Shown here: one piece after another, positions 1-64,000 of the stretch | Layout of the letters: each line of letters starts with the position of its first letter | Numbering within the stretch: the stretch's first letter is position 1 | Source: Melioribacter sp. | GTDB lineage: Bacteria; Bacteroidota; Ignavibacteria; Ignavibacteriales; Melioribacteraceae | Reading direction: 5' to 3' | Assembly (NCBI GenBank): GCA_023250955.1 | Contig: JAHEZQ010000006.1 | Span: 248,001 to 312,000, forward strand | DNA: 64,000 nucleotides | The notes under the pieces: model-generated | What the model was told of the DNA's origin: nothing | What the model saw: the letters and a program-made list of their open reading frames with translations, nothing else | The model's database searches: none | Translations under genes and position numbers: made by a program

Positions 1-1761
1 TTTCTGCGAGGCTATATTTGTCTGTTCAATAGTTGTACCCGGAGCTAATTCTAATGTTACTGCAAATTCTCCGCGGTCGGTTTGAGTCATAAACTCAGCT
101 CCAATAAACCCGAGAGGAATCAACGCAAATGTTGCTATAAAGGCTGCAATGGTTAACAGAGCAACTTTTATTCTATTTTTTAATGACCACTTTAATAGAA
201 CAACATAATTTTCTGTAAGCTGTTTAAATTTCTTTTCGAACCAGACTGCAAAACTTCCAAGCAATGTTCTTGAAGTAAGTCTTTCCAATTTTGCAAATCT
301 TGAAGCAAGCATTGGTGTAACAGTAAACGAAACGAACAAACTCATCAAAGTGGAAATCACTATTACAGCGGAGAACTCGCGTAAGATATTTCCAACCATT
401 CCGCCTACTAGAGTTAGCGGAAGAAAAACCGCTACATCAACAAATGTTATTGCAAGAGCGGCAAAACCGATTTCATTTCTACCGCGTAAAGCTGCAACTC
501 TACTCTCTTCTCCTTTTTCCAAATGGTGATAAATATTTTCCAGAACTACTATCGAGTCATCCACAAGAATCCCCACAACAAGAGAGAGTCCAAGTAAGGT
601 CATCAAGTTTAAAGTAAAACCAAACGCCCAAATAGCAATAAAGGTTGAAATTAGCGAGCATGGAATTGCAACAAGAACAATCAATGAATTTCTTATACTA
701 TGCAAGAACATTAGCATTACAATTGAAACTAACAAAACTGCAAGAGCCAAATCACTCTTTACAGCATCAGCAGCATCTATAGTAAACAGAGATCCGTCCT
801 GTGCAATTTCAAATTTTAGATTATTGTTTTTGTAAACGCTTTCTATTCTCTTAATTTCATTTCTTACAAGCTTTGAAACTTCAACAGAATTGGCATCGGT
901 TTGTTTCTGAAGAACAACACCTATCGTGTTGCGGAAATTTATCCGGGCAATATTTGTATAATCTTTTATTCCATCTTCAATTTCTGCAACCGCTGCAAGT
1001 TTTATCTCTCCGCCTGATCTTGATTCTCCTATTGTAAGATTTTTTAAATCCTCTACAGAAGTTAATTTACCTGCAATGCGAACAATAAACTGACCGTCTT
1101 TATCTTTAATCTTTCCGGTTGGAAAATCCAGATTGGCAGTTTTAATTACCTGTGTTACTTGCGGAATTGATAACCCATACGCACGTAATTTCTGCAAATC
1201 TAAATTGACTTTTATCTCGCGTTCTTCTCCGCCAACAAGTACAATCTGCCCTACTCCCGGTACGCGTGAAAGTAAAGGCTGAATTTTATCTTTGGCAAAT
1301 TGATAAAATTTCTTTGAATCCATATCTGCCGAAATACCCATTCTTAAAATGGGGATTTCATCTAATGCAAACTTAGAAATTGTTGGAGCTTTCGTGCCTG
1401 ACGGAAGTTGTGATGTAATTTGTCCAACTTTTCTTTGAGCATCCTGAAGTGAAAGATCCGTATTAGCTGATTGTAAAAGTTCTATAATAACAAACGATAC
1501 TCCTTCAGAAGATGAGGAACGTACATCCGATACTTTATCCATTCCTGAAACAGCATCTTCAATAGGTTTGGTAACACCGGTTTCAACTTCATTGGGAGAT
1601 GCACCGGGATAAATAGTTGTAATCGTAATAACCGGCGCGGAAATTTTCGGCAGCAATTCATACTTAAGCTGACGGAAGGCAAACAGTCCCAATACAATCA
1701 AAGCAGAGAATACAATGATTACAAGTGACGGCCGTTTTATTGATAATTCTGTAATTGTCAT
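1..1761 (-). CDS. RND (AcrB/HAE1-like) efflux transporter, C-terminus truncated by the window edge
   Basis: Reverse-strand frame open from ATG at 1761 to the window edge (about 587 codons): MTITELSIKRPSLVIIVFSALIVLG...YPGASPNEVE...GLSLVVGILVDDSIVVLENIYHHLEKG. Absent from the ORF track because it has no stop inside the window. Confidence 0.93.
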   Translation of the reverse strand, partial: MTITELSIKRPSLVIIVFSALIVLGLFAFRQLKYELLPKISAPVITITTIYPGASPNEVETGVTKPIEDAVSGMDKVSDVRSSSSEGVSFVIIELLQSANTDLSLQDAQRKVGQITSQLPSGTKAPTISKFALDEIPILRMGISADMDSKKFYQFAKDKIQPLLSRVPGVGQIVLVGGEEREIKVNLDLQKLRAYGLSIPQVTQVIKTANLDFPTGKIKDKDGQFIVRIAGKLTSVEDLKNLTIGESRSGGEIKLAAVAEIEDGIKDYTNIARINFRNTIGVVLQKQTDANSVEVSKLVRNEIKRIESVYKNNNLKFEIAQDGSLFTIDAADAVKSDLALAVLLVSIVMLMFLHSIRNSLIVLVAIPCSLISTFIAIWAFGFTLNLMTLLGLSLVVGILVDDSIVVLENIYHHLEKGEESRVAALRGRNEIGFAALAITFVDVAVFLPLTLVGGMVGNILREFSAVIVISTLMSLFVSFTVTPMLASRFAKLERLTSRTLLGSFAVWFEKKFKQLTENYVVLLKWSLKNRIKVALLTIAAFIATFALIPLGFIGAEFMTQTDRGEFAVTLELAPGTTIEQTNIASQK

Positions 1762-1775
1762 TTTTAAAATCCTTT

Positions 1776-2837
1776 TTACTTATTGAGAATCTCAACTTTT
1801 AAATTGTCCACTAAATTATTTTGTCCATTCACAACAATCGTTTCGCCTTCCATTAATCCCTGCAATACTTGAATATAAATTCCTGATTGATTTCCTACAG
1901 TTAAGCTGCGGAGTTTTGCAATTCCGTTTTCAACAACAAATACTTGAGGCTCTTTCACGCTTCCAACTAACGACTCGCGCGGAATTACAATTATGTCTCT
2001 ATTTTTTAATGAAGTAAATTCAACACGTGCAAACATACCGGCTTTTAACGGATGAGTACTTTCATTATTTATTGTAATCTCTATAGGATAAGTGTGCGAT
2101 TCATCGCCTTTAGAACTTATGGATTCGATTCTTCCCTTATAAATTACACCAGGATAGATATCAACTGTAACTGAAACTAGATCTCCTGCTTTTATAAGAA
2201 AGGCATCCCGTTCGGCAAGATTAAGTTTTACTTTTAATCTACCGATATCAACAACGTTAGCAACAAGAGTAGCTTGAGGTGCGCCTTGAACCATAGAACC
2301 TATATCAACGTAACGCGCTGATACATAACCGGAAATTGGAGTTTTAATGTGTGTGTCTTCAAGTTGTCTTTTTGCTACAATATATTGAGCTTCGGCCATT
2401 GCAGCACCAAGTTTAGCCTGATCTAATTGAGAATCGGAAACTGATTTTTGCTGATATAGAGTTTTAAATCTTTCATAATCTTTTTTTGCTTTTTCATAAT
2501 TTGCCTCAGCACTCATAAAAGCGGCCTTCTTTAATTCATCATCAACTTGAAAAAGAACCGAGCCGGCTTGTTTATAATCGCCCACTTTGGTAAACACTGC
2601 TGTTATTTTTCCGGCAGCTTCCGAAATAATATTAACATCATTGTTGGCGGTAATATTTCCAACAAGCGATAAAGTTTCTGAAAGATCTTTCTTTGCAACT
2701 TTATCAACTGAGACGTAATAAACATCTTTTATCCCACCGGCCGTCGTTGCGGCCATTTTTCTTTTGTTCACAAATAGTATGGCAACTATAATTACAAGAA
2801 TCACAATCACCGAAACTATTACTTTCCATTTCTTCAT
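1776..2837 (-). CDS. RND efflux periplasmic adaptor (membrane fusion protein, HlyD family)
   Basis: N-terminal TM, HlyD_D23-like GKITAVFTKVGDYKQAGSVLFQVD and coiled coil; adjacent to RND pump and TolC. Confidence 0.92.
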   Translation of the reverse strand: MKKWKVIVSVIVILVIIVAILFVNKRKMAATTAGGIKDVYYVSVDKVAKKDLSETLSLVGNITANNDVNIISEAAGKITAVFTKVGDYKQAGSVLFQVDDELKKAAFMSAEANYEKAKKDYERFKTLYQQKSVSDSQLDQAKLGAAMAEAQYIVAKRQLEDTHIKTPISGYVSARYVDIGSMVQGAPQATLVANVVDIGRLKVKLNLAERDAFLIKAGDLVSVTVDIYPGVIYKGRIESISSKGDESHTYPIEITINNESTHPLKAGMFARVEFTSLKNRDIIVIPRESLVGSVKEPQVFVVENGIAKLRSLTVGNQSGIYIQVLQGLMEGETIVVNGQNNLVDNLKVEILNK

Positions 2838-2864
2838 GATTTATATCTCCAAATAATTAATTTT

Positions 2865-4190
2865 TTATTTACCGATTGATTTTTCAAGTCTAGCTTTGGA
2901 CAATTCATAATCAACTACAGCTGTAGTATTATTTATCTTGGAACCGATTAACGCTGTTTCTGCATCAACCAATTCAGTTGTTGTAGCCAAACCATTTTTG
3001 AATCTATCGTTCGTTACTCTAACATTTTCCGTGGCCTGTTTAACCGAAAGCTCGGCAATTTCAATTTTTCTTTTGGCTTGACTAAAGCTCAAATAATTTT
3101 GAGTTACTTCCAGAGTAATTCCATCTTTAATCATTCCCATTGCATCAACGGCCTGAGAGAGTTGCGCCTCTGCTTGATCAGTTTGATGTTGTGTTGTAAG
3201 CCAATCCCACACATTCAGACTTAGGTTCACTCCAACATCCCATGTTGCATCGAATTGATCTTTAGAAGGCTGTATTCTTTGGTTAGGACGAGAGTAATAG
3301 TAATTTCCGATGACACTTACCTGCGGATACCATGAGGATTTTGCAAGTGTAACTCCAGATTCACTCGCTTTAACTCTCAAATCTGCAGCTTTTATCTCTG
3401 ATCTTTTTGTAATTGCGTCGCCGATCAGTTTGTTTAATTCATCAAACTGTGCGGAGCTCATATTAGCAGATGACAAAATTTCTATCTTAGCTTCAAGCGA
3501 GATACCAAGAGTATTACACAAAGCAACTGCTGCCAGCTTTACTGAATTTTCTGCATCAATTTGTTGGAATAAAGTATTTGAAAGCTGAACCTCGATCTTC
3601 AGAATATCATTTGTTGTCATCATTCCAACTTTCTCAAGATTTTTTGCATCGGTAACGTGGGCATTGATTTGGTCAACTGTTTCATCCATTACTTTCTTAA
3701 ACTGAGTTGCTTTAAACAATCCCCAGTAAGCATTTTTAATATTAAAAATCAATTCGCTCTTATCTTTATTATAATCTTCACTTACAGCATTTGAAAGCTG
3801 TTCGTTCATTTCTGAATTACCCAGCAATCTGAATCCAGTAAAGATTGGTTGAAATAGAGTAAGCTGCGCTGAATAGTTATCAAGAATAACTTGTGAAATA
3901 TTAAATGTACCCATTCCCGGTATAGTAACGGAAAAAGGATCAATCGGGCTTAGTCTTCTGTAACCGGAGCTTAGCTTCAAAGAAGGAAGCCGCATTGCAT
4001 TAACTTCTCTCACTTTTGCTTCGGCATTCTTTACTTTCATAAGAGAAGAGTGAAGCAATTTACTATTCTGTAAGCCGATTTCTATTGCTTGTTCAATTGT
4101 AAGAGAAAGTTTTTCTTGAGCATTAATTTTAAAATTGAACAATAGCAAAACGGCAATCCCAAAAATTACATTACGTTTAGATCTGTACAT
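2865..4190 (-). CDS. TolC-like outer membrane efflux protein
   Basis: Signal peptide; TolC repeats (LTIEQAIEIGLQNSKLL..., LFQPIFTGFRLLGNSEM). Confidence 0.92.
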   Translation of the reverse strand: MYRSKRNVIFGIAVLLLFNFKINAQEKLSLTIEQAIEIGLQNSKLLHSSLMKVKNAEAKVREVNAMRLPSLKLSSGYRRLSPIDPFSVTIPGMGTFNISQVILDNYSAQLTLFQPIFTGFRLLGNSEMNEQLSNAVSEDYNKDKSELIFNIKNAYWGLFKATQFKKVMDETVDQINAHVTDAKNLEKVGMMTTNDILKIEVQLSNTLFQQIDAENSVKLAAVALCNTLGISLEAKIEILSSANMSSAQFDELNKLIGDAITKRSEIKAADLRVKASESGVTLAKSSWYPQVSVIGNYYYSRPNQRIQPSKDQFDATWDVGVNLSLNVWDWLTTQHQTDQAEAQLSQAVDAMGMIKDGITLEVTQNYLSFSQAKRKIEIAELSVKQATENVRVTNDRFKNGLATTTELVDAETALIGSKINNTTAVVDYELSKARLEKSIGK

Positions 4191-4215
4191 ATTATTGATT
4201 CTCCATAATTATCTT

Positions 4216-4830
4216 TTATTGAATTTTATTTTTGAATTTTTTCCTGCCTTCAGAGGTAAAAATCCCTTCAAAAAGAACTCTAACAATTATTTTGTATGCT
4301 TCGTCGGCAGTGACTGGTAATTGCGAAAGTGTTTCCAAATTCAGCATGCTGTGGACTGCAGAGAAATAAAGCAAGGTCACTACTTCGCTATTAATATCAT
4401 CTCTAAAGATTCCGCTTTTAACTCCTTGATTTATTAATCTTGTAAAACAATCGTGAGCATTTTTCTTGCGGAACTCCTGAATCTCTTTCCAAACTTCCGG
4501 TTGGTTTTTTACAAGGTCTTGAACAATCGGATTTGATAACCGGGAAAAATGAGAAACTACAAACGCCATAAAATTCTGAAGTTTTGTAATAAATTCTGTT
4601 TCTTTGTCTTCAATCAAATTATCAACATATGTTTCTATTTCACATTTAGCGCTGTTAACAATTTCTTTTAAGATATGCTCTTTGTTAGAGAAATGTTTAT
4701 ACAAAGTTTTTTTGCTGATTCCAAGATCAGCAGCAATTTCTTCCATAGTTACTTTTGAGTAACCGAATTTATAAAACATCTCTTTAGTTGTCTGAAGAAT
4801 TCTTTCTTTTATTTCTATATCTCGAGTCAT
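4216..4830 (-). CDS. TetR/AcrR family transcriptional regulator
   Basis: N-terminal HTH KERILQTTKEMFYKFGYSKVTMEEIAADLGISKKTLYKHFSNKEHIL; first gene of the efflux operon. Confidence 0.92.
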   Translation of the reverse strand: MTRDIEIKERILQTTKEMFYKFGYSKVTMEEIAADLGISKKTLYKHFSNKEHILKEIVNSAKCEIETYVDNLIEDKETEFITKLQNFMAFVVSHFSRLSNPIVQDLVKNQPEVWKEIQEFRKKNAHDCFTRLINQGVKSGIFRDDINSEVVTLLYFSAVHSMLNLETLSQLPVTADEAYKIIVRVLFEGIFTSEGRKKFKNKIQ

Positions 4831-4901
4831 TTTTTCTCTATTTATTGCCTATGTTCAAAATACCATTTGTCCAATAACGACTCCGATGGAAACATTTATT
4901 G

Positions 4902-4924
4902 TATAAGTCGTTTCCAAACTTATA
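4902..4924. promoter_or_regulatory. Candidate operator palindrome upstream of tetR
   Basis: TATAAGT-cgtttccaa-ACTTATA, perfect 7-bp arms, within 100 bp upstream of the TetR start. Confidence 0.35.
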
Positions 4925-4964
4925 AAAGTTCCGTTTAATAAAAAAATATTTGTAGTAAAAAAGA

Positions 4965-4991
4965 AGCCCAACCTTGTAAAAAAGTTGGGCT
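4965..4991 (-). terminator. Rho-independent terminator-like hairpin
   Basis: AGCCCAAC...GTTGGGCT, followed on the minus strand by a T-rich tract; just downstream of the 5014..7071 CDS. Confidence 0.75.
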
Positions 4992-5013
4992 ATTAATGAT
5001 TGGCTAAAATGTT

Positions 5014-7071
5014 TTATTTTACTTCAAAAAGTGAATCACTTGGGTTTGTATTCACTTCAACAGAACTAGTTATTAAGTCAAGTGTTCCGTTTGGTGTACC
5101 TACGCTCATTTTAAATGCATACTTAACTCCTTGCACATCGCGGTAATCGTCAAAATCAACCGTTTGAACACCACCACCTTGTTCGGAAGTTTGTCTTAAA
5201 AGTAGTCCGGTATTTACATCATAATAATTTGTATTTTTTTTGCCTGAGGGATATGTAAACAAAACTCTGTAACCGTCTTTGTTATTGATCGTCTCCATTC
5301 CGGTTAATTCATATTTAATTCCTTTCTCTTTGTAATCTAACATTGAGTAAAGAGAACCCAACTTCATTTGTTCGGTTTGTTCGGGCGGCATAGCTTGTTC
5401 CTGTCCCATAGCACTCATTTTTCCTTTCTCGCCGTCAAACACCATAGACTGTTGTCCAACTCCAAAATCTACCAGTTGATAAAATTTATTCGGCGATTTC
5501 TGAATTTGCGTCATTGTAATGTTCATACCCTGCATTGCACCTGACATCTTGGTTGTTCTGTCTTTCACCTTCATAATATTTTCTTTACCGCCGATTGCCT
5601 CTACATATTTGTTCAATACTTGATCTACTGTAACTCCTTCTGGTACTTTCTTTACATTTGGATCAACCTTTTCACCAAACACATCATAGTAATCAATTTT
5701 TCCACTGACACTAAATTTGGAAAGGTTCTTGGCGACCTCTTCGCTACTTCCAACAACAAAAACAATTGCATTATTCGGTTTGATATATTTCTTAGCAATC
5801 ATCTGAACATCATCTGCAGTAACTTTATTTAGATTCTTCAAATAATTTTTGTAGTAATCTTTTGGTAAATTATAGAGGGCTGTATTAATAGCAAAACTTG
5901 CAATTGTTGCCGGTTGTTCTAAACTACGTATAAAATTTCCGGATAATAAATTTTTTGCACTCTGAAGTTCTTTTTCCGTGACTTTCTCATTTCTAATTTT
6001 TTTCATCTCGTTGAATATTTCTGTAACAGCGCTATCTGTAACAACATTTCTAACTTTTGCTGATGCACTGAAGCTTCCAACCAGTTTATCAGGATTCAAG
6101 CTTGAATAAGCACCGTAGGTATAAGCTTTACTTTCTCTAAGATTCATAAATAGTCTGGAAGTTGCGCTTCCGCCAAGAATTAAATTTGCCACTTTTGCTT
6201 TCATTGCATCTTCGCTTCCAATTGCTAAATCAACTGGATAACAGATTGATATTACTGATTGAACTGAATTTGATCTATCAACTAAAGCAACTTTATTAAC
6301 GATCGGTGCTTTAGGATTAGTAAATGTGTTTTTAGGAACATCTTTTTTCTCCCACTTGCTAAGATATTTTTCCACTAGCGATTTAGCTTTCGCTTTGTTG
6401 ATGTCGCCAACAATTGCCAAGTAAGAAATATTAGGTCTAAAATATGTTTCATAATATTTTTTGCACATATCAAGTGTTACTGATTTAACACTTTCTTCTG
6501 TTTCAAATTCTCCATAAGGATGTTCTTTACCAAATACTAATGTCTTTTCAACACGGTCAGAAATTGCATCAGGATCATCTTTTGAATAAGCTAATCCCGA
6601 TAAAGCTTCTTTGGTAATCTTATCAAGTTCTTCTTGCTTAAAGTCTGGATTCAAAATTACGTCAGCCATTATATTCATGATCTTATCAGTGTATTTTGAT
6701 AATCCCGAAGTAAAAACGCTTGTCGAAGATGTATTAAAATCTGCACCGAGAAAATCAATTTCTTGCTCAAATTTGTCTTTGGGCCTGTTCTTAGTCCCCT
6801 TGCGTAGCAACTCACCCGCAGCAGTTGTATATCCCGCGTTCTTACCTTCAACTATTGGGTCCCGATCAAGGACAAGACTGAATGTAACTTTAGGAAGTTT
6901 ATGATTTTCAACTACAAATACTTTAAGGCCATTTGGTAACACAAAAGATTCTGCATTGCCTATTTTAACTTCCGGTGCTGGTCCGGCTTGCGGAAATTTT
7001 GTTCTATCAACTTGAGCAAAAGATAGTGCTGTAATGCTCAAGAATAAAAATAATATCAGAATACGTTTCAT
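5014..7071 (-). CDS. M16 family peptidase-like protein, apparently non-catalytic, with C-terminal LolA-like/outer-membrane lipoprotein-sorting-type domain
   Basis: M16 core without HxxEH (GYTTAAGELLRKGTKN at the equivalent position); C-terminal extension YVEAIGGKENIMKVKDRTTKMSGAM... Confidence 0.85.
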   Translation of the reverse strand: MKRILILFLFLSITALSFAQVDRTKFPQAGPAPEVKIGNAESFVLPNGLKVFVVENHKLPKVTFSLVLDRDPIVEGKNAGYTTAAGELLRKGTKNRPKDKFEQEIDFLGADFNTSSTSVFTSGLSKYTDKIMNIMADVILNPDFKQEELDKITKEALSGLAYSKDDPDAISDRVEKTLVFGKEHPYGEFETEESVKSVTLDMCKKYYETYFRPNISYLAIVGDINKAKAKSLVEKYLSKWEKKDVPKNTFTNPKAPIVNKVALVDRSNSVQSVISICYPVDLAIGSEDAMKAKVANLILGGSATSRLFMNLRESKAYTYGAYSSLNPDKLVGSFSASAKVRNVVTDSAVTEIFNEMKKIRNEKVTEKELQSAKNLLSGNFIRSLEQPATIASFAINTALYNLPKDYYKNYLKNLNKVTADDVQMIAKKYIKPNNAIVFVVGSSEEVAKNLSKFSVSGKIDYYDVFGEKVDPNVKKVPEGVTVDQVLNKYVEAIGGKENIMKVKDRTTKMSGAMQGMNITMTQIQKSPNKFYQLVDFGVGQQSMVFDGEKGKMSAMGQEQAMPPEQTEQMKLGSLYSMLDYKEKGIKYELTGMETINNKDGYRVLFTYPSGKKNTNYYDVNTGLLLRQTSEQGGGVQTVDFDDYRDVQGVKYAFKMSVGTPNGTLDLITSSVEVNTNPSDSLFEVK

Positions 7072-7130
7072 TTTAACTCCATTATATTTTCAAATTTTTA
7101 ATTGACTCAGTACTATTTAGAAAAACAGTC

Positions 7131-8456
7131 TTATTTCTTTTCCATTGATTTAGGTAAATAGTAAAGAACGACTCTATTTTCTTTCGTTAAATATTTATTG
7201 GCAACTCGTTTCAAATCTTCGCGTGTAACTTTCATAAAGCGTTGAATTTCCGTATTAATAAGATTTGGATCGCCAAAGTAAACTGAATAATTAGCAAGAC
7301 TTTCTCCGATCCCTGCGACAGTTGAATATCTAGTTATAAAACTACTTTCAATTTGATTTTTTACTTTTTGAAATTCTGTCTCACTAACTAAATCTTTTTT
7401 TACTTTTTCAATTTCATTATCAATTGCAGTTTCCAAATCCTCTGCTTTACCGCCAACATTACATAAGCCAAAAGTTATGAATAGGCCAGGGTTTTCAAGA
7501 GCAAAAGGAACTGATGCTACTTGTAATGCTTTTTGTTGTTTGTCTTTAATTTCCTTTGTTAGTCTTGAACTTTCTCCACCGGATAAAAGAGTAGTAAGCA
7601 TACTTAATGCGTAATAATCCGGGGTGCCTTGTGCCGGCATGTGATAAGCTTGCGCTACTAACTGAAGTTGAACTTTATCATAAACTATTTCCCTAACTTC
7701 TGCAGTTTTCATTGGCTCAACTTCTGTTGGCCGGGTAATTTCTTCTTTCCCTTTAGAAATTTCACTAAAATATTTTTTTATCAATTCTTTTGTTTTGGAA
7801 ATGTCAATATCGCCGGCAATAGTTAAAGTAGCGTTATTCGGTACATAGAATTTTTTATAAAAAGAAATAAACTCATCAATTTTTGCTTGATCAATATATT
7901 GAGCAGAACCAATTGGCATCCATCTATACGGATGGACTTTGTAAGCGTTGCTGAAAATTTTCTCTACCAATGTTCCGTAAGGTCTGTTATCTAACGATTG
8001 TTTTCTTTCTTCTTTAACCACCTTACGTTGTGTTTCTACTCCCGTGCTGTCAATTTTTAATTGAAGCATCCTTTCCGATTCCATATATAAGCCAAGTTCA
8101 AGTTGATTTGATGGAAGAGTTTCAAAATAATATGTACGGTCAAAAGAAGTATTGGCATTTAAATTCCCTCCGGCAGACTCAATTATTTTCATATACTCGC
8201 CACGTTTAATATTCGGAGATCCCTCAAACATTAAATGTTCAAAGAAATGTGCAAAACCCGTTCTTGCAGGGTCTTCATTTTTACTACCAACATGATAGAG
8301 CACTGATACATTTACTATGGGATTTGTGTTATCCTGGTGTAAGATTACGCTTAACCCATTATCTAACTTATACTGTTGGAACTCAATCTTTTTGGCTTGT
8401 GCAGATAGACCGACAAATCCAATAAACATCATGATTATTACGAGTTTGCGTTTCAT
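7131..8456 (-). CDS. M16 family zinc metallopeptidase (catalytic)
   Basis: HFFEHLMFEG inverted zinc motif (HxxEH), signal peptide. Confidence 0.92.
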   Translation of the reverse strand: MKRKLVIIMMFIGFVGLSAQAKKIEFQQYKLDNGLSVILHQDNTNPIVNVSVLYHVGSKNEDPARTGFAHFFEHLMFEGSPNIKRGEYMKIIESAGGNLNANTSFDRTYYFETLPSNQLELGLYMESERMLQLKIDSTGVETQRKVVKEERKQSLDNRPYGTLVEKIFSNAYKVHPYRWMPIGSAQYIDQAKIDEFISFYKKFYVPNNATLTIAGDIDISKTKELIKKYFSEISKGKEEITRPTEVEPMKTAEVREIVYDKVQLQLVAQAYHMPAQGTPDYYALSMLTTLLSGGESSRLTKEIKDKQQKALQVASVPFALENPGLFITFGLCNVGGKAEDLETAIDNEIEKVKKDLVSETEFQKVKNQIESSFITRYSTVAGIGESLANYSVYFGDPNLINTEIQRFMKVTREDLKRVANKYLTKENRVVLYYLPKSMEKK

Positions 8457-8702
8457 TAAATCCGCTCCTTATAAATTATTAGAAATGATTTTCCTGGGGT
8501 AATTTGATGAGTCAATATTATGAAATTCTCTCTTTTTATGCGAATATTAAGACGGTCTTAATTTCTAAAAGTTATCCGTTTTCTAATTAATCTCATTTAA
8601 TGGATTAAAAATTTTACCAAAGTAACTGTATAAAAAATAGTATTTCAAATCACTATCAGATTTTATTATAATAGGTTTGATTTTGAAGGATAAATAATAG
8701 AT

Positions 8703-10289
8703 TTGAAGAGCTACCGTTTTATAATCTTTGTATTACAGCTTATATTAGTAAATATTCAGTTATACGGACTCACCTCATCAAGGTCTTTGCCGCCAGAGAT
8801 TTCATCCGGATCAGTTAATTTATATGAAAGTGACTCTAAAAAAATATCTCAACAACCTGATATTAATTATTCCATAGAACCATTTTACGATATTGATGCA
8901 TTCAGACTCATAGTTGTTCTTGAATTCTTAGGTGATCGATCGGGAGAAACAAAAATTATTTTACCGAATAATTTTGGAAGTAGTTCTGATATTAACGGAA
9001 TAAAATTTTTAAAACCTCTTTCATCAAATACATATATACAGGATAGCGACAAACCCGAAATAAAAATTGTAAAGTACTCGCCAAATACATCAGTAAGGAT
9101 TTATTATCAAGTTGAAGAAGTTCGTGATGGTGATCTTGAACTTGGCAATCAAAACATGGCAATCATCAATAAACAATATATTCATTTCTTTGGTGAAACA
9201 TTTTTTATAGTTCCTGCATGGGATTCCAGTATAGAATTAAATATTCGCATAGTATGGAATCATATGCCTTCAAACTGGAATATGGCAAACAGCTTTGGTA
9301 TTAATGAAAAATTTCAAGAGGTTAAACTGCCGTTGTGGAAATTTAAACGCTCTCTTTTTGCGGCTGGTGATTTTCGCATCATAAAAAAGATGATTGGAAG
9401 TAATCCTATTTATACAGCTATACGAGATTCCTGGAAATTTTCCGACGACCAATTCGCTGACCTATATTCTACCATAACAAAAACAGAAAGAGACTTTTGG
9501 AACGATAACAATTTTCCGTTTTTCTTAATTACTATACTACCGTTATCAGGAAGTAATGATCAAACAGGAACAGGCAGGACAAATTCTTACGCACTTTTCT
9601 TATCTAAGAACCGAACAATTGATATAAGGATGAAACGGTTACTTGCTCACGAGATTTTTCATATTTGGATTGGTGACAAAATTCAATTTGCTGATCCGGA
9701 ACAGCTTGTCTATTGGTTCAAAGAAGGATTTACGGATTATTATTCTGAACTATTGCTCCTCCGTTCAAAATTAATTTCATTAGAAGAATATGTTGATCAA
9801 TACAATGTAATTCTCGAAACTTATTTCACCTCTCCTATGAGATATGAAAAGAATGAACGCCTCATCAACGAGTTTTGGAATGATAAAAATTTAACACGAT
9901 TACCATATCAGCGCGGAAGAATTTTTGCACAAAATCTTAATTGTACAATTCTGAAAAATTCTAATTGGAAAAAATCTCTCGATGATTTTATGCGCGATTT
10001 AATTTCCCGCTGCCTAAATGAATCTTTAGTTATCTCTAATGGGAGTTTAAGTGCATTGATAAGATATTATGCAGGAGATCAAATTCTTTCCGATATAATG
10101 CGCACTCTTAATTCCGGGGCAGTTCTAAAAACTATTCCCGAAGCACTCGGTCCCTGTTTTAAGATGGATATTGATTCAAAGAAAAAATTAATCATCTTCG
10201 GCGAGCAATATGACATCCCATCATATCAACTGAAAAATGAGAATCAACAAGTTGATAAATCATGTCTCGATTGGTTTGGTGTAAATTAA
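8703..10289 (+). CDS. Secreted M1/M61-like metallopeptidase (gluzincin)
   Basis: HEIFH zinc motif followed by WFKEGFTDYYSE; probable TTG start; signal-like N-terminus. Confidence 0.7.
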   Translation: MKSYRFIIFVLQLILVNIQLYGLTSSRSLPPEISSGSVNLYESDSKKISQQPDINYSIEPFYDIDAFRLIVVLEFLGDRSGETKIILPNNFGSSSDINGIKFLKPLSSNTYIQDSDKPEIKIVKYSPNTSVRIYYQVEEVRDGDLELGNQNMAIINKQYIHFFGETFFIVPAWDSSIELNIRIVWNHMPSNWNMANSFGINEKFQEVKLPLWKFKRSLFAAGDFRIIKKMIGSNPIYTAIRDSWKFSDDQFADLYSTITKTERDFWNDNNFPFFLITILPLSGSNDQTGTGRTNSYALFLSKNRTIDIRMKRLLAHEIFHIWIGDKIQFADPEQLVYWFKEGFTDYYSELLLLRSKLISLEEYVDQYNVILETYFTSPMRYEKNERLINEFWNDKNLTRLPYQRGRIFAQNLNCTILKNSNWKKSLDDFMRDLISRCLNESLVISNGSLSALIRYYAGDQILSDIMRTLNSGAVLKTIPEALGPCFKMDIDSKKKLIIFGEQYDIPSYQLKNENQQVDKSCLDWFGVN

Positions 10290-10291
10290 AT

Positions 10292-10315
10292 AGAGACGTC
10301 ATTTATGACGTCTCT
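10292..10315. terminator. Bidirectional terminator-like palindrome
   Basis: AGAGACGTCAT-tt-ATGACGTCTCT between convergent genes; 11-bp perfect arms. Confidence 0.65.
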
Positions 10316-10322
10316 TAGCAAA

Positions 10323-11318
10323 TTATATTTGTTTCTTCTTAAGCTTTGGGAGTATTAACAAAACAACAACAGCAATTACAATAACTCCGCTTACAATAAA
10401 AGCCCAAACATTCACAGCTCTTGATTGAACAGTCATTGTAAAATCTTCGTAGCAAAATCTATTTTCATTAAATTCCCAGACAACTTTATTCCCCTCAATC
10501 GTTTTAGCATTTGTATTTAAAATTATACCAGGCATGGTTACTTCATTTTTATAAGACCCGTTTGCTGAGCTGAAATGATTCATTTCTTCTAATATTGATT
10601 TAACAATGTTGTCAATCCCATCTCTTAATTTCCAAATGGATTTCGTTCCCAGAACTTTTTCCATATACTTCATTAGTTCTTCTGTTTTATCTCCATATTC
10701 ATCAATGTGCTCTTTAATAATACTTTTCTTAGAAGTGACATATTCCGGGGTTAGATCCGTAATTTTATTTTTCCCGAGCAGCATTATAAGTTTATCAAAG
10801 AAATATTCGAAATAACTTTCTTCAGCATATTTATCCAGTCTTTTCTTTAATGCTTTGGTTGTATCATTTTTTAAATAAAGTTCATACTCATTTGGTGTAA
10901 GAAAGTTTTTTAAAGGAATATTTCTGAATGGAAAGTATGAATGATAGACTTCTTCATAATCAAAGTAAGTGTAAAACCACCTGAACTTTTTATCAAGGTT
11001 AACATGAAGTCCAATTTTTTCTTTGTTCATATATTCATTATTGATGTCATTAACATTATCAAAATGTTTTGTCGCCGTATAAATTGTTTGTGTTGAATCG
11101 TCCTTGGCCTTTGTTCTTTCTATCTTCCAACTTTTATCTATTGGAATTGGAAATACAATACTATCCGGTTCAATTGATGTGTTCTTCACCATCACTGCTC
11201 TTAGGCATGATCCATCGCTATTAATTTTAGTCGATGTTTTATATTCTCTGCATCCTGAAAAGTTTAAGATCATACTCAACACAAACATTAAAAATGTCAA
11301 ATAATATTTCATCTTCAT
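10323..11318 (-). CDS. Hypothetical lipoprotein with C-terminal TM helix, third gene of a sigma/anti-sigma operon
   Basis: Lipobox-like LNFSGC; C-terminal AFIVSGVIVIAVVVLLILPKLKKK. Start trimmed from 11357 to remove overlap with the upstream gene. Confidence 0.6.
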   Translation of the reverse strand: MKMKYYLTFLMFVLSMILNFSGCREYKTSTKINSDGSCLRAVMVKNTSIEPDSIVFPIPIDKSWKIERTKAKDDSTQTIYTATKHFDNVNDINNEYMNKEKIGLHVNLDKKFRWFYTYFDYEEVYHSYFPFRNIPLKNFLTPNEYELYLKNDTTKALKKRLDKYAEESYFEYFFDKLIMLLGKNKITDLTPEYVTSKKSIIKEHIDEYGDKTEELMKYMEKVLGTKSIWKLRDGIDNIVKSILEEMNHFSSANGSYKNEVTMPGIILNTNAKTIEGNKVVWEFNENRFCYEDFTMTVQSRAVNVWAFIVSGVIVIAVVVLLILPKLKKKQI

Positions 11319-11319
11319 T

Positions 11320-12078
11320 TTACTTGCCTCTGTGTGATTTAATTTTTTGCAGTTCATTATTTAATCTATCAACCTCAAGTTGTAATGTTTTCATCCTGCT
11401 GTTTTCGGTTTCTGAAAAGATTGGATTTTTTTGATTTAACAACTCACTTTGTAATGACTGAATCTTTGCCTTTGTAGGTTCATCTAATTTTTCATAGTCT
11501 AATAATAGATTTCTTAAATCCTCTTTGTTTACCAACAGCCAATCTTTAGATAACTTAACATAAGATGAATTTCCGCGGGCAAATTTATATGCATCATAAA
11601 AGAATTTGAGTACAACATTATCAAAAGAAATAATTTCGGCTTTTGTATTGCTAAGTTGTGCAGTTTTATTCAATTGATTTTCAAGTTGTGTAATATCTTT
11701 TACAGCGGAATATTCTTCGAACATATAAAGTGACATCATTATAAATAAGATTGTCGTTAATGCGTATCGCACCGATTTATGAGAAACAAACAGTAATAGT
11801 TTTTCATAAAAATAATATTCCGTCTCGTGTTTTTGAGTTGGATGCTGTTTGCTTATTTTTTCCATAATTGCATCAACGAAAAATTCCTCATTATCCAAAA
11901 TTGGCTGCACTGTTTTCATTTTTACAATTACATTATCTGCTTTCTGAGTCTCTTTATAAATACTTTTACATTTGTTGCAGGATGAAATATGTTCTTCAAT
12001 TAAACTTCTCTCGGCTGCAGTTAATTCATCAAATAGTTTTGAAGAGATTAATTCTTTTATTTGTCCACAATTCTTCAT
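11320..12078 (-). CDS. Zinc-finger (zf-HC2-like) anti-sigma factor
   Basis: CGQIKELISSKL...EEHISSCNKCKSIY, one TM helix; ATG at 12078 overlaps the sigma factor stop (ATGA). Confidence 0.8.
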   Translation of the reverse strand: MKNCGQIKELISSKLFDELTAAERSLIEEHISSCNKCKSIYKETQKADNVIVKMKTVQPILDNEEFFVDAIMEKISKQHPTQKHETEYYFYEKLLLFVSHKSVRYALTTILFIMMSLYMFEEYSAVKDITQLENQLNKTAQLSNTKAEIISFDNVVLKFFYDAYKFARGNSSYVKLSKDWLLVNKEDLRNLLLDYEKLDEPTKAKIQSLQSELLNQKNPIFSETENSRMKTLQLEVDRLNNELQKIKSHRGK

Positions 12079-12647
12079 TTGCTTTCCCATTCGATTATTT
12101 TCATTCTAATACTTTGTCTTGCATAAAAGAGATTCGTTTTAACTGATCCCGACGAGATGTTCATTATTTCCGAAACTTCTTCAATTGATAAATCTTCCAT
12201 ATCTCTAAGAATAAAAACTGTTTTTTGTTTTTCCGACAATCCATTTGCAAAGTGTTTTATCATCGCAGCCAGTTCCTTATTGGTTAAATCTTTTTCTAGA
12301 TTAATTCCGCTCGGAATATTAACATCATAATCTTCATCATAATTCTTAAAAATATTTCTTTTCCTCTTTTGTGATTTCAATCTATCAAAACATAGGTTTA
12401 CAACAATCTTATACATCCATGTAGTAAATTTTATTTTTTTATCATATTCCTTTAAGTGTTTCCAAATTCTAATAAAACATTCTTGAACAACATCTTTTGC
12501 ATCTTCTTCATTGTATAATATTTTGAATGCAACTGCATAACCGAACTTATAATAACTTCTAACAATCGTTTCAAAAGCTTTGGCATCGCCATTACTCGCT
12601 TTAAGAATCAACTCGTTTAGTTGCTCAACATTAATTTGGTTCTGCAT
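12075..12647 (-). CDS. RNA polymerase ECF sigma factor
   Basis: Sigma70 r2 (DAKDVVQECFIRIWKHLKEYD) and r4 (LSIEEVSEIMNISSGSVKTNLFYARQSIR). Confidence 0.92.
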   Translation of the reverse strand: MQNQINVEQLNELILKASNGDAKAFETIVRSYYKFGYAVAFKILYNEEDAKDVVQECFIRIWKHLKEYDKKIKFTTWMYKIVVNLCFDRLKSQKRKRNIFKNYDEDYDVNIPSGINLEKDLTNKELAAMIKHFANGLSEKQKTVFILRDMEDLSIEEVSEIMNISSGSVKTNLFYARQSIRMKIIEWESK

Positions 12648-12732
12648 GCAGAATTTTCTTTTTTCATTAGATGATACGACTGAAAATAGGAAAAGTTAAA
12701 TAGATGGTAAAAATATTTGGAAGGTTAAATTG

Positions 12733-12777
12733 TTGAGACGAGATAAACCTGCCTAAGGAAGGCAGGTTGCGTCTCAA
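12733..12777. terminator. Nested palindrome (terminator-like or dispersed palindromic repeat)
   Basis: TTGAGACG agata AACCTGCCT aagga AGGCAGGTT g CGTCTCAA. Confidence 0.6.
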
Positions 12778-12785
12778 AAGATAAG

Positions 12786-14243
12786 TTATCTCAACTTCTC
12801 TGATAAATAATTTAGCAATCCGCTAATAGAAATTCTGATCTGTTCCATAGAATCGCGTTCTCTAACCGTGACTGTTTCGTCCTGCAGAGTTTGCGTATCA
12901 ACAGTAATACAGAACGGCGTTCCCACTTCATCCATTCTTCTGTAGCGGCGACCGACTGCACCTTTATCGTCATAGAAAATTCTTAAAAACGGACGAAGAT
13001 CCGCTTCAATCTTACGAGCTATCTCAGGCATTCCATCTTTGTTTACTAACGGAAGAATTGCAGCTTTGATAGGTGCAAGTTTCGGATGAAAACGTAGAAC
13101 ACTGCGTACTTCATCTTTAACTTGTTCTTCGTAATAAGCATCTACCAAAAAGGCCATGAATGAACGGCTTGCCCCGGCTGATGTTTCTATTATGTACGGA
13201 ATAAATTTCTCTTTTGTCTCGTCATCAAAATATTGCTGGGATTTACCTGAGAATTCCTGATGTCTTCCCAAATCAAAATCTGTTCTATTGTGAATCCCTT
13301 CGATCTCTCCCCAACCAAATGGAAATTCGTATTCTATGTCTGTAGCTTCTTTTGCATAGTGTGCAAGTTTATCTTTTGGATGATCATGAAATCGCAATTT
13401 GCTTGCTGTCATTCCAAGAGACTTAAACCAGTTGATTCTTCTTTCTTTCCATTCATCGTAATGCTGTTTGTCTGAACCGGGTTTGCAGAAATATTGCATT
13501 TCCATTTGTTCAAACTCACGTGTGCGGAACAAGAAATTTTTTGTGTTGATTTCATTACGGAATGCTTTTCCAATCTGTGCAATTCCAAAAGGAAGTTTTT
13601 GACGGCTTGAGTTGGCAACATTTAAAAAGTTTACAAAAATTCCCTGAGCTGTTTCCGGACGGAGATAAATAATGTTGGATGAATCATCAACCGGACCAAG
13701 AAAAGTTTTGAACATCAAATTAAATTTACGCGGTTGTGTAAATGTTCCTTTGTTGCCGCATTGCGGACATCCGACCAAATCCAAAAGTTTTGTTGCTAAT
13801 AGTTGATCTTCAAGAATAGAATTAAATTTTTCTTCAAGTGCTCCTTCTTTGGATAGAATTGAAGCATCAAATTCTTTTAAAGCTTTTTCTTTATTCTTAT
13901 CGCTGATTAATTCCGTAAGTGTATCTAATCTGAACCTTGCTTTACATTGTTTACAATCAATCATGGGATCGGTAAAATTCTCAACATGTCCGCTAGCTTC
14001 CCATACGCGTGGATGCATAAGAATCGAAGCATCTAATCCTTCAACATCTTCACGATAGGTCATTGCTTTCCACCATTCTTCTTTTACATTTTTAAGAAGT
14101 TCAACACCAAGGGGACCGTAATCCCAACAGCCGTTTAATCCACCGTAAATTTCCGACGATTGAAATACAAATCCTCTCCGCTTTGCAAGCGATACAATTT
14201 TCTCTATAGTTTCATTCTGATTCTTTGCGATTGCATACCTCAC
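12786..14243 (-). CDS. glyS: Glycyl-tRNA synthetase (eukaryote/archaea-type, alpha2)
   Basis: FVFQSSEIYGGLNGCWDYGPLGVELLKNVKEEWW; LRPETAQGIFVNFLNV; RTREFEQMEMQYF. Confidence 0.97.
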   Translation of the reverse strand: MRYAIAKNQNETIEKIVSLAKRRGFVFQSSEIYGGLNGCWDYGPLGVELLKNVKEEWWKAMTYREDVEGLDASILMHPRVWEASGHVENFTDPMIDCKQCKARFRLDTLTELISDKNKEKALKEFDASILSKEGALEEKFNSILEDQLLATKLLDLVGCPQCGNKGTFTQPRKFNLMFKTFLGPVDDSSNIIYLRPETAQGIFVNFLNVANSSRQKLPFGIAQIGKAFRNEINTKNFLFRTREFEQMEMQYFCKPGSDKQHYDEWKERRINWFKSLGMTASKLRFHDHPKDKLAHYAKEATDIEYEFPFGWGEIEGIHNRTDFDLGRHQEFSGKSQQYFDDETKEKFIPYIIETSAGASRSFMAFLVDAYYEEQVKDEVRSVLRFHPKLAPIKAAILPLVNKDGMPEIARKIEADLRPFLRIFYDDKGAVGRRYRRMDEVGTPFCITVDTQTLQDETVTVRERDSMEQIRISISGLLNYLSEKLR

Positions 14244-14311
14244 TATTTTATAAATGCGAATATAAAAATTTTTTTAATATTTGGAGGAAAGTCGTTTCCT
14301 AACCAAGGAAT

Positions 14312-14674
14312 TTATTCATCTCTATGAACAGTCTCAGGTGAAAATGCGGGAAGACAAACCGCAACGTATTCTGCACCATCTGTACCGGGAGAACTATACT
14401 GAACCCATTCACCTTTATTCACAATAATAGCTTGCCCGGCTTCGATATCAATAACAGAATTTTTTGTGGTTACTCTTAACATTCCAGTTAATACTACGGT
14501 GTATTCATCAAACTCAGGCTGCTGCCCGGGTTCAATCCATCCGGCAGGACTTTTCATCCTTGCAATACTAACCGAGTTTGTTTTTGAATTTACATTGCCG
14601 ATAAACTCTTCTATTATCTTCGGTTTATTTCCGGCAGCGGAAATAATTGTTGGAGATTCTATTTTAATTGGCAA
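14312..14674 (-). CDS. Cupin domain protein
   Basis: Cupin-like core PEFDEYTVVLTGMLRVTTKN...IEAGQAIIVNKGEWVQYSSPG. Confidence 0.75.
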   Translation of the reverse strand: MPIKIESPTIISAAGNKPKIIEEFIGNVNSKTNSVSIARMKSPAGWIEPGQQPEFDEYTVVLTGMLRVTTKNSVIDIEAGQAIIVNKGEWVQYSSPGTDGAEYVAVCLPAFSPETVHRDE

Positions 14675-14694
14675 AGTTTAGTCTCTTTTTATTT

Positions 14695-15690
14695 TTAAAA
14701 CAGTTTTATAATAGAATAAGATAAAGCTGAAACTCCGGCAGAAAGTGGAATTGTTAATATCCAAGCCCAAACTATTCTCCCTGCAACTCCCCATTTTACA
14801 TTTTTTAATCCCTTAATAGAACCAACACCCATTATCGAACCTGTGATTGTGTGGGTTGTACTAACCGGAACCCCAAGTCCGGTTGAAATGAATAATGTTG
14901 TTGCTGCACCAAGTTCAGCGCAAAAACCATCAACAGGTCTTAACTTAACAACTTTTTGTCCCATTGTTTTAACTATTCTCCATCCGCCGAACATAGTACC
15001 CAGGGCTATTGCTGTGTGACATGAAAGAACAACCCAAAGCGGAATATCTTCGGGACTATTAAACTTTTGAAGAATTCCGGCGCTGAAAAGAAGTCCGGCA
15101 ATAATACCCATTGTTTTTTGCGCATCATTTCCACCGTGTCCTAAACTGTAAGCCGCGGCAGAAATTAATTGTCCTTTTCTAAAAATATGATCTACTTTCA
15201 TCGGATGACTTTTACGAAATAAATTATAAACTAGTACGCCAATTCCAACACCAAGAAATAAACCCAAGGTTGGTGAAATGAAAATAAAAATTACCGTTTT
15301 AAAAATTCCGCTTCCAACAAGTGAAGCCGGACCCGCTTTAACAAGAGCCGCCCCCATTAAACCTCCTATAAGAGCGTGAGATGAACTTGTAGGTAATCCA
15401 AAGTACCACGTGATTATATTCCAAATACAAGCGCCCATCAACGTTGCAAAAATTATTGATGAGTCAATTACTTTGATATCAACAATTCCTTTGCCGATTG
15501 TCCCCGCTACATGAAGACCAAAAACTAAAAACGCTATGAAATTAAAAAATGCAGCCCACATAACTGCATAACGTGGTGATAACACTCTCGTTGAAACTAT
15601 AGTTGCAACAGAGTTAGCAGCATCATGAAAACCATTTAGAAAATCGAAGAATAATGCAAGAAGTATTAGTAGGATTACAGCAATGGCCAT
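14695..15690 (-). CDS. pit: Inorganic phosphate transporter, PiT family
   Basis: FLNGFHDAANSVATIVSTRVL; SLGHGGNDAQKTMG; GVPVSTTHTITGSIMGVG. Confidence 0.95.
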   Translation of the reverse strand: MAIAVILLILLALFFDFLNGFHDAANSVATIVSTRVLSPRYAVMWAAFFNFIAFLVFGLHVAGTIGKGIVDIKVIDSSIIFATLMGACIWNIITWYFGLPTSSSHALIGGLMGAALVKAGPASLVGSGIFKTVIFIFISPTLGLFLGVGIGVLVYNLFRKSHPMKVDHIFRKGQLISAAAYSLGHGGNDAQKTMGIIAGLLFSAGILQKFNSPEDIPLWVVLSCHTAIALGTMFGGWRIVKTMGQKVVKLRPVDGFCAELGAATTLFISTGLGVPVSTTHTITGSIMGVGSIKGLKNVKWGVAGRIVWAWILTIPLSAGVSALSYSIIKLF

Positions 15691-15692
15691 AC

Positions 15693-16319
15693 TTAAGCCT
15701 GTTTCACTAGAATGGATTCAACTATTTTGGAAACATCGTCGCACTGATCTAAGACTTTTTCCGAAGTTTGAAAGATGTCTTTCCATTTCATAATGTAAAT
15801 GGCATCGGTCTCTCCGCCAAACAATTCCTCCATAACATCATTCTTAAGTTGATCGCCTTCATCTTCAATTAAATTTACTTCGTTACAATAACGCATTATC
15901 TTTTTTGCATCTTTTATATTACGTAAACCATTCACTGCTTTCGATAATGCTTCTATTGATCTATCTATTAGTTTTACTTCTTCTCTAAATCTTGGATTAA
16001 TATCTGTGATCTTATAAACTTTCATGTGATTGGAAACTTTCAGTATATAATCAATCACGCTATCAAGTTCGTGAGCAAGTTCGTGAATATCTTCCCGGTC
16101 GATCGGGGTAATAAAGGTTTTGTTTAATTTCTCTACAATATTAAATACAATACCGTCTGCCATGCGTTCAATCTCTTTAATCTTTTTTACATCTTCATCA
16201 CTAAAAACCGATTTACTCATGTTCTCTTGAAATTGCTTCGAGGCAGTTACACAATGTGCCGCCAAACTGTCAAACATATCGAAGAATTCATACTCTTTTG
16301 GTAAGAGACTAAAACCCAT
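15693..16319 (-). CDS. DUF47/PhoU-like accessory protein of the PiT transporter
   Basis: FFDMFDSLAAHC...FITPIDREDIHELAHELDSVIDYI; adjacent to pit. Confidence 0.93.
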   Translation of the reverse strand: MGFSLLPKEYEFFDMFDSLAAHCVTASKQFQENMSKSVFSDEDVKKIKEIERMADGIVFNIVEKLNKTFITPIDREDIHELAHELDSVIDYILKVSNHMKVYKITDINPRFREEVKLIDRSIEALSKAVNGLRNIKDAKKIMRYCNEVNLIEDEGDQLKNDVMEELFGGETDAIYIMKWKDIFQTSEKVLDQCDDVSKIVESILVKQA

Positions 16320-16513
16320 TTTATATTTTCCTTTTAGATTGGTGTTGTAGAAAGAATCAGATATTCTTTTTACTAAATTAACAAAATATTATGCACCCAA
16401 CGAAAACAAAATTTGATGTCAAGTAAGTTAATTAGTTATTAAGTATTTGGAATTATTGAAAACAATAGTTTAATTTAATGTAGTATTTGTCCCGACTATA
16501 AAAGGAAGTAATT

Positions 16514-17194
16514 ATGCAAGAACATTTTACAAAAGAAGTTGAAAATTTAAAAACTAATCTTATTAAAATGGCATCGCTTGTAGATGAACAAGTTGAAAAG
16601 GCTTTTAAGGCATTGGAGACGGGGAATATTGAACTTTGCAAAGGAATAAAATCCAAAGACCTGGAAATTGATGCGTATGATAATCTTATTCTAACCCAGT
16701 GCGAAAATATTCTGGCTTTATTTCAGCCTGTTGCAGTTGACCTACGATTTATAATGTCCGCATTATTAATTAACAATCAACTAGAGCGCTGCGGGGACAT
16801 AGCAGTTAATATTTCACAACGTGTTAAAAAGACGGGTGAACATCATGCGTTAATATTGGAATCACAGATTTTGGAAATGGGAAAGCACGCTCAAGACATG
16901 GTTAAATATGCTATCGATTCATTTGTGAATACAAAAATTGAACAAGCAGAAAAGGTTTTACAAATAGAACAAAGTGTAGATGACCTGAATAAAAGCACAT
17001 TTAAATTTCTTATTGCTAAAATGGAAGCCGAACCGAAATTTGTCGAACCGGGCGCCCATTTAATTGTATTAACAAGAAATATCGAACGTCTTGCAGATCA
17101 TGCTACCAACATTGCAGAGAATCTAATTTTTTACGTTAATGCAGAGATAATTGCACATAAAAGAAAACTTGAGCGGTTTAATAAGGAGATTTAA
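16514..17194 (+). CDS. phoU: Phosphate transport system regulator PhoU
   Basis: PhoU-domain signatures (PVAVDLRFIMSALLINNQLERCGDIAVNIS; NIERLADHATNIAENLIF). Confidence 0.96.
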   Translation: MQEHFTKEVENLKTNLIKMASLVDEQVEKAFKALETGNIELCKGIKSKDLEIDAYDNLILTQCENILALFQPVAVDLRFIMSALLINNQLERCGDIAVNISQRVKKTGEHHALILESQILEMGKHAQDMVKYAIDSFVNTKIEQAEKVLQIEQSVDDLNKSTFKFLIAKMEAEPKFVEPGAHLIVLTRNIERLADHATNIAENLIFYVNAEIIAHKRKLERFNKEI

Positions 17195-17201
17195 TAAGAT
17201 A

Positions 17202-17975
17202 TTACCCGTACTTTCCTGAAATATAATCTTCGGTTAATTTCTTAGATGGCCTGGTAAAAATAATTTTTGTATCACTAAATTCTATCATCTCTCCAAGTAA
17301 CATATATCCCGTATAATCCGATACACGCGATGCCTGCTGCATATTATGCGTAACAATTGTTATAGTGTAATCTTTTTTCAAATCCAACATCAGTTCTTCA
17401 ATTTTCATTGTAGCAATTGGATCCAGCGCAGAACATGGTTCATCCATCAGAATTACCTCAGGCTTTACAGCTAATAAACGGGCTATGCATAAACGCTGTT
17501 GCTGATCTAATGGTAATTCCAAGGCCGAATGATCTAGTTTATCTTTTACTTGATCCCAAAGCCACGCGCCTTTCAAACTTTTCTCCGCAATTTCATCAGA
17601 CTCTTTTTTATTCCGAATACCTGCTACTCTTAGTCCATATACTACATTATCATAAATTGTAAGTGGAAAAGGATTCGGACGCTGAAAAACCATTCCTACT
17701 CTTGTCCTTAGCCCAGTAACTTCCATAGTTGAGTGATAAATATCGGTACCGTCAAGAAGAACCTCGCCCGTAATTTTAACTCCATGAATTAAGTCGTTCA
17801 TTCGATTCAAACATCTAAGTAGTGTTGACTTACCACACCCGGAGGGACCAATCAAAGCTGTGATCATGTTTTGCTGGATAGACATGTTTACAGAAATTAA
17901 TGCTTGGAATTTACCGTAATACAAATCCAAATTACTAACTTCAATTTTATTTCTGACTGTAATCTTACTTTCCAT
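17202..17975 (-). CDS. pstB: Phosphate ABC transporter ATP-binding protein PstB with degenerate signature motif
   Basis: Walker [11 protein letters not shown]-loop VFQRPNPFP, Walker B VILMDEP, H-loop VTHN intact; LSGGQ replaced by LPLDQ. Confidence 0.95.
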
Positions 17976-17977
17976 TC

Positions 17978-18733
17978 TTATCCAAATCTTCCGGTTATGT
18001 AATCGTTAGTTTCTGTTTTATTTGGAGAAGTAAAAATTTGTCCTGTATTTCCAACTTCTATCAAATCGCCCATTAAAAAAAATGCCGTGTAATCGGATAC
18101 TCTTGCTGCTTGCTTAGTGTTGTTTGTAACGAGAATAATTGTGTATTCTTTTTTCAACTCAGTCAATGCATCTTCAATCTTAGCAGTAGATATCGGATCC
18201 AGCCCGGAACAAGGCTCATCGAGAAGTATAACTTCAGGTTCCATAGCCAATACCCGCGCAAGACAGAGGCGTTGCTGTTGTCCACCAGAAAGTCTCATTG
18301 CGGAAGTTTTCAATCTATCCTTTACTTCATCCCAAAGGTAAGCGGCTGTTAAACTTTTTTCGACTAAAACATCTAGTCTCTTTTTGTCATTAACTCCAGA
18401 TAGTCTTGGACCATAAACAATATTATCATAGATACTCATGGGTAACGGAACAGGCATAGCAAAGACCATCCCGACTCTTTTTCTCAGAGCGACAACATCA
18501 TAATCAGAGCTATAAATATCTTCTCCGTCAAATAGAATTTGTCCTTCGATTCGTGAACCGGATTCTAGATCATTCATACGATTTAATGCTCTTAAGAATG
18601 TTGTCTTTCCTGAACCTGATGGACCGATGATTCCTAAAATTATATTGGCAGGAATTTCAAAGTTAATTAGTTTCAAAACTTTATTGTTATTAAAATAAAA
18701 GTTGAGGTCTTGTATGTGGAATTTTATATTCAT
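17978..18733 (-). CDS. pstB: Phosphate ABC transporter ATP-binding protein PstB with degenerate Q- and H-loops
   Basis: Walker [18 protein letters not shown], Walker B VILLDEP intact; Q-loop VFAMPVPLP and H-loop VTNN altered. Confidence 0.95.
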
Positions 18734-18748
18734 TAAAAACCAATAAAT

Positions 18749-19585
18749 TTAACTTCTCTTAGCTATAAACCGATTCATTAACCAGTAGGCAGAAAGATTA
18801 ACAATAAGCACGGCGATGATAAGTGTTGCAGCTGTTCCATATGCATTCTCAGCAGATATTCCCTCGCGGGCTAATATATAAAAGTGAACAGCCATTGTAC
18901 GTGTTGAATCAAAGACTGAACTTGGAATTCTTAATGATGAACCCGCTGTGAATATTACTGCAGCAGTTTCGCCTATTGATCTTCCGACGCTCAACATAAT
19001 TCCAGTTACAATTCCCGGAAGTGCATTGGGCAGAATCACTTTCTTTACAGTCTGCCAACTTGTTGCACCCAACGAAAAACTCACTTCACGGTAAGATTTC
19101 GGTACAGATTTAATTGCTTCTTCTGATGTCCTAATTATTGTCGGTAAAATCATTACTGCCAATGTTAACCCGCCGGAAATTATTGACCAGCCAAATCCTA
19201 ATGTGATCACAAAGAAAATGTATCCGAACAGACCGAAGATAATTGATGGTATTCCCGCCAAACAATCTGTACCAAAGCGAATTACTTTAGTCACTTTAGT
19301 TTCTTTAGTATATTCAGAAAGATAAACTGAAGTAAATATTCCCAACGGTGTGGCGATAATAATTGCAAGTAACGGCAATAAAATTGTTCCGATCAATGTT
19401 GGAAAAATTCCGCCTGCGCGCCCCATATCTTCCGGATTACTCGTAAGAAAATTTAGATTTATTACCGGAAGACCTTTCTCCAAAATGAAAAAAATAATGA
19501 AGACTAAAATCATCAGCGTCAAAATAGTTGCACCGCCCAAGACCGCAACAGCACCTCCTTGAGTATACCTTGGATGGATTCTCAT
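18749..19585 (-). CDS. pstA: Phosphate ABC transporter permease PstA
   Basis: Binding-protein-dependent permease; SFSLGATSWQTVKKVILPNALPGIVTGIMLSVGRSIGETAAVIFTAG. Confidence 0.95.
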   Translation of the reverse strand: MRIHPRYTQGGAVAVLGGATILTLMILVFIIFFILEKGLPVINLNFLTSNPEDMGRAGGIFPTLIGTILLPLLAIIIATPLGIFTSVYLSEYTKETKVTKVIRFGTDCLAGIPSIIFGLFGYIFFVITLGFGWSIISGGLTLAVMILPTIIRTSEEAIKSVPKSYREVSFSLGATSWQTVKKVILPNALPGIVTGIMLSVGRSIGETAAVIFTAGSSLRIPSSVFDSTRTMAVHFYILAREGISAENAYGTAATLIIAVLIVNLSAYWLMNRFIAKRS

Positions 19586-20439
19586 TTCTTCACCATTCTT
19601 TTTCTAATTGCAACACTAGCTATTGAGTTGAGAATAATAATCACTATAAACAAAATTACACCTGTTGCAAAGAGAGCTTGTCTATGAAGACCGGTAGCAT
19701 AGCTCATCTCCAAAGCAATATTAGCAGTTAATGTTCTGACTGAATCTAATGGAGAATGAGGTATGTTCACTGAATTGCCGGCTACCATAATAACAGCCAT
19801 TGTTTCACCAATTGCACGACCCATGCCGAGAATAATACTTGCAATGATTCCAGATTTTGATGCCTTAATCGTTACCATGTGAATTGTCTGCCAAGTCGTA
19901 GCACCAAGAGCTAACGAACCTTCTCGATACGATCTTGGAACAGCTAAAATTGAATCAATGGAGATGCTGATTACAGTTGGAAGAATCATAATTCCAAGAA
20001 TAATCGACCCTGCAAGAAGTGAAAGACCTGGTCCGCCAAAGTTATCCCGGATTATTGGCGCAAGCACCATCACACCAATAAATCCGTACACAACTGATGG
20101 TATTGCAGCTAAGAGTTCAATAGTTGGCTTTATAATATTCATTACTGATTTTGGCACATACTCACTTAGAAACAGAGCTCCGGCAACACCCAGAGGAGCG
20201 CCAACTAACATTGCGCCTAAGGTTACCCACAAGGAAGCAACTATCATTGGATAAATTCCGAACTTACCTAAATGAGGTTGCCAATCGGAAGAGAAAAGAA
20301 ATTCTTTTAAACCATATTTAAAAATAAAAGGAAGCCCTTCATTAATAATAAACAGTGCAATTAACAGCAATGCAGAAATTGCCGAGAACGCAGTTATCAT
20401 TAGAAGTCGTTTAACTCCCTTTTCACTGATTAACTTCAT
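19582..20439 (-). CDS. pstC: Phosphate ABC transporter permease PstC
   Basis: SLALGATTWQTIHMVTIKASKSGIIASIILGMGRAIGETMAVIMVAGN; overlaps pstA by 4 nt. Confidence 0.95.
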   Translation of the reverse strand: MKLISEKGVKRLLMITAFSAISALLLIALFIINEGLPFIFKYGLKEFLFSSDWQPHLGKFGIYPMIVASLWVTLGAMLVGAPLGVAGALFLSEYVPKSVMNIIKPTIELLAAIPSVVYGFIGVMVLAPIIRDNFGGPGLSLLAGSIILGIMILPTVISISIDSILAVPRSYREGSLALGATTWQTIHMVTIKASKSGIIASIILGMGRAIGETMAVIMVAGNSVNIPHSPLDSVRTLTANIALEMSYATGLHRQALFATGVILFIVIIILNSIASVAIRKRMVKK

Positions 20440-20451
20440 TAAACTCTCTGA

Positions 20452-21246
20452 TTATTTGGCTGGCAAGAGACCATTTGATTTAATCGTCTGCTGTCCTTCA
20501 GATGAAAGTATAAAATCAATGAAATTTTTAATTTCTCCTTCAAGATTTCCTTTTACAAGAAGAAATATTGGTCTCACAAGTTTATATTTTCCGGCTATAA
20601 TAGATTCTGTTGTGCATTCTTGATCATCAACTTTTAGAGGTTTTATTTTTTCATTTATCAACCCATGTGAAAGATAACCAACTGAATTAGCATCGTTCGC
20701 TACAGTCTCACGAATAGTTCCATTGGAATCTTGAATGAGTGCATCTTTTTTAAGATTGATATTTCCTACGATCTGTTCAAATGAAGATCTTGTGCCGGAT
20801 CCTGCTTCGCGGGACACAACTGTTATAGGTGCATCAACACCACCAACTTCTTTCCAGTTGTTAATCTTTCCATTAAAAATATCCCGAACCTGATCAGTTG
20901 TAAGGTTAGTAATTTTGTTTTGTGGATTGACAACTATTGCAATACCATCTTTGGCAACAACAGTAGCAGTTAAAGCCTTAGCTTCTTCAGGTAATTTTAC
21001 AAGATCAGCCATACCAATTTGAGCAGCTCCTGAATTTGCGGATTGAACTCCAACAGCTGAACCTCCACCCTGAACTGTAATTGCAACTTCAGGATGAATT
21101 GCCATATATTGGTCAGCAAGTTTTTCAGCAAACGGTTGGAAAGCTGTTGAACCAGCTAAAGTTATGGATGTTTTTCCCTTGCCGCAGTTCCAAATTATTA
21201 AACTAATTATAAAAACAAAAGACAACAGTAAAATTCTCTTTAGCAT
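20452..21246 (-). CDS. pstS: Phosphate ABC transporter substrate-binding protein PstS (lipoprotein)
   Basis: MLKRILLLSFVFIISLIIWNCGKG lipobox; ITLAGSTAFQPFAEKLADQY; SREAGSGTRSSFEQI. Start trimmed from 21300 to the lipoprotein Met. Confidence 0.92.
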   Translation of the reverse strand: MLKRILLLSFVFIISLIIWNCGKGKTSITLAGSTAFQPFAEKLADQYMAIHPEVAITVQGGGSAVGVQSANSGAAQIGMADLVKLPEEAKALTATVVAKDGIAIVVNPQNKITNLTTDQVRDIFNGKINNWKEVGGVDAPITVVSREAGSGTRSSFEQIVGNINLKKDALIQDSNGTIRETVANDANSVGYLSHGLINEKIKPLKVDDQECTTESIIAGKYKLVRPIFLLVKGNLEGEIKNFIDFILSSEGQQTIKSNGLLPAK

Positions 21247-21672
21247 GATATTCTCCTTAAAGTAAAATTTATAAATTTTATAAATTTGAAAAAATTTCAA
21301 AGGGGATTTACATTTTCTTTAGAAAGCATCGCGGCGTTTGTGCAATTCAATACTAAGTCATTAACATTCTTAGGAATCATCTTCTTTTCATAAAGAATAA
21401 TGATCTTGTCTTATCTAATTTATTAGAATCTTGTACTGAATTTTAAAGAATTTATTTAGCAATTACTAATGACGTCAACATTCTATTTGGTTAAAGAGTC
21501 TTGGCATTTATTTAATCATCCCTCCCCAACTAAATTCAATAAACTGAACCGAAGAATAACTGTCGGAATAATGGTGACTCAGGTTCAAAAATGCGAAAAA
21601 ATATTTTAATTTTTTATCAATAGTGATTAAATAGTTACTGTTTAGAATTTATGAAGGAGAAAAATATAAATG

Positions 21673-23643
21673 TTATTTCTTTGAGGGAATCGTAAAAATA
21701 AATCTACTTCCTTTACCGGTTTCACTTTCCACCCAAATTGTACCGCCGTTTCTTTCAATAAATTCTTTGCATAAAATCAGTCCTAATCCTGTTCCACGTT
21801 CTCCATCAGTTCCCTTAGATGTTGAAACATTTTCTATTTTAAAAAGTTTTTCTTTGTCTTCATCTGAAATACCAACACCTGTATCTTCAATCGTAATTTC
21901 TTCCGTGCCGTTTATTCTTCTCGTCTTTATAGAAACAATCCCACCTTTTCCTGTAAATTTCAGACCATTTGATACAAGATTTCGAAACACAGTTTTTATC
22001 ATTTCAATATCGCAGAACACTTCTAGTATTTCAGGTGCATTTGTTACTAAAGAAATATTTTTATTTTTTGCCGAAGATTCAAAAACAGCAAAAGTTTGTT
22101 TAATAATTTCTGTTAGATTAATAATTGCAGGACTAAATTCCATTCTGCCCGTTTGTGAAATAGACCAATAGAGCAAATTTTCGAGAAGCTTATATGTATT
22201 TTTACTTGATCTATCGATCTCGTGAATCATTTTTAACTTTTCTTCATCGCTTAAACCATCAAATTCGTTCAATAAAATTTCTGTAAAACCAAAAATTGCA
22301 TTGAATGGGTTTTTTAAATCATGTGCGATTATCCCGAAGAATTTATCTTTCATAGCATTAAGTTCTTGCAATTTAACATTAGCAATCTTTTTAGAATGGT
22401 ACCGGTTATAAGTAATAATTGCCAAAATAATTACAAGCAGAGCTATGATTATAAAATAATTTCGTTGTTTTCTTTCAAGCTCAATATCTTTTATTAAGAT
22501 TGAATTCAGTTTTTCAGCTCTTTCTGTTTTATTAACCGATTCCATCTCGTTTACAAACGCAATATTTTCTTGATTTAAAACAGAATCTCTGAGAACAGTA
22601 TATTTTTTTGTATAAAGAAGTGCATTCTTAAAATCTTTTTTTATTTCATAGTATTGAGTTAGATACTTATAACATGATATTTTATTATATATTTCCTTAG
22701 TACTAACTGCTATTTTAAGTGCCTTCTGAAAACTATCATCAGCTTTAGAAAAATTTCCGAGTTGTGCATTTATTAAACCAAGATAATTAAGACATGTTAT
22801 TTGTCCTTCCAGATAACTTATTTTGCGTGCTAATTCCAGTGCCCGTTGAATATTCGTTTCAGCTTTTAAATATTCTTTTTTAAAATAATATACCCGTCCA
22901 AATCCTGCCCATGTAGCAGCTAGTCCTTTTTTATCATCAACTGCAGTATATTCTTTCTCCACTTCCTTAAAATAATCCAAAGCAAGATCAATCTGTTCTT
23001 GTTCGAAATAAACTTCGGCTATTAAGTTTAGGGCTAATGCTCTTCCGGCTTTATCATTTATTTCATCGCGTAATGTAATTGTTCGATTTAAATACTCTAA
23101 CGCTTTAATATAATTTTGCTGTCTGCTGTAAATTAATCCGATGTTAATAGTACAAAAAGCCATTCCCGCTTTATCGTTTAGCCTTTCAAAAACATTTAAC
23201 GCTTTTAATATATTTTCTAAGGCTAACTTATTATTACCTTCAAGCCTAAATAAACCACCAATATTATTATATGAATATGCAATTTGATTTGAATCATTAA
23301 CTGCTTCAGCTATACGAAGTGCATTTTTATAATAGTTGAGTGATTTATCATAGTTACCAAGATTCCTATATACTACTCCCATCAAGTTTAATGATTTAGC
23401 CTGAAGTTTCTTATTATTAATTGATTGGGCGATCTTAAGTGCTTCTTCACCGGCTTTAAGTGCTAACTGAGGAGTTTTATTACGATTATTCCAACAGAAC
23501 TCATTTAAGATACGCGCTTTTACTGTATCAGGTTTATCTTTATATTTTTCTATGAGGGAGTCAAATTTATTCTGAGATAATAGAAAGCATGGGGGGATGA
23601 ATAAGATTAAAAATGCAAGTACTACTATTTTTTTAGTCTTCAT
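21673..23643 (-). CDS. TPR-repeat sensor histidine kinase
   Basis: Signal/TPR repeats, TM, HisKA FFGIIAHDLKNPFNAIFGFTEIL, HATPase FRNLVSNGLKFTGKGG...GTGLGLILCKEFIERNGG. Confidence 0.93.
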   Translation of the reverse strand: MKTKKIVVLAFLILFIPPCFLLSQNKFDSLIEKYKDKPDTVKARILNEFCWNNRNKTPQLALKAGEEALKIAQSINNKKLQAKSLNLMGVVYRNLGNYDKSLNYYKNALRIAEAVNDSNQIAYSYNNIGGLFRLEGNNKLALENILKALNVFERLNDKAGMAFCTINIGLIYSRQQNYIKALEYLNRTITLRDEINDKAGRALALNLIAEVYFEQEQIDLALDYFKEVEKEYTAVDDKKGLAATWAGFGRVYYFKKEYLKAETNIQRALELARKISYLEGQITCLNYLGLINAQLGNFSKADDSFQKALKIAVSTKEIYNKISCYKYLTQYYEIKKDFKNALLYTKKYTVLRDSVLNQENIAFVNEMESVNKTERAEKLNSILIKDIELERKQRNYFIIIALLVIILAIITYNRYHSKKIANVKLQELNAMKDKFFGIIAHDLKNPFNAIFGFTEILLNEFDGLSDEEKLKMIHEIDRSSKNTYKLLENLLYWSISQTGRMEFSPAIINLTEIIKQTFAVFESSAKNKNISLVTNAPEILEVFCDIEMIKTVFRNLVSNGLKFTGKGGIVSIKTRRINGTEEITIEDTGVGISDEDKEKLFKIENVSTSKGTDGERGTGLGLILCKEFIERNGGTIWVESETGKGSRFIFTIPSKK

Positions 23644-23761
23644 TAATAAACAATAAAAAATTGAAATTTACTTCAATCGCTTATTCCATTAATAGTAAAC
23701 TTAGGAATTAATCTAATTCAAATGCAAAATGATTAAATATTTACTATTTAATGATCAAAAA

Positions 23762-24259
23762 TTATTCTTGAGTTGGCATTCCGTATTGCGCCCACTCTTC
23801 TTTTGCTGGTCCGTAAACACCGGGCACTTTTAATCCTGCTTGTCTCATTAGAACTGTCATCTGCCCTCGGTGATGAGCTTGGTGTGTAATCAAACTAGAT
23901 AACACGCTGGCACGTTTCCAAACTTGTCCGTACATATTTATATTATCGTTCAGCATCTCGTCTTTCCAATTTTTTGAGATCAAGTCGATTACAGCTTTAG
24001 ATGATATTTGATAAATATCTTTAATAGTTTCTACTGATGACGGCACGGGAGTATTTTCTTCATAGCTAAATGGTAATCCCAATTTGGAAAGCATTTCCGG
24101 AATTGAGTTTGTAATATGCCATGCAATGAATCCTAATGATCGTCCGGTTGATGTTACCTTTTGATTCAGCGAAGTGTCGGTTAAGTTTTCAAAAACTTTT
24201 AATGTTGCTTCGCTTTCATACTTCCATCCATCTAAAAAATCATTGATCGTTCTAAACAT
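23762..24259 (-). CDS. DinB family protein
   Basis: Four-helix DinB pattern with SLGFIAWHITNSIPEM and LITHQAHHRGQMTVLMRQAGL. Confidence 0.85.
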   Translation of the reverse strand: MFRTINDFLDGWKYESEATLKVFENLTDTSLNQKVTSTGRSLGFIAWHITNSIPEMLSKLGLPFSYEENTPVPSSVETIKDIYQISSKAVIDLISKNWKDEMLNDNINMYGQVWKRASVLSSLITHQAHHRGQMTVLMRQAGLKVPGVYGPAKEEWAQYGMPTQE

Positions 24260-24274
24260 TTTTTCTCTCCTATT

Positions 24275-26674
24275 TCATTTTAATTTAATCTCGTGAATTC
24301 CCCCAGCAAAATCTTTTTGAGATTGAATTTCAATTTTAATTGACTGCGTTCTAACTGTTTCAAAAATAACACTATTGTATTTGTCTTTCTCTGTTCCATA
24401 CTTATCAGTCGTATAAACAGCCGGCCATTTTTCACCTTCTTTATAAAATACTTTCCACGTTGTTGGAACTTTACATTCACCGACTCCGGTATCATCAAAC
24501 CAGTAAATGGAAACTTCTGAAACTTCTTCGGGTTTGGTAAAATCTATTTGAACAAATTCCTTTTCTCCTTTACTCGGCCACCAATGAAAATACGGAAGTG
24601 ATTCATCAATCGAACTTTTAGGTTCCATTCGATCTATCATTGCTTGCGGATTTTTTCCATGTGATACTGTTAATTTTGCATTAGTTAACATCGTTGGTCC
24701 TGATAAGGGACGAACTGCAGATTCTTCTCTTGCAAGCCAAACGCTCATTTCACCTTTACCTCTGTGAGCCCAAGAGTAATAAGGAATTGCAGTAAATTCC
24801 TGCTCAGAATGTTTTAATGTGCTTTTATCACCATCTAATTTATATCCTAAGACATTTCCATTTATAATTTCCACGCCGTTTAATAATTCCGGCATATATG
24901 CCGCAGTTAATTTTGCATCGTCAGATATAAGAATATTACGTACGTAACCATCTTTGTTATCAATCCATTCCGCAGCATAAACTATCGGTCCCCGTTGAAT
25001 TGCAACTCTGCCTTTATCGGCTTCAACATTTTCATTTGCCACAATTCTTTTAATTTCCATCGGAAGATTTAATTCAACAACATCACCGACTTTCCAATTT
25101 CTATTAATTACAGCAAATCCATTTTCAATTTTTAGTTCTATAGGTTTTCCATTTACTGTAAGATTAATTTTTTCTTTTGGTTGATCAATAAATTTATAAA
25201 GATCACTGGCTATCGCTTCGTTTTGAGCCCAGCCAGGGATTCGTATGTTAAGTGAAAATTTTTCTTGCTTTAGATTGGGAGAAACAACGATCATAATTTT
25301 TCCATCCCAAGGATAATTTGTTCTTTGCTTCAAATTAACTTTGCCGTTGTTGAGTTTAATTTCAGTTTCATTATTCGTAAAGAGATTAACGAACAACTCA
25401 TTTTCTTTTACAGCGTACATATAATTAGCTACGGAAGAAATGAAACGCGTAACGTTTGTTGGACAGCATGCACAATCAAACCAAGCTGCACGTTCGTGTG
25501 TGCCGAAAGACTCAAGCGGATTAGGATAGAAAAACGAATTCCCTTTCATTGAGATACCTGAAAGAAGAGCGTTGTACAAAGTCCGTTCCATTACATCAAG
25601 ATATTTTGCATTTCCGCTTAAGAGAAACATTCTATGATTCCAAAACACATTTGCAATCGAAGCACAAGTTTCGTTGTAAGCGCTTGCATTTGGAAGATCA
25701 TAATTTTTTCCAAAACCTTCCCACGAACCTGTTGCACCAACTCCTCCCGTTAGATATAATTTTTTCCCTGCTACATTATTCCAGATTTTATCTAATGCTT
25801 TCAAATAATCTTTGTCTCCGGTTAACGCTGCTACATCTGCCATTCCTGAATACATATACCCTGCTCGTACTGCATGACCAACAGCTTCATCTTGCTCAAT
25901 TACCGGTTTGTGATCTTGATTGTATTCTCCCCAGGATTTTCTACCATTAACATAATTTCCGCGCATATCAAGTAAGAACTTTGCGAGCTTTAAATATTTA
26001 TCTTTTCCTGTTACTCTATAAAGTTTTACTAAGCCGATTTCTATTTCCTGGTGGCCTGAAGGCAAACTAATTTTACCCGGACCAAAAACATTACATACAA
26101 GATCAGCGCTTTTGAGTGCAACATTTAAGAGTGTTTTTTTCTTTGTTGCCATAGAATGAGCAACGGCGGCTTCGTAGAGATGACCTAAATTATAAAGTTC
26201 ATGGCTTCCTTCTTCATTCAACCAGCGCGATGGGCCTGTTACCCTTTCAAATTTATGAGAGCCCATTGTTCGTACGGTATAAAGGTAACCATCCTTTTCC
26301 TGAGCTGAGGCAATAAGTGAAATAATTTTATCAAGTTGATTTTCTAATACTTTATCTGGCTTTAACATTAGAGCATAAGATGCGCCCTCTATTACTTTGT
26401 AAACATCGGAATCATCAAAATAATATTTGCTGCAGAAATCACCTTTTTCTGATCCCCCGGCAATTGCAAAATTTTTAATTCTTCCAGTTTCTTCACACAA
26501 TTTAAGTGCATAAGGAATTGTCACTGTCCGGTTGGTTTCCATTCTGTCAAACCAAAATCCTTTTTCAACCTTGACTTGTGTAAATGGAACGGGTTGAATA
26601 GGATAATCTTTTTTCGTTTGTGCTGGTATAATTGAAGCAATAATCACTAAAAAGAAAAATATTCTTGATCTCAT
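24275..26674 (-). CDS. Secreted glycoside hydrolase family 127-like (beta-L-arabinofuranosidase type)
   Basis: PIQPVPFTQVKVEKGFWFDRME; GGVGATGSWEGFGKNYDLPNASAYNETCASIANVFWNHRMF; WFDCACCPTNVTRF. Confidence 0.9.
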   Translation of the reverse strand: MRSRIFFFLVIIASIIPAQTKKDYPIQPVPFTQVKVEKGFWFDRMETNRTVTIPYALKLCEETGRIKNFAIAGGSEKGDFCSKYYFDDSDVYKVIEGASYALMLKPDKVLENQLDKIISLIASAQEKDGYLYTVRTMGSHKFERVTGPSRWLNEEGSHELYNLGHLYEAAVAHSMATKKKTLLNVALKSADLVCNVFGPGKISLPSGHQEIEIGLVKLYRVTGKDKYLKLAKFLLDMRGNYVNGRKSWGEYNQDHKPVIEQDEAVGHAVRAGYMYSGMADVAALTGDKDYLKALDKIWNNVAGKKLYLTGGVGATGSWEGFGKNYDLPNASAYNETCASIANVFWNHRMFLLSGNAKYLDVMERTLYNALLSGISMKGNSFFYPNPLESFGTHERAAWFDCACCPTNVTRFISSVANYMYAVKENELFVNLFTNNETEIKLNNGKVNLKQRTNYPWDGKIMIVVSPNLKQEKFSLNIRIPGWAQNEAIASDLYKFIDQPKEKINLTVNGKPIELKIENGFAVINRNWKVGDVVELNLPMEIKRIVANENVEADKGRVAIQRGPIVYAAEWIDNKDGYVRNILISDDAKLTAAYMPELLNGVEIINGNVLGYKLDGDKSTLKHSEQEFTAIPYYSWAHRGKGEMSVWLAREESAVRPLSGPTMLTNAKLTVSHGKNPQAMIDRMEPKSSIDESLPYFHWWPSKGEKEFVQIDFTKPEEVSEVSIYWFDDTGVGECKVPTTWKVFYKEGEKWPAVYTTDKYGTEKDKYNSVIFETVRTQSIKIEIQSQKDFAGGIHEIKLK

Positions 26675-26826
26675 GATTTATCTCCTGAGATAAATGCCGT
26701 TAATTATCTTATAATTTTATATTGTTTTTATTTCTCTATATTGAAACTAAATAATTCTATATAGAATAAAAACGGTAATAACTTTTTTATTATTTTCGAC
26801 TAAGATTAATAAATTAAAGTATAAAG

Positions 26827-27729
26827 TTGAATACGAAGACCTTCATAATATTTCTTTCAATCATAAGTTTTTTCTTGCAACCCAGTGCGATAACTGCATC
26901 TAATAAAATTGATTCAACAAAACAACAGAGTAAATCGAAATATGTTACCGGGATTTACCGTGTGCCTTGTGGTGATAGGGAAAATAAAAAAATTTGGATT
27001 GTTGACGGTTTAATTATAAGAAGAGAAATTTACCCTGAGTTTTTATATGGTGGAAATAATGAGAGATATCCGTTCGTTCCCAAAAACGAAATTTGGATTG
27101 ACCATGCAATTTCAGCAGAAGAATACAGTTACACATTAGCACATGAATTACACGAACGGGATTTAATGGCGACTCAAGGAATAAGTTATTCGGACGCCCA
27201 TGATAGTTCTCTCGCTTTTGAAAGACGAATTCGCATAAACGATTTCAAAATAGCTAAAGAACATGAAAAACTTATTCACAAAGTTTCACCAACAGATTGT
27301 GATGGAGTTAAACAAATTGTTGAATTACCGGATTCCATATCAATCAAAAATATTTATCGTCAGAAAATTGGAGTTCGTAACGGTATCTCAATTTGGATTG
27401 TTGATGGTGCAGTCGTTAGAAGAGATATTTACCCCGACTTTGGCCTCAGCGGGAATGATCTTACTTACCATTTTATTCATGCAAAAGAAATTTGGATTGA
27501 TGGAAATATTTCTTGTGAAGAAACCGAGTTTTCAATCTTGTGTGAACTTAAAGAACGTGAATTTCTTGATAAGGGAATGGGGTGTGATGATGCGTACTTA
27601 AAAGCAATAAAAATTGTTTCGGTACAAAGGAATATCGATCATATTATTGCAAAAGAACAACGGCCTATTTTAGTTCCCAATATTTTAGAGCGTGATATCG
27701 GAACCGGAAGCGAAAAAAAATCCCAGTGA
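26827..27729 (+). CDS. Secreted protein with two tandem copies of an IWIVDG...HELHER-type domain; second copy degenerate
   Basis: Copy 1 KKIWIVDGLIIRREIYPEF...EIWIDHAIS...LAHELHERDLM...DAHD; copy 2 ISIWIVDGAVVRRDIYPDF...EIWIDGNIS...LCELKEREFL...DAYL. Confidence 0.75.
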   Translation: MNTKTFIIFLSIISFFLQPSAITASNKIDSTKQQSKSKYVTGIYRVPCGDRENKKIWIVDGLIIRREIYPEFLYGGNNERYPFVPKNEIWIDHAISAEEYSYTLAHELHERDLMATQGISYSDAHDSSLAFERRIRINDFKIAKEHEKLIHKVSPTDCDGVKQIVELPDSISIKNIYRQKIGVRNGISIWIVDGAVVRRDIYPDFGLSGNDLTYHFIHAKEIWIDGNISCEETEFSILCELKEREFLDKGMGCDDAYLKAIKIVSVQRNIDHIIAKEQRPILVPNILERDIGTGSEKKSQ

Positions 27730-28599
27730 TTATTTCTTTGTTAATTCATCAATTGATTCTTGAAGTAGTTGATTAAATTTTGGAGGATTTTCCAGCATTA
27801 CAAAATGTCCTACACCATCCATCATCTTTACGGTAAATGAATCCACATGTTTTTTATTTTCTTTAACAGATACAGGATACATGTCACAATTAATAGAAAT
27901 TATCGGCAGGTGGATTTCTTTTAAGGTTGGAATAGGATCATAGAATAATAAATTTCTCATTGCACTTATACCAACATCCGGCGGTGCAGAAGATACATCG
28001 TTTGCAATTTTATTTACTAAAGTTAAATTAGCTGTTTTAGGAAACATCGTTTTAACAAAATTTTTTGTTGTATTTACAAAATCGGAAGAAAAAGATTTTA
28101 GAAAATTTTCCTTTTGTTCTGCAGTCCAATCATCTTTGAAGCTTTGGTAAGTATCGGCTCCAACCAATCCGATCACTTTATCTTTCAACAATTTTGCCGC
28201 TTCAATTACTACAACACCACCCATTGAGTGGCCGATCAAAATTACCTTATTCAAATGAAGTTTATTTACAACTGCCGCTACATCTTCACCGAATGATTCT
28301 ATAGTATAATTTTTTCTTGTTGTAGCTGATTCACCGTGTCCGGCTAGATCTATTGTAGCAACTTTATACTTAGAAGAAAATGTTTTAACCTGATCATTCC
28401 AATATGATTTATCACAGCTCCAACCATGCACAAAAATAAGTGCGGGTTCGCCTTTTCCAGTAGAAATAAAATTTATTTTTGTGCCGTCTTTTGATAAAAC
28501 ATTCTGGAGCTGTGGTATAGAACTATTAACAAATCCAATCAAGAGAAAGAAAAGTATAAAAATATAAAGTTGATTTTTTTTGATCATGGTTTTCTCCAA
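27730..28599 (-). CDS. Alpha/beta hydrolase
   Basis: PALIFVHGWSCDKSYW; VILIGHSMGGVVVIEAAK; C-terminal GVGHFVMLENP. Confidence 0.93.
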   Translation of the reverse strand: MEKTMIKKNQLYIFILFFLLIGFVNSSIPQLQNVLSKDGTKINFISTGKGEPALIFVHGWSCDKSYWNDQVKTFSSKYKVATIDLAGHGESATTRKNYTIESFGEDVAAVVNKLHLNKVILIGHSMGGVVVIEAAKLLKDKVIGLVGADTYQSFKDDWTAEQKENFLKSFSSDFVNTTKNFVKTMFPKTANLTLVNKIANDVSSAPPDVGISAMRNLLFYDPIPTLKEIHLPIISINCDMYPVSVKENKKHVDSFTVKMMDGVGHFVMLENPPKFNQLLQESIDELTKK

Positions 28600-28619
28600 G
28601 ATTCAATTTTATTAATTAA

Positions 28620-31600
28620 TTACCTCTTTCCATCGTCTGTTTGAAGAATTACTGCTGGAACATTAGCTTCTGCAACAAGTTTGTTGAATTTCGGAATTTC
28701 GTTTTCAATAACATCCTTTAATTTTTGCAGCTCCGCATCAATACTTGAGAAAAGCTCTTTCTTAAGTTCTACAGCCTGATCCGTCGGTTTATAATCCCCG
28801 CTTGCAGCAGATTCACCAAGAGAAGAAAGTTTGTCGTTCAAACGGATTGGATAATTAAGCGGGTCTTGCCCACTTTTATTTTTTGTTTGATACAAAATTT
28901 CCTCAATTGCAGTTAACTTTTTATTTATATCATCGGAAGTCTTTTTAACGACCTCAACATTTTTTTGATCTTTACTCCGATCTCCCACATCTTTGATCTG
29001 TTTGCGGATATTTCGTATTTGTTTAATCGCTTTGTGTGTTTCGCTAAGTTTATCCCTAACAGAAATTAAAAAATCAAATTGAGCTTTTAAATCATTACTA
29101 GAAGAAGAGGAACGCGGGTCTTTAACAATTGTAAACGGAACTGTTAAACTATCTTTACCATATTTTAATAACGCTTTGTATTCACCCGGAACCGCAAGCG
29201 GACCGGTTAACCCTCCGCCGCCCCACAATATCATTCCATCAAATCTTTCTGCATCGGGATAGCGCATGTTCCATATAAATCTATTTAACCCTTTTTTAAT
29301 TGGAAGACGTTCGCCCCGCTCTTTTGCTTTGGGTTTATATGTCTTGATTATACTCCCGTTAGAATCTAAAATCCTTAGTTCTGTTGTACTGCTATCCGGC
29401 ATTTCTTTGAAAAAATAATTTAGAATTACTCCGCTCTGTAAATTAATTCCGCTTGTTGTACCATCACCGCGTCCGCCGCCGCCGATTCTAAAAGTTTCGC
29501 GGGGTTGGTAGAACCAAAAATTATTCTTAGTCATGTCGGAGTTAATTTGTCTTAACGGAGAAATATCATCAATCATCCAGAAAGATCTTCCCTGCGTAGC
29601 TACAATTAAATCTTCATTCTTAATTGTTAGATCGGTAATTGGAACGATTGGAAGATTTTGTTGATATGTCTGCCAGTTCTCACCATCATTGAAAGAGATA
29701 TACATTCCTTCTTCAGTTCCAGCAAAGAGTAACCCTGGGCGTCGATTATCTGCACGTACTACACGTGTAAACTGTTTCTCTGCAATTCCGTTTATTATTT
29801 TCTTCCAAGTTTTTCCGAAGTCGGTTGTCTTAAGTAAATAAGGTTTGTAATCATCGGATTTATATTTTGTTGCTGCAACATAAAGACCACCTTCAACAAA
29901 AGGATTAGCTTCAATGCTGTTGATTTGAGACCATTCAGGTAACATGCTAGTTGGTGGAGTTACATTTTTCCAGTCTTTTCCTCCGTTTGTTGTAACATAA
30001 ATTAAACCGTCATCAGAACCAGTCCAGATTATTCCGGGTTTGAGTGAACTTTCAGCAAGAGTAAAAATTGTACAATAGTATTCAACTCCGGTATTATCTT
30101 TTGTTATTTGTCCACCTGAAGATCCAAGTTTAGTTGTATCGTTTCGTGTTAAGTCTCCGCTGATCGCTTGCCAAGTTTGTCCCGCATTAGTTGTTTTAAA
30201 CAAAACATTTCCGCCCGCATATAAAGTATTCGGATCATGTTTTGAAAAAAGCAAAGGAAAATTCCATTGGAAACGGTATTTCCAATCTTTTGCGCCATGC
30301 CCGATCGGTGAATCTGGCCAAACATCAACTGTACGATTTTCTTTTGTACGGTGATTTATCATCGCAATTAAACCGGCATAATTTCCACCGTAAACTATAT
30401 CGTTATCTTTCGGATCAACAGCTATCCATCCGCTTTCAAATCCAGCGGTTGTTTCCCAATCGCGCTCGCCAATACTTCCGCTTTCTGTGCGATGAAAAAT
30501 TCTGACTGTACTGTTATCTTGCTGTGCACCATATATTCTGTAAGGAAAATAATTATCTGTTGTAACTCTATAAAATTGAGCTGTCGGTTGATTGTCCATT
30601 GAGCTCCAACTTTTTGCACCGTCAACAGAAACTTGCGCGCCACCATCATCTCCAATTATCATTGCATCAGAGTTTTCCGGATTAATCCATAAATCATGGT
30701 GATCGCCATGCGGAGTTCCGATTCCTTCAAAACTTTTTCCGCCGTCTTTCGATCTCCAGAAGCCGACATTGAGAACATAAACTTTATCTTTGTCTATAGG
30801 ATCAGCGTAGATTCTACTGTAATACCAAGCACGCTGACGAAGATTTCTATCTTCATTTATTTTTATCCAATTCTCACCGCTGTCATCAGAACGAAATACT
30901 CCGCCTGCTTCTGCTTCTATGATTGCATAAACTCTGCGCGGATCAGCTTTGGAAACAGATACACCAATAATTCCAAGTGTTCCTTTTGGTAATCCTTTAT
31001 TTGAAGAAATATTTTTCCATGTAGTTCCACCGTCAATAGATTTCCACAAACCCGAGCCTTCACCGCCGCTTTCTAAACTGTAAGGTGTCCGTTTAACTTT
31101 CCACATTGAAGCGAAAAGAATCCGTGAGTTCGTAGGATCCATGTTAAGATCAATTGCGCCTACTTCATCATTTACGAATAAAACTTTTTCCCAATTTTTT
31201 CCTCCGTCCTTCGAACGAAAGATTCCGCGCATCGCGTTTGGTCCGTAAAGATGGCCGAGACATGATGCATAAACTAAATCCGGGTTTTTAGGATCTATAG
31301 CGATTCGAGTAATATGACGAGAGTCCTCAAGTCCAATATGTTTCCATGTTTTACCAGCATCTTCACTTCTCCACATACCGTTTCCGCTCGAAACATTTCC
31401 GCGGACAGTTTCTTCGCCTGTTCCAACATAAATTACATTTGGATCCCAAGTACTAACAGCGATTGCCCCAATAGTGCCGCCAAAAAATTTATCTGAAATA
31501 TTTTTCCATGTTGTTCCGGCATTTTCACTTTTCCATACACCACCGCCAGTTGCACCAAAGTAAAATAAATTTGGATTGGATGGAACTCCAACCACCGCAC

Positions 31601-31739
31601 AAGATCTTCCTCCGCGGTAAGGACCGATGCCGCGATAATCTAATCCATTGATATAAGATGTATCTACTTGCGCTAAAATTTCATTGAAGGCTAAAAATGA
31701 TATGAAAAAAAGAAATGCTGTTTTAAAATATAATTTCAT
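28620..31739 (-). CDS. VPS10/sortilin-like BNR-repeat secreted protein
   Basis: Repeated SxDGGxTW/DxGKTW motifs (GGGVWKSENAGTTWKNIS, MWRSEDAGKTWKHIG); signal peptide. Confidence 0.9.
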   Translation of the reverse strand: MKLYFKTAFLFFISFLAFNEILAQVDTSYINGLDYRGIGPYRGGRSCAVVGVPSNPNLFYFGATGGGVWKSENAGTTWKNISDKFFGGTIGAIAVSTWDPNVIYVGTGEETVRGNVSSGNGMWRSEDAGKTWKHIGLEDSRHITRIAIDPKNPDLVYASCLGHLYGPNAMRGIFRSKDGGKNWEKVLFVNDEVGAIDLNMDPTNSRILFASMWKVKRTPYSLESGGEGSGLWKSIDGGTTWKNISSNKGLPKGTLGIIGVSVSKADPRRVYAIIEAEAGGVFRSDDSGENWIKINEDRNLRQRAWYYSRIYADPIDKDKVYVLNVGFWRSKDGGKSFEGIGTPHGDHHDLWINPENSDAMIIGDDGGAQVSVDGAKSWSSMDNQPTAQFYRVTTDNYFPYRIYGAQQDNSTVRIFHRTESGSIGERDWETTAGFESGWIAVDPKDNDIVYGGNYAGLIAMINHRTKENRTVDVWPDSPIGHGAKDWKYRFQWNFPLLFSKHDPNTLYAGGNVLFKTTNAGQTWQAISGDLTRNDTTKLGSSGGQITKDNTGVEYYCTIFTLAESSLKPGIIWTGSDDGLIYVTTNGGKDWKNVTPPTSMLPEWSQINSIEANPFVEGGLYVAATKYKSDDYKPYLLKTTDFGKTWKKIINGIAEKQFTRVVRADNRRPGLLFAGTEEGMYISFNDGENWQTYQQNLPIVPITDLTIKNEDLIVATQGRSFWMIDDISPLRQINSDMTKNNFWFYQPRETFRIGGGGRGDGTTSGINLQSGVILNYFFKEMPDSSTTELRILDSNGSIIKTYKPKAKERGERLPIKKGLNRFIWNMRYPDAERFDGMILWGGGGLTGPLAVPGEYKALLKYGKDSLTVPFTIVKDPRSSSSSNDLKAQFDFLISVRDKLSETHKAIKQIRNIRKQIKDVGDRSKDQKNVEVVKKTSDDINKKLTAIEEILYQTKNKSGQDPLNYPIRLNDKLSSLGESAASGDYKPTDQAVELKKELFSSIDAELQKLKDVIENEIPKFNKLVAEANVPAVILQTDDGKR

Positions 31740-31853
31740 ATGGATTCCTATTGGAATTATTAAACCGGATTAGAATTTATCTTAATTGAAATGTGAATTC
31801 AACAATTTTTATTATGATTTTTTTTGATTTAACAATTTTTAATTTGGATAAGA

Positions 31854-31880
31854 AAAAGCCCTTGTTTTACAAGGGCTTTT
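31854..31880 (-). terminator. Rho-independent terminator
   Basis: AAAAGCCCTTGT-ttt-ACAAGGGCTTTT downstream of the 31925..32611 CDS. Confidence 0.8.
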
Positions 31881-31924
31881 ATTAATAAAAAATTTAATGT
31901 TTAATAATTATAGATTAACTTTTT

Positions 31925-32611
31925 TTAGAAAGAAGAATCAACATCTTTTCCCTTTTTACTTTTAGGTAAAATAATTCTATCGCTAATCATTTTGGGTATT
32001 ATCAAAGAGGAAATCTCTTTGCTAAAGTTTTGCGGTAAATCAGAATTAATCGTTTCAGTTAATGCAGACCAGATCATTTTTCCGTCTTTGCTCGGTTCCC
32101 ATACGCTAATTTCTAATTGAGTAATTCGTTCTTTATCAACATAACCAGGTACATACACATGTGAATACCGCCAACCATACCATCTTCTAAATCCCCAAGG
32201 TTCATAATATAATGACCCAGGCACACGATATTTTTTTATTTCCTCACTTACTTTTTGAATCAAAATAATTCCATCAAATTTATTTTTGAACAATTCCGGA
32301 ATATCTTTCTCTGCGAGAGCTTCGTTAGGATAATAGTAATAAGAACCCACGGCTTTAATTCCCCTAGAGGTTAATTCATCAACAAAAGATTTTTCCCATA
32401 TTCTCCGTTTTGTCTTATTGTTGTTAATTGCAATCACAAGAAAATTATCTATAGAACCTCTCTTGAAAGATTGTTCTTTCCAAACATCAATCAGTTTGGA
32501 AGAAGTGCACCCACTAAAAAAGGTAGTTACAAAAAATGTAAGGAATAAATAGCTTAGATGTTTTCTTACATATTTATACATTTTTGAATCCTTTATAATA
32601 TTATTAACCAA
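31925..32611 (-). CDS. DUF4136-like lipoprotein
   Basis: Lipobox FFSGCTSSKLIDVWKEQSFKRGSIDNFLVIAINNN; domain name from recall. Confidence 0.6.
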   Translation of the reverse strand: MVNNIIKDSKMYKYVRKHLSYLFLTFFVTTFFSGCTSSKLIDVWKEQSFKRGSIDNFLVIAINNNKTKRRIWEKSFVDELTSRGIKAVGSYYYYPNEALAEKDIPELFKNKFDGIILIQKVSEEIKKYRVPGSLYYEPWGFRRWYGWRYSHVYVPGYVDKERITQLEISVWEPSKDGKMIWSALTETINSDLPQNFSKEISSLIIPKMISDRIILPKSKKGKDVDSSF

Positions 32612-32682
32612 TTCTTAGACAACATCAAGTTAATTCCGGTTTACTGTGAAGTACAGAGAAATATTTTTCTCCTTATTATTAA

Positions 32683-33915
32683 TCAAAAATCCTTTTCATC
32701 ATCTTCGAGTTCTAAGTTGGGTATTTGGGTAAATGCAATTCTCATCGGAGCTGAATGTCTTGCATAGTGAGATGTGGCGTAATATGCGGATGTAAATCCA
32801 AATTTTTTATTTAGTCCATCTACAGCTTTGTTAAGAGATTTTATTTTATCATAATCTTCAAAAAAGATTGGTGTGCTCTGATCTTCATCCAGTAACTTAA
32901 ATAGAGTAACTCCAACGGCAAGTGGTTTTTCTTTTCCTGCCGGGTATCTTTCCCAAACTTTCTCCAATGCTTTCATAAGTGTTATAGTATTTTGTGTATG
33001 TGAAAAACTTATTTCTTCTCTCCATTTAGTTCCACCCAAAAATCTTACTCCCATAGACATTGCCCCGGTAGCATATTCAAGATAGCGCATTCTCATTGCC
33101 GCTTTCTGTAACAACCGATTCATCACTGCAAAGGCATCATCTTTATTTCTTTCTTTTGGCGGAAGAACATGGGAGTGACCTATAGTTTGTCGGTGTGTCG
33201 GAGGTCTTTTAACATCTTCGCCACGAAGTTGTGCATATATTCTTTCACCTTCTATTCCTCCCCAAGCTTCTTTTAAACGCGATTTGGGCAAGGTGCAAAG
33301 TGCCTCAACAGTGTAAATTCCATACCGCTTTAAACGAACTTCCATTCTTCTTCCGATACCGGTTAAATCTCTAAGTTTTAGATTGAAAAGACAATGCGGT
33401 AAATCTTTATCTTCGATCACTACTAATCCATCCGGCTTCTGCATATCTGTTGCAGTTTTTGCCAGAAACCTATTAGGGGCCAAACCAATAGAACATTTTA
33501 AATACTCGCCAACTTTTTCCGAAATTGTTTTTTTTATTTGAAGGGCAAGCTCAACGGCATTCTCCCGGATCTTTTGTTTTCCCATAAGCGTGCAGCATAC
33601 TTCATCAATAGACATTTCTTGATCAACATGAACGCACGACTCTATTGCTTCCACTAATTTGTGATGATATTCAATATAAAGTCGGTGATGTGCTTCTACT
33701 AATTTTAGTCCTGGGCAGATTTTTTTTGCATCGGAAACAAGTGTTCCTGTTCTAACACCAAATTTTTTTGCTTCATAACTTGCAGCAATACAGCAAGTAC
33801 TGTCTGCCATCATAGGAACAACTGCGGTTGGTTTATTGCGAAGTTTAGGATTAACCTGCTGTTCAACAGAAGCAAAGTATGAATTGAAATCTAAGAATAA
33901 ATTACGGAGCGGCAT
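32683..33915 (-). CDS. Y-family DNA polymerase (DinB/UmuC superfamily; subgroup often annotated 'ImpB')
   Basis: LFLDFNSYFASVEQQ, CIAASYEAKKFGVRTGT, EMSIDEVCC, CSIGLAPNRFLAKTATDMQKPDGL. Confidence 0.93.
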   Translation of the reverse strand: MPLRNLFLDFNSYFASVEQQVNPKLRNKPTAVVPMMADSTCCIAASYEAKKFGVRTGTLVSDAKKICPGLKLVEAHHRLYIEYHHKLVEAIESCVHVDQEMSIDEVCCTLMGKQKIRENAVELALQIKKTISEKVGEYLKCSIGLAPNRFLAKTATDMQKPDGLVVIEDKDLPHCLFNLKLRDLTGIGRRMEVRLKRYGIYTVEALCTLPKSRLKEAWGGIEGERIYAQLRGEDVKRPPTHRQTIGHSHVLPPKERNKDDAFAVMNRLLQKAAMRMRYLEYATGAMSMGVRFLGGTKWREEISFSHTQNTITLMKALEKVWERYPAGKEKPLAVGVTLFKLLDEDQSTPIFFEDYDKIKSLNKAVDGLNKKFGFTSAYYATSHYARHSAPMRIAFTQIPNLELEDDEKDF

Positions 33916-34519
33916 TTGTATGTTTTTCTGAATAATAAATTCTTGTTGGTGTAATTATGAACACATGTACTAAATTATCTGTTAGATTAAATTCTTTAGC
34001 GATAACAAATTCTTCAAATAACGTAGTCTCGCCAAAGTCTTTATTGATATTAGCCAGAGAATCATCATTTTGATAAAAATAAAGAGCAATACCACAAAAA
34101 TTTAAATCTCCTTTAGTGCTTAGACTCTCTACAAGTTTTTTTATATCGTCTTTGAATTTATTACATCTATCATAAATTTTACTTCCTAGTTTCAGCTCCA
34201 AAGCTACTGTGACTGGTAAATTATAAAAATCAAATCCATTATTTTCTAAATAGACAATATCAAATCGTTTTTTCTTTTTACTAGTCGGGGGATATTCGGC
34301 TTTAATGGGTAGAGAATAAATTGGATTTTTACCTAAATGGTTTTGAAAATCTTTTTTAATTTCAAATTTAACTTTTTCGAAAGATTCTTCAATGAGCTTA
34401 TGAGTTATAAATACTCTCAAATCTTCTTCATAGAAAAAAATAAATGGATTATTATAAAAAGATTTGACTGTATTGAAAATTGCATCCTTAAATTTTTTTA
34501 GAATCTGTTGTCTTTCCAT
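33902..34519 (-). CDS. Uncharacterised protein with PD-(D/E)XK nuclease-like D...ExK motif
   Basis: KRFDIVYLENNGFDFYNLPVTVALELKLGSK; 14-nt overlap with the polymerase start; ATG at 34519 preceded by GGAGG. ORF track starts 6 nt earlier at a GTG. Confidence 0.5.
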   Translation of the reverse strand: MERQQILKKFKDAIFNTVKSFYNNPFIFFYEEDLRVFITHKLIEESFEKVKFEIKKDFQNHLGKNPIYSLPIKAEYPPTSKKKKRFDIVYLENNGFDFYNLPVTVALELKLGSKIYDRCNKFKDDIKKLVESLSTKGDLNFCGIALYFYQNDDSLANINKDFGETTLFEEFVIAKEFNLTDNLVHVFIITPTRIYYSEKHTNAAP

Positions 34520-34521
34520 TC

Positions 34522-35460
34522 TCACCTCCTTAAAGATATTTCTTTATACTCATCGCTACCCCATCCTCCCCAAACCTTCAATTTATAATTATCATATGAA
34601 TTTGGTACTTCAAAAGCTACAACAAATTTCTTAGGTATACGTGGTGGTAAATTCTCAAACACTATTGGATTCTTGTTTTCAGTTACTAATACAGCGGCAA
34701 CATTACTTGCAGAACCGTATTCAATTCCGTCACTAGAATAGATTTTAAACATACCATTAGCTATTGTTCTTGTTTCCCGGGATTGATTAATTATAGTTAA
34801 ATATACAATCAAATATACGCCGTCAGCTTGAGCATTTAAATATTGACCACCAACTTGTTTTTTAAATTCAACATCATCTACTCGATATTGAAAATGACCC
34901 AAATTAACAACCGTTCCAATTTTATCGGAAAGTTCAATGTATTTTTGAATTTCTTCATTAAAGACTAGACTTACATTATCTATTTGAAAATAATAATTTT
35001 CAACTATGCTGGGGCAACAATCAGGATCATTCAAACCCCAACGTCTTGCTTTTAAATAAACTTTTCCATCTTTTACATTTTCTAACTGGATTCTAGATAA
35101 GTATCCTGCAAAATTTCTGTAGCCAACAAATGGCTTAACTTTACAATTTACATATCCTGCGTCCCCATTAATCATTACAACAAAGAATTGCAATAAGGGA
35201 TCACGTATTATTTTCTCTGATTGCAAATTAACATTCACAACTAAATCATCTTTATTATCTCCATTAATATCTGCCTTAATTACTTTTTTATCACCAGCAT
35301 ATTTATACACAGGTAATATTTTTCTTCCCTCTTCAATTACAGTCTGAATGATTTCGGCAATTATTTTATCTACCTCATTTTTCTTTCTGGATACCGACTG
35401 TGCCTTAAAATCGACCATATGAATAATTAAAAACAATATAATGATTAGATGCTTTTTCAT
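34522..35460 (-). CDS. Secreted protein with FG-GAP-like ADINGDNKDDLVV motif and DUF4352-like C-terminal domain
   Basis: Signal peptide; GVYLIVYLTIINQSRETRTIANGMFKIYSSDGIEY. Confidence 0.5.
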   Translation of the reverse strand: MKKHLIIILFLIIHMVDFKAQSVSRKKNEVDKIIAEIIQTVIEEGRKILPVYKYAGDKKVIKADINGDNKDDLVVNVNLQSEKIIRDPLLQFFVVMINGDAGYVNCKVKPFVGYRNFAGYLSRIQLENVKDGKVYLKARRWGLNDPDCCPSIVENYYFQIDNVSLVFNEEIQKYIELSDKIGTVVNLGHFQYRVDDVEFKKQVGGQYLNAQADGVYLIVYLTIINQSRETRTIANGMFKIYSSDGIEYGSASNVAAVLVTENKNPIVFENLPPRIPKKFVVAFEVPNSYDNYKLKVWGGWGSDEYKEISLRR

Positions 35461-35500
35461 TTAAACCTCCATAGGACTGACAATAAACACTAATACCTAG

Positions 35501-36319
35501 TTAATTAAATATCACCGCACTTAAATAACCAACAACTTCGGAATTATCGCCGGTAACATCTCCGGAATCGGTACGCGAGAGAATTTTAGATTTATTCTTT
35601 TTTATAAGATCCGCTGTTTTCATCATTGCAACAATAGCTCCGCCGCCGCATGCTTCACATTTTCCGGTTTCTAAATCTTTCTGCAAGTTATCATAATCAA
35701 ATTCTGCTATTCGTTTTTCTACAATGGAATCGAGTTTGTCTGCTTGTTCTTTTGAGTGAAAATGAGAAAGATCCGAACTTGCAACAATTAAAGTTTCGTC
35801 ATCAATAACTTCGGCAAGTTTATTTGCCAGCTCGTCAATAAACATTTTATTCTGATCGCCCATTACAATTGGCACGATAGAAAAATCTTGTAATAACATC
35901 TGAAGAAAAGGAATTTGAACTTCAACAGCATGTTCGGCTCGGTGTCCGTTTATTCCATTAAAAATTATTTTATTATCAAGAATTAATTCATATCTCATTT
36001 CTTTATTTATCGGAACTTCGCCAAGCGGGGTTTTATATGCATCTCCGTTGTAAATAGAAATTCCAGCAAAATATTCACGATGGCTTGGTGAAATAATAAT
36101 TATAGTTTTATAATTTTTTCCCTTAACTGCATTGTAAGCAAACGCCGCCGTTCTTCCTGAATAAGCATATCCTGCATGAGGAGATACAATACCGACAACA
36201 TTTTCAAATTTCTCTCGTGGTTTGTTATCATTCAATAATTGTTGAACTTCATTTTGTAGGTTGGAAGCCGATTCCGGATAAAACATTCCTGCAACTGCCG
36301 GTTCACGAATGTTTTTCAT
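35501..36319 (-). CDS. amrB: Memo-like protein (AmmeMemoRadiSam system protein B)
   Basis: REPAVAGMFYPESASNLQNEV; GIVSPHAGYAYSGRTAAFAY; HRAEHAVEVQIPFLQ; SSDLSHFHS; CGGGAIVAMM. Confidence 0.93.
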   Translation of the reverse strand: MKNIREPAVAGMFYPESASNLQNEVQQLLNDNKPREKFENVVGIVSPHAGYAYSGRTAAFAYNAVKGKNYKTIIIISPSHREYFAGISIYNGDAYKTPLGEVPINKEMRYELILDNKIIFNGINGHRAEHAVEVQIPFLQMLLQDFSIVPIVMGDQNKMFIDELANKLAEVIDDETLIVASSDLSHFHSKEQADKLDSIVEKRIAEFDYDNLQKDLETGKCEACGGGAIVAMMKTADLIKKNKSKILSRTDSGDVTGDNSEVVGYLSAVIFN

Positions 36320-36897
36320 TTCACCTCCACATTAGATTCTGAGCCTGCCGAAGAATCACAAAAAATAGTTGCTGTGAAAGCACTCAATTGGAGTTGTTTT
36401 GTCTTCCAATAACCGGATGGAAATCCTGACTTCTGACAAATTGCATCAAGATATTGTTCACGGTTCATATGATGTTCTATTGGAACTTGAGGAAGCAAAA
36501 GTCCGCGTCTTCCTTTTTCTTCAAGAATTAATCCGTGCTTACCAATTTCTATTTCATCATAACTGATGAGCGGGAATGGTTCAGATAAAACTGAAATTTC
36601 TATTGAGAGATCTTTAATTTCCGACTGACGGACAGAAGGAAACCGCGGATCATTTTGTGATGCCTGCATTGCTGCATCACAAACTGTTTCGAATAACGGT
36701 CTGTCCGAAATAATATACCCGATACATCCGCGCAGTGAACCGGATTTTGTAAGCGTAACAAAAGCGCCTGCATGCGAATTGAAAACGGGATATTTTTTAT
36801 AATCCGGCTTAGAGAACTTCTCTCCGGTAAAAACAGATTTAATTGAAGTACGAGCAGTATCTAGAAGAATTTTTTTCTCTTCTGATGAAATTTTCAT
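36316..36897 (-). CDS. amrA: AMMECR1 domain protein (AmmeMemoRadiSam system protein A)
   Basis: GAFVTLTKSGSLRGCIGYI; DPRFPSVRQSEIKDLSIEISVLSEP; overlaps the Memo gene by 4 nt. Confidence 0.93.
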   Translation of the reverse strand: MKISSEEKKILLDTARTSIKSVFTGEKFSKPDYKKYPVFNSHAGAFVTLTKSGSLRGCIGYIISDRPLFETVCDAAMQASQNDPRFPSVRQSEIKDLSIEISVLSEPFPLISYDEIEIGKHGLILEEKGRRGLLLPQVPIEHHMNREQYLDAICQKSGFPSGYWKTKQLQLSAFTATIFCDSSAGSESNVEVK

Positions 36898-36898
36898 T

Positions 36899-37729
36899 TT
36901 ATTCTATCTTATAAACTATCACTTCGTCTTTTTCGCATAGAAGAAATAGAAAGTTTTTATAAACGAAAAAGGAATCGGTAAACAACGATTTAGTGCTTGC
37001 ATTAAGAATTTTTGTAAGCACTAGGGATTTGTCCTTAAAATTAATAGCACAAAATATATTCGCGAGTTGCTCTTCTAAAATTCTAGAATGAAAGTTAAAT
37101 AGAAGAAATTCGTTATATAAATTATACTCGATTTCACCGACAACATCCAGTCCTTGTGTTTGTGTTTTAATTAATTCAAATATGTTCTTGTTACTGACTT
37201 CTTCTTTAAGAACTTGCGGATAAATATAATTGGTCCAATCTTTTTCGGTTTCGGATATCTTTTGTAATGCATTTATCTTTTTATGGTCCGGGCCGAAATC
37301 CTCAATTAGTCCGCCACTTAAATAATCTAAAGAGGAAAAATATCTTTCTTCAAACCCTTGTTTGAATCCGTAAACTTTTTCTGCGTTTGCAAATAGAAAA
37401 GAAAATTCATTGTTTGTCCATAAAATATTTTGCGATACAATATCAAATGCAATTATTCCCTTATGGTGAGGCATATCCGGCTTGGGAAAATAATGAAAGA
37501 AAATAATGTCTTTGTAAATTTCCTCTATTCCGATCCAGCATTTTTCATCGAGTTGTAAATCGCAAAAAATATTTTCTCCGTTTTTTAAGTAATAGCAATT
37601 AAAGAAAACTTCTTTTGTGTTAAGATCGCGTGTTTCTAGAATCAGTTTATCGGAATCGGAGATTAGAATTCTCCAAATTTGTTTATCGGATTTATATATG
37701 AAATGTTTTTTCATCTCTCTCCTTTGCAC
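36899..37729 (-). CDS. DUF4905-like protein
   Basis: Beta-propeller-like composition; family assignment from recall; co-oriented with amrA. Confidence 0.5.
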   Translation of the reverse strand: MQRREMKKHFIYKSDKQIWRILISDSDKLILETRDLNTKEVFFNCYYLKNGENIFCDLQLDEKCWIGIEEIYKDIIFFHYFPKPDMPHHKGIIAFDIVSQNILWTNNEFSFLFANAEKVYGFKQGFEERYFSSLDYLSGGLIEDFGPDHKKINALQKISETEKDWTNYIYPQVLKEEVSNKNIFELIKTQTQGLDVVGEIEYNLYNEFLLFNFHSRILEEQLANIFCAINFKDKSLVLTKILNASTKSLFTDSFFVYKNFLFLLCEKDEVIVYKIE

Positions 37730-37767
37730 ACTCGCCAGTTAATAATCCTAAGCGTCGAGCGTGCAAA
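37723..37767 (-). terminator. Hairpin between tnaA and the next gene
   Basis: TTTGCACACTCG ... CGAGCGTGCAAA, 12-bp arms with one mismatch. Confidence 0.5.
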
Positions 37768-37788
37768 TGCATGTAAGTTTACGAAGAA

Positions 37789-39159
37789 TTAAAGAGGTTT
37801 GAATTTAGCTGTGAAGTGTCTAAGCATAGGAGCTTCGTAAACTATTTTGTAACCTTTTATTTTACTTCTATTCTTATAAACCTCGATTAAAACTTCAGCA
37901 ACATAATCAATATGACTTTGTGTATAAACTCTTCTTGGAATTGCAAGCCGAACAAGTTCCATCATCGCCGGAATTAATTTTCCATGTTCATCATATTTTC
38001 CAAACATAATACTACCGATTTCGCACGCACGAATTCCGCCTTCAATATAAATTTCGCACACTATTGACTGCCCTGGATATTGTTCCGGTGGAATGTTAGG
38101 TAGAAATCTTTTGGCATCTATGTAAATTGCATGTCCTCCAGGTGGTTCAATAATTGGAATTCCGGCGCTAAGCATTTTTTCACCGAGATATTCCGTACTG
38201 CGAATTCTGTATTGTAAATAATGTTCGTCAACAATTTCTTCCAAACCTTGAGCAATTGCTTCAAGATCTCGCCCTGCTAATCCGCCGTATGTTGGAAATC
38301 CTTCAGTTACAATTAAAAGATTACGGCATTTCATTGCGAGTACTTCATCGTTGAGTGAGAGCCACCCACCGATATTTACAAGCGCATCTTTCTTTGCACT
38401 CATTGTTGAACCATCTGCGTATGAAAACATCTCTTGGCAAATTTCCAGAACAGATTTATTCTCATAACCCTTTTCCCGAAGTTTGATAAAATAAGCGTTC
38501 TCTGCAAAACGACATGCATCAAGGAATAATGGTAAGTCGTATTTCTTACACACATTTTTTACTTCTCTAATATTTTGCATCGAAACGGGTTGACCGCCAC
38601 CGGAATTGTTTGTTACTGTTAAAACTATGAGAGGAATATTTTCTTTTCCGACTTTTTTGATAAAAACTTCGAGAGCTTCAACATCCATATTACCTTTGAA
38701 TGGTGCGCGCTGTTCGGGATGTTTTCCAATTTCCACCAATAGATCAACTGCTTCTGCACCGGTGAATTCTATGTTAGCACGTGTTGTATCAAAAAATGTA
38801 TTGCTTGCAAAATATTTTCCGGGTCCGCCTAGAATTGAAAATATAATTTTTTCAGCTGCTCTTCCTTGGTGAGTGGGAATGATGAATTCATCGCCTGTAA
38901 TTTTTTTTACTGCTGCTTCAAAATTGTAAAAACTTTTTGCACCCGCATACGATTCATCACCTCGCATTATCCCTGCCCATTGATCAGAACTCATCGCAGA
39001 TGTTCCGCTGTCTGTTAGAAGATCAATCAATACGTCATCAGCATGAATCATAAAAGGATTATAGCCGGCTACTTCTAATATTTTAATTCGCTCTTCTTTT
39101 GTTGTAAATCTAATTGGTTCAACTGACTTGATTTTGAATGGTTCAATAATGGTCTTCAT
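37789..39159 (-). CDS. tnaA: Tryptophanase (beta-eliminating lyase family)
   Basis: IDLLTDSGTSAMS; PTHQGRAAEKI; FFDTTRANIEF; MSAKKDALVNIGG; GGIRACEIGS; MLRHFTAKFKPL. Start trimmed to MKTIIEPFKIKSVEP. Confidence 0.9.
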   Translation of the reverse strand: MKTIIEPFKIKSVEPIRFTTKEERIKILEVAGYNPFMIHADDVLIDLLTDSGTSAMSSDQWAGIMRGDESYAGAKSFYNFEAAVKKITGDEFIIPTHQGRAAEKIIFSILGGPGKYFASNTFFDTTRANIEFTGAEAVDLLVEIGKHPEQRAPFKGNMDVEALEVFIKKVGKENIPLIVLTVTNNSGGGQPVSMQNIREVKNVCKKYDLPLFLDACRFAENAYFIKLREKGYENKSVLEICQEMFSYADGSTMSAKKDALVNIGGWLSLNDEVLAMKCRNLLIVTEGFPTYGGLAGRDLEAIAQGLEEIVDEHYLQYRIRSTEYLGEKMLSAGIPIIEPPGGHAIYIDAKRFLPNIPPEQYPGQSIVCEIYIEGGIRACEIGSIMFGKYDEHGKLIPAMMELVRLAIPRRVYTQSHIDYVAEVLIEVYKNRSKIKGYKIVYEAPMLRHFTAKFKPL

Positions 39160-39279
39160 AAAATCCTCAGTGTGGGATGGAAATTTTTCTTTGAACAAAA
39201 TTACAAATTCCAATTCAAACAACCTTCGAGGTTTCAGTTTTAACTCTGAAGGCAAATACGAAAAATTGCTGAAATGTTG

Positions 39280-39313
39280 TGTAAAGTATACTTGACTTTT
39301 TGTAAAGAATACT
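39280..39313 (+). promoter_or_regulatory. Two 13-bp direct repeats overlapping a putative promoter (candidate XRE operator)
   Basis: TGTAAAGTATACT (39280-39292) and TGTAAAGAATACT (39301-39313), start-to-start 21 bp; TTGACT at 39292 and TATTTT at 39315. Confidence 0.45.
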
Positions 39314-39346
39314 ATATTTTGGTTTTAGAAATTATTTGAGGTTATT

Positions 39347-39772
39347 ATGAAAAACATTCTAAAAAAATTTTCGTTTCCTTATAAGACTCCTGTTTTGATT
39401 TTTTCTGCAGTGTTTATTTTTACCCCTCTTATTTTAATTAATGCAATTAATCCTATAAAGATTGAAGCTACCAATCCTCATTTGTTTAAGCAAATTTTTC
39501 TATCTACTTCTTTGCTTGCTACATTAGGATTTATCTACTGTACTCTCGGCTATCATTTTCAAATTCTGAGAGGTGACGAACTTAAACTAAAGATTCATTT
39601 AGAATCTTTGAACATTGCTTTTACAACAGCACTTGTGTTTTTATTTGTACTGATTTTTGTTTTTGTGAATTTCGTACCTACAATGCTCAATTACATATTG
39701 GTAATTCTTTCAGTGATTGCAATTATAGCTTATGTACTGGGTGCAGAATTTGTAAAAGAGAAATATCAATAA
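39347..39772 (+). CDS. Small multi-TM membrane protein, paralogue of the next gene
   Basis: About four TM segments; YHFQILRGDELKLKIHLESLNI motif. Confidence 0.7.
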   Translation: MKNILKKFSFPYKTPVLIFSAVFIFTPLILINAINPIKIEATNPHLFKQIFLSTSLLATLGFIYCTLGYHFQILRGDELKLKIHLESLNIAFTTALVFLFVLIFVFVNFVPTMLNYILVILSVIAIIAYVLGAEFVKEKYQ

Positions 39773-39797
39773 AAATTAAAATTTTTAGGAGTTAAAG

Positions 39798-40184
39798 ATG
39801 ATAGATAGATTAAGAAAATTTAGTTATCCAGTTCATAATCTTATATTTCTTCTTTCTTTGCTTTTAGGATTTTTTGTAGGCCATGTAGTATCTCAGATCT
39901 GGATGAAAATAATTATTTTTATTCTTTCACTTTGCGGATTTGGTTACACCTTATTAGCAAACCACTTCAAAATGATGAATGGAGACGAACTTGAAAAGAC
40001 AATCAAATTGGAAACTCTTTCTATATCGACGAGTCTTCTTTTGCTATTCATAACCATTCTAATAGTAATTGAAAATACTTTTATAATAAAATTTGGTAAT
40101 GAAAAATTTAGTTACGGTTTTGTTATTCTCTTTTTGGTCATAATGCCGGTTACTGAATATTTTGTGAGAAGAAGTTATAAATGA
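39798..40184 (+). CDS. Small multi-TM membrane protein, paralogue of the previous gene
   Basis: About four TM segments; NHFKMMNGDELEKTIKLETLSI motif. Confidence 0.7.
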   Translation: MIDRLRKFSYPVHNLIFLLSLLLGFFVGHVVSQIWMKIIIFILSLCGFGYTLLANHFKMMNGDELEKTIKLETLSISTSLLLLFITILIVIENTFIIKFGNEKFSYGFVILFLVIMPVTEYFVRRSYK

Positions 40185-40375
40185 AAAATGTTTTACATGT
40201 TCTACGTGCTGAACGAAGGTTATCTCAAGACGATCTTGCAAAACTTGTGGATGTCTCGCGTCAGACTATAAACGCAATTGAACGGGAAAAGTACGATCCG
40301 AGCTTGCCGCTGGCGTTAAAAATTGGAAAAGTCTTTAGTAAAAAAGTTGAGGAAATATTCTTTCTTGAAAAATAA
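40181..40375 (+). CDS. XRE-family (YozG-like) transcriptional regulator
   Basis: RAERRLSQDDLAKLVDVSRQTINAIEREKYDPSLPLALKIGKVFSKKVEEIFFLE; 4-nt overlap with the preceding gene. Confidence 0.95.
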   Translation: MKNVLHVLRAERRLSQDDLAKLVDVSRQTINAIEREKYDPSLPLALKIGKVFSKKVEEIFFLEK

Positions 40376-40477
40376 ACATACAGATTTAACACTTTAATCT
40401 TCCTTTCCATCAATTATTTTTATTAAATTTCATTTGTGTAACCTCACCTAACAATGAAATAAAAGAGGAGAAGTAAT

Positions 40478-41302
40478 ATGGAAGAAATGCAAAACCAAGA
40501 AGCTCCAAAAATGTCCTCTGTTGAACAAGAAGAATTTGAAATTAGTCATACTGATAAGCTGGTCGGTGTATTTTCCGAACCAGGCACTACATTTTCTAAG
40601 ATGTCAAAATTTCCTCCTAAGACGGCTGATTGGGTAATTCCAATTTTAATTGTAATAGTTATAGCTATACTTTCTCAATTTTTAATGGCAAATAATCCTA
40701 CCATAAAAGCAGCATTAGTCGAGAAGCAGATGGCCGCTATCGAAAAATCATTTAATGATGCAGTTGCTAAAGGACAAATGACTCAAGCTCAAGCAGATCA
40801 ACAACTTGAATCAATGAGAGAAAGAATCGAACAAGGTGGTGCTATGCAGATGATTGGTGTTTTTGTAGGAATTCCAATTGCTACATTTATTTTCTTCTTT
40901 GTTGTCTCCGGTGTTTTTTTGTTTCTTGCAAAAATAATTTTGAAAGGTGAGGGAACCTACAAAGAAGCTATGGTTGCTTATGGTTTACCTCATTATATAC
41001 TCGCCATTCAAATGATAATTATGGTTATTGCTGCATTAGCAATGAATAAACTTTTTACCGGAACAAGCGTTGCAGATTTTATCGGAACAGAAAAAAATAC
41101 TATTACAGGATTTTTGCTGGGTAAACTTGATGTCTTTTCAATTTGGTTCTATGTTGTTTTCGGTGTTGGTCTTGCTAAAATGTTTAAGAGTAATAACTCG
41201 CAAAAATATATAATGGGCGTAATTGCCGTCTGGTTAGGATTTAGCCTGATATTCTTTGCATTAGCTAAGTCTGTTTCATTCTTAAGTTTCTTAGCAGCAT
41301 AA
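40478..41302 (+). CDS. Yip1-family membrane protein
   Basis: Multi-TM; LVGVFSEPGTTFSKMSKFPPKTADWVIPILIV. Confidence 0.7.
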   Translation: MEEMQNQEAPKMSSVEQEEFEISHTDKLVGVFSEPGTTFSKMSKFPPKTADWVIPILIVIVIAILSQFLMANNPTIKAALVEKQMAAIEKSFNDAVAKGQMTQAQADQQLESMRERIEQGGAMQMIGVFVGIPIATFIFFFVVSGVFLFLAKIILKGEGTYKEAMVAYGLPHYILAIQMIIMVIAALAMNKLFTGTSVADFIGTEKNTITGFLLGKLDVFSIWFYVVFGVGLAKMFKSNNSQKYIMGVIAVWLGFSLIFFALAKSVSFLSFLAA

Positions 41303-41317
41303 TTTTTTAAGTCATTT

Positions 41318-41347
41318 AAAACCCAACTTTTTTAAAAGTTGGGTTTT
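41318..41347. terminator. Bidirectional terminator between convergent genes
   Basis: AAAACCCAACTTTT-tt-AAAAGTTGGGTTTT. Confidence 0.85.
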
Positions 41348-41921
41348 ATTTTCTTAAACCGTTTATTTCTTTTTCAAACACCTCTTTTACTCTGCCGATT
41401 TCTAAATTCCCTAATAAAATATTTTTCATCCTAACACGAACAAGCCGAAGAGTTGGATAACCAATTGCCGCCGTCATTCTTCGTACCTGTCTGTTTCTTC
41501 CCTCAATCAATGTTATGCTCAACCAGCTTGTTGGAATATTTTTTCTTTCACGGATTGGCGAAACGCGCGGCGGGAAATTTGGATCATCAATTACTTTAAC
41601 TTTTGCCGGAAGAGTTTTTCCGTCTTTCAAAATAATTCCATCTCGTAGTTTTTGTAATTCTTGTTCTGTAGGAATTCGTTCTACTTGGATAAAGTATTCG
41701 CGTTCATGTTTGTTCTTCGGATTAAGTAGATAATCTGTTAATGTCTTATCGTTCGTTAAAAGCAAAAGTCCTTCACTATCCAGATCTAATCTTCCCACCG
41801 GATAAACATCTTTAGGGAATTCATACAAAGAAGATAAAGTTTTGCGATTCTCTTTATCTGTGAATTGTGGCAATACTCCGTATGGTTTGTTTAGAATAAA
41901 ATATTTCTTATTGGTTGTCAT
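41346..41921 (-). CDS. RluE/RsuA-family pseudouridine synthase
   Basis: YFILNKPYGVLPQF; VYPVGRLDLDSEGLLLLTND; LIEGRNRQVRRMTAAIGYPTLRLVRVR. Start set at MTTNKKYFILNKP. Confidence 0.9.
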   Translation of the reverse strand: MTTNKKYFILNKPYGVLPQFTDKENRKTLSSLYEFPKDVYPVGRLDLDSEGLLLLTNDKTLTDYLLNPKNKHEREYFIQVERIPTEQELQKLRDGIILKDGKTLPAKVKVIDDPNFPPRVSPIRERKNIPTSWLSITLIEGRNRQVRRMTAAIGYPTLRLVRVRMKNILLGNLEIGRVKEVFEKEINGLRK

Positions 41922-41928
41922 TTTTTTC

Positions 41929-42006
41929 GTCATTCTAAATTCCGACGAAGTCGGTATGAAGAATCCCAAGAGCTATTTTAAGATTCCTCGCTTCACTCGG
42001 AATGAC
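41929..42006. repeat. Palindromic dispersed-repeat-like element
   Basis: GTCATTC...GAATGAC termini, internal CCGACgaaGTCGG and GAATC...GATTC; ends TTCCTCGCTTCACTCGGAATGAC. Confidence 0.65.
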
Positions 42007-42011
42007 AGCTA

Positions 42012-44474
42012 CTATATTATACTTTGCGGATCAATATCAATTATTAATCTAACATCTTTGAAACGTGATTTTTGATTGAACTCTACAAACGAATTTAAAA
42101 TTGCATTCCGCAATTGTTTGCCGGACGGATCAAATTTTTTGTGGCTCTTGATTAAAATTTGGAAGCGGTACATTCCTTTTATTTTATAAATGATTGCTTC
42201 GGTAGGAGGAATCATTTTCAAACCTTTGCCATACTTTCTTAGATAATCAAAAAATTCGCTGATTGCAGATTTAACCCGGTCCTCTTTTTCATCTTTCATT
42301 TCAATTAAAGCAATGCGCGTGAACGGCGGGTATTCACCTTGTTCCCGCAATAGAATTTCTCTTTCGTAAAATCCTTTGTAATCATTCAACAAAACTTTTT
42401 GCAGAACAAAATGCTTTTGGTTCTGGGTTTGTATAATTACTTCACCTTCTTTTTCGCTCCTTCCGCTTCTGCCTGCAACTTGTGTAAGAAGTTGAAATGT
42501 TCTTTCGTCAGAGCGGAAGTCCGGAATCCATAAAGAAGTTTCAGCAGCAACAACTCCAACTAACGTAACATTTGAAAAGTCCAGACCTTTAGAAACCATT
42601 TGTGTTCCGACAAGAATATCAATCTCGCCTTTTCTAAAACTGTTTAAAATTTCTCCTAGTTTCCCCTTTTTATTTATCGAATCCGAATCAACACGCTCAA
42701 TCTTCGCACCTGTGAAATAATAATCAAGTTCATCTTCAACGCGCTGAGTTCCTGTTCCAAAAAATTTTAAGGCAATGGAGCCGCAATTTGGACAAGCTTT
42801 AGGAACATGTTTAACTATGCCGCAGTAATGACACTGCAAAATATTTTTATTCAGATGATGAACCATCGAGACAGAACAATCAGGACAGGTAACTACTTCT
42901 CCGCAATCGTTACAAAAAACTTGAGTTGCAAATCCTCTCCGATTCTGTAATATTATTACACTTTCTTTTTTCTTCAAACGGTTTCCGATTTCATCAAGGA
43001 ACTCGCGCGAAAAGATGCTCTCCATCTGTTTCTTCTTCTTCTCAATCGTAACATCTACAAGTTTTATTTTGGGAAGTTTCGCATTATCAATCCGTTCAGG
43101 TAATTTTAATAAATTATATTTTCCGCTAAGTGCATTGTACATACTTTCAACAGAAGGCGTAGCCGAGCCAAGCACAACAGGACATTCACTAAACTTAGCT
43201 CTTATAATCGCAGCGTCCCGAGCATGGTATTTCGGTACCTGATCATATTGCTTATAACTCTGGTCGTGTTCTTCATCAACAACAATCAATCCGATGTTTT
43301 GAAGAGGCGCAAACAATGCTGAGCGCGGACCAATTACGACTTTAGATTTTCCCGCAATAATCCTTCGCCATGAATCGTAACGCTCACCTAGTGACATTCT
43401 GCTATGTAGAACTGCGGTTAGGTCGCCGAAGTAATTATAAAAACGTGAAGTGATTTGGGGAGTAAGAGAAATTTCAGGAACAAGTATTATTACGCTTTTT
43501 CCATTTTCAATAACTTTTTTTGCAAGCTCAATATAAACTTGTGTCTTGCCGCTTCCTGTAACCCCATGAAGAAGAAATGTTTCAAAAATATTTTTTTCTA
43601 TAGTATCATTTATTCGGTTTACAATTTTTTCCTGCGGCTCGGTCAAGACTAACTGTTTTGATTCCTCTTTATAGGTTTCCGTATAAACACGATCAATCTC
43701 TTTATCAAAAATTTTTACTAACCCTTTCTTTTCTAAACTATTAACTGTTGATGCTGCGGATTTTGTTTTTCGTAGCAGTTCGCTTAATGCAACCGGCTCT
43801 TTAACTGAAAGTAATTCAAGCAAGAGTACAACTTGTTTGGGGGATTTTTTCTCTATCTCCGGCATTAATTCATAAATCTCATCAATAGATTTTTCAAGAC
43901 CTACAAATTTTACTTTTTTTGCCTTAACTTTTGCCGCACTAGTTTCGTCCAGGAGAGTTACTGCACCTATTTTTTCGAATGAACGGAGTAATGAATAAAT
44001 ATTTTTATTCTTTACTTCTTTTTGCAGCGTAGAAATACTATGAACTTCTTTTTGAGAAAATATCGATAGAAGTTTTGCTCGGAGTGATGTTTTTTTTCTT
44101 TCTTGATTTAAAAGTTTTTCACAAAAATCTTTATCGCTTACTACTCTTCGTTTAGATTCTATCTCTGTTCCATACGGTACAGAATTTTTAAGTGCTTCTC
44201 CTAATGAACTCAGATAATATTCGGAGACCCATTCATAAAACTTAAGCGTAGTTTTATCGAAGATTGGTTTTTCATCAAGTACATCACGTATTGGCTTTAT
44301 CTTTTCTTTTATGTCTGCCGTTTTGGAAATGGCTATTACGAATCCCGTTAGCACACGTTTACCAAACGGAGCAACAACACGTACACCAACTTTAACTGGA
44401 TCAGTTAAATCGTCCGGAATTGAATAAGTGAACGCTTTTCTAAATGGCAATGGAAATACTACCTGGCAAAACAT
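42012..44474 (-). CDS. priA: Primosomal protein N' (PriA helicase)
   Basis: Walker A LLHGVTGSGKTQVY, DEEHDQSYKQ, zinc-binding CNDCGEVVTCPDCSVSM...CHYCG...CPNCGS. Confidence 0.96.
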   Translation of the reverse strand: MFCQVVFPLPFRKAFTYSIPDDLTDPVKVGVRVVAPFGKRVLTGFVIAISKTADIKEKIKPIRDVLDEKPIFDKTTLKFYEWVSEYYLSSLGEALKNSVPYGTEIESKRRVVSDKDFCEKLLNQERKKTSLRAKLLSIFSQKEVHSISTLQKEVKNKNIYSLLRSFEKIGAVTLLDETSAAKVKAKKVKFVGLEKSIDEIYELMPEIEKKSPKQVVLLLELLSVKEPVALSELLRKTKSAASTVNSLEKKGLVKIFDKEIDRVYTETYKEESKQLVLTEPQEKIVNRINDTIEKNIFETFLLHGVTGSGKTQVYIELAKKVIENGKSVIILVPEISLTPQITSRFYNYFGDLTAVLHSRMSLGERYDSWRRIIAGKSKVVIGPRSALFAPLQNIGLIVVDEEHDQSYKQYDQVPKYHARDAAIIRAKFSECPVVLGSATPSVESMYNALSGKYNLLKLPERIDNAKLPKIKLVDVTIEKKKKQMESIFSREFLDEIGNRLKKKESVIILQNRRGFATQVFCNDCGEVVTCPDCSVSMVHHLNKNILQCHYCGIVKHVPKACPNCGSIALKFFGTGTQRVEDELDYYFTGAKIERVDSDSINKKGKLGEILNSFRKGEIDILVGTQMVSKGLDFSNVTLVGVVAAETSLWIPDFRSDERTFQLLTQVAGRSGRSEKEGEVIIQTQNQKHFVLQKVLLNDYKGFYEREILLREQGEYPPFTRIALIEMKDEKEDRVKSAISEFFDYLRKYGKGLKMIPPTEAIIYKIKGMYRFQILIKSHKKFDPSGKQLRNAILNSFVEFNQKSRFKDVRLIIDIDPQSII

Positions 44475-44479
44475 TTTTT

Positions 44480-44549
44480 AGCTCTCAGCTTTCAGCTTTC
44501 AGCTTTCAGCTCAAAAGCTAAACGCTGATGGCTGATTGCTGAATGCTAT
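44480..44549. repeat. Degenerate 7-bp-period repeat (ten GCT cores), partly self-complementary
   Basis: GCT at 44481, 44488, 44495, 44502, 44509, 44517, 44524, 44531, 44538, 44545. Confidence 0.85.
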
Positions 44550-44643
44550 TTACTCAAATATAATCAAAGCAAAAGTAGATTGCATAAACGGCGCAGTTCT
44601 TTTAACTTTGCAGCCAACAATAACAAAACATAACGGAGTATTA

Positions 44644-45072
44644 ATGAAAAAGTTAGTTGTTTTTATGCTTCTTCTTTCAATATTAAGTGTTAAAGCTGAA
44701 GAAAAAAAATTGGGTAAGTCAATCACCTTAAAAGAAAAAACTTCCGTTTCAACAATTCTTGCAAATCCGGCAAAGTACGATGGCAAAAAGGTTTTAGTTG
44801 AAGGAAAAATTGTAGATGTCTGTCAAGATATGGGATGCTGGTTAGATGTAGCTGGCACTAAAGAGGGAGAAAAAATCCGTGTTAAGGTTAAAGATGGAGA
44901 AATTGTTTTCCCTAAAGACGGAAAGGGTAAAACTGTTTTGGTTGAAGGAGTAATTTCAAAAGTTGATACAAAAACTGCAACTGAGCATAAAGATAAAAAA
45001 GAAGGTGAAAAAGACGATTGTGCAACAGAAGCAGTTTATCAAATAAAAGGATTGGGTGCGGTAATAAAATAG
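44644..45072 (+). CDS. DUF4920-like secreted protein
   Basis: Signal peptide MKKLVVFMLLLSILSVKAEE; KYDGKKVLVEGKIVDVCQDMGCWLDVAG. Start trimmed from 44536. Confidence 0.8.
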   Translation: MKKLVVFMLLLSILSVKAEEKKLGKSITLKEKTSVSTILANPAKYDGKKVLVEGKIVDVCQDMGCWLDVAGTKEGEKIRVKVKDGEIVFPKDGKGKTVLVEGVISKVDTKTATEHKDKKEGEKDDCATEAVYQIKGLGAVIK

Positions 45073-45102
45073 TTGATATTCTTTAGTAAACAGTTTATCA
45101 GT

Positions 45103-45132
45103 AAAAAGCCCTCAACATTGTGAGGGCTTTTT
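45103..45132. terminator. Bidirectional terminator
   Basis: AAAAAGCCCTCA-acattg-TGAGGGCTTTTT between convergent genes. Confidence 0.85.
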
Positions 45133-45135
45133 ATT

Positions 45136-45471
45136 TTAATTAAGTGCTGAAAGATGTGGATTAATTTTACTAACCAAATGTGATTTTGGCACAGCTCCAA
45201 TAACAGTATCAACTAATTTTCCATCTTTGAAAATTCCTAAAGTTGGAATACTTCTAATTCCATATTGAGCAGATACACCATAATTTTCATCTGTATTTAC
45301 TTTTACTACTTTTAATTTTCCGGCAAGATCATTTGCAATTTCTTCTACTACCGGAGCCACCATTCTGCATGGCCCGCACCATGGTGCCCAGAAATCAACC
45401 AATACAGGTGTGCTTGATTGTAAAACTTCTTGTGCGAAATTTGAATCCGTTCCTTCTATTACGTTCTGCAT
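45136..45471 (-). CDS. trxA: Thioredoxin
   Basis: [39 protein letters not shown]. Confidence 0.97.
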
Positions 45472-45540
45472 ATTGTACTCCTTAAAAAAATTTTTATGTT
45501 GATTTGATGCAGAGAATTTAGAAAGGATTCAGGAAAAGTA

Positions 45541-45594
45541 GAATAAAAGAAAGAGTAAGAGAAAGATTACAAAACTCTTCCTCTTACTCATAAT
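45541..45594. repeat. Degenerate 6-bp-period repeat with 9-bp inverted repeat
   Basis: GAATAA AAGAAA GAGTAA GAGAAA GATTAC ...; GAGTAAGAG (45553) / CTCTTACTC (45581). Confidence 0.6.
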
Positions 45595-45604
45595 ATACAC
45601 TTTG

Positions 45605-48424
45605 TTATTTTACAACTTTTGCATCTTTATCTAATAATATAGGATCACCTAGACCAAGTTCTTTTAGTTTATCAAATTGAGTTGCTTTATCACCGACAAT
45701 TAAATAAATCAGTTTATCGGGATGAATAAAGCTTTGTGAAAGTTTTGTGTGCTCTTCAGGCGTCATTTGTTGTACAATTGCTTCTCGTTGTTTTATATAA
45801 TCGAACGGCAAATTATACATAACTACAGGCGAAAGCATACCTGAAAGTTGCATCAATGTTTCAAATCTTCCTGAATTGCTCTTTAATAATGTGCTCTTTA
45901 CTCCATCCAGGTCTTCTTTCGAAATTCCTTCTGTATATTTTTTGATTTCATCTCTAACTATTTGCGTGGACTCGAATGTTGAGTTAGATTGGACAGAAGA
46001 AGATGCAAGAAATACTCCTGCATAAGTTCCGCTGCTAAATCCGGAGCGAGCTCCGTATGTAAAAGATTTTTTCTCACGTAATATCATATTTAATATTCCG
46101 TTAAAATCACCGCCGAGTCTGTGATTAATTACAACAGCTTTGTAATAATTCGGATTGGTGTAACTGGGTCCTAAATGTCCGGCTAAGACTTGTGATTGTT
46201 TTGCTTTTGGAACATCCACAAAATAAATACCCGGTTTAGCAGGAGTTAGACTTGTGACATTAGGAATTTTTACTTCTTTAGATTTCCAATCTTTCAAACC
46301 GTTAAACAATGTAACTGCTTTTTCTTGTGTAATATCTCCTACAATACTGATTTTACAAACTGATGGTGAAAAATATTGTTCATAATATTTTTTCAGATCA
46401 TCTATAGCAATTTTATCAACTGATTTAAGTGTTCCAGCTGATTCATTTGCCAGAATATTATCCTGACCATAAACTAATTTACTAAATACACTTTGTGCAA
46501 TTGATGCCGGTGACGTTTCTGTTCTTTTCAAACCTTCAATAGTTTGACTTTTTGCAAGATCAAATTCTTTTGTATCCCAGCGCGGTTCAAACAACATTTC
46601 TTTAGCAAGAGCAAATGTTTCATTCAATTTACTGGCAAGGCAACTTCCTGAAATTGTAATTGATTCACTGCCGCCATTAACATTTATATTTGCACCTAAA
46701 TCTTGTATTGCTTCTCTGAGTTCAACAGGTGTTTTTGTTTTAGTTCCTTCATTCATCAATCGTGCTGTTAATGAACCAACTCCAATCATATCGGGATTAT
46801 CAAGTAGCATTCCGCCTTTAAGAATAATTGAGAATTGAACAAGCGGTAATTCACTCTGTTTAATTCCATAAACTGAAATTCCGTTAACGGTTTTGTCCTT
46901 CCATATTTTAGGAATATTTACAACAGGATCTGGACCCTTAACCGGTTCTTTAGTTCTATCAATCTTTGATGGAATTGGTACATAAGGAGCGTTTACAACT
47001 TCTTTCTTCTTTGTTCCTTGTTTTTCTATTGATTCTTCCTGAACAACCCACAATTTAGAATCCGGTGCTGCTAAATCAACTTTACCTTTAGGAACAATGC
47101 TTGTGAGAAGATAATTCTGACCTTTGATATATTTGTTATATACTCTCCATACATCTTCCTTAGTAATGCTCATTCTATCTTTAAGATCTGTCGCAATGTA
47201 ATCAGGTGAACCGTTAAAAATATTATAATCACCAAGACGCATCGCTTTACCTAAAACACTTGCGCTCTGGCTGTAAAAACTATATTCAATTCCGGCTTTT
47301 TGTCTTTCAACATCTTTATCTGTGAATCCGTCTTTCTCGAATCTTTGGAATGCTTCTTTAACTGCAGCTTCAACATCGCCTAATTTTACTGTTGGGAAAG
47401 CAGTAACGGCAATATCAAACGATCCTGCAATTTCGCTGCTGCCTTGACGCGCCATTACTGATGGTGCAAGTTTTTTCTCTTCAACTATAACTTTGTATAA
47501 TGGTGATTTTTTACTTCCTGCAAATATGCGTCCGAAGAATTCCAGTGCATAAGCATCTTTATTAAATTCCTCCACAGTAGGATATTCCATTCCCAATCTA
47601 GGAGCGTTTGCAAGATTATCTTCACAATATGATCTTATTATTTCTTTCAGTGTAACCGGCATTTTGGGAAGTGATGCTGGTGCCGGTCCGGATTTTATTT
47701 CGGCAAAATATTTATCAATCCATTTTTTTATCTGAGCAACATTAATATCACCAGCAACAATTAAAGTTGCATTGCTTGGTGAATAATATTTAGCATGGAA
47801 ATCTATCGCATCCTGAAGTGATGCAGCTGCAAGATCTTCCAACTCGCCAATAACAGTATGACCGTAAGGATGAGTTGCAGGATACATTAACTTAGTGGAC
47901 ATATACTGACTTTGCGAATAAGCTCGATTATCACCCTGTCGTTTTTCATTTTGAACTACATTCTGCTGTGTTACAAATGTTTCCATGTTAACTTTACTTA
48001 AAAGGAAACCCATTCTATCTGCTTCCATCCACAAAGCCATTTCAACTGCATTCTTTGGAATTACTTCAAAATAATTTGTTCTATCTTCGTTTGTAGAGCC
48101 ATTAACATTCGAAGCACCTGCTGTTTGAAGTTTTTTAAACCATTGTCCTTGAGGAATATCTTGAGATTCATTGAACCTAAGATGTTCGAACAAATGAGCA
48201 AATCCTGTTTTGCCTTGAACTTCTCTTGCTGAACCAACATGATAAACTACATAGACCGCAGCGATCGGGTCGGATTTGTCAACATGAAGAATTACATTCA
48301 TCCCGTTAGACAGTTTGTATTTTTCATAAGGGATTTTGAATTCCTTTTTCTTTTCTCCGCCGAATATTGTAATGCTAAAGCAGAGCATAAGAGCAATAAA
48401 AATAAATGATCGTTTGTGTTTCAT
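45605..48424 (-). CDS. Full-length (two-unit fused) M16 family metallopeptidase
   Basis: N-half HLFEHLRFNE (HxxEH), C-half without HxxEH (GVGSLTARLMNEGTKTKTPVELREAIQDLGANI); signal peptide. Confidence 0.92.
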   Translation of the reverse strand: MKHKRSFIFIALMLCFSITIFGGEKKKEFKIPYEKYKLSNGMNVILHVDKSDPIAAVYVVYHVGSAREVQGKTGFAHLFEHLRFNESQDIPQGQWFKKLQTAGASNVNGSTNEDRTNYFEVIPKNAVEMALWMEADRMGFLLSKVNMETFVTQQNVVQNEKRQGDNRAYSQSQYMSTKLMYPATHPYGHTVIGELEDLAAASLQDAIDFHAKYYSPSNATLIVAGDINVAQIKKWIDKYFAEIKSGPAPASLPKMPVTLKEIIRSYCEDNLANAPRLGMEYPTVEEFNKDAYALEFFGRIFAGSKKSPLYKVIVEEKKLAPSVMARQGSSEIAGSFDIAVTAFPTVKLGDVEAAVKEAFQRFEKDGFTDKDVERQKAGIEYSFYSQSASVLGKAMRLGDYNIFNGSPDYIATDLKDRMSITKEDVWRVYNKYIKGQNYLLTSIVPKGKVDLAAPDSKLWVVQEESIEKQGTKKKEVVNAPYVPIPSKIDRTKEPVKGPDPVVNIPKIWKDKTVNGISVYGIKQSELPLVQFSIILKGGMLLDNPDMIGVGSLTARLMNEGTKTKTPVELREAIQDLGANINVNGGSESITISGSCLASKLNETFALAKEMLFEPRWDTKEFDLAKSQTIEGLKRTETSPASIAQSVFSKLVYGQDNILANESAGTLKSVDKIAIDDLKKYYEQYFSPSVCKISIVGDITQEKAVTLFNGLKDWKSKEVKIPNVTSLTPAKPGIYFVDVPKAKQSQVLAGHLGPSYTNPNYYKAVVINHRLGGDFNGILNMILREKKSFTYGARSGFSSGTYAGVFLASSSVQSNSTFESTQIVRDEIKKYTEGISKEDLDGVKSTLLKSNSGRFETLMQLSGMLSPVVMYNLPFDYIKQREAIVQQMTPEEHTKLSQSFIHPDKLIYLIVGDKATQFDKLKELGLGDPILLDKDAKVVK

Positions 48425-48643
48425 TATTCCTCCAAGGAATTATTTGTTGTCTGTATTTTTATTTGGAAAGATATTGCTGACGTCATTAAGAGAGCGTTGT
48501 TTATTTCTATTTAACAATTTAGCTTTTTTAACAATTGAAAAGATAGAGATTTATGTTGTTAACATTTTTTAACAAATTCAGTTAACTTTTATGCAACTTA
48601 AAGTAATAATTAGCATCTGTTTAGTAAGGGCAATTGAGAGAAA

Positions 48644-49156
48644 ATGCAGAAAGACTCGATTATTGATTTTACTCTGACTTACAACAAGTTTAAGAAACCA
48701 CTCTTCAATTATGTATGTAAGGTTATGAAGTCAGATGTGCTTGCTGAAGATATAGCACATAATGTTTTTTTGAAACTGTACGATAATCTAGACCGTATTC
48801 ATCATACCGAGCGTGTTGAGGTATGGATTTTTACAACTGCGCGCAATGAAATATTCAGTCACTTCAGAAAGAACAAAAATAGAATTAATGAGCCTATAGA
48901 ATTCCATGAAGAAAAATTTTCTACAAACAATTTGTATTCGGATTTTGAACAGAAAGAATTAATTGATTTTATTGAAGAAGAACTAAAGGCCATGGATGAA
49001 TCACAAAGCGAGGTTTACTATTTAAAAGAATATTCGGGATTGAGTTACAAAGAAATCGCACAGATAATGAATATAACCGAAGATCTTGTGCGAAGCAGAA
49101 TTTTTAAAGTACGGCAAAAACTTAGAACAGCTATAACAAAACTTGAAAGAGGTTAA
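48644..49156 (+). CDS. RNA polymerase ECF sigma factor
   Basis: AEDIAHNVFLKLYDNLDRI; YKEIAQIMNITEDLVRSRIFKVRQKLR. Confidence 0.92.
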   Translation: MQKDSIIDFTLTYNKFKKPLFNYVCKVMKSDVLAEDIAHNVFLKLYDNLDRIHHTERVEVWIFTTARNEIFSHFRKNKNRINEPIEFHEEKFSTNNLYSDFEQKELIDFIEEELKAMDESQSEVYYLKEYSGLSYKEIAQIMNITEDLVRSRIFKVRQKLRTAITKLERG

Positions 49157-49625
49157 TATGAATTGCGATGACATAAAGCTTATGATAAGCGAATATATTG
49201 ATAATGAATTAACAAAAGAGAAAGAAGCATTTTTGTTTACTCATCTTTCCTCTTGCACGGATTGCCGCGAAGAATACAAAATACAAAATTCTATACAGCA
49301 TGAAGTAAAGATAAATCTTAAGGATGTAGGTGAGCGATTTGAACAGAGAGTATTTGACTCGATTCAGAAGAAAGAACTGCCCTTGATAAAGAGATGGATT
49401 ACAAAGCCTACCCCCGCTTATATCAATTATGTTTTAGGATTTGCAATAATTATGATTACTCTTTTTTCGTTTCTTCAATTCAGTTCTCTAAGGGGTGATT
49501 TAAAAGGTTTTCAAGAAAAGTATGAAGCGGCATTCGAGAAAATTCAATTCCAGACACAACAAATAAATTTAATGATGAATAGTATGCCGGCAGTTCAAAT
49601 AATTGGGAATCCCGTAAAGATGTAA
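49143..49625 (+). CDS. Zinc-finger anti-sigma factor
   Basis: NMNCDDIKLMISEYIDNELTKEKEAFLFTHLSSCTDCREEY plus one TM. Confidence 0.88.
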   Translation: MKEVNMNCDDIKLMISEYIDNELTKEKEAFLFTHLSSCTDCREEYKIQNSIQHEVKINLKDVGERFEQRVFDSIQKKELPLIKRWITKPTPAYINYVLGFAIIMITLFSFLQFSSLRGDLKGFQEKYEAAFEKIQFQTQQINLMMNSMPAVQIIGNPVKM

Positions 49626-49641
49626 TTCCGTGGAGGAATCA

Positions 49642-50895
49642 ATGAATAAATTATTATTACTTCTAAGTCTTTCAATAATTTTAAACGGTGGCTGCAAAAA
49701 TAATGTTGATGATAAATCTACTGTGAGAATACAAAAAACGGAAAGTTGGGCTAATTATGATGATCTGCTTGATATAAAATCAGAAGCTACTATTGATACT
49801 GTTTTGTTTCGTCAAGAGATGGATCAAATTTTAACACCAGGGAAAATTTTTGAATTGTTTGGCTCTGGTTATCATAATTTTTATCTCGCACTAACAATTC
49901 CTAAAGAAGGTCAAAATAATTTCACAATAGCTACCGACATTTCTCTTTGGTTATCTCCAGGCTTACAAACAGAAAATATGATTTTCAATGAAGGAACTGA
50001 ATTATCTACAACAAAAAATAAATTTCTGTCAACCGATTATGCTAACAGAAAAGAATTTCGCAATCATGCAATTTTCAATACGCCGTTTTTAGATATAAAA
50101 AACATTTTTAAAACTAAGCCAGGCATTCTCAACAAAAAGACAGTTCGAAGTATCAAGTTATTCGCGATGAATATTACAATTGACAAGAATAAAAAAATCA
50201 TCAGACCTTGGACAATAAAAGAAATTGACATATCAAAATATCGCGAACATTTTCTTAATCCGAAGTTGAATAGATATTATTTTTCAACCGGGTTACCTGC
50301 AGTTAGTATTGACGGCTTTGAATCAATCCGTAAAGCAATCGTTTACCCCGAGGTTGCACTGAAGAATGGTATAACCGGAAGAGTTATTGTAGAAATTTTT
50401 GCTGATGAAGAAGGGAAATATGCGGGTTACCAATTAATAAAAGGTCTTGGTTATGAATGTGATGACGCCGTTGTTGAAGCAATTAAAAATGTAAAATTCC
50501 GCGGCTATCCAACAGGACAAAGAAGTTCAATCATAGTTCCATTTGAATTTGGTCCAGCTAAAACATCTTCTATAGATTTAGCTGTACAAGTGTTTGATTT
50601 TAATGAAGACCCGAACGTTTACAATAATATTAAACTGGGAATCGTAAATAAAAATAAATTAGATAAAAATTTAGAGCAGAATTATTTCATTTATGTTTAT
50701 ATGAATGGCTATTTAATATTCCAAAATTATTGTACTGGAATATCAAAAGCAGAGACGCAGCAATTTTTCTGGTTTCGTTGGCATACAGATAAACCGGGGA
50801 GCTATAATTATACAATCTATATTGATCCTGAAAACAGACTTAATGATTCAAACCGTGAGAATAATACTGTGCGGGGAACTTTAGTTGTAAAATAA
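49642..50895 (+). CDS. Lipoprotein with TonB C-terminal-like domain and CARDB-like C-terminal domain
   Basis: MNKLLLLLSLSIILNGGC lipobox; GITGRVIVEIFADEEGKYAGYQLIKGLGYECDDAVVEAIKNVKFRGYPTGQRSSIIVPFEF; KPGSYNYTIYIDPENRLNDSNRENNTVRGTLVV. Confidence 0.75.
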   Translation: MNKLLLLLSLSIILNGGCKNNVDDKSTVRIQKTESWANYDDLLDIKSEATIDTVLFRQEMDQILTPGKIFELFGSGYHNFYLALTIPKEGQNNFTIATDISLWLSPGLQTENMIFNEGTELSTTKNKFLSTDYANRKEFRNHAIFNTPFLDIKNIFKTKPGILNKKTVRSIKLFAMNITIDKNKKIIRPWTIKEIDISKYREHFLNPKLNRYYFSTGLPAVSIDGFESIRKAIVYPEVALKNGITGRVIVEIFADEEGKYAGYQLIKGLGYECDDAVVEAIKNVKFRGYPTGQRSSIIVPFEFGPAKTSSIDLAVQVFDFNEDPNVYNNIKLGIVNKNKLDKNLEQNYFIYVYMNGYLIFQNYCTGISKAETQQFFWFRWHTDKPGSYNYTIYIDPENRLNDSNRENNTVRGTLVVK

Positions 50896-50916
50896 TCTTT
50901 CGATGCAAATATATAA

Positions 50917-50980
50917 GAGTAAGATTAAGAGAAAGAGTAAAAAGATAATGCCTCTATCTTGTTTTTACTATTACTCTTTC
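50917..50980. repeat. Degenerate 6-bp-period repeat with 10-bp inverted repeat (also terminator-like)
   Basis: GAGTAA GATTAA GAGAAA GAGTAA; GAAAGAGTAA (50931) / TTACTCTTTC (50971); inner AAGATA/TATCTT. Confidence 0.65.
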
Positions 50981-51750
50981 CCTTCTTTTTTATTAAGCAA
51001 CTCAATAACTTCGTTATGAATCTTACCTCCAGTAGCAACAATACTATTTCCCTTCAACGGATCGCTGCCATAATAATCTGTAATCGTTCCGCCCGCGCCT
51101 CGGACTATTGGAATGAGCGCCATCAAATCCCAAGGATTCATAATCGGGTCAATCATAATATCTGCATAACCGGTTGCAAGAAGATAGTAACCATAACAAT
51201 CGCCCCATTGGCGGTAAAGTTTTACTTTGTGAACAAGATTATCAAAATTTTTTATGTTACGATATTTTTCAATGTTAATTTGATCTGTTGTAAGCAAAAC
51301 CGCATCAGAAATATCATTGCATTCTCTAATGTGAACTTGCTTTCCATTTAATTCCGTTGCGTAATTATCACCAATCAGAAATTCATTTAGTATCGGTTGA
51401 TTTATTACGCCAAGAATTGGTTCGCCATTTTTAAGTAGCGCAATCAGGGTTCCAAACGTAACAGTTCCACAGATAAAACTTTTTGTTCCGTCAATCGGAT
51501 CAAGAACCCATTTGTATCCTGCATTAGGATTATGTTCACCAAATTCTTCGCCGAGTATTCCATGATTAGGAAATTTTTTCATAATTGCTTCACGTATAAA
51601 CTCTTCTGTTTTTTTATCTGCAATTGTTACGGGTGAATGATCGGGTTTGTTTTCAACATTAATATCGGTTCGCCAGTAATGTTTAATGATTTTTCCGCTT
51701 TCATCAGCAAGCCATTTACAGAAATGCCGTAATTCATTTAACTCTTGCAT
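50971..51750 (-). CDS. Inositol monophosphatase family, histidinol-phosphatase (HisN)-like
   Basis: GILGEEFGEHNPNAGYKWVLDPIDGTKSFICG; MNPWDLMALIPIVRGAGGTITDYYG. Confidence 0.9.
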   Translation of the reverse strand: MQELNELRHFCKWLADESGKIIKHYWRTDINVENKPDHSPVTIADKKTEEFIREAIMKKFPNHGILGEEFGEHNPNAGYKWVLDPIDGTKSFICGTVTFGTLIALLKNGEPILGVINQPILNEFLIGDNYATELNGKQVHIRECNDISDAVLLTTDQINIEKYRNIKNFDNLVHKVKLYRQWGDCYGYYLLATGYADIMIDPIMNPWDLMALIPIVRGAGGTITDYYGSDPLKGNSIVATGGKIHNEVIELLNKKEGKE

Positions 51751-51835
51751 ATTGTTACCATTGTTTAATTGAGCAGATATTTCAAATATATTCGTTTAAC
51801 AATTCGTTCACAAAAGTTATATTTTCGTACTATCA

Positions 51836-52807
51836 ATGAGCTTAGTTAAAGCAAATAGCGAAAGTATTCGGCAAGCAGCCGAAATTATTAAATGCGGTGG
51901 TCTTGTTGCGTTTCCAACTGAAACTGTTTACGGATTAGGTGCCGATGGACTAAATCCGATTGCCGTAGCAAAAATTTTTGAGGCGAAGAGACGCCCATCA
52001 TTCAATCCATTGATACTTCATATTGCCGATAAAGATTCACTTGAAAAATTTTCTCCAACAAAAAGTGAAAAAATTGATCTGTTGATTAGAAAGTTTTGGC
52101 CTGGACCTCTAACCTTAGTTTTACCAAAATCAAAAATTATTCCTGATATTGTTACATCAGGCAATCCGACTGTCGCGGTAAGAATGCCAGATCATCCCGT
52201 TGCATTACAATTAATTAAAGCAAGCGGAACACCGATTGCTGCACCAAGTGCAAATAGATTCGGCCATTTAAGTCCAACCGAAGCAAAACATGTTGAAAAA
52301 TATCTCGGTGATAGAGTTGATATAATTCTAGACGGAGGAAAAAGTTCTGTCGGAGTTGAATCAACTATAATTCAATTTTATGAAAATGGTTTTTATCTTT
52401 TAAGACCGGGTGGTTTATCTAAAGAAGAGATTGAAAATGAAATTGGTAAAATAAAAACCGGCAAAATTGATCCGCACAGACCAAGCTCACCCGGACAGCT
52501 TTCGTTTCATTATTCGCCTAATACACCGCTTAAGTTTTTCAACAAAAAATTTCTTGATAAAAATAAAAAAATCGGTGCACTTTTCTTCCAAGAGAATAAA
52601 ATTGATTTCAAATTTGCTGAGGTAAAATTTCTTTCTGCGACCGGGGACTTAAGAGAAGCTGCCGCTAATCTTTTTTCTCATCTTCACGAACTAGAAAAAA
52701 GCAATCTTGATTTGATCCTAGTTGAACCGATTGAAGAAAAGGGTTTAGGCAGAGCAATTATGGACCGGTTAAAAAAAGCATCAAATAAACTTGAGCAAGA
52801 GAACTAA
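51836..52807 (+). CDS. L-threonylcarbamoyladenylate synthase (Sua5/YwlC)
   Basis: GGLVAFPTETVYGLGADG; KRRPSFNPLILHI; SVGVESTIIQF; C-terminal SPGQLSFHYSP domain. Confidence 0.95.
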   Translation: MSLVKANSESIRQAAEIIKCGGLVAFPTETVYGLGADGLNPIAVAKIFEAKRRPSFNPLILHIADKDSLEKFSPTKSEKIDLLIRKFWPGPLTLVLPKSKIIPDIVTSGNPTVAVRMPDHPVALQLIKASGTPIAAPSANRFGHLSPTEAKHVEKYLGDRVDIILDGGKSSVGVESTIIQFYENGFYLLRPGGLSKEEIENEIGKIKTGKIDPHRPSSPGQLSFHYSPNTPLKFFNKKFLDKNKKIGALFFQENKIDFKFAEVKFLSATGDLREAAANLFSHLHELEKSNLDLILVEPIEEKGLGRAIMDRLKKASNKLEQEN

Positions 52808-53033
52808 TGTTAATCTACACTCAGCCCAAGCTTGGTTCTTTATAACAAAATAGTGTAGAATAATTTTGGGATGATAAGTCCGCTTCTCTGTTTTGAAAAT
52901 ATTAATAATATGATAGAAATAGTTAATAAAGAAAATATTTCAAATAATAGAAAATCTAAGATTAGTTAATTTTATCTACATTCTGTCAGAAACGATTTCT
53001 ATATTTCAATTAGATTTATAAATTATTTTTTAG

Positions 53034-54614
53034 ATGAGCGATAACATCAAAACTGATATGCATAAAACATTTGACAGGCTGATTGAAAAAGCCGGGTCAA
53101 TGGAAGAATTAAAATTAGCCCTCTATGCTTTAAACTCTATTAGCGAATGCATCACAATCACAGATTTGAATGAAAAAATACTTTACGTTAACGATGCATT
53201 TTTAAAAACTTATGGATATCATCTTTCCGAGTTGGTTGGACAAACAATTACGATTATACGTTCAGATAAAAATGATCCTCAAACTATTAACAGCATTCAT
53301 CCATCAACAATTAAGGAAGGTTGGCGCGGTAAATTATGGAATAAACGAAAAGATAATTCAGAATTTCTTATTGAGCTATATACTACTACAGCCCACGACG
53401 AAAGCGGAAATCCGGTTGCGCATGTTGGTGTTGCACGGGATTTAACCGAGGAAATTAAATCGGAAAATATTCTTAAAGATACACAGCTTAGATTTAAGGA
53501 GCTTGTCACTGAACTGAAAGATGCTGCTTATGAAAGTACTCCTGATGGAAAATTTATTTCATTGAACCCAGCAGGTATTGAATTATTTGGTCTTTCTACC
53601 CTTGAAAAAAGTGAACTGAGCAAGCTGGATATAGGTAAAGCATTTTATCTTGATGAGAATGAAAGAAATAAGTTCAAACAGGAATTAGAAAAAAATGGTT
53701 TTGTAAAAGATTATGAAATAAATATTCGGAAGATGAATGGAACTGTTGCAACTGTTCTTGAGACTTCCCTTGCAATAAAAGATAGTAGCAGTAAAATAAT
53801 AGCATATCGAGGACTGCTCCGGGATATTACGGAACAAAAAAAGAATGAAGGAAAGCTCAAACAGTTAATTGAACGGTTGGAATATGTAAATAATCAATTA
53901 AAAATTTCCGAAGAAGAATTAAAAATTACCAATGCTTCTAAAGATAAATTCTTTTCCATTATCGCCCATGACCTGAGAAGTCCGTTTAGTTCTCTATTAA
54001 GTTTCTCGGAATTTCTTATTGATGATATTAATGAACTTTCGAAAGAAGAGATAAAATCATTTGCGGAAAAAATCCACGAATCAGCAAAAAATGTTTTTAC
54101 TCTCCTTGAAAATCTTCTTCAATGGTCGAAAATTCAATCCGGTAAGATTCCATATGAACCATCAAACTTTAATATTTCCTTTAAAATAAATCAGGTTATT
54201 TCTCTTCTTACTGATAACGCAACAAACAAAAAAATTCGTCTTGTTAATGAGACTTCACCGAATGCGGTTGTATTTGCAGATGAAGACATGGTATTTTCAG
54301 TTATTCAGAATCTGCTTTCAAACGCTATAAAATTTACAAATGAAACAGGCTCCGTTGTTTTCAAATCGCTTATCAAAGCAAGCTCAATAGATATTTCCAT
54401 TACAGATACAGGTGTAGGAATCAAAGAAGAAGATTTGCCTAAACTACTTCGAATAGATGTTCATCATTCTACATACGGGACTAAGGATGAAAAAGGAAGC
54501 GGACTAGGATTAATTATCTGTAAAGAAATGATAGAACGAAACCGAGGTAAGATACACATCGAAAGCAAAGTTGGAGTGGGAACAACATTTACATTTACAC
54601 TTCCAAAAGCTTAA
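53034..54614 (+). CDS. PAS-domain sensor histidine kinase (cytoplasmic)
   Basis: Two PAS domains; FFSIIAHDLRSPFSSLLSFSEFL; IQNLLSNAIKFTNETGS; GSGLGLIICKEMIERNRGKI. Confidence 0.94.
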   Translation: MSDNIKTDMHKTFDRLIEKAGSMEELKLALYALNSISECITITDLNEKILYVNDAFLKTYGYHLSELVGQTITIIRSDKNDPQTINSIHPSTIKEGWRGKLWNKRKDNSEFLIELYTTTAHDESGNPVAHVGVARDLTEEIKSENILKDTQLRFKELVTELKDAAYESTPDGKFISLNPAGIELFGLSTLEKSELSKLDIGKAFYLDENERNKFKQELEKNGFVKDYEINIRKMNGTVATVLETSLAIKDSSSKIIAYRGLLRDITEQKKNEGKLKQLIERLEYVNNQLKISEEELKITNASKDKFFSIIAHDLRSPFSSLLSFSEFLIDDINELSKEEIKSFAEKIHESAKNVFTLLENLLQWSKIQSGKIPYEPSNFNISFKINQVISLLTDNATNKKIRLVNETSPNAVVFADEDMVFSVIQNLLSNAIKFTNETGSVVFKSLIKASSIDISITDTGVGIKEEDLPKLLRIDVHHSTYGTKDEKGSGLGLIICKEMIERNRGKIHIESKVGVGTTFTFTLPKA

Positions 54615-54688
54615 TTAGGCAATGGTTATTTAGCTTTAAAAATATTTTTATAAACTAATACTAATTGTTTTTATCGGAGAAATAATTT

Positions 54689-55879
54689 ATGTCAAAAGAA
54701 ATGATTCTCGAAAAGATTGATCAAGCAGCAAAAATTTTAACCGAAAAAAATGTTGATATGTGGATGACATATGTTCGTGAAACCGGAAACATGAAAGATC
54801 CTATGATGGATATGATGGTTGGAACTGGAGCGACGTGGCAATCTGCTTTTATTATAACAAAAAACGGAGACACTCACGCTGTAATCGGATCGCTCGAATT
54901 GGAAAACATGAAAACAATCGGGACTTATAAAAATATTCACAGTTATTTAAAATCGGTAAAAGAAAAACTTATTGAAGTATTAGATTCCATCAAACCTGCA
55001 AAAATCGCTATTAATTATTCACACAACTCCGCACTAGCAGACGGATTAACGCATGGATTGTATCTTGAATTGATGGACCACTTAAAAGACACAAAATATA
55101 TTAACGCGTTTATTTCATCGGAAGAAATTATTGCCTCATTAAAAGGAAGAAAATCTGCCGGTGAACTTGCAAACATGAAGGAAGCAATTAAAGAAACTTT
55201 GAAGATTTTTGATGAAGTAACAAAGTTTTTAAAACCCGGAGTAACTGAAAAACAAGTTGCACAATTTGTTCTAGATCTCTGCAATAAAAAAGGATTAGAA
55301 CTTTCTTGGGACGCAGAACATTGCCCTGCAGTTTTTTCTGGACCAAATACTGCAGGTGCACATTCTGGACCAACTGACCGAGTAATTGAACCTGGTCATG
55401 TTGTTAATATGGATTTTGGTGTTAAGTATAATAGTTATTGTTCCGACCTTCAGAGAACGTGGTACATTTGTTTCCCGCACGAAGATAAAGCCCCTGCAGA
55501 TGTTCAACGTGGTTTTGATGTTATAAAGGAATCAATTACAAGAGCAGCTAATGAATTGAAGCCCGGTAAAAAAGGTTGGGAGATTGATGAAGTTGCACGC
55601 AATTTTATTCAAATAAAAGGTTATGATGAATTCCCACACGGTCTTGGTCATCAGGTTGGTAGATTTGCACACGATGGCGGCGCACTGCTTGGACCTAAAT
55701 GGGAACGATATGGAAATCTACCAATGCTCGAAGTTGAAGAAGGAAATATTTTTACTATTGAACCAAGATTAACAATTCCAAATTACGGTATAGCTACAAT
55801 TGAAGAAGAAGTTTTAATAACTAAAGATGGTTGCGAATTCCTGTCCGAAAGACAGAATGAAATTTATCTAATAAAATAA
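54689..55879 (+). CDS. M24 family Xaa-Pro aminopeptidase
   Basis: VNMDFGVKYNSYCSDLQRTWYI; FPHGLGHQVGRFAHDGG; EEGNIFTIEPRLTIPNYG. Confidence 0.93.
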   Translation: MSKEMILEKIDQAAKILTEKNVDMWMTYVRETGNMKDPMMDMMVGTGATWQSAFIITKNGDTHAVIGSLELENMKTIGTYKNIHSYLKSVKEKLIEVLDSIKPAKIAINYSHNSALADGLTHGLYLELMDHLKDTKYINAFISSEEIIASLKGRKSAGELANMKEAIKETLKIFDEVTKFLKPGVTEKQVAQFVLDLCNKKGLELSWDAEHCPAVFSGPNTAGAHSGPTDRVIEPGHVVNMDFGVKYNSYCSDLQRTWYICFPHEDKAPADVQRGFDVIKESITRAANELKPGKKGWEIDEVARNFIQIKGYDEFPHGLGHQVGRFAHDGGALLGPKWERYGNLPMLEVEEGNIFTIEPRLTIPNYGIATIEEEVLITKDGCEFLSERQNEIYLIK

Positions 55880-55897
55880 ACACTACCGCTTTTTTTT

Positions 55898-55924
55898 ATC
55901 CTTCACTCAATCGGAGTGAAGGAT
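55898..55924 (+). terminator. Rho-independent terminator
   Basis: ATCCTTCACTC-aatcg-GAGTGAAGGAT followed by TTTATTG. Confidence 0.75.
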
Positions 55925-56061
55925 TTTATTGTCCTATTCTGTATCACATCAATAAAATTTCTGTTGCACTCTAAAAAAAAATAAATTACTTTGATATCAG
56001 ATACGGCATCTTCTTCTCCCGGTTACAGAAAAACTTTCCTGTTCTGAATCACAAATTTATT

Positions 56062-58707
56062 ATGGGGAAACAAATGAAAAATATATATACACATTTTTTT
56101 AGATCTGTAAAGATCATTTTTGTTCTGTTGTTTTTCTCAACAAGCATTTTTTCCCAATCTAATTTCTCGATTGAGATTGCAAAAGTAAATCCTATGTATT
56201 ATCAACCACTATATACATTAGGATTATTTACTGTAACATATACGCCGGGTGCACAAGGAATGTATTTAAGTATTGGTGCACAAGGAGTTTCAACCGGACC
56301 ATTTGCTATTATAATTTCAAATCTTTATTTGCCAAGTACAACGGAAACGAACTCACCGTCAACATTTTCCAGAGAATTTAATCTAGACGACCTGGCAATA
56401 TCACCCGGAATGTTCCCAAGTCAATTTACTTGTTATGTTCACATACTAACATTACCAGGCTTTTATCCGTTTCCACCATCAACTTTTGTAGATCAAAAAA
56501 CAGTTACACTTACTACAATTATAGATGATGCTATTAATAAAATAATACAACCCGATCCCCCAATTGTAATCACAACCGCATCTCCCCAAGGATTAACCGT
56601 TGGAGATCCCAAAATTAAATACGAGTATAGAAAAGATATTCCAAATATTGATCTTGACAACAGTGTCAATGGAATATCTGCTACTTATGCCGGAGATCTA
56701 AACGCCTGTGTTCCGACAGCAACATCAAACAGTATGAAGTGGATGGAAGCTAAGTATAATGACATCAAACTTCCTGCGGATATGACACATCGTAAAACAT
56801 TAGAAGAACTTAGTAAGATGATGAAAAGACCAAATGGCGATGGGACAACTGATAACGATATGATTCAAGGTAAACTTGATTTTGCGGAAAAATATAATTT
56901 ACCAATGGAGGTTAAGTTTCAATCAATAGATATTACAAATTCTATTGGGATTGGCAGTACTTCAGGAAAATCAATTGCACGCAGTTTTAATAAGAAAGAC
57001 AACACAGGAAAGTTAAAGCCACCTTCATGGGATTTTTTATTAGAACAGATGAAAACCGGTGAGGATGTAGAAATAAATTACACTTGGAAAAACGCTGCCG
57101 ATAATAAATGGTATGCCCATAGTATATGCGTTACTGGTATAACTGAACATCAAAATGGACATAGAGAAATTTCATATAAACACGATCGCACACAAGAAAC
57201 AGCCGGAGGTACACTGGAAGAGTGCCCAGAGGTTACAATTGATGCCAATGGCTGGATACGTTTTGGTCCAGGTAATAAAAATTTTGTAAAAACTATTGTT
57301 GCCGAAAGTCCAATCATTCCCTTCGGAAGGGAAACGGCTGCTTGGTTAAATGAGTTAGTTGTTAATCCAACCAATAACAATAATGTTGTTGGTAAAGTAA
57401 ACGAAACAACTGGAGTTTCGGAATTTATAGAAGTTGCCTTAAACCAAAGTGCAACAGATTTACAAAACTACAAAGTAACTCTTTACAACGGAGTTACCGG
57501 AACGGTATATGCAACATATACATTAGATCAATTTACAGTTGGCAGCATATCCAATGGATTAAAATTTTATTCTTACTCATTTCCAAATGGAGAATTATTA
57601 GCTCCGCCAGCAGGTGTTCTAATTAGCTATTCAGGTTCACCAATTATCGGACAGTTTTGGAGCTACGGCGGAACTTTTACACCTACCGAGGGTGACGGAA
57701 CTTCAATGACAAGTACAAATATGGGCGATGTTGTTACCGGGCAGGGATTTAGTCTTGAGGGCGGTGGAACAAACTACGCCGGCTATTCATGGGAATATTC
57801 ATCATCATTTACCAAGGGAGTGCTAAACCCGGGAGAAGTTTATTCAAATCTTGTTCCCGCAATTCCCATATCAACATCTCCGGCTGATGGAACAAAAAAT
57901 CTTCCTACATCAACAACTTTATCATGGAATATTGTAGCAACAGCTGTTTCATATGATCTGCAAGTTTCTGATGATGTAACTTTTATAACTACTTTAAGTG
58001 TTCAAAACGGATTGACAACTACTTCTAGAGATATAACTGGTTTAGGAGCGGGTAAAAAATTCTATTGGAGAGTTCGTGCTAACAATGTAACTGGAAGCAG
58101 CGGATTTTCTTCAAAATATTCTTTCTCAACAATTCTCCAAACACCAACTACTTTAGCCGCTTCTTCAAGTGCATCAAAAAATAATCTTACATGGATAGAT
58201 AATTCTACGAATGAAACCGGATTTGAAATTGAAAGAAAAAGCGGTGACTCAAATAGCTCCAATGCATTCAGCTCTGTTGCAACTGTTGCGGCTGACATAA
58301 AAACCTACAGTGACCAGAATGTAACTGCGGGATCAACATATACTTATCGAGTTCGTGCAGTAAACTCAAATTCCGAGTCTAACTACAGTAATACCGCAAC
58401 TGTATCAACTACAACTGCTGTTGAAAGGAACGAGCAAATACCTACTGAGTTTAAGCTTGATCAGAACTATCCGAACCCGTTTAATCCAACTACAGTTATT
58501 AGTTACTCAATTCCGGAAAATAGTTTTGTTCAATTAAAAATTTACGACTTACTAGGAAATGTTATTACAACTCTTGTAAGTGAAAATCAAAATGCAGGAA
58601 TTTATAAAATAACATTTGACGGAAGTAATCTAACCAGCGGAATTTATTTCTATCAGTTAATAACGCCAAAATATACAAACACCAAAAAGTTAATGCTGGT
58701 TAAATAG
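56062..58707 (+). CDS. Secreted C39-like cysteine peptidase-type protein with lamin-tail-like, FN3-like and type-A C-terminal sorting domains
   Basis: Signal peptide; NACVPTATSNSMKWM and WYAHSICVTGI; FN3-like repeats; FKLDQNYPNPFNPTTVISYSIPENSFVQLKIYDLLGNVITTLVSENQNAGIYKITFDGSNLTSGIYFYQL. Confidence 0.82.
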   Translation: MGKQMKNIYTHFFRSVKIIFVLLFFSTSIFSQSNFSIEIAKVNPMYYQPLYTLGLFTVTYTPGAQGMYLSIGAQGVSTGPFAIIISNLYLPSTTETNSPSTFSREFNLDDLAISPGMFPSQFTCYVHILTLPGFYPFPPSTFVDQKTVTLTTIIDDAINKIIQPDPPIVITTASPQGLTVGDPKIKYEYRKDIPNIDLDNSVNGISATYAGDLNACVPTATSNSMKWMEAKYNDIKLPADMTHRKTLEELSKMMKRPNGDGTTDNDMIQGKLDFAEKYNLPMEVKFQSIDITNSIGIGSTSGKSIARSFNKKDNTGKLKPPSWDFLLEQMKTGEDVEINYTWKNAADNKWYAHSICVTGITEHQNGHREISYKHDRTQETAGGTLEECPEVTIDANGWIRFGPGNKNFVKTIVAESPIIPFGRETAAWLNELVVNPTNNNNVVGKVNETTGVSEFIEVALNQSATDLQNYKVTLYNGVTGTVYATYTLDQFTVGSISNGLKFYSYSFPNGELLAPPAGVLISYSGSPIIGQFWSYGGTFTPTEGDGTSMTSTNMGDVVTGQGFSLEGGGTNYAGYSWEYSSSFTKGVLNPGEVYSNLVPAIPISTSPADGTKNLPTSTTLSWNIVATAVSYDLQVSDDVTFITTLSVQNGLTTTSRDITGLGAGKKFYWRVRANNVTGSSGFSSKYSFSTILQTPTTLAASSSASKNNLTWIDNSTNETGFEIERKSGDSNSSNAFSSVATVAADIKTYSDQNVTAGSTYTYRVRAVNSNSESNYSNTATVSTTTAVERNEQIPTEFKLDQNYPNPFNPTTVISYSIPENSFVQLKIYDLLGNVITTLVSENQNAGIYKITFDGSNLTSGIYFYQLITPKYTNTKKLMLVK

Positions 58708-58724
58708 TTTTTGCAATTTCATTT

Positions 58725-58755
58725 AAGTCCCTCCTCTTGAATAGATGAGGGACTT
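58725..58755. terminator. Bidirectional terminator-like hairpin
   Basis: AAGTCCCTC ... GAGGGACTT between convergent genes. Confidence 0.7.
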
Positions 58756-58759
58756 TATA

Positions 58760-61147
58760 TTATTCCAACAATAAAAATCTAAATCCCACACCTTTAACTG
58801 TAATCTCTAATTTTCCATTATTAACTTTTATATTCTCTCCACCAACTAAATCTGAAACGGAATTAATTTTATAAATATTTGGTAGTTGCAGTTTTACTTT
58901 TTGTTCGTTTTCATTTTTATTAAGTACAACGAGAATTCTTTCGTTCATGTCCGAACGTATATATGCGAAAATGTTTTCGTCAGCTTCTAGCGTTAGAAAA
59001 TCTCCGTAACGAAGTGCGGGATGATTTTTTCTAACATTTATAATTCTTCTAACATCTTCCAGCATCTTCCTTTCATCCTTACTCAAATCATTTCCGAAGC
59101 GCATCATTCTTCTGTTATCGGGATCGGAGGCGCCTGTCATACCGAATTCACTTCCGTAATAAATAACCGGAAGACCTGGAATTGTATTCATATAAGCATA
59201 ATACAATTTTGCTTTTTCGTAGTTAGCGGGATTATCAACCTTGGGCGGATTATTCCATCCTTCTTCCGTTGCACTCCACTGACTCAATTCTAAATCTCCA
59301 TCTGCAAAAGCCATGAACCGGTTTTTATCATGACTGTCCATAATATTTCCCATTACATTATTTTCTCCATAAACTAAAAATGACTTTTTCATTTCTGCAT
59401 CAAGTGCCTTGAAAGAAATTTTTTTATCAAGAAAAGTCGGAAGAGCTATATCATAAAGATTGAAATTAAATTGCGCTGAAAGCTGTCCATTATTCACATA
59501 AGAACTGATTAATTCATAACTGCCGAAAGTTTCTCCAATCTGATATACAGAAACGTTCATGGGCAATTCAATTTCTTTTTTAATTTTTAAATTGAGTGCG
59601 CGCCAAAATTCATTCGGCATATGTTTCACTGCGTCTTGTCTAAATCCGTCAGCCCCTGTTACCTTCAACCACCATACTGCATTGGATGCTTGAAAATCAA
59701 CCACTTCCTTCGATCCAACAAAATTAAATTTTGGTAAATACGGTTCAAACCATGTTGTTAATCTTTGTTCATCCCATAATCTAAGATTCAATCTTCCGTC
59801 GGGAAGTTTAAGTTTTCCGAACCATTCAGGATGTTGCTTAACTAGCGGATGATTTTCGTGAACATGGTTGGCAACAAAATCCAACAAGGTTTTTATTTTG
59901 TGTTTATGTGCAGTTGAAACTATTTCTTTAAGTTTATTTATCGTACCGAACTTTTCTTCAACACCAAAAGAATTAATTGGCCAATATCCGTGATAACCGG
60001 AAAACCATCTGTGAGGTGCGGGTGATTCTTTATATGCCTGATTAGGATTATCATAAACGGGAGAAATCCAAATTGTGTTGACGCCGAGTGAATCAAAATA
60101 TCCTTCACTAAGTTTATTTAGAATTCCTTGAAAATCACCACCCATGTAATTTGCTTTTCCAAATAGCGAATCTTGAACGATCGGTTCGTTAAGTGATTTA
60201 TCCCCGTCGTTAAATCTATCTATCATTAAAGAATAAATTATTCCATCGTTCCATGTAAAATTATTGTTACTGGCCGGTACACCATCAAAAAGATTAATGG
60301 ATTGAATATTTGTTGATCTGCCGTTTTTATTTACTGCAATTCGGAAAAGATTTTTTCCTTTTAATTGAGATTTCGGAATAGAGGATTCTATTTTGTTTTC
60401 TTCAATTTTAATATACTTTTTATTTAATCTGGTGTTGTTAAGCAAAGCAATAATGTCTTTCGGATCAACATTGTTTCCATCTTTTTCATTTTCATAAATG
60501 AATGAAAATTTTGATTCATTCGTATTTATTTCTTTTCCGGCAACATGAAGGAATAATTTACCTTCATCCGGATTAGCAACGTTGAAAAGTGAATTGAAGT
60601 CACCAAAGCCGTTTGGCTTTTTATCAGGATTTTTAGGATCTACAATTTCTTCTCCGTCTCCCCAAAATTTATATTCATATCTGCCTGGTTCAAGTGGGAC
60701 TTCAGTTTCGAAAACTCCATCTTTGTTTTCGTCTTTCATCGGAAGATTGCCTCTATCCCATCCGTTAAAACTTCCGAAGAGAGTAAGTTTATTATATTTT
60801 TTCCCCGGCTTGTAAGAAAATTTAAATTTTTGCTGAACTCTTGACCGTACTGGAAAGGAGTAAGTGTTTCCCGCCAGTTTGAAATCAACTAAAGTCATCC
60901 CGGCAAAATTCATATCAGCTTTGAAATAAACTTTTTCGGTTCGTTTATTATAATTTACTTTTACTTTTTTATTTTCTTGAAACTTCAGATCATAATTATT
61001 CGAATAGAACATATCACTAATCAAGAGAGAATCTGTTTTACCTGCGGTAAGATTAACCGGTTTAATAATGTCACGTACTCCACTCTGAGCATAGTTGGAA
61101 ACGATAAAGAAAAAAGAAAATAAAATGACCGGCTTTAAAAACTTCAT
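58760..61147 (-). CDS. Secreted GH13 alpha-amylase family protein with N-terminal glycogen-binding-type module
   Basis: KLTLFGSFNGWDRGNLPMKDENKDGVFETEVPLEPGRYEYKFWGDGE; GADGFRQDAVKHMP; QIGETFGS; IMDSHDKNRFM. Start set at MKFLKPVILFSFFF. Confidence 0.92.
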   Translation of the reverse strand: MKFLKPVILFSFFFIVSNYAQSGVRDIIKPVNLTAGKTDSLLISDMFYSNNYDLKFQENKKVKVNYNKRTEKVYFKADMNFAGMTLVDFKLAGNTYSFPVRSRVQQKFKFSYKPGKKYNKLTLFGSFNGWDRGNLPMKDENKDGVFETEVPLEPGRYEYKFWGDGEEIVDPKNPDKKPNGFGDFNSLFNVANPDEGKLFLHVAGKEINTNESKFSFIYENEKDGNNVDPKDIIALLNNTRLNKKYIKIEENKIESSIPKSQLKGKNLFRIAVNKNGRSTNIQSINLFDGVPASNNNFTWNDGIIYSLMIDRFNDGDKSLNEPIVQDSLFGKANYMGGDFQGILNKLSEGYFDSLGVNTIWISPVYDNPNQAYKESPAPHRWFSGYHGYWPINSFGVEEKFGTINKLKEIVSTAHKHKIKTLLDFVANHVHENHPLVKQHPEWFGKLKLPDGRLNLRLWDEQRLTTWFEPYLPKFNFVGSKEVVDFQASNAVWWLKVTGADGFRQDAVKHMPNEFWRALNLKIKKEIELPMNVSVYQIGETFGSYELISSYVNNGQLSAQFNFNLYDIALPTFLDKKISFKALDAEMKKSFLVYGENNVMGNIMDSHDKNRFMAFADGDLELSQWSATEEGWNNPPKVDNPANYEKAKLYYAYMNTIPGLPVIYYGSEFGMTGASDPDNRRMMRFGNDLSKDERKMLEDVRRIINVRKNHPALRYGDFLTLEADENIFAYIRSDMNERILVVLNKNENEQKVKLQLPNIYKINSVSDLVGGENIKVNNGKLEITVKGVGFRFLLLE

Positions 61148-61220
61148 GTTGATCTCCACATGGATTTATTCCATACGTAAAATAAAAAAACTAAAAGTTA
61201 TAAGAGAATTAAAAAGAGGT

Positions 61221-61874
61221 TTAAGCCGGGTGGTATTCAGTTAAAAATTTTTCAAGTCCGTTTAGACATGTAATATAGTGTACATTTTGAAATTGTGATA
61301 GTTCGTCGGCGCGTCCTTCGGCAAGAGCTTGTCCGCCAATAATTATTTCTTGATCGGGAAATTCTTCTTTGATTGATTGAATTAACTTAGTCAATCTAAT
61401 TACATTAATATAAAAGCTGTTCGATATGCCAACCAAATCCGGTTTCTTTTCTCTAATGATGGCTATGATATCCGATTGCGGTGTGTTGGAACCGATAAAA
61501 ATTGTACGCCAGCCATATGCTTCTAAAAATCCGGCAACCATACGCGCACCAAGTTCATGATATTCTTTATCAACACAAGTGATCAGAGCAAGTTTGCCGT
61601 TGTCATCATCGCCTAATGAGCTTGTACTTACTAATTCTATCAACGCTTCAGTAATTTTTGTTGCAATATGTTCACCCGCAACAGAACATTTTTCCCGTTC
61701 CCACATTTGACCGATTCTGTACATCGAACGCTGAAAAAGCTCCATGTATATCGCTTTGATGCTGACTTTTTGCTCAATAAGATTAAGTACAATTTGTGTG
61801 CACAGTTTTTTATCACCATCAAGGAGCGAGTTTAGATAATGCAGATAAACCGCTTCCGGAATTATTTTATTCAT
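61221..61874 (-). CDS. Stand-alone cobalamin (B12)-binding domain protein with Wx9EH motif
   Basis: MWEREKCSVAGEHIATK; DKEYHELGARMVAGFLEAYGWRTIFIGSNTP; IIIGGQAL; no HTH. Confidence 0.88.
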   Translation of the reverse strand: MNKIIPEAVYLHYLNSLLDGDKKLCTQIVLNLIEQKVSIKAIYMELFQRSMYRIGQMWEREKCSVAGEHIATKITEALIELVSTSSLGDDDNGKLALITCVDKEYHELGARMVAGFLEAYGWRTIFIGSNTPQSDIIAIIREKKPDLVGISNSFYINVIRLTKLIQSIKEEFPDQEIIIGGQALAEGRADELSQFQNVHYITCLNGLEKFLTEYHPA

Positions 61875-61926
61875 TTAATTGCCCTCAATATCAACAAAAC
61901 GATAATTGAAGGGAAATAATTCCAAA

Positions 61927-62571
61927 CTAAGAAGTTTTTTTATTCCTTTTGTTAATTAGACGTGAGATTCTATAACTGGTATAAGCAAAGAATGGAGCCG
62001 CCACAACATCAATTGTGTAATGAACATGTTGAATTAAAACTAAAGCGGCAATTAGAATTGTACAAATTAAAAAAACGGTTTTTAATTTTTTGCTTTTTGC
62101 AGTTAAAAAGAAAAGAAACATTGTTGAAGTATGTCCCGAAAAAAACAAATCACGTAAAAGAGTTGAACCTCCACCGAAAAATTCTACGAACGGATCTTTA
62201 AGAGGTATGATATGAAGCGGTGCGTTTAACGGTAAAAAATAAATTGTAATCAATCGTAATGCTGCAATTAAAGTATATGATTGCAGTGCTAGCAGCATTC
62301 TATCGGGATGAAAGAGTAAAAAAGAGAGAGCAATTATTAATCCAAGATAAATCAAGCCAAAGGTTAACCATGTTACATTAACAGGCTGAAATGTAGCCAG
62401 TAGCGGATCGTTAAATGAAAAACCGGGACGTGCTTCATTATAAGCTAGGAACTTTGCAAGCGAGAAAAGAATTATAGCCAGAAGAAAAAGAGTTATTAGA
62501 AATTTCGTTCTAAACCTTTTATCAAGCAGATACGGCAGCCAAATCGGTTTTATCTCTTTAAGTTTTCTCAA
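61927..62571 (-). CDS. PAP2-superfamily membrane protein (sphingomyelin-synthase-like PAP2_C type)
   Basis: Multi-TM; RDLFFSGHTSTMFLFF and HVHYTIDVVAAPFFAYTSYR. Confidence 0.78.
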   Translation of the reverse strand: MRKLKEIKPIWLPYLLDKRFRTKFLITLFLLAIILFSLAKFLAYNEARPGFSFNDPLLATFQPVNVTWLTFGLIYLGLIIALSFLLFHPDRMLLALQSYTLIAALRLITIYFLPLNAPLHIIPLKDPFVEFFGGGSTLLRDLFFSGHTSTMFLFFLTAKSKKLKTVFLICTILIAALVLIQHVHYTIDVVAAPFFAYTSYRISRLINKRNKKTS

Positions 62572-62642
62572 TTACTTTTTGTCTTTGTGAAATGAACGCC
62601 GTAAAATAGTTGTGCTGCCGATAAAAGCAAAGCTAAAATATT

Positions 62643-63107
62643 TTATTTTAGTTTGCCGAACAGTTTCATAAAAAAACGCATCATCTTATGAAACGGATCA
62701 ACCTTGCTAATATACATCATCGGGCATCCGCTTCTTATTACAGACAGTCCGTTTTCTTCTCCAAGTTTTGCCGCTTCCTCAGAAAAACTTCCGTTACCCA
62801 TTGAGCGGTGAAACCAAATTGTTTTAACTTCAGCTTCAATACTCTGCTTTACAATTTCGGTTGAGACTGCCGGACTTGTTGCAATAAAAACCGCATCAAC
62901 TTTTTCCGGAATGGATTTTAAATTAGGATAACATGTGTCACCTTCAATCATTTCTGCATGGGGATTAATTGGAAATATGTTGTAACCGCTCTCCTTAAAT
63001 TTTTTGTAGATTGCATTACCAACTGATCCTTGAGGATTGCGTGATACACCGGCAATGGCTATAGTTTTTTGATTAAAAAATTCTGTTATTTTTTGCTCGT
63101 AGTTCAT
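62643..63107 (-). CDS. CoA-binding protein (YccU-like Rossmann fold)
   Basis: KTIAIAGVSRNPQGSVGNAIYKKFKESGYNIFPINP; VDAVFIATSPAVSTEIVKQ. Confidence 0.93.
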   Translation of the reverse strand: MNYEQKITEFFNQKTIAIAGVSRNPQGSVGNAIYKKFKESGYNIFPINPHAEMIEGDTCYPNLKSIPEKVDAVFIATSPAVSTEIVKQSIEAEVKTIWFHRSMGNGSFSEEAAKLGEENGLSVIRSGCPMMYISKVDPFHKMMRFFMKLFGKLK

Positions 63108-63208
63108 TTCCGTTCTCGTTTGTTTAGATATTTTTTTGTGCTTAAAAATAGCAAACCCAAATCCAATTAAGAAATCGGGTTTGAAAATTTTTACTTTCAG
63201 CAGTTCAA

Positions 63209-64000
63209 CTAGAGTTTTCTAGCAACAACTATTGGAGTTTTCATTACATCTACATTTCCTGATCCTTCTGCAACTGCTTCGATAAGCAAAATATAAATCC
63301 CGATACGGAGCGGTTTTCTATTATCATCAAGTCCGTCAAAGATCACGGAATTTTTTGTTGATGCCAATCTATTCTCTGTAATGTTCCTTACTAATCTTCC
63401 CTGGCTGTCAAAAATTTTTATCCTCACTTGCGAAAGCGGTTGACTCAAATCAAAATTTATTATTGCGTAATCTTCAAAACCGTCGTTATCCGGAGAGAAT
63501 GGATTTGGACTGATCACAACTTTTGATTCGCGAGAAGTATTTTCAGAATAGATCGAGTTTTGTCTGCCGGGAGACCCGCCTTCGTTTACAACCGAAGTAT
63601 TCCAATTAGATCTAACATTAGAACCCAGAAGCGGATTAAGTCTTTCAAGAGATCTGCCTTTTGTTGTAATAATATTTTTATTATGCCATGATGAAGAATA
63701 AACAAGCGAATCTAATGTATCGCTAAAAAAATCTTTTAAGATCAAGGTCGAGCTTTCGTTTGATAAACTGAGCGAAGAACTTCCTGCAATCTTAGTCTTA
63801 TTTTCAAGTTTAAGCCAAGGATAACTTCTATAAATTGATGAATCCGAAGCGAGAACAAAATAATCCCGCGGCGGCAGTTTATAAAACGTATTTGCTAATT
63901 TGAATTTAGTTGACGATCCGATTTTAATTTCCATTCCGCCAAGCTGAATTGAATCGTTTGTTGTATTGTAGAATTCAAGGTACTCTGCACTGCCGGTTGG
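63209..64000 (-). CDS. Secreted protein, N-terminus truncated by window edge; lamin-tail-like region plus FlgD/gliding-type C-terminal domain
   Basis: Frame stays open from the ORF-track Met at 63934 to the window edge (...GSAEYLEFYNTTNDSIQLGGMEIK); C-term ISPNPFSPDNDGFEDYAIINFDL...VRIKIFDSQGRLVRNI. Confidence 0.8.
   Translation of the reverse strand, partial: PTGSAEYLEFYNTTNDSIQLGGMEIKIGSSTKFKLANTFYKLPPRDYFVLASDSSIYRSYPWLKLENKTKIAGSSSLSLSNESSTLILKDFFSDTLDSLVYSSSWHNKNIITTKGRSLERLNPLLGSNVRSNWNTSVVNEGGSPGRQNSIYSENTSRESKVVISPNPFSPDNDGFEDYAIINFDLSQPLSQVRIKIFDSQGRLVRNITENRLASTKNSVIFDGLDDNRKPLRIGIYILLIEAVAEGSGNVDVMKTPIVVARKL

Follow-up and report, generated by a model that had tools for sequence, protein, structure and literature searches.

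A stand-alone cobalamin-binding protein of Melioribacter, putatively of the CarH/photocobilin light-sensing class

A cobalamin-binding protein without an output domain

The window (the 64,000-nucleotide stretch of Melioribacter sp. DNA analysed here) encodes a 217-aa protein that is probably a free-standing receptor domain for AdoCbl, of the light-sensing class represented by CarH and the photocobilins. Its nearest relatives are the cobalamin-binding domains (CBDs) of globin-B12 (photoglobin/photocobilin-type) systems, not CarH or AerR. Judging from tree topology and gene order, the solo family to which it belongs appears to have arisen from globin-B12 sensors through separation, and later loss, of the globin and the dedicated histidine kinase. 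The gene and its neighbours are as follows.

58760..61159, minus strand: alpha-amylase-like gene, directly downstream on the same strand; a neighbour
61221..61874, minus strand: gene for the stand-alone cobalamin-binding protein, 217 aa (ORF, Pfam, AlphaFold pLDDT 92)
61927..62571, minus strand: PAP2_C membrane phosphatase-like gene on the same strand, 52 bp upstream; a neighbour
62643..63107, minus strand: CoA_binding_2 protein gene (Pfam); a neighbour only

An in-frame TAA stands immediately before the ATG of the CBD gene, and the gap to the PAP2 gene upstream is 52 bp. These features leave no space for a fused HTH, in agreement with a preliminary description that gave the protein about 217 aa and no N-terminal MerR domain. 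Pfam recognizes B12-binding_2 (residues 13-80, E 7.6e-13) and B12-binding (residues 96-183, E 1e-17), both above cut-off, and no domain beyond these two, so that the protein consists of the CBD alone. The second match is the Rossmann B12 domain also recognized in that description. An HTH or MerR DNA-binding domain was not found in the ORF, by Pfam or in view of the TAA before the ATG, and neither was a globin domain. Comparison with three close orthologues yields dN/dS values of about 0.06-0.11, and the ORF is therefore a constrained gene.

Signature residues and predicted fold

The elements of the protein that can be aligned with characterized AdoCbl photoreceptors are listed below.

61635..61838, minus strand: four-helix cap (B12-binding_2, residues 13-80; Pfam), with model helices at residues 7-18, 22-34, 39-59 and 65-85
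61701..61712, minus strand: GxxW element of the light signature, G55-W58 (motif scan and alignment; signature from PMC11796333)
61668..61703, minus strand: Wx9EH motif, W58..E68-H69, aligning with TtCarH W131, E141 and H142
61326..61589, minus strand: Rossmann B12-binding domain, residues 96-183 (Pfam)
61566..61568, minus strand: K103, at the Gly position of GxxH (alignment)
61548..61565, minus strand: cobalt-ligand motif E104-Y-H106-E-L-G109, aligning with TtCarH E175, H177 and G180
61479..61493, minus strand: GxxxP element, G128-P132 (motif scan and alignment)
61329..61337, minus strand: GGQ, residues 180-182; Q182 aligns with TtCarH Q249, and Tyr takes this place in the globin fusions

In the alignment, the motifs of the window protein land on G128, W131, E141, H142, H177, G199 and P203 of CarH from T. 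thermophilus HB8 (TtCarH). The exact W-x9-EH spacing noticed earlier is present as W58, E68 and H69. The ExHxxG sequence, previously taken as a variant of DxHxxG, is likewise there at E104-G109, but it is a standard accepted form and no oddity. The published B12 motif reads D/ExHx2G/P-x41-SxT/V-x22-27-GG (PMC9304148), and the window protein has this spacing: the H106 motif is followed by x41-S151 and then by x26-G180G181, as in TtCarH, with S153 at the usual T/V place. An alignment of 42 homologues, down to 33% identity, shows no variation at L17, G55, W58, E68, H69, H106, G109, G121, G128, P145, G180 and G181. Because of this invariance and the low dN/dS, the Wx9EH and cobalt-ligand motifs are not a coincidence. 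A further residue of the cap, Cys25 (61800-61802), shows no variation among 40 solo proteins; the fusions have Ala there.

An AlphaFold2 model of the protein (pLDDT 92, pTM 0.87; 42 window and locus proteins used) was compared with the PDB by Foldseek. The 50 matches listed comprise only SasPcob (TMq 0.88), AbDPcob, CtMerR (TMq 0.87) and TtCarH/LitR, all of them AdoCbl photoreceptors. The best PDB sequence match is also SasPcob (E 1.9e-20), so that photocobilins are nearest by both sequence and fold search among the matches listed.

The window protein shares with the photocobilins SasPcob (8J2W) and AbDPcob (8J2Y) the CBD fold, Wx9EH, GxxxP, E-x-H and the origin of its clade. It differs from them in having K for G in GxxH, Glu for Gln after the Trp and GGQ for GGY, and in lacking a fused globin/biliverdin domain, of which none was found in the genome, as well as a kinase or cyclase output. 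Compared to TtCarH, it retains all CBD signature residues except the Gly of GxxH, and its GGQ as well, but it carries Glu59, Tyr105 and K103 where TtCarH has His132, Arg176 and G174, has no MerR HTH and belongs to another clade. The CBD of CtMerR (8JBS/8JBT) resembles it in fold, in Wx9EH and in the absence of a His132 equivalent, which SasPcob and AbDPcob lack as well; in contrast to the window CBD, which stands alone, that of CtMerR is part of an HTH protein.

Phylogenetic position

Two CBD trees, of 80 and 57 sequences, place CarH (MerR-CBD), AerR-like and corrinoid-methyltransferase proteins in separate clades of their own. The window protein lies in a solo clade (support 96/89), which groups with the CBDs of split systems (100/97) and, together with these, with a globin-CBD fusion from Ilyobacter (100/98). 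Branching is stepwise: the Ilyobacter fusion comes first, then one split-gene CBD (100/97), then three (99/90) and then the solo clade. The trees fix no order for the other globin fusions, actinobacterial proteins or CarH relative to this group.

These relationships bear on several possible class assignments. The CarH-type reading given earlier stands insofar as motifs, fold and tree indicate an HTH-less CBD of the AdoCbl-photoreceptor class, but it does not extend to a derivative of CarH. CarH membership was rejected on the separate clade, the absence of a MerR domain and an NCBIfam CarH score of 53/400 bits, which is below cut-off. MerR-fused homologues, which had been suggested as a search target, were not seen in the clade, and the HTH-CBD proteins of the phylum sit in other clades.

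A corrinoid shuttle of the MtaC/MtbC/MetH type, working with a methyltransferase whose gene lies elsewhere, would have the same two Pfam domains and a similar size, and NCBIfam corrinoid models do match the protein, far under cut-off. Such a role is nevertheless highly improbable. Corrinoid-methyltransferase CBDs fall outside the group of the window protein with support of 100/99, Wx9EH is absent from the corrinoid proteins of this order, and no methyltransferase adjoins any locus examined. Membership among the MtaC/MtbC proteins was rejected for its position outside their clade and the lack of a methyltransferase partner gene beside the loci. The preliminary description was accurate in noting no methyltransferase or mutase neighbour, both around the gene and at the orthologous loci examined. 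Its proviso that the motif spacing might be coincidental among corrinoid methyltransferase proteins fails in the face of the clade exclusion and the residues invariant in 42 homologues.

The same description likened the protein to AerR, a stand-alone B12 domain that needs a partner, and the window protein must indeed signal through oligomerization or a partner because it has no output domain. However, it would be surprising in the extreme if it acted on a CrtJ/PpsR-like regulator as an antirepressor of the AerR/PpaA type. The trees set it outside the AerR-like clade (100/96), so that AerR/PpaA membership was rejected, neither of the two AerR-like sequences sampled has the EH of Wx9EH, and there is no equivalent of the LAerR N-terminal extension that bears His10.

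Globin-B12 fusions, split genes and solo proteins

Solo proteins are present in 44 of the 96 genomes searched from the genus, family and order. Globin-B12 systems occur in 15 of these genomes, 13 of which also hold a solo protein. Four genomes carry split systems with a CBD, a separate globin and a histidine kinase, arranged as CBD-globin-kinase in loci L074, L075 and L142 and as CBD-kinase-globin in L141. The separate globins match the N-terminal domain of the fusions (4e-14 and 5e-12 in a two-sequence hmmsearch; hhalign 96%). Separate neighbouring genes for a globin and a B12-binding protein have a precedent in the BBAG-2 globins of Myxococcales and others (PMC10151467), which the four split loci resemble; the window genome has the B12 half only. 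No globin match at E 1e-3 was found in 12 genomes of the genus, the window genome included, and photocobilin membership was rejected on this result and the lack of a globin (biliverdin-binding) domain in the ORF. The N-terminal domain of the cognate kinase likewise has no match in the window genome or in the three others tested from the genus.

Unsplit systems are found in loci L072, L073, L076, L077 and L078, each of which encodes a fusion of about 355 aa and, directly after it, a histidine kinase of about 400 aa. This pair is a conserved photocobilin-kinase operon in Ignavibacteria. The fusion gene of genome G066 (L157:3839-4902) is split into two ORFs within the CBD, whereas it is a single frame in G073 of the same genus.

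The residue three positions before the cobalt ligand follows these architectures. It is Gly in all 7 aligned fusions, Asn in the split-gene relatives and Ilyobacter, and Lys in all 40 solo proteins. The SignatureFinder mining signature for light-sensing CBDs calls for all four of GxxW, EH, GxxH and GxxxP (PMC11796333). The window protein carries three of the four elements and, with KxxH in place of GxxH, does not have the complete set, which is one published mining signature and no test of function. A GxxH filter would miss the solo family. In CtMerR, the equivalent Gly touches the corrin through its main-chain carbonyl, so that Lys at this position need not abolish binding. We infer that the G/N/K change compensates for partner loss.

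More tentatively, the solo proteins of Ignavibacteria and relatives may constitute a separate class of B12 photoreceptor, stripped of the bilin-globin and kinase of a photocobilin, re-tuned from G to N to K in the cobalt-side loop and now working with an unrelated partner. The known B12 photoreceptors are either fused to an output (an HTH or a diguanylate cyclase) or are of the AerR kind. A solo clade that has kept the receptor pocket and apparently lost the second chromophore and the kinase would allow the requirements of the B12 domain itself to be told apart from the contributions of its partners. The series of fusion, split and solo proteins, with its stepwise residue by the cobalt ligand, makes the tuning of B12 photochemistry by the globin testable through G/N/K swaps.

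Genomic neighbours

In Melioribacteraceae-type genomes, 22 loci have PAP2 just ahead of the CBD gene, and an alpha-amylase gene usually comes after the latter. In a second family, genes for MlaE, an ABC ATPase, an MCE protein and a TPR protein lie downstream. Proximity to PAP2 in the one family and to MlaE-ATPase-MCE lipid transport genes in the other is what favours a role in which the protein would control membrane lipids through these neighbours, in response to light or B12. We consider this very unlikely, since PAP2 orthologues are present in 58 of the 96 genomes, many of them without this CBD, and an opposite-strand M24 peptidase gene nearby is about as conserved as PAP2. The adjacency thus looks like lineage synteny, and PAP2 was rejected as a specific dependent partner. 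PAP2 and CoA-binding genes, put forward earlier as possible conserved neighbours, adjoin the CBD gene in one family only. At the loci examined, no DNA-binding partner is conserved beside the CBD gene, and a nearby HTH partner, as previously envisaged, is not supported. In genome G003, the PAP2 gene has two in-frame stops (L079, near 814-1455), possibly through assembly error or decay.

Light, AdoCbl and a possible mechanism

From its pocket, fold and clade, we infer that the window protein senses light, a function that sequence cannot separate from sensing of AdoCbl. Photolyase genes are present in 31 of 44 genomes with the solo protein and in 20 of 52 without (p 0.002; p 0.035 at the genus level; kinship ignored). 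A third SQS_PSY gene accompanies 19 of the 44 and 8 of the 52, again with kinship ignored. Only this third copy was used because every genome matches SQS_PSY, considered as a carotenoid marker, mostly with two tandem genes, which we take to be HpnC/HpnD. Within genus g37, photolyase and a third SQS_PSY gene are found only in the species that has the CBD.

A rather unlikely alternative is that the protein responds to the level of AdoCbl, which would drive assembly or partner binding, with photolysis being incidental. The same motif set would serve such a sensor, and CBD genes exist in genomes without photolyase, including that of the window, where neither photolyase nor CarH was found. In L066 and L067, from two genera, the CBD gene also adjoins and follows cobO. 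There it heads a same-strand run of DtxR, Feo and exonuclease III genes that leads to photolyase genes. CobO shows no association with the CBD gene across the genomes (23/44 versus 28/52). Against an AdoCbl-level sensor are the associations with photolyase and third SQS_PSY genes and the fact that, in known photoreceptors, Wx9EH caps the adenosyl group. The window genome encodes a PduO-type adenosyltransferase and can therefore make AdoCbl.

For the preferred reading as a photoreceptor domain, the alignment and model suggest a dark state in which H106 would be the lower ligand of cobalt, with W58 and E68-H69 of the cap folded over the adenosyl group. By analogy to CarH, CtMerR and SasPcob, green light would break the Co-C bond, the adenosyl group would leave and the cap would move, which may change a surface for self-association or partner binding. 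With Glu59 in place of His132 of TtCarH, the protein is not predicted to form a bis-His light state. If light does change its oligomeric state, this compact 217-aa domain could be a useful optogenetic part.

Some other CBD proteins of the sampled genomes are joined to DNA-binding domains. Proteins of about 300-340 aa from loci L144, L145, L146, L153, L154 and L155 form a sister clade of CarH. Those of L144, L146 and L154 begin with a BldC/MerR-like HTH (TTVKRWxDxGxIKCTxTLGxHRKF), and the L144 gene lies near a photolyase gene. CarH-like MerR-CBD proteins are encoded in Ignavibacteria at L129, L130, L131 and L132, with a photolyase gene close by in the first three.
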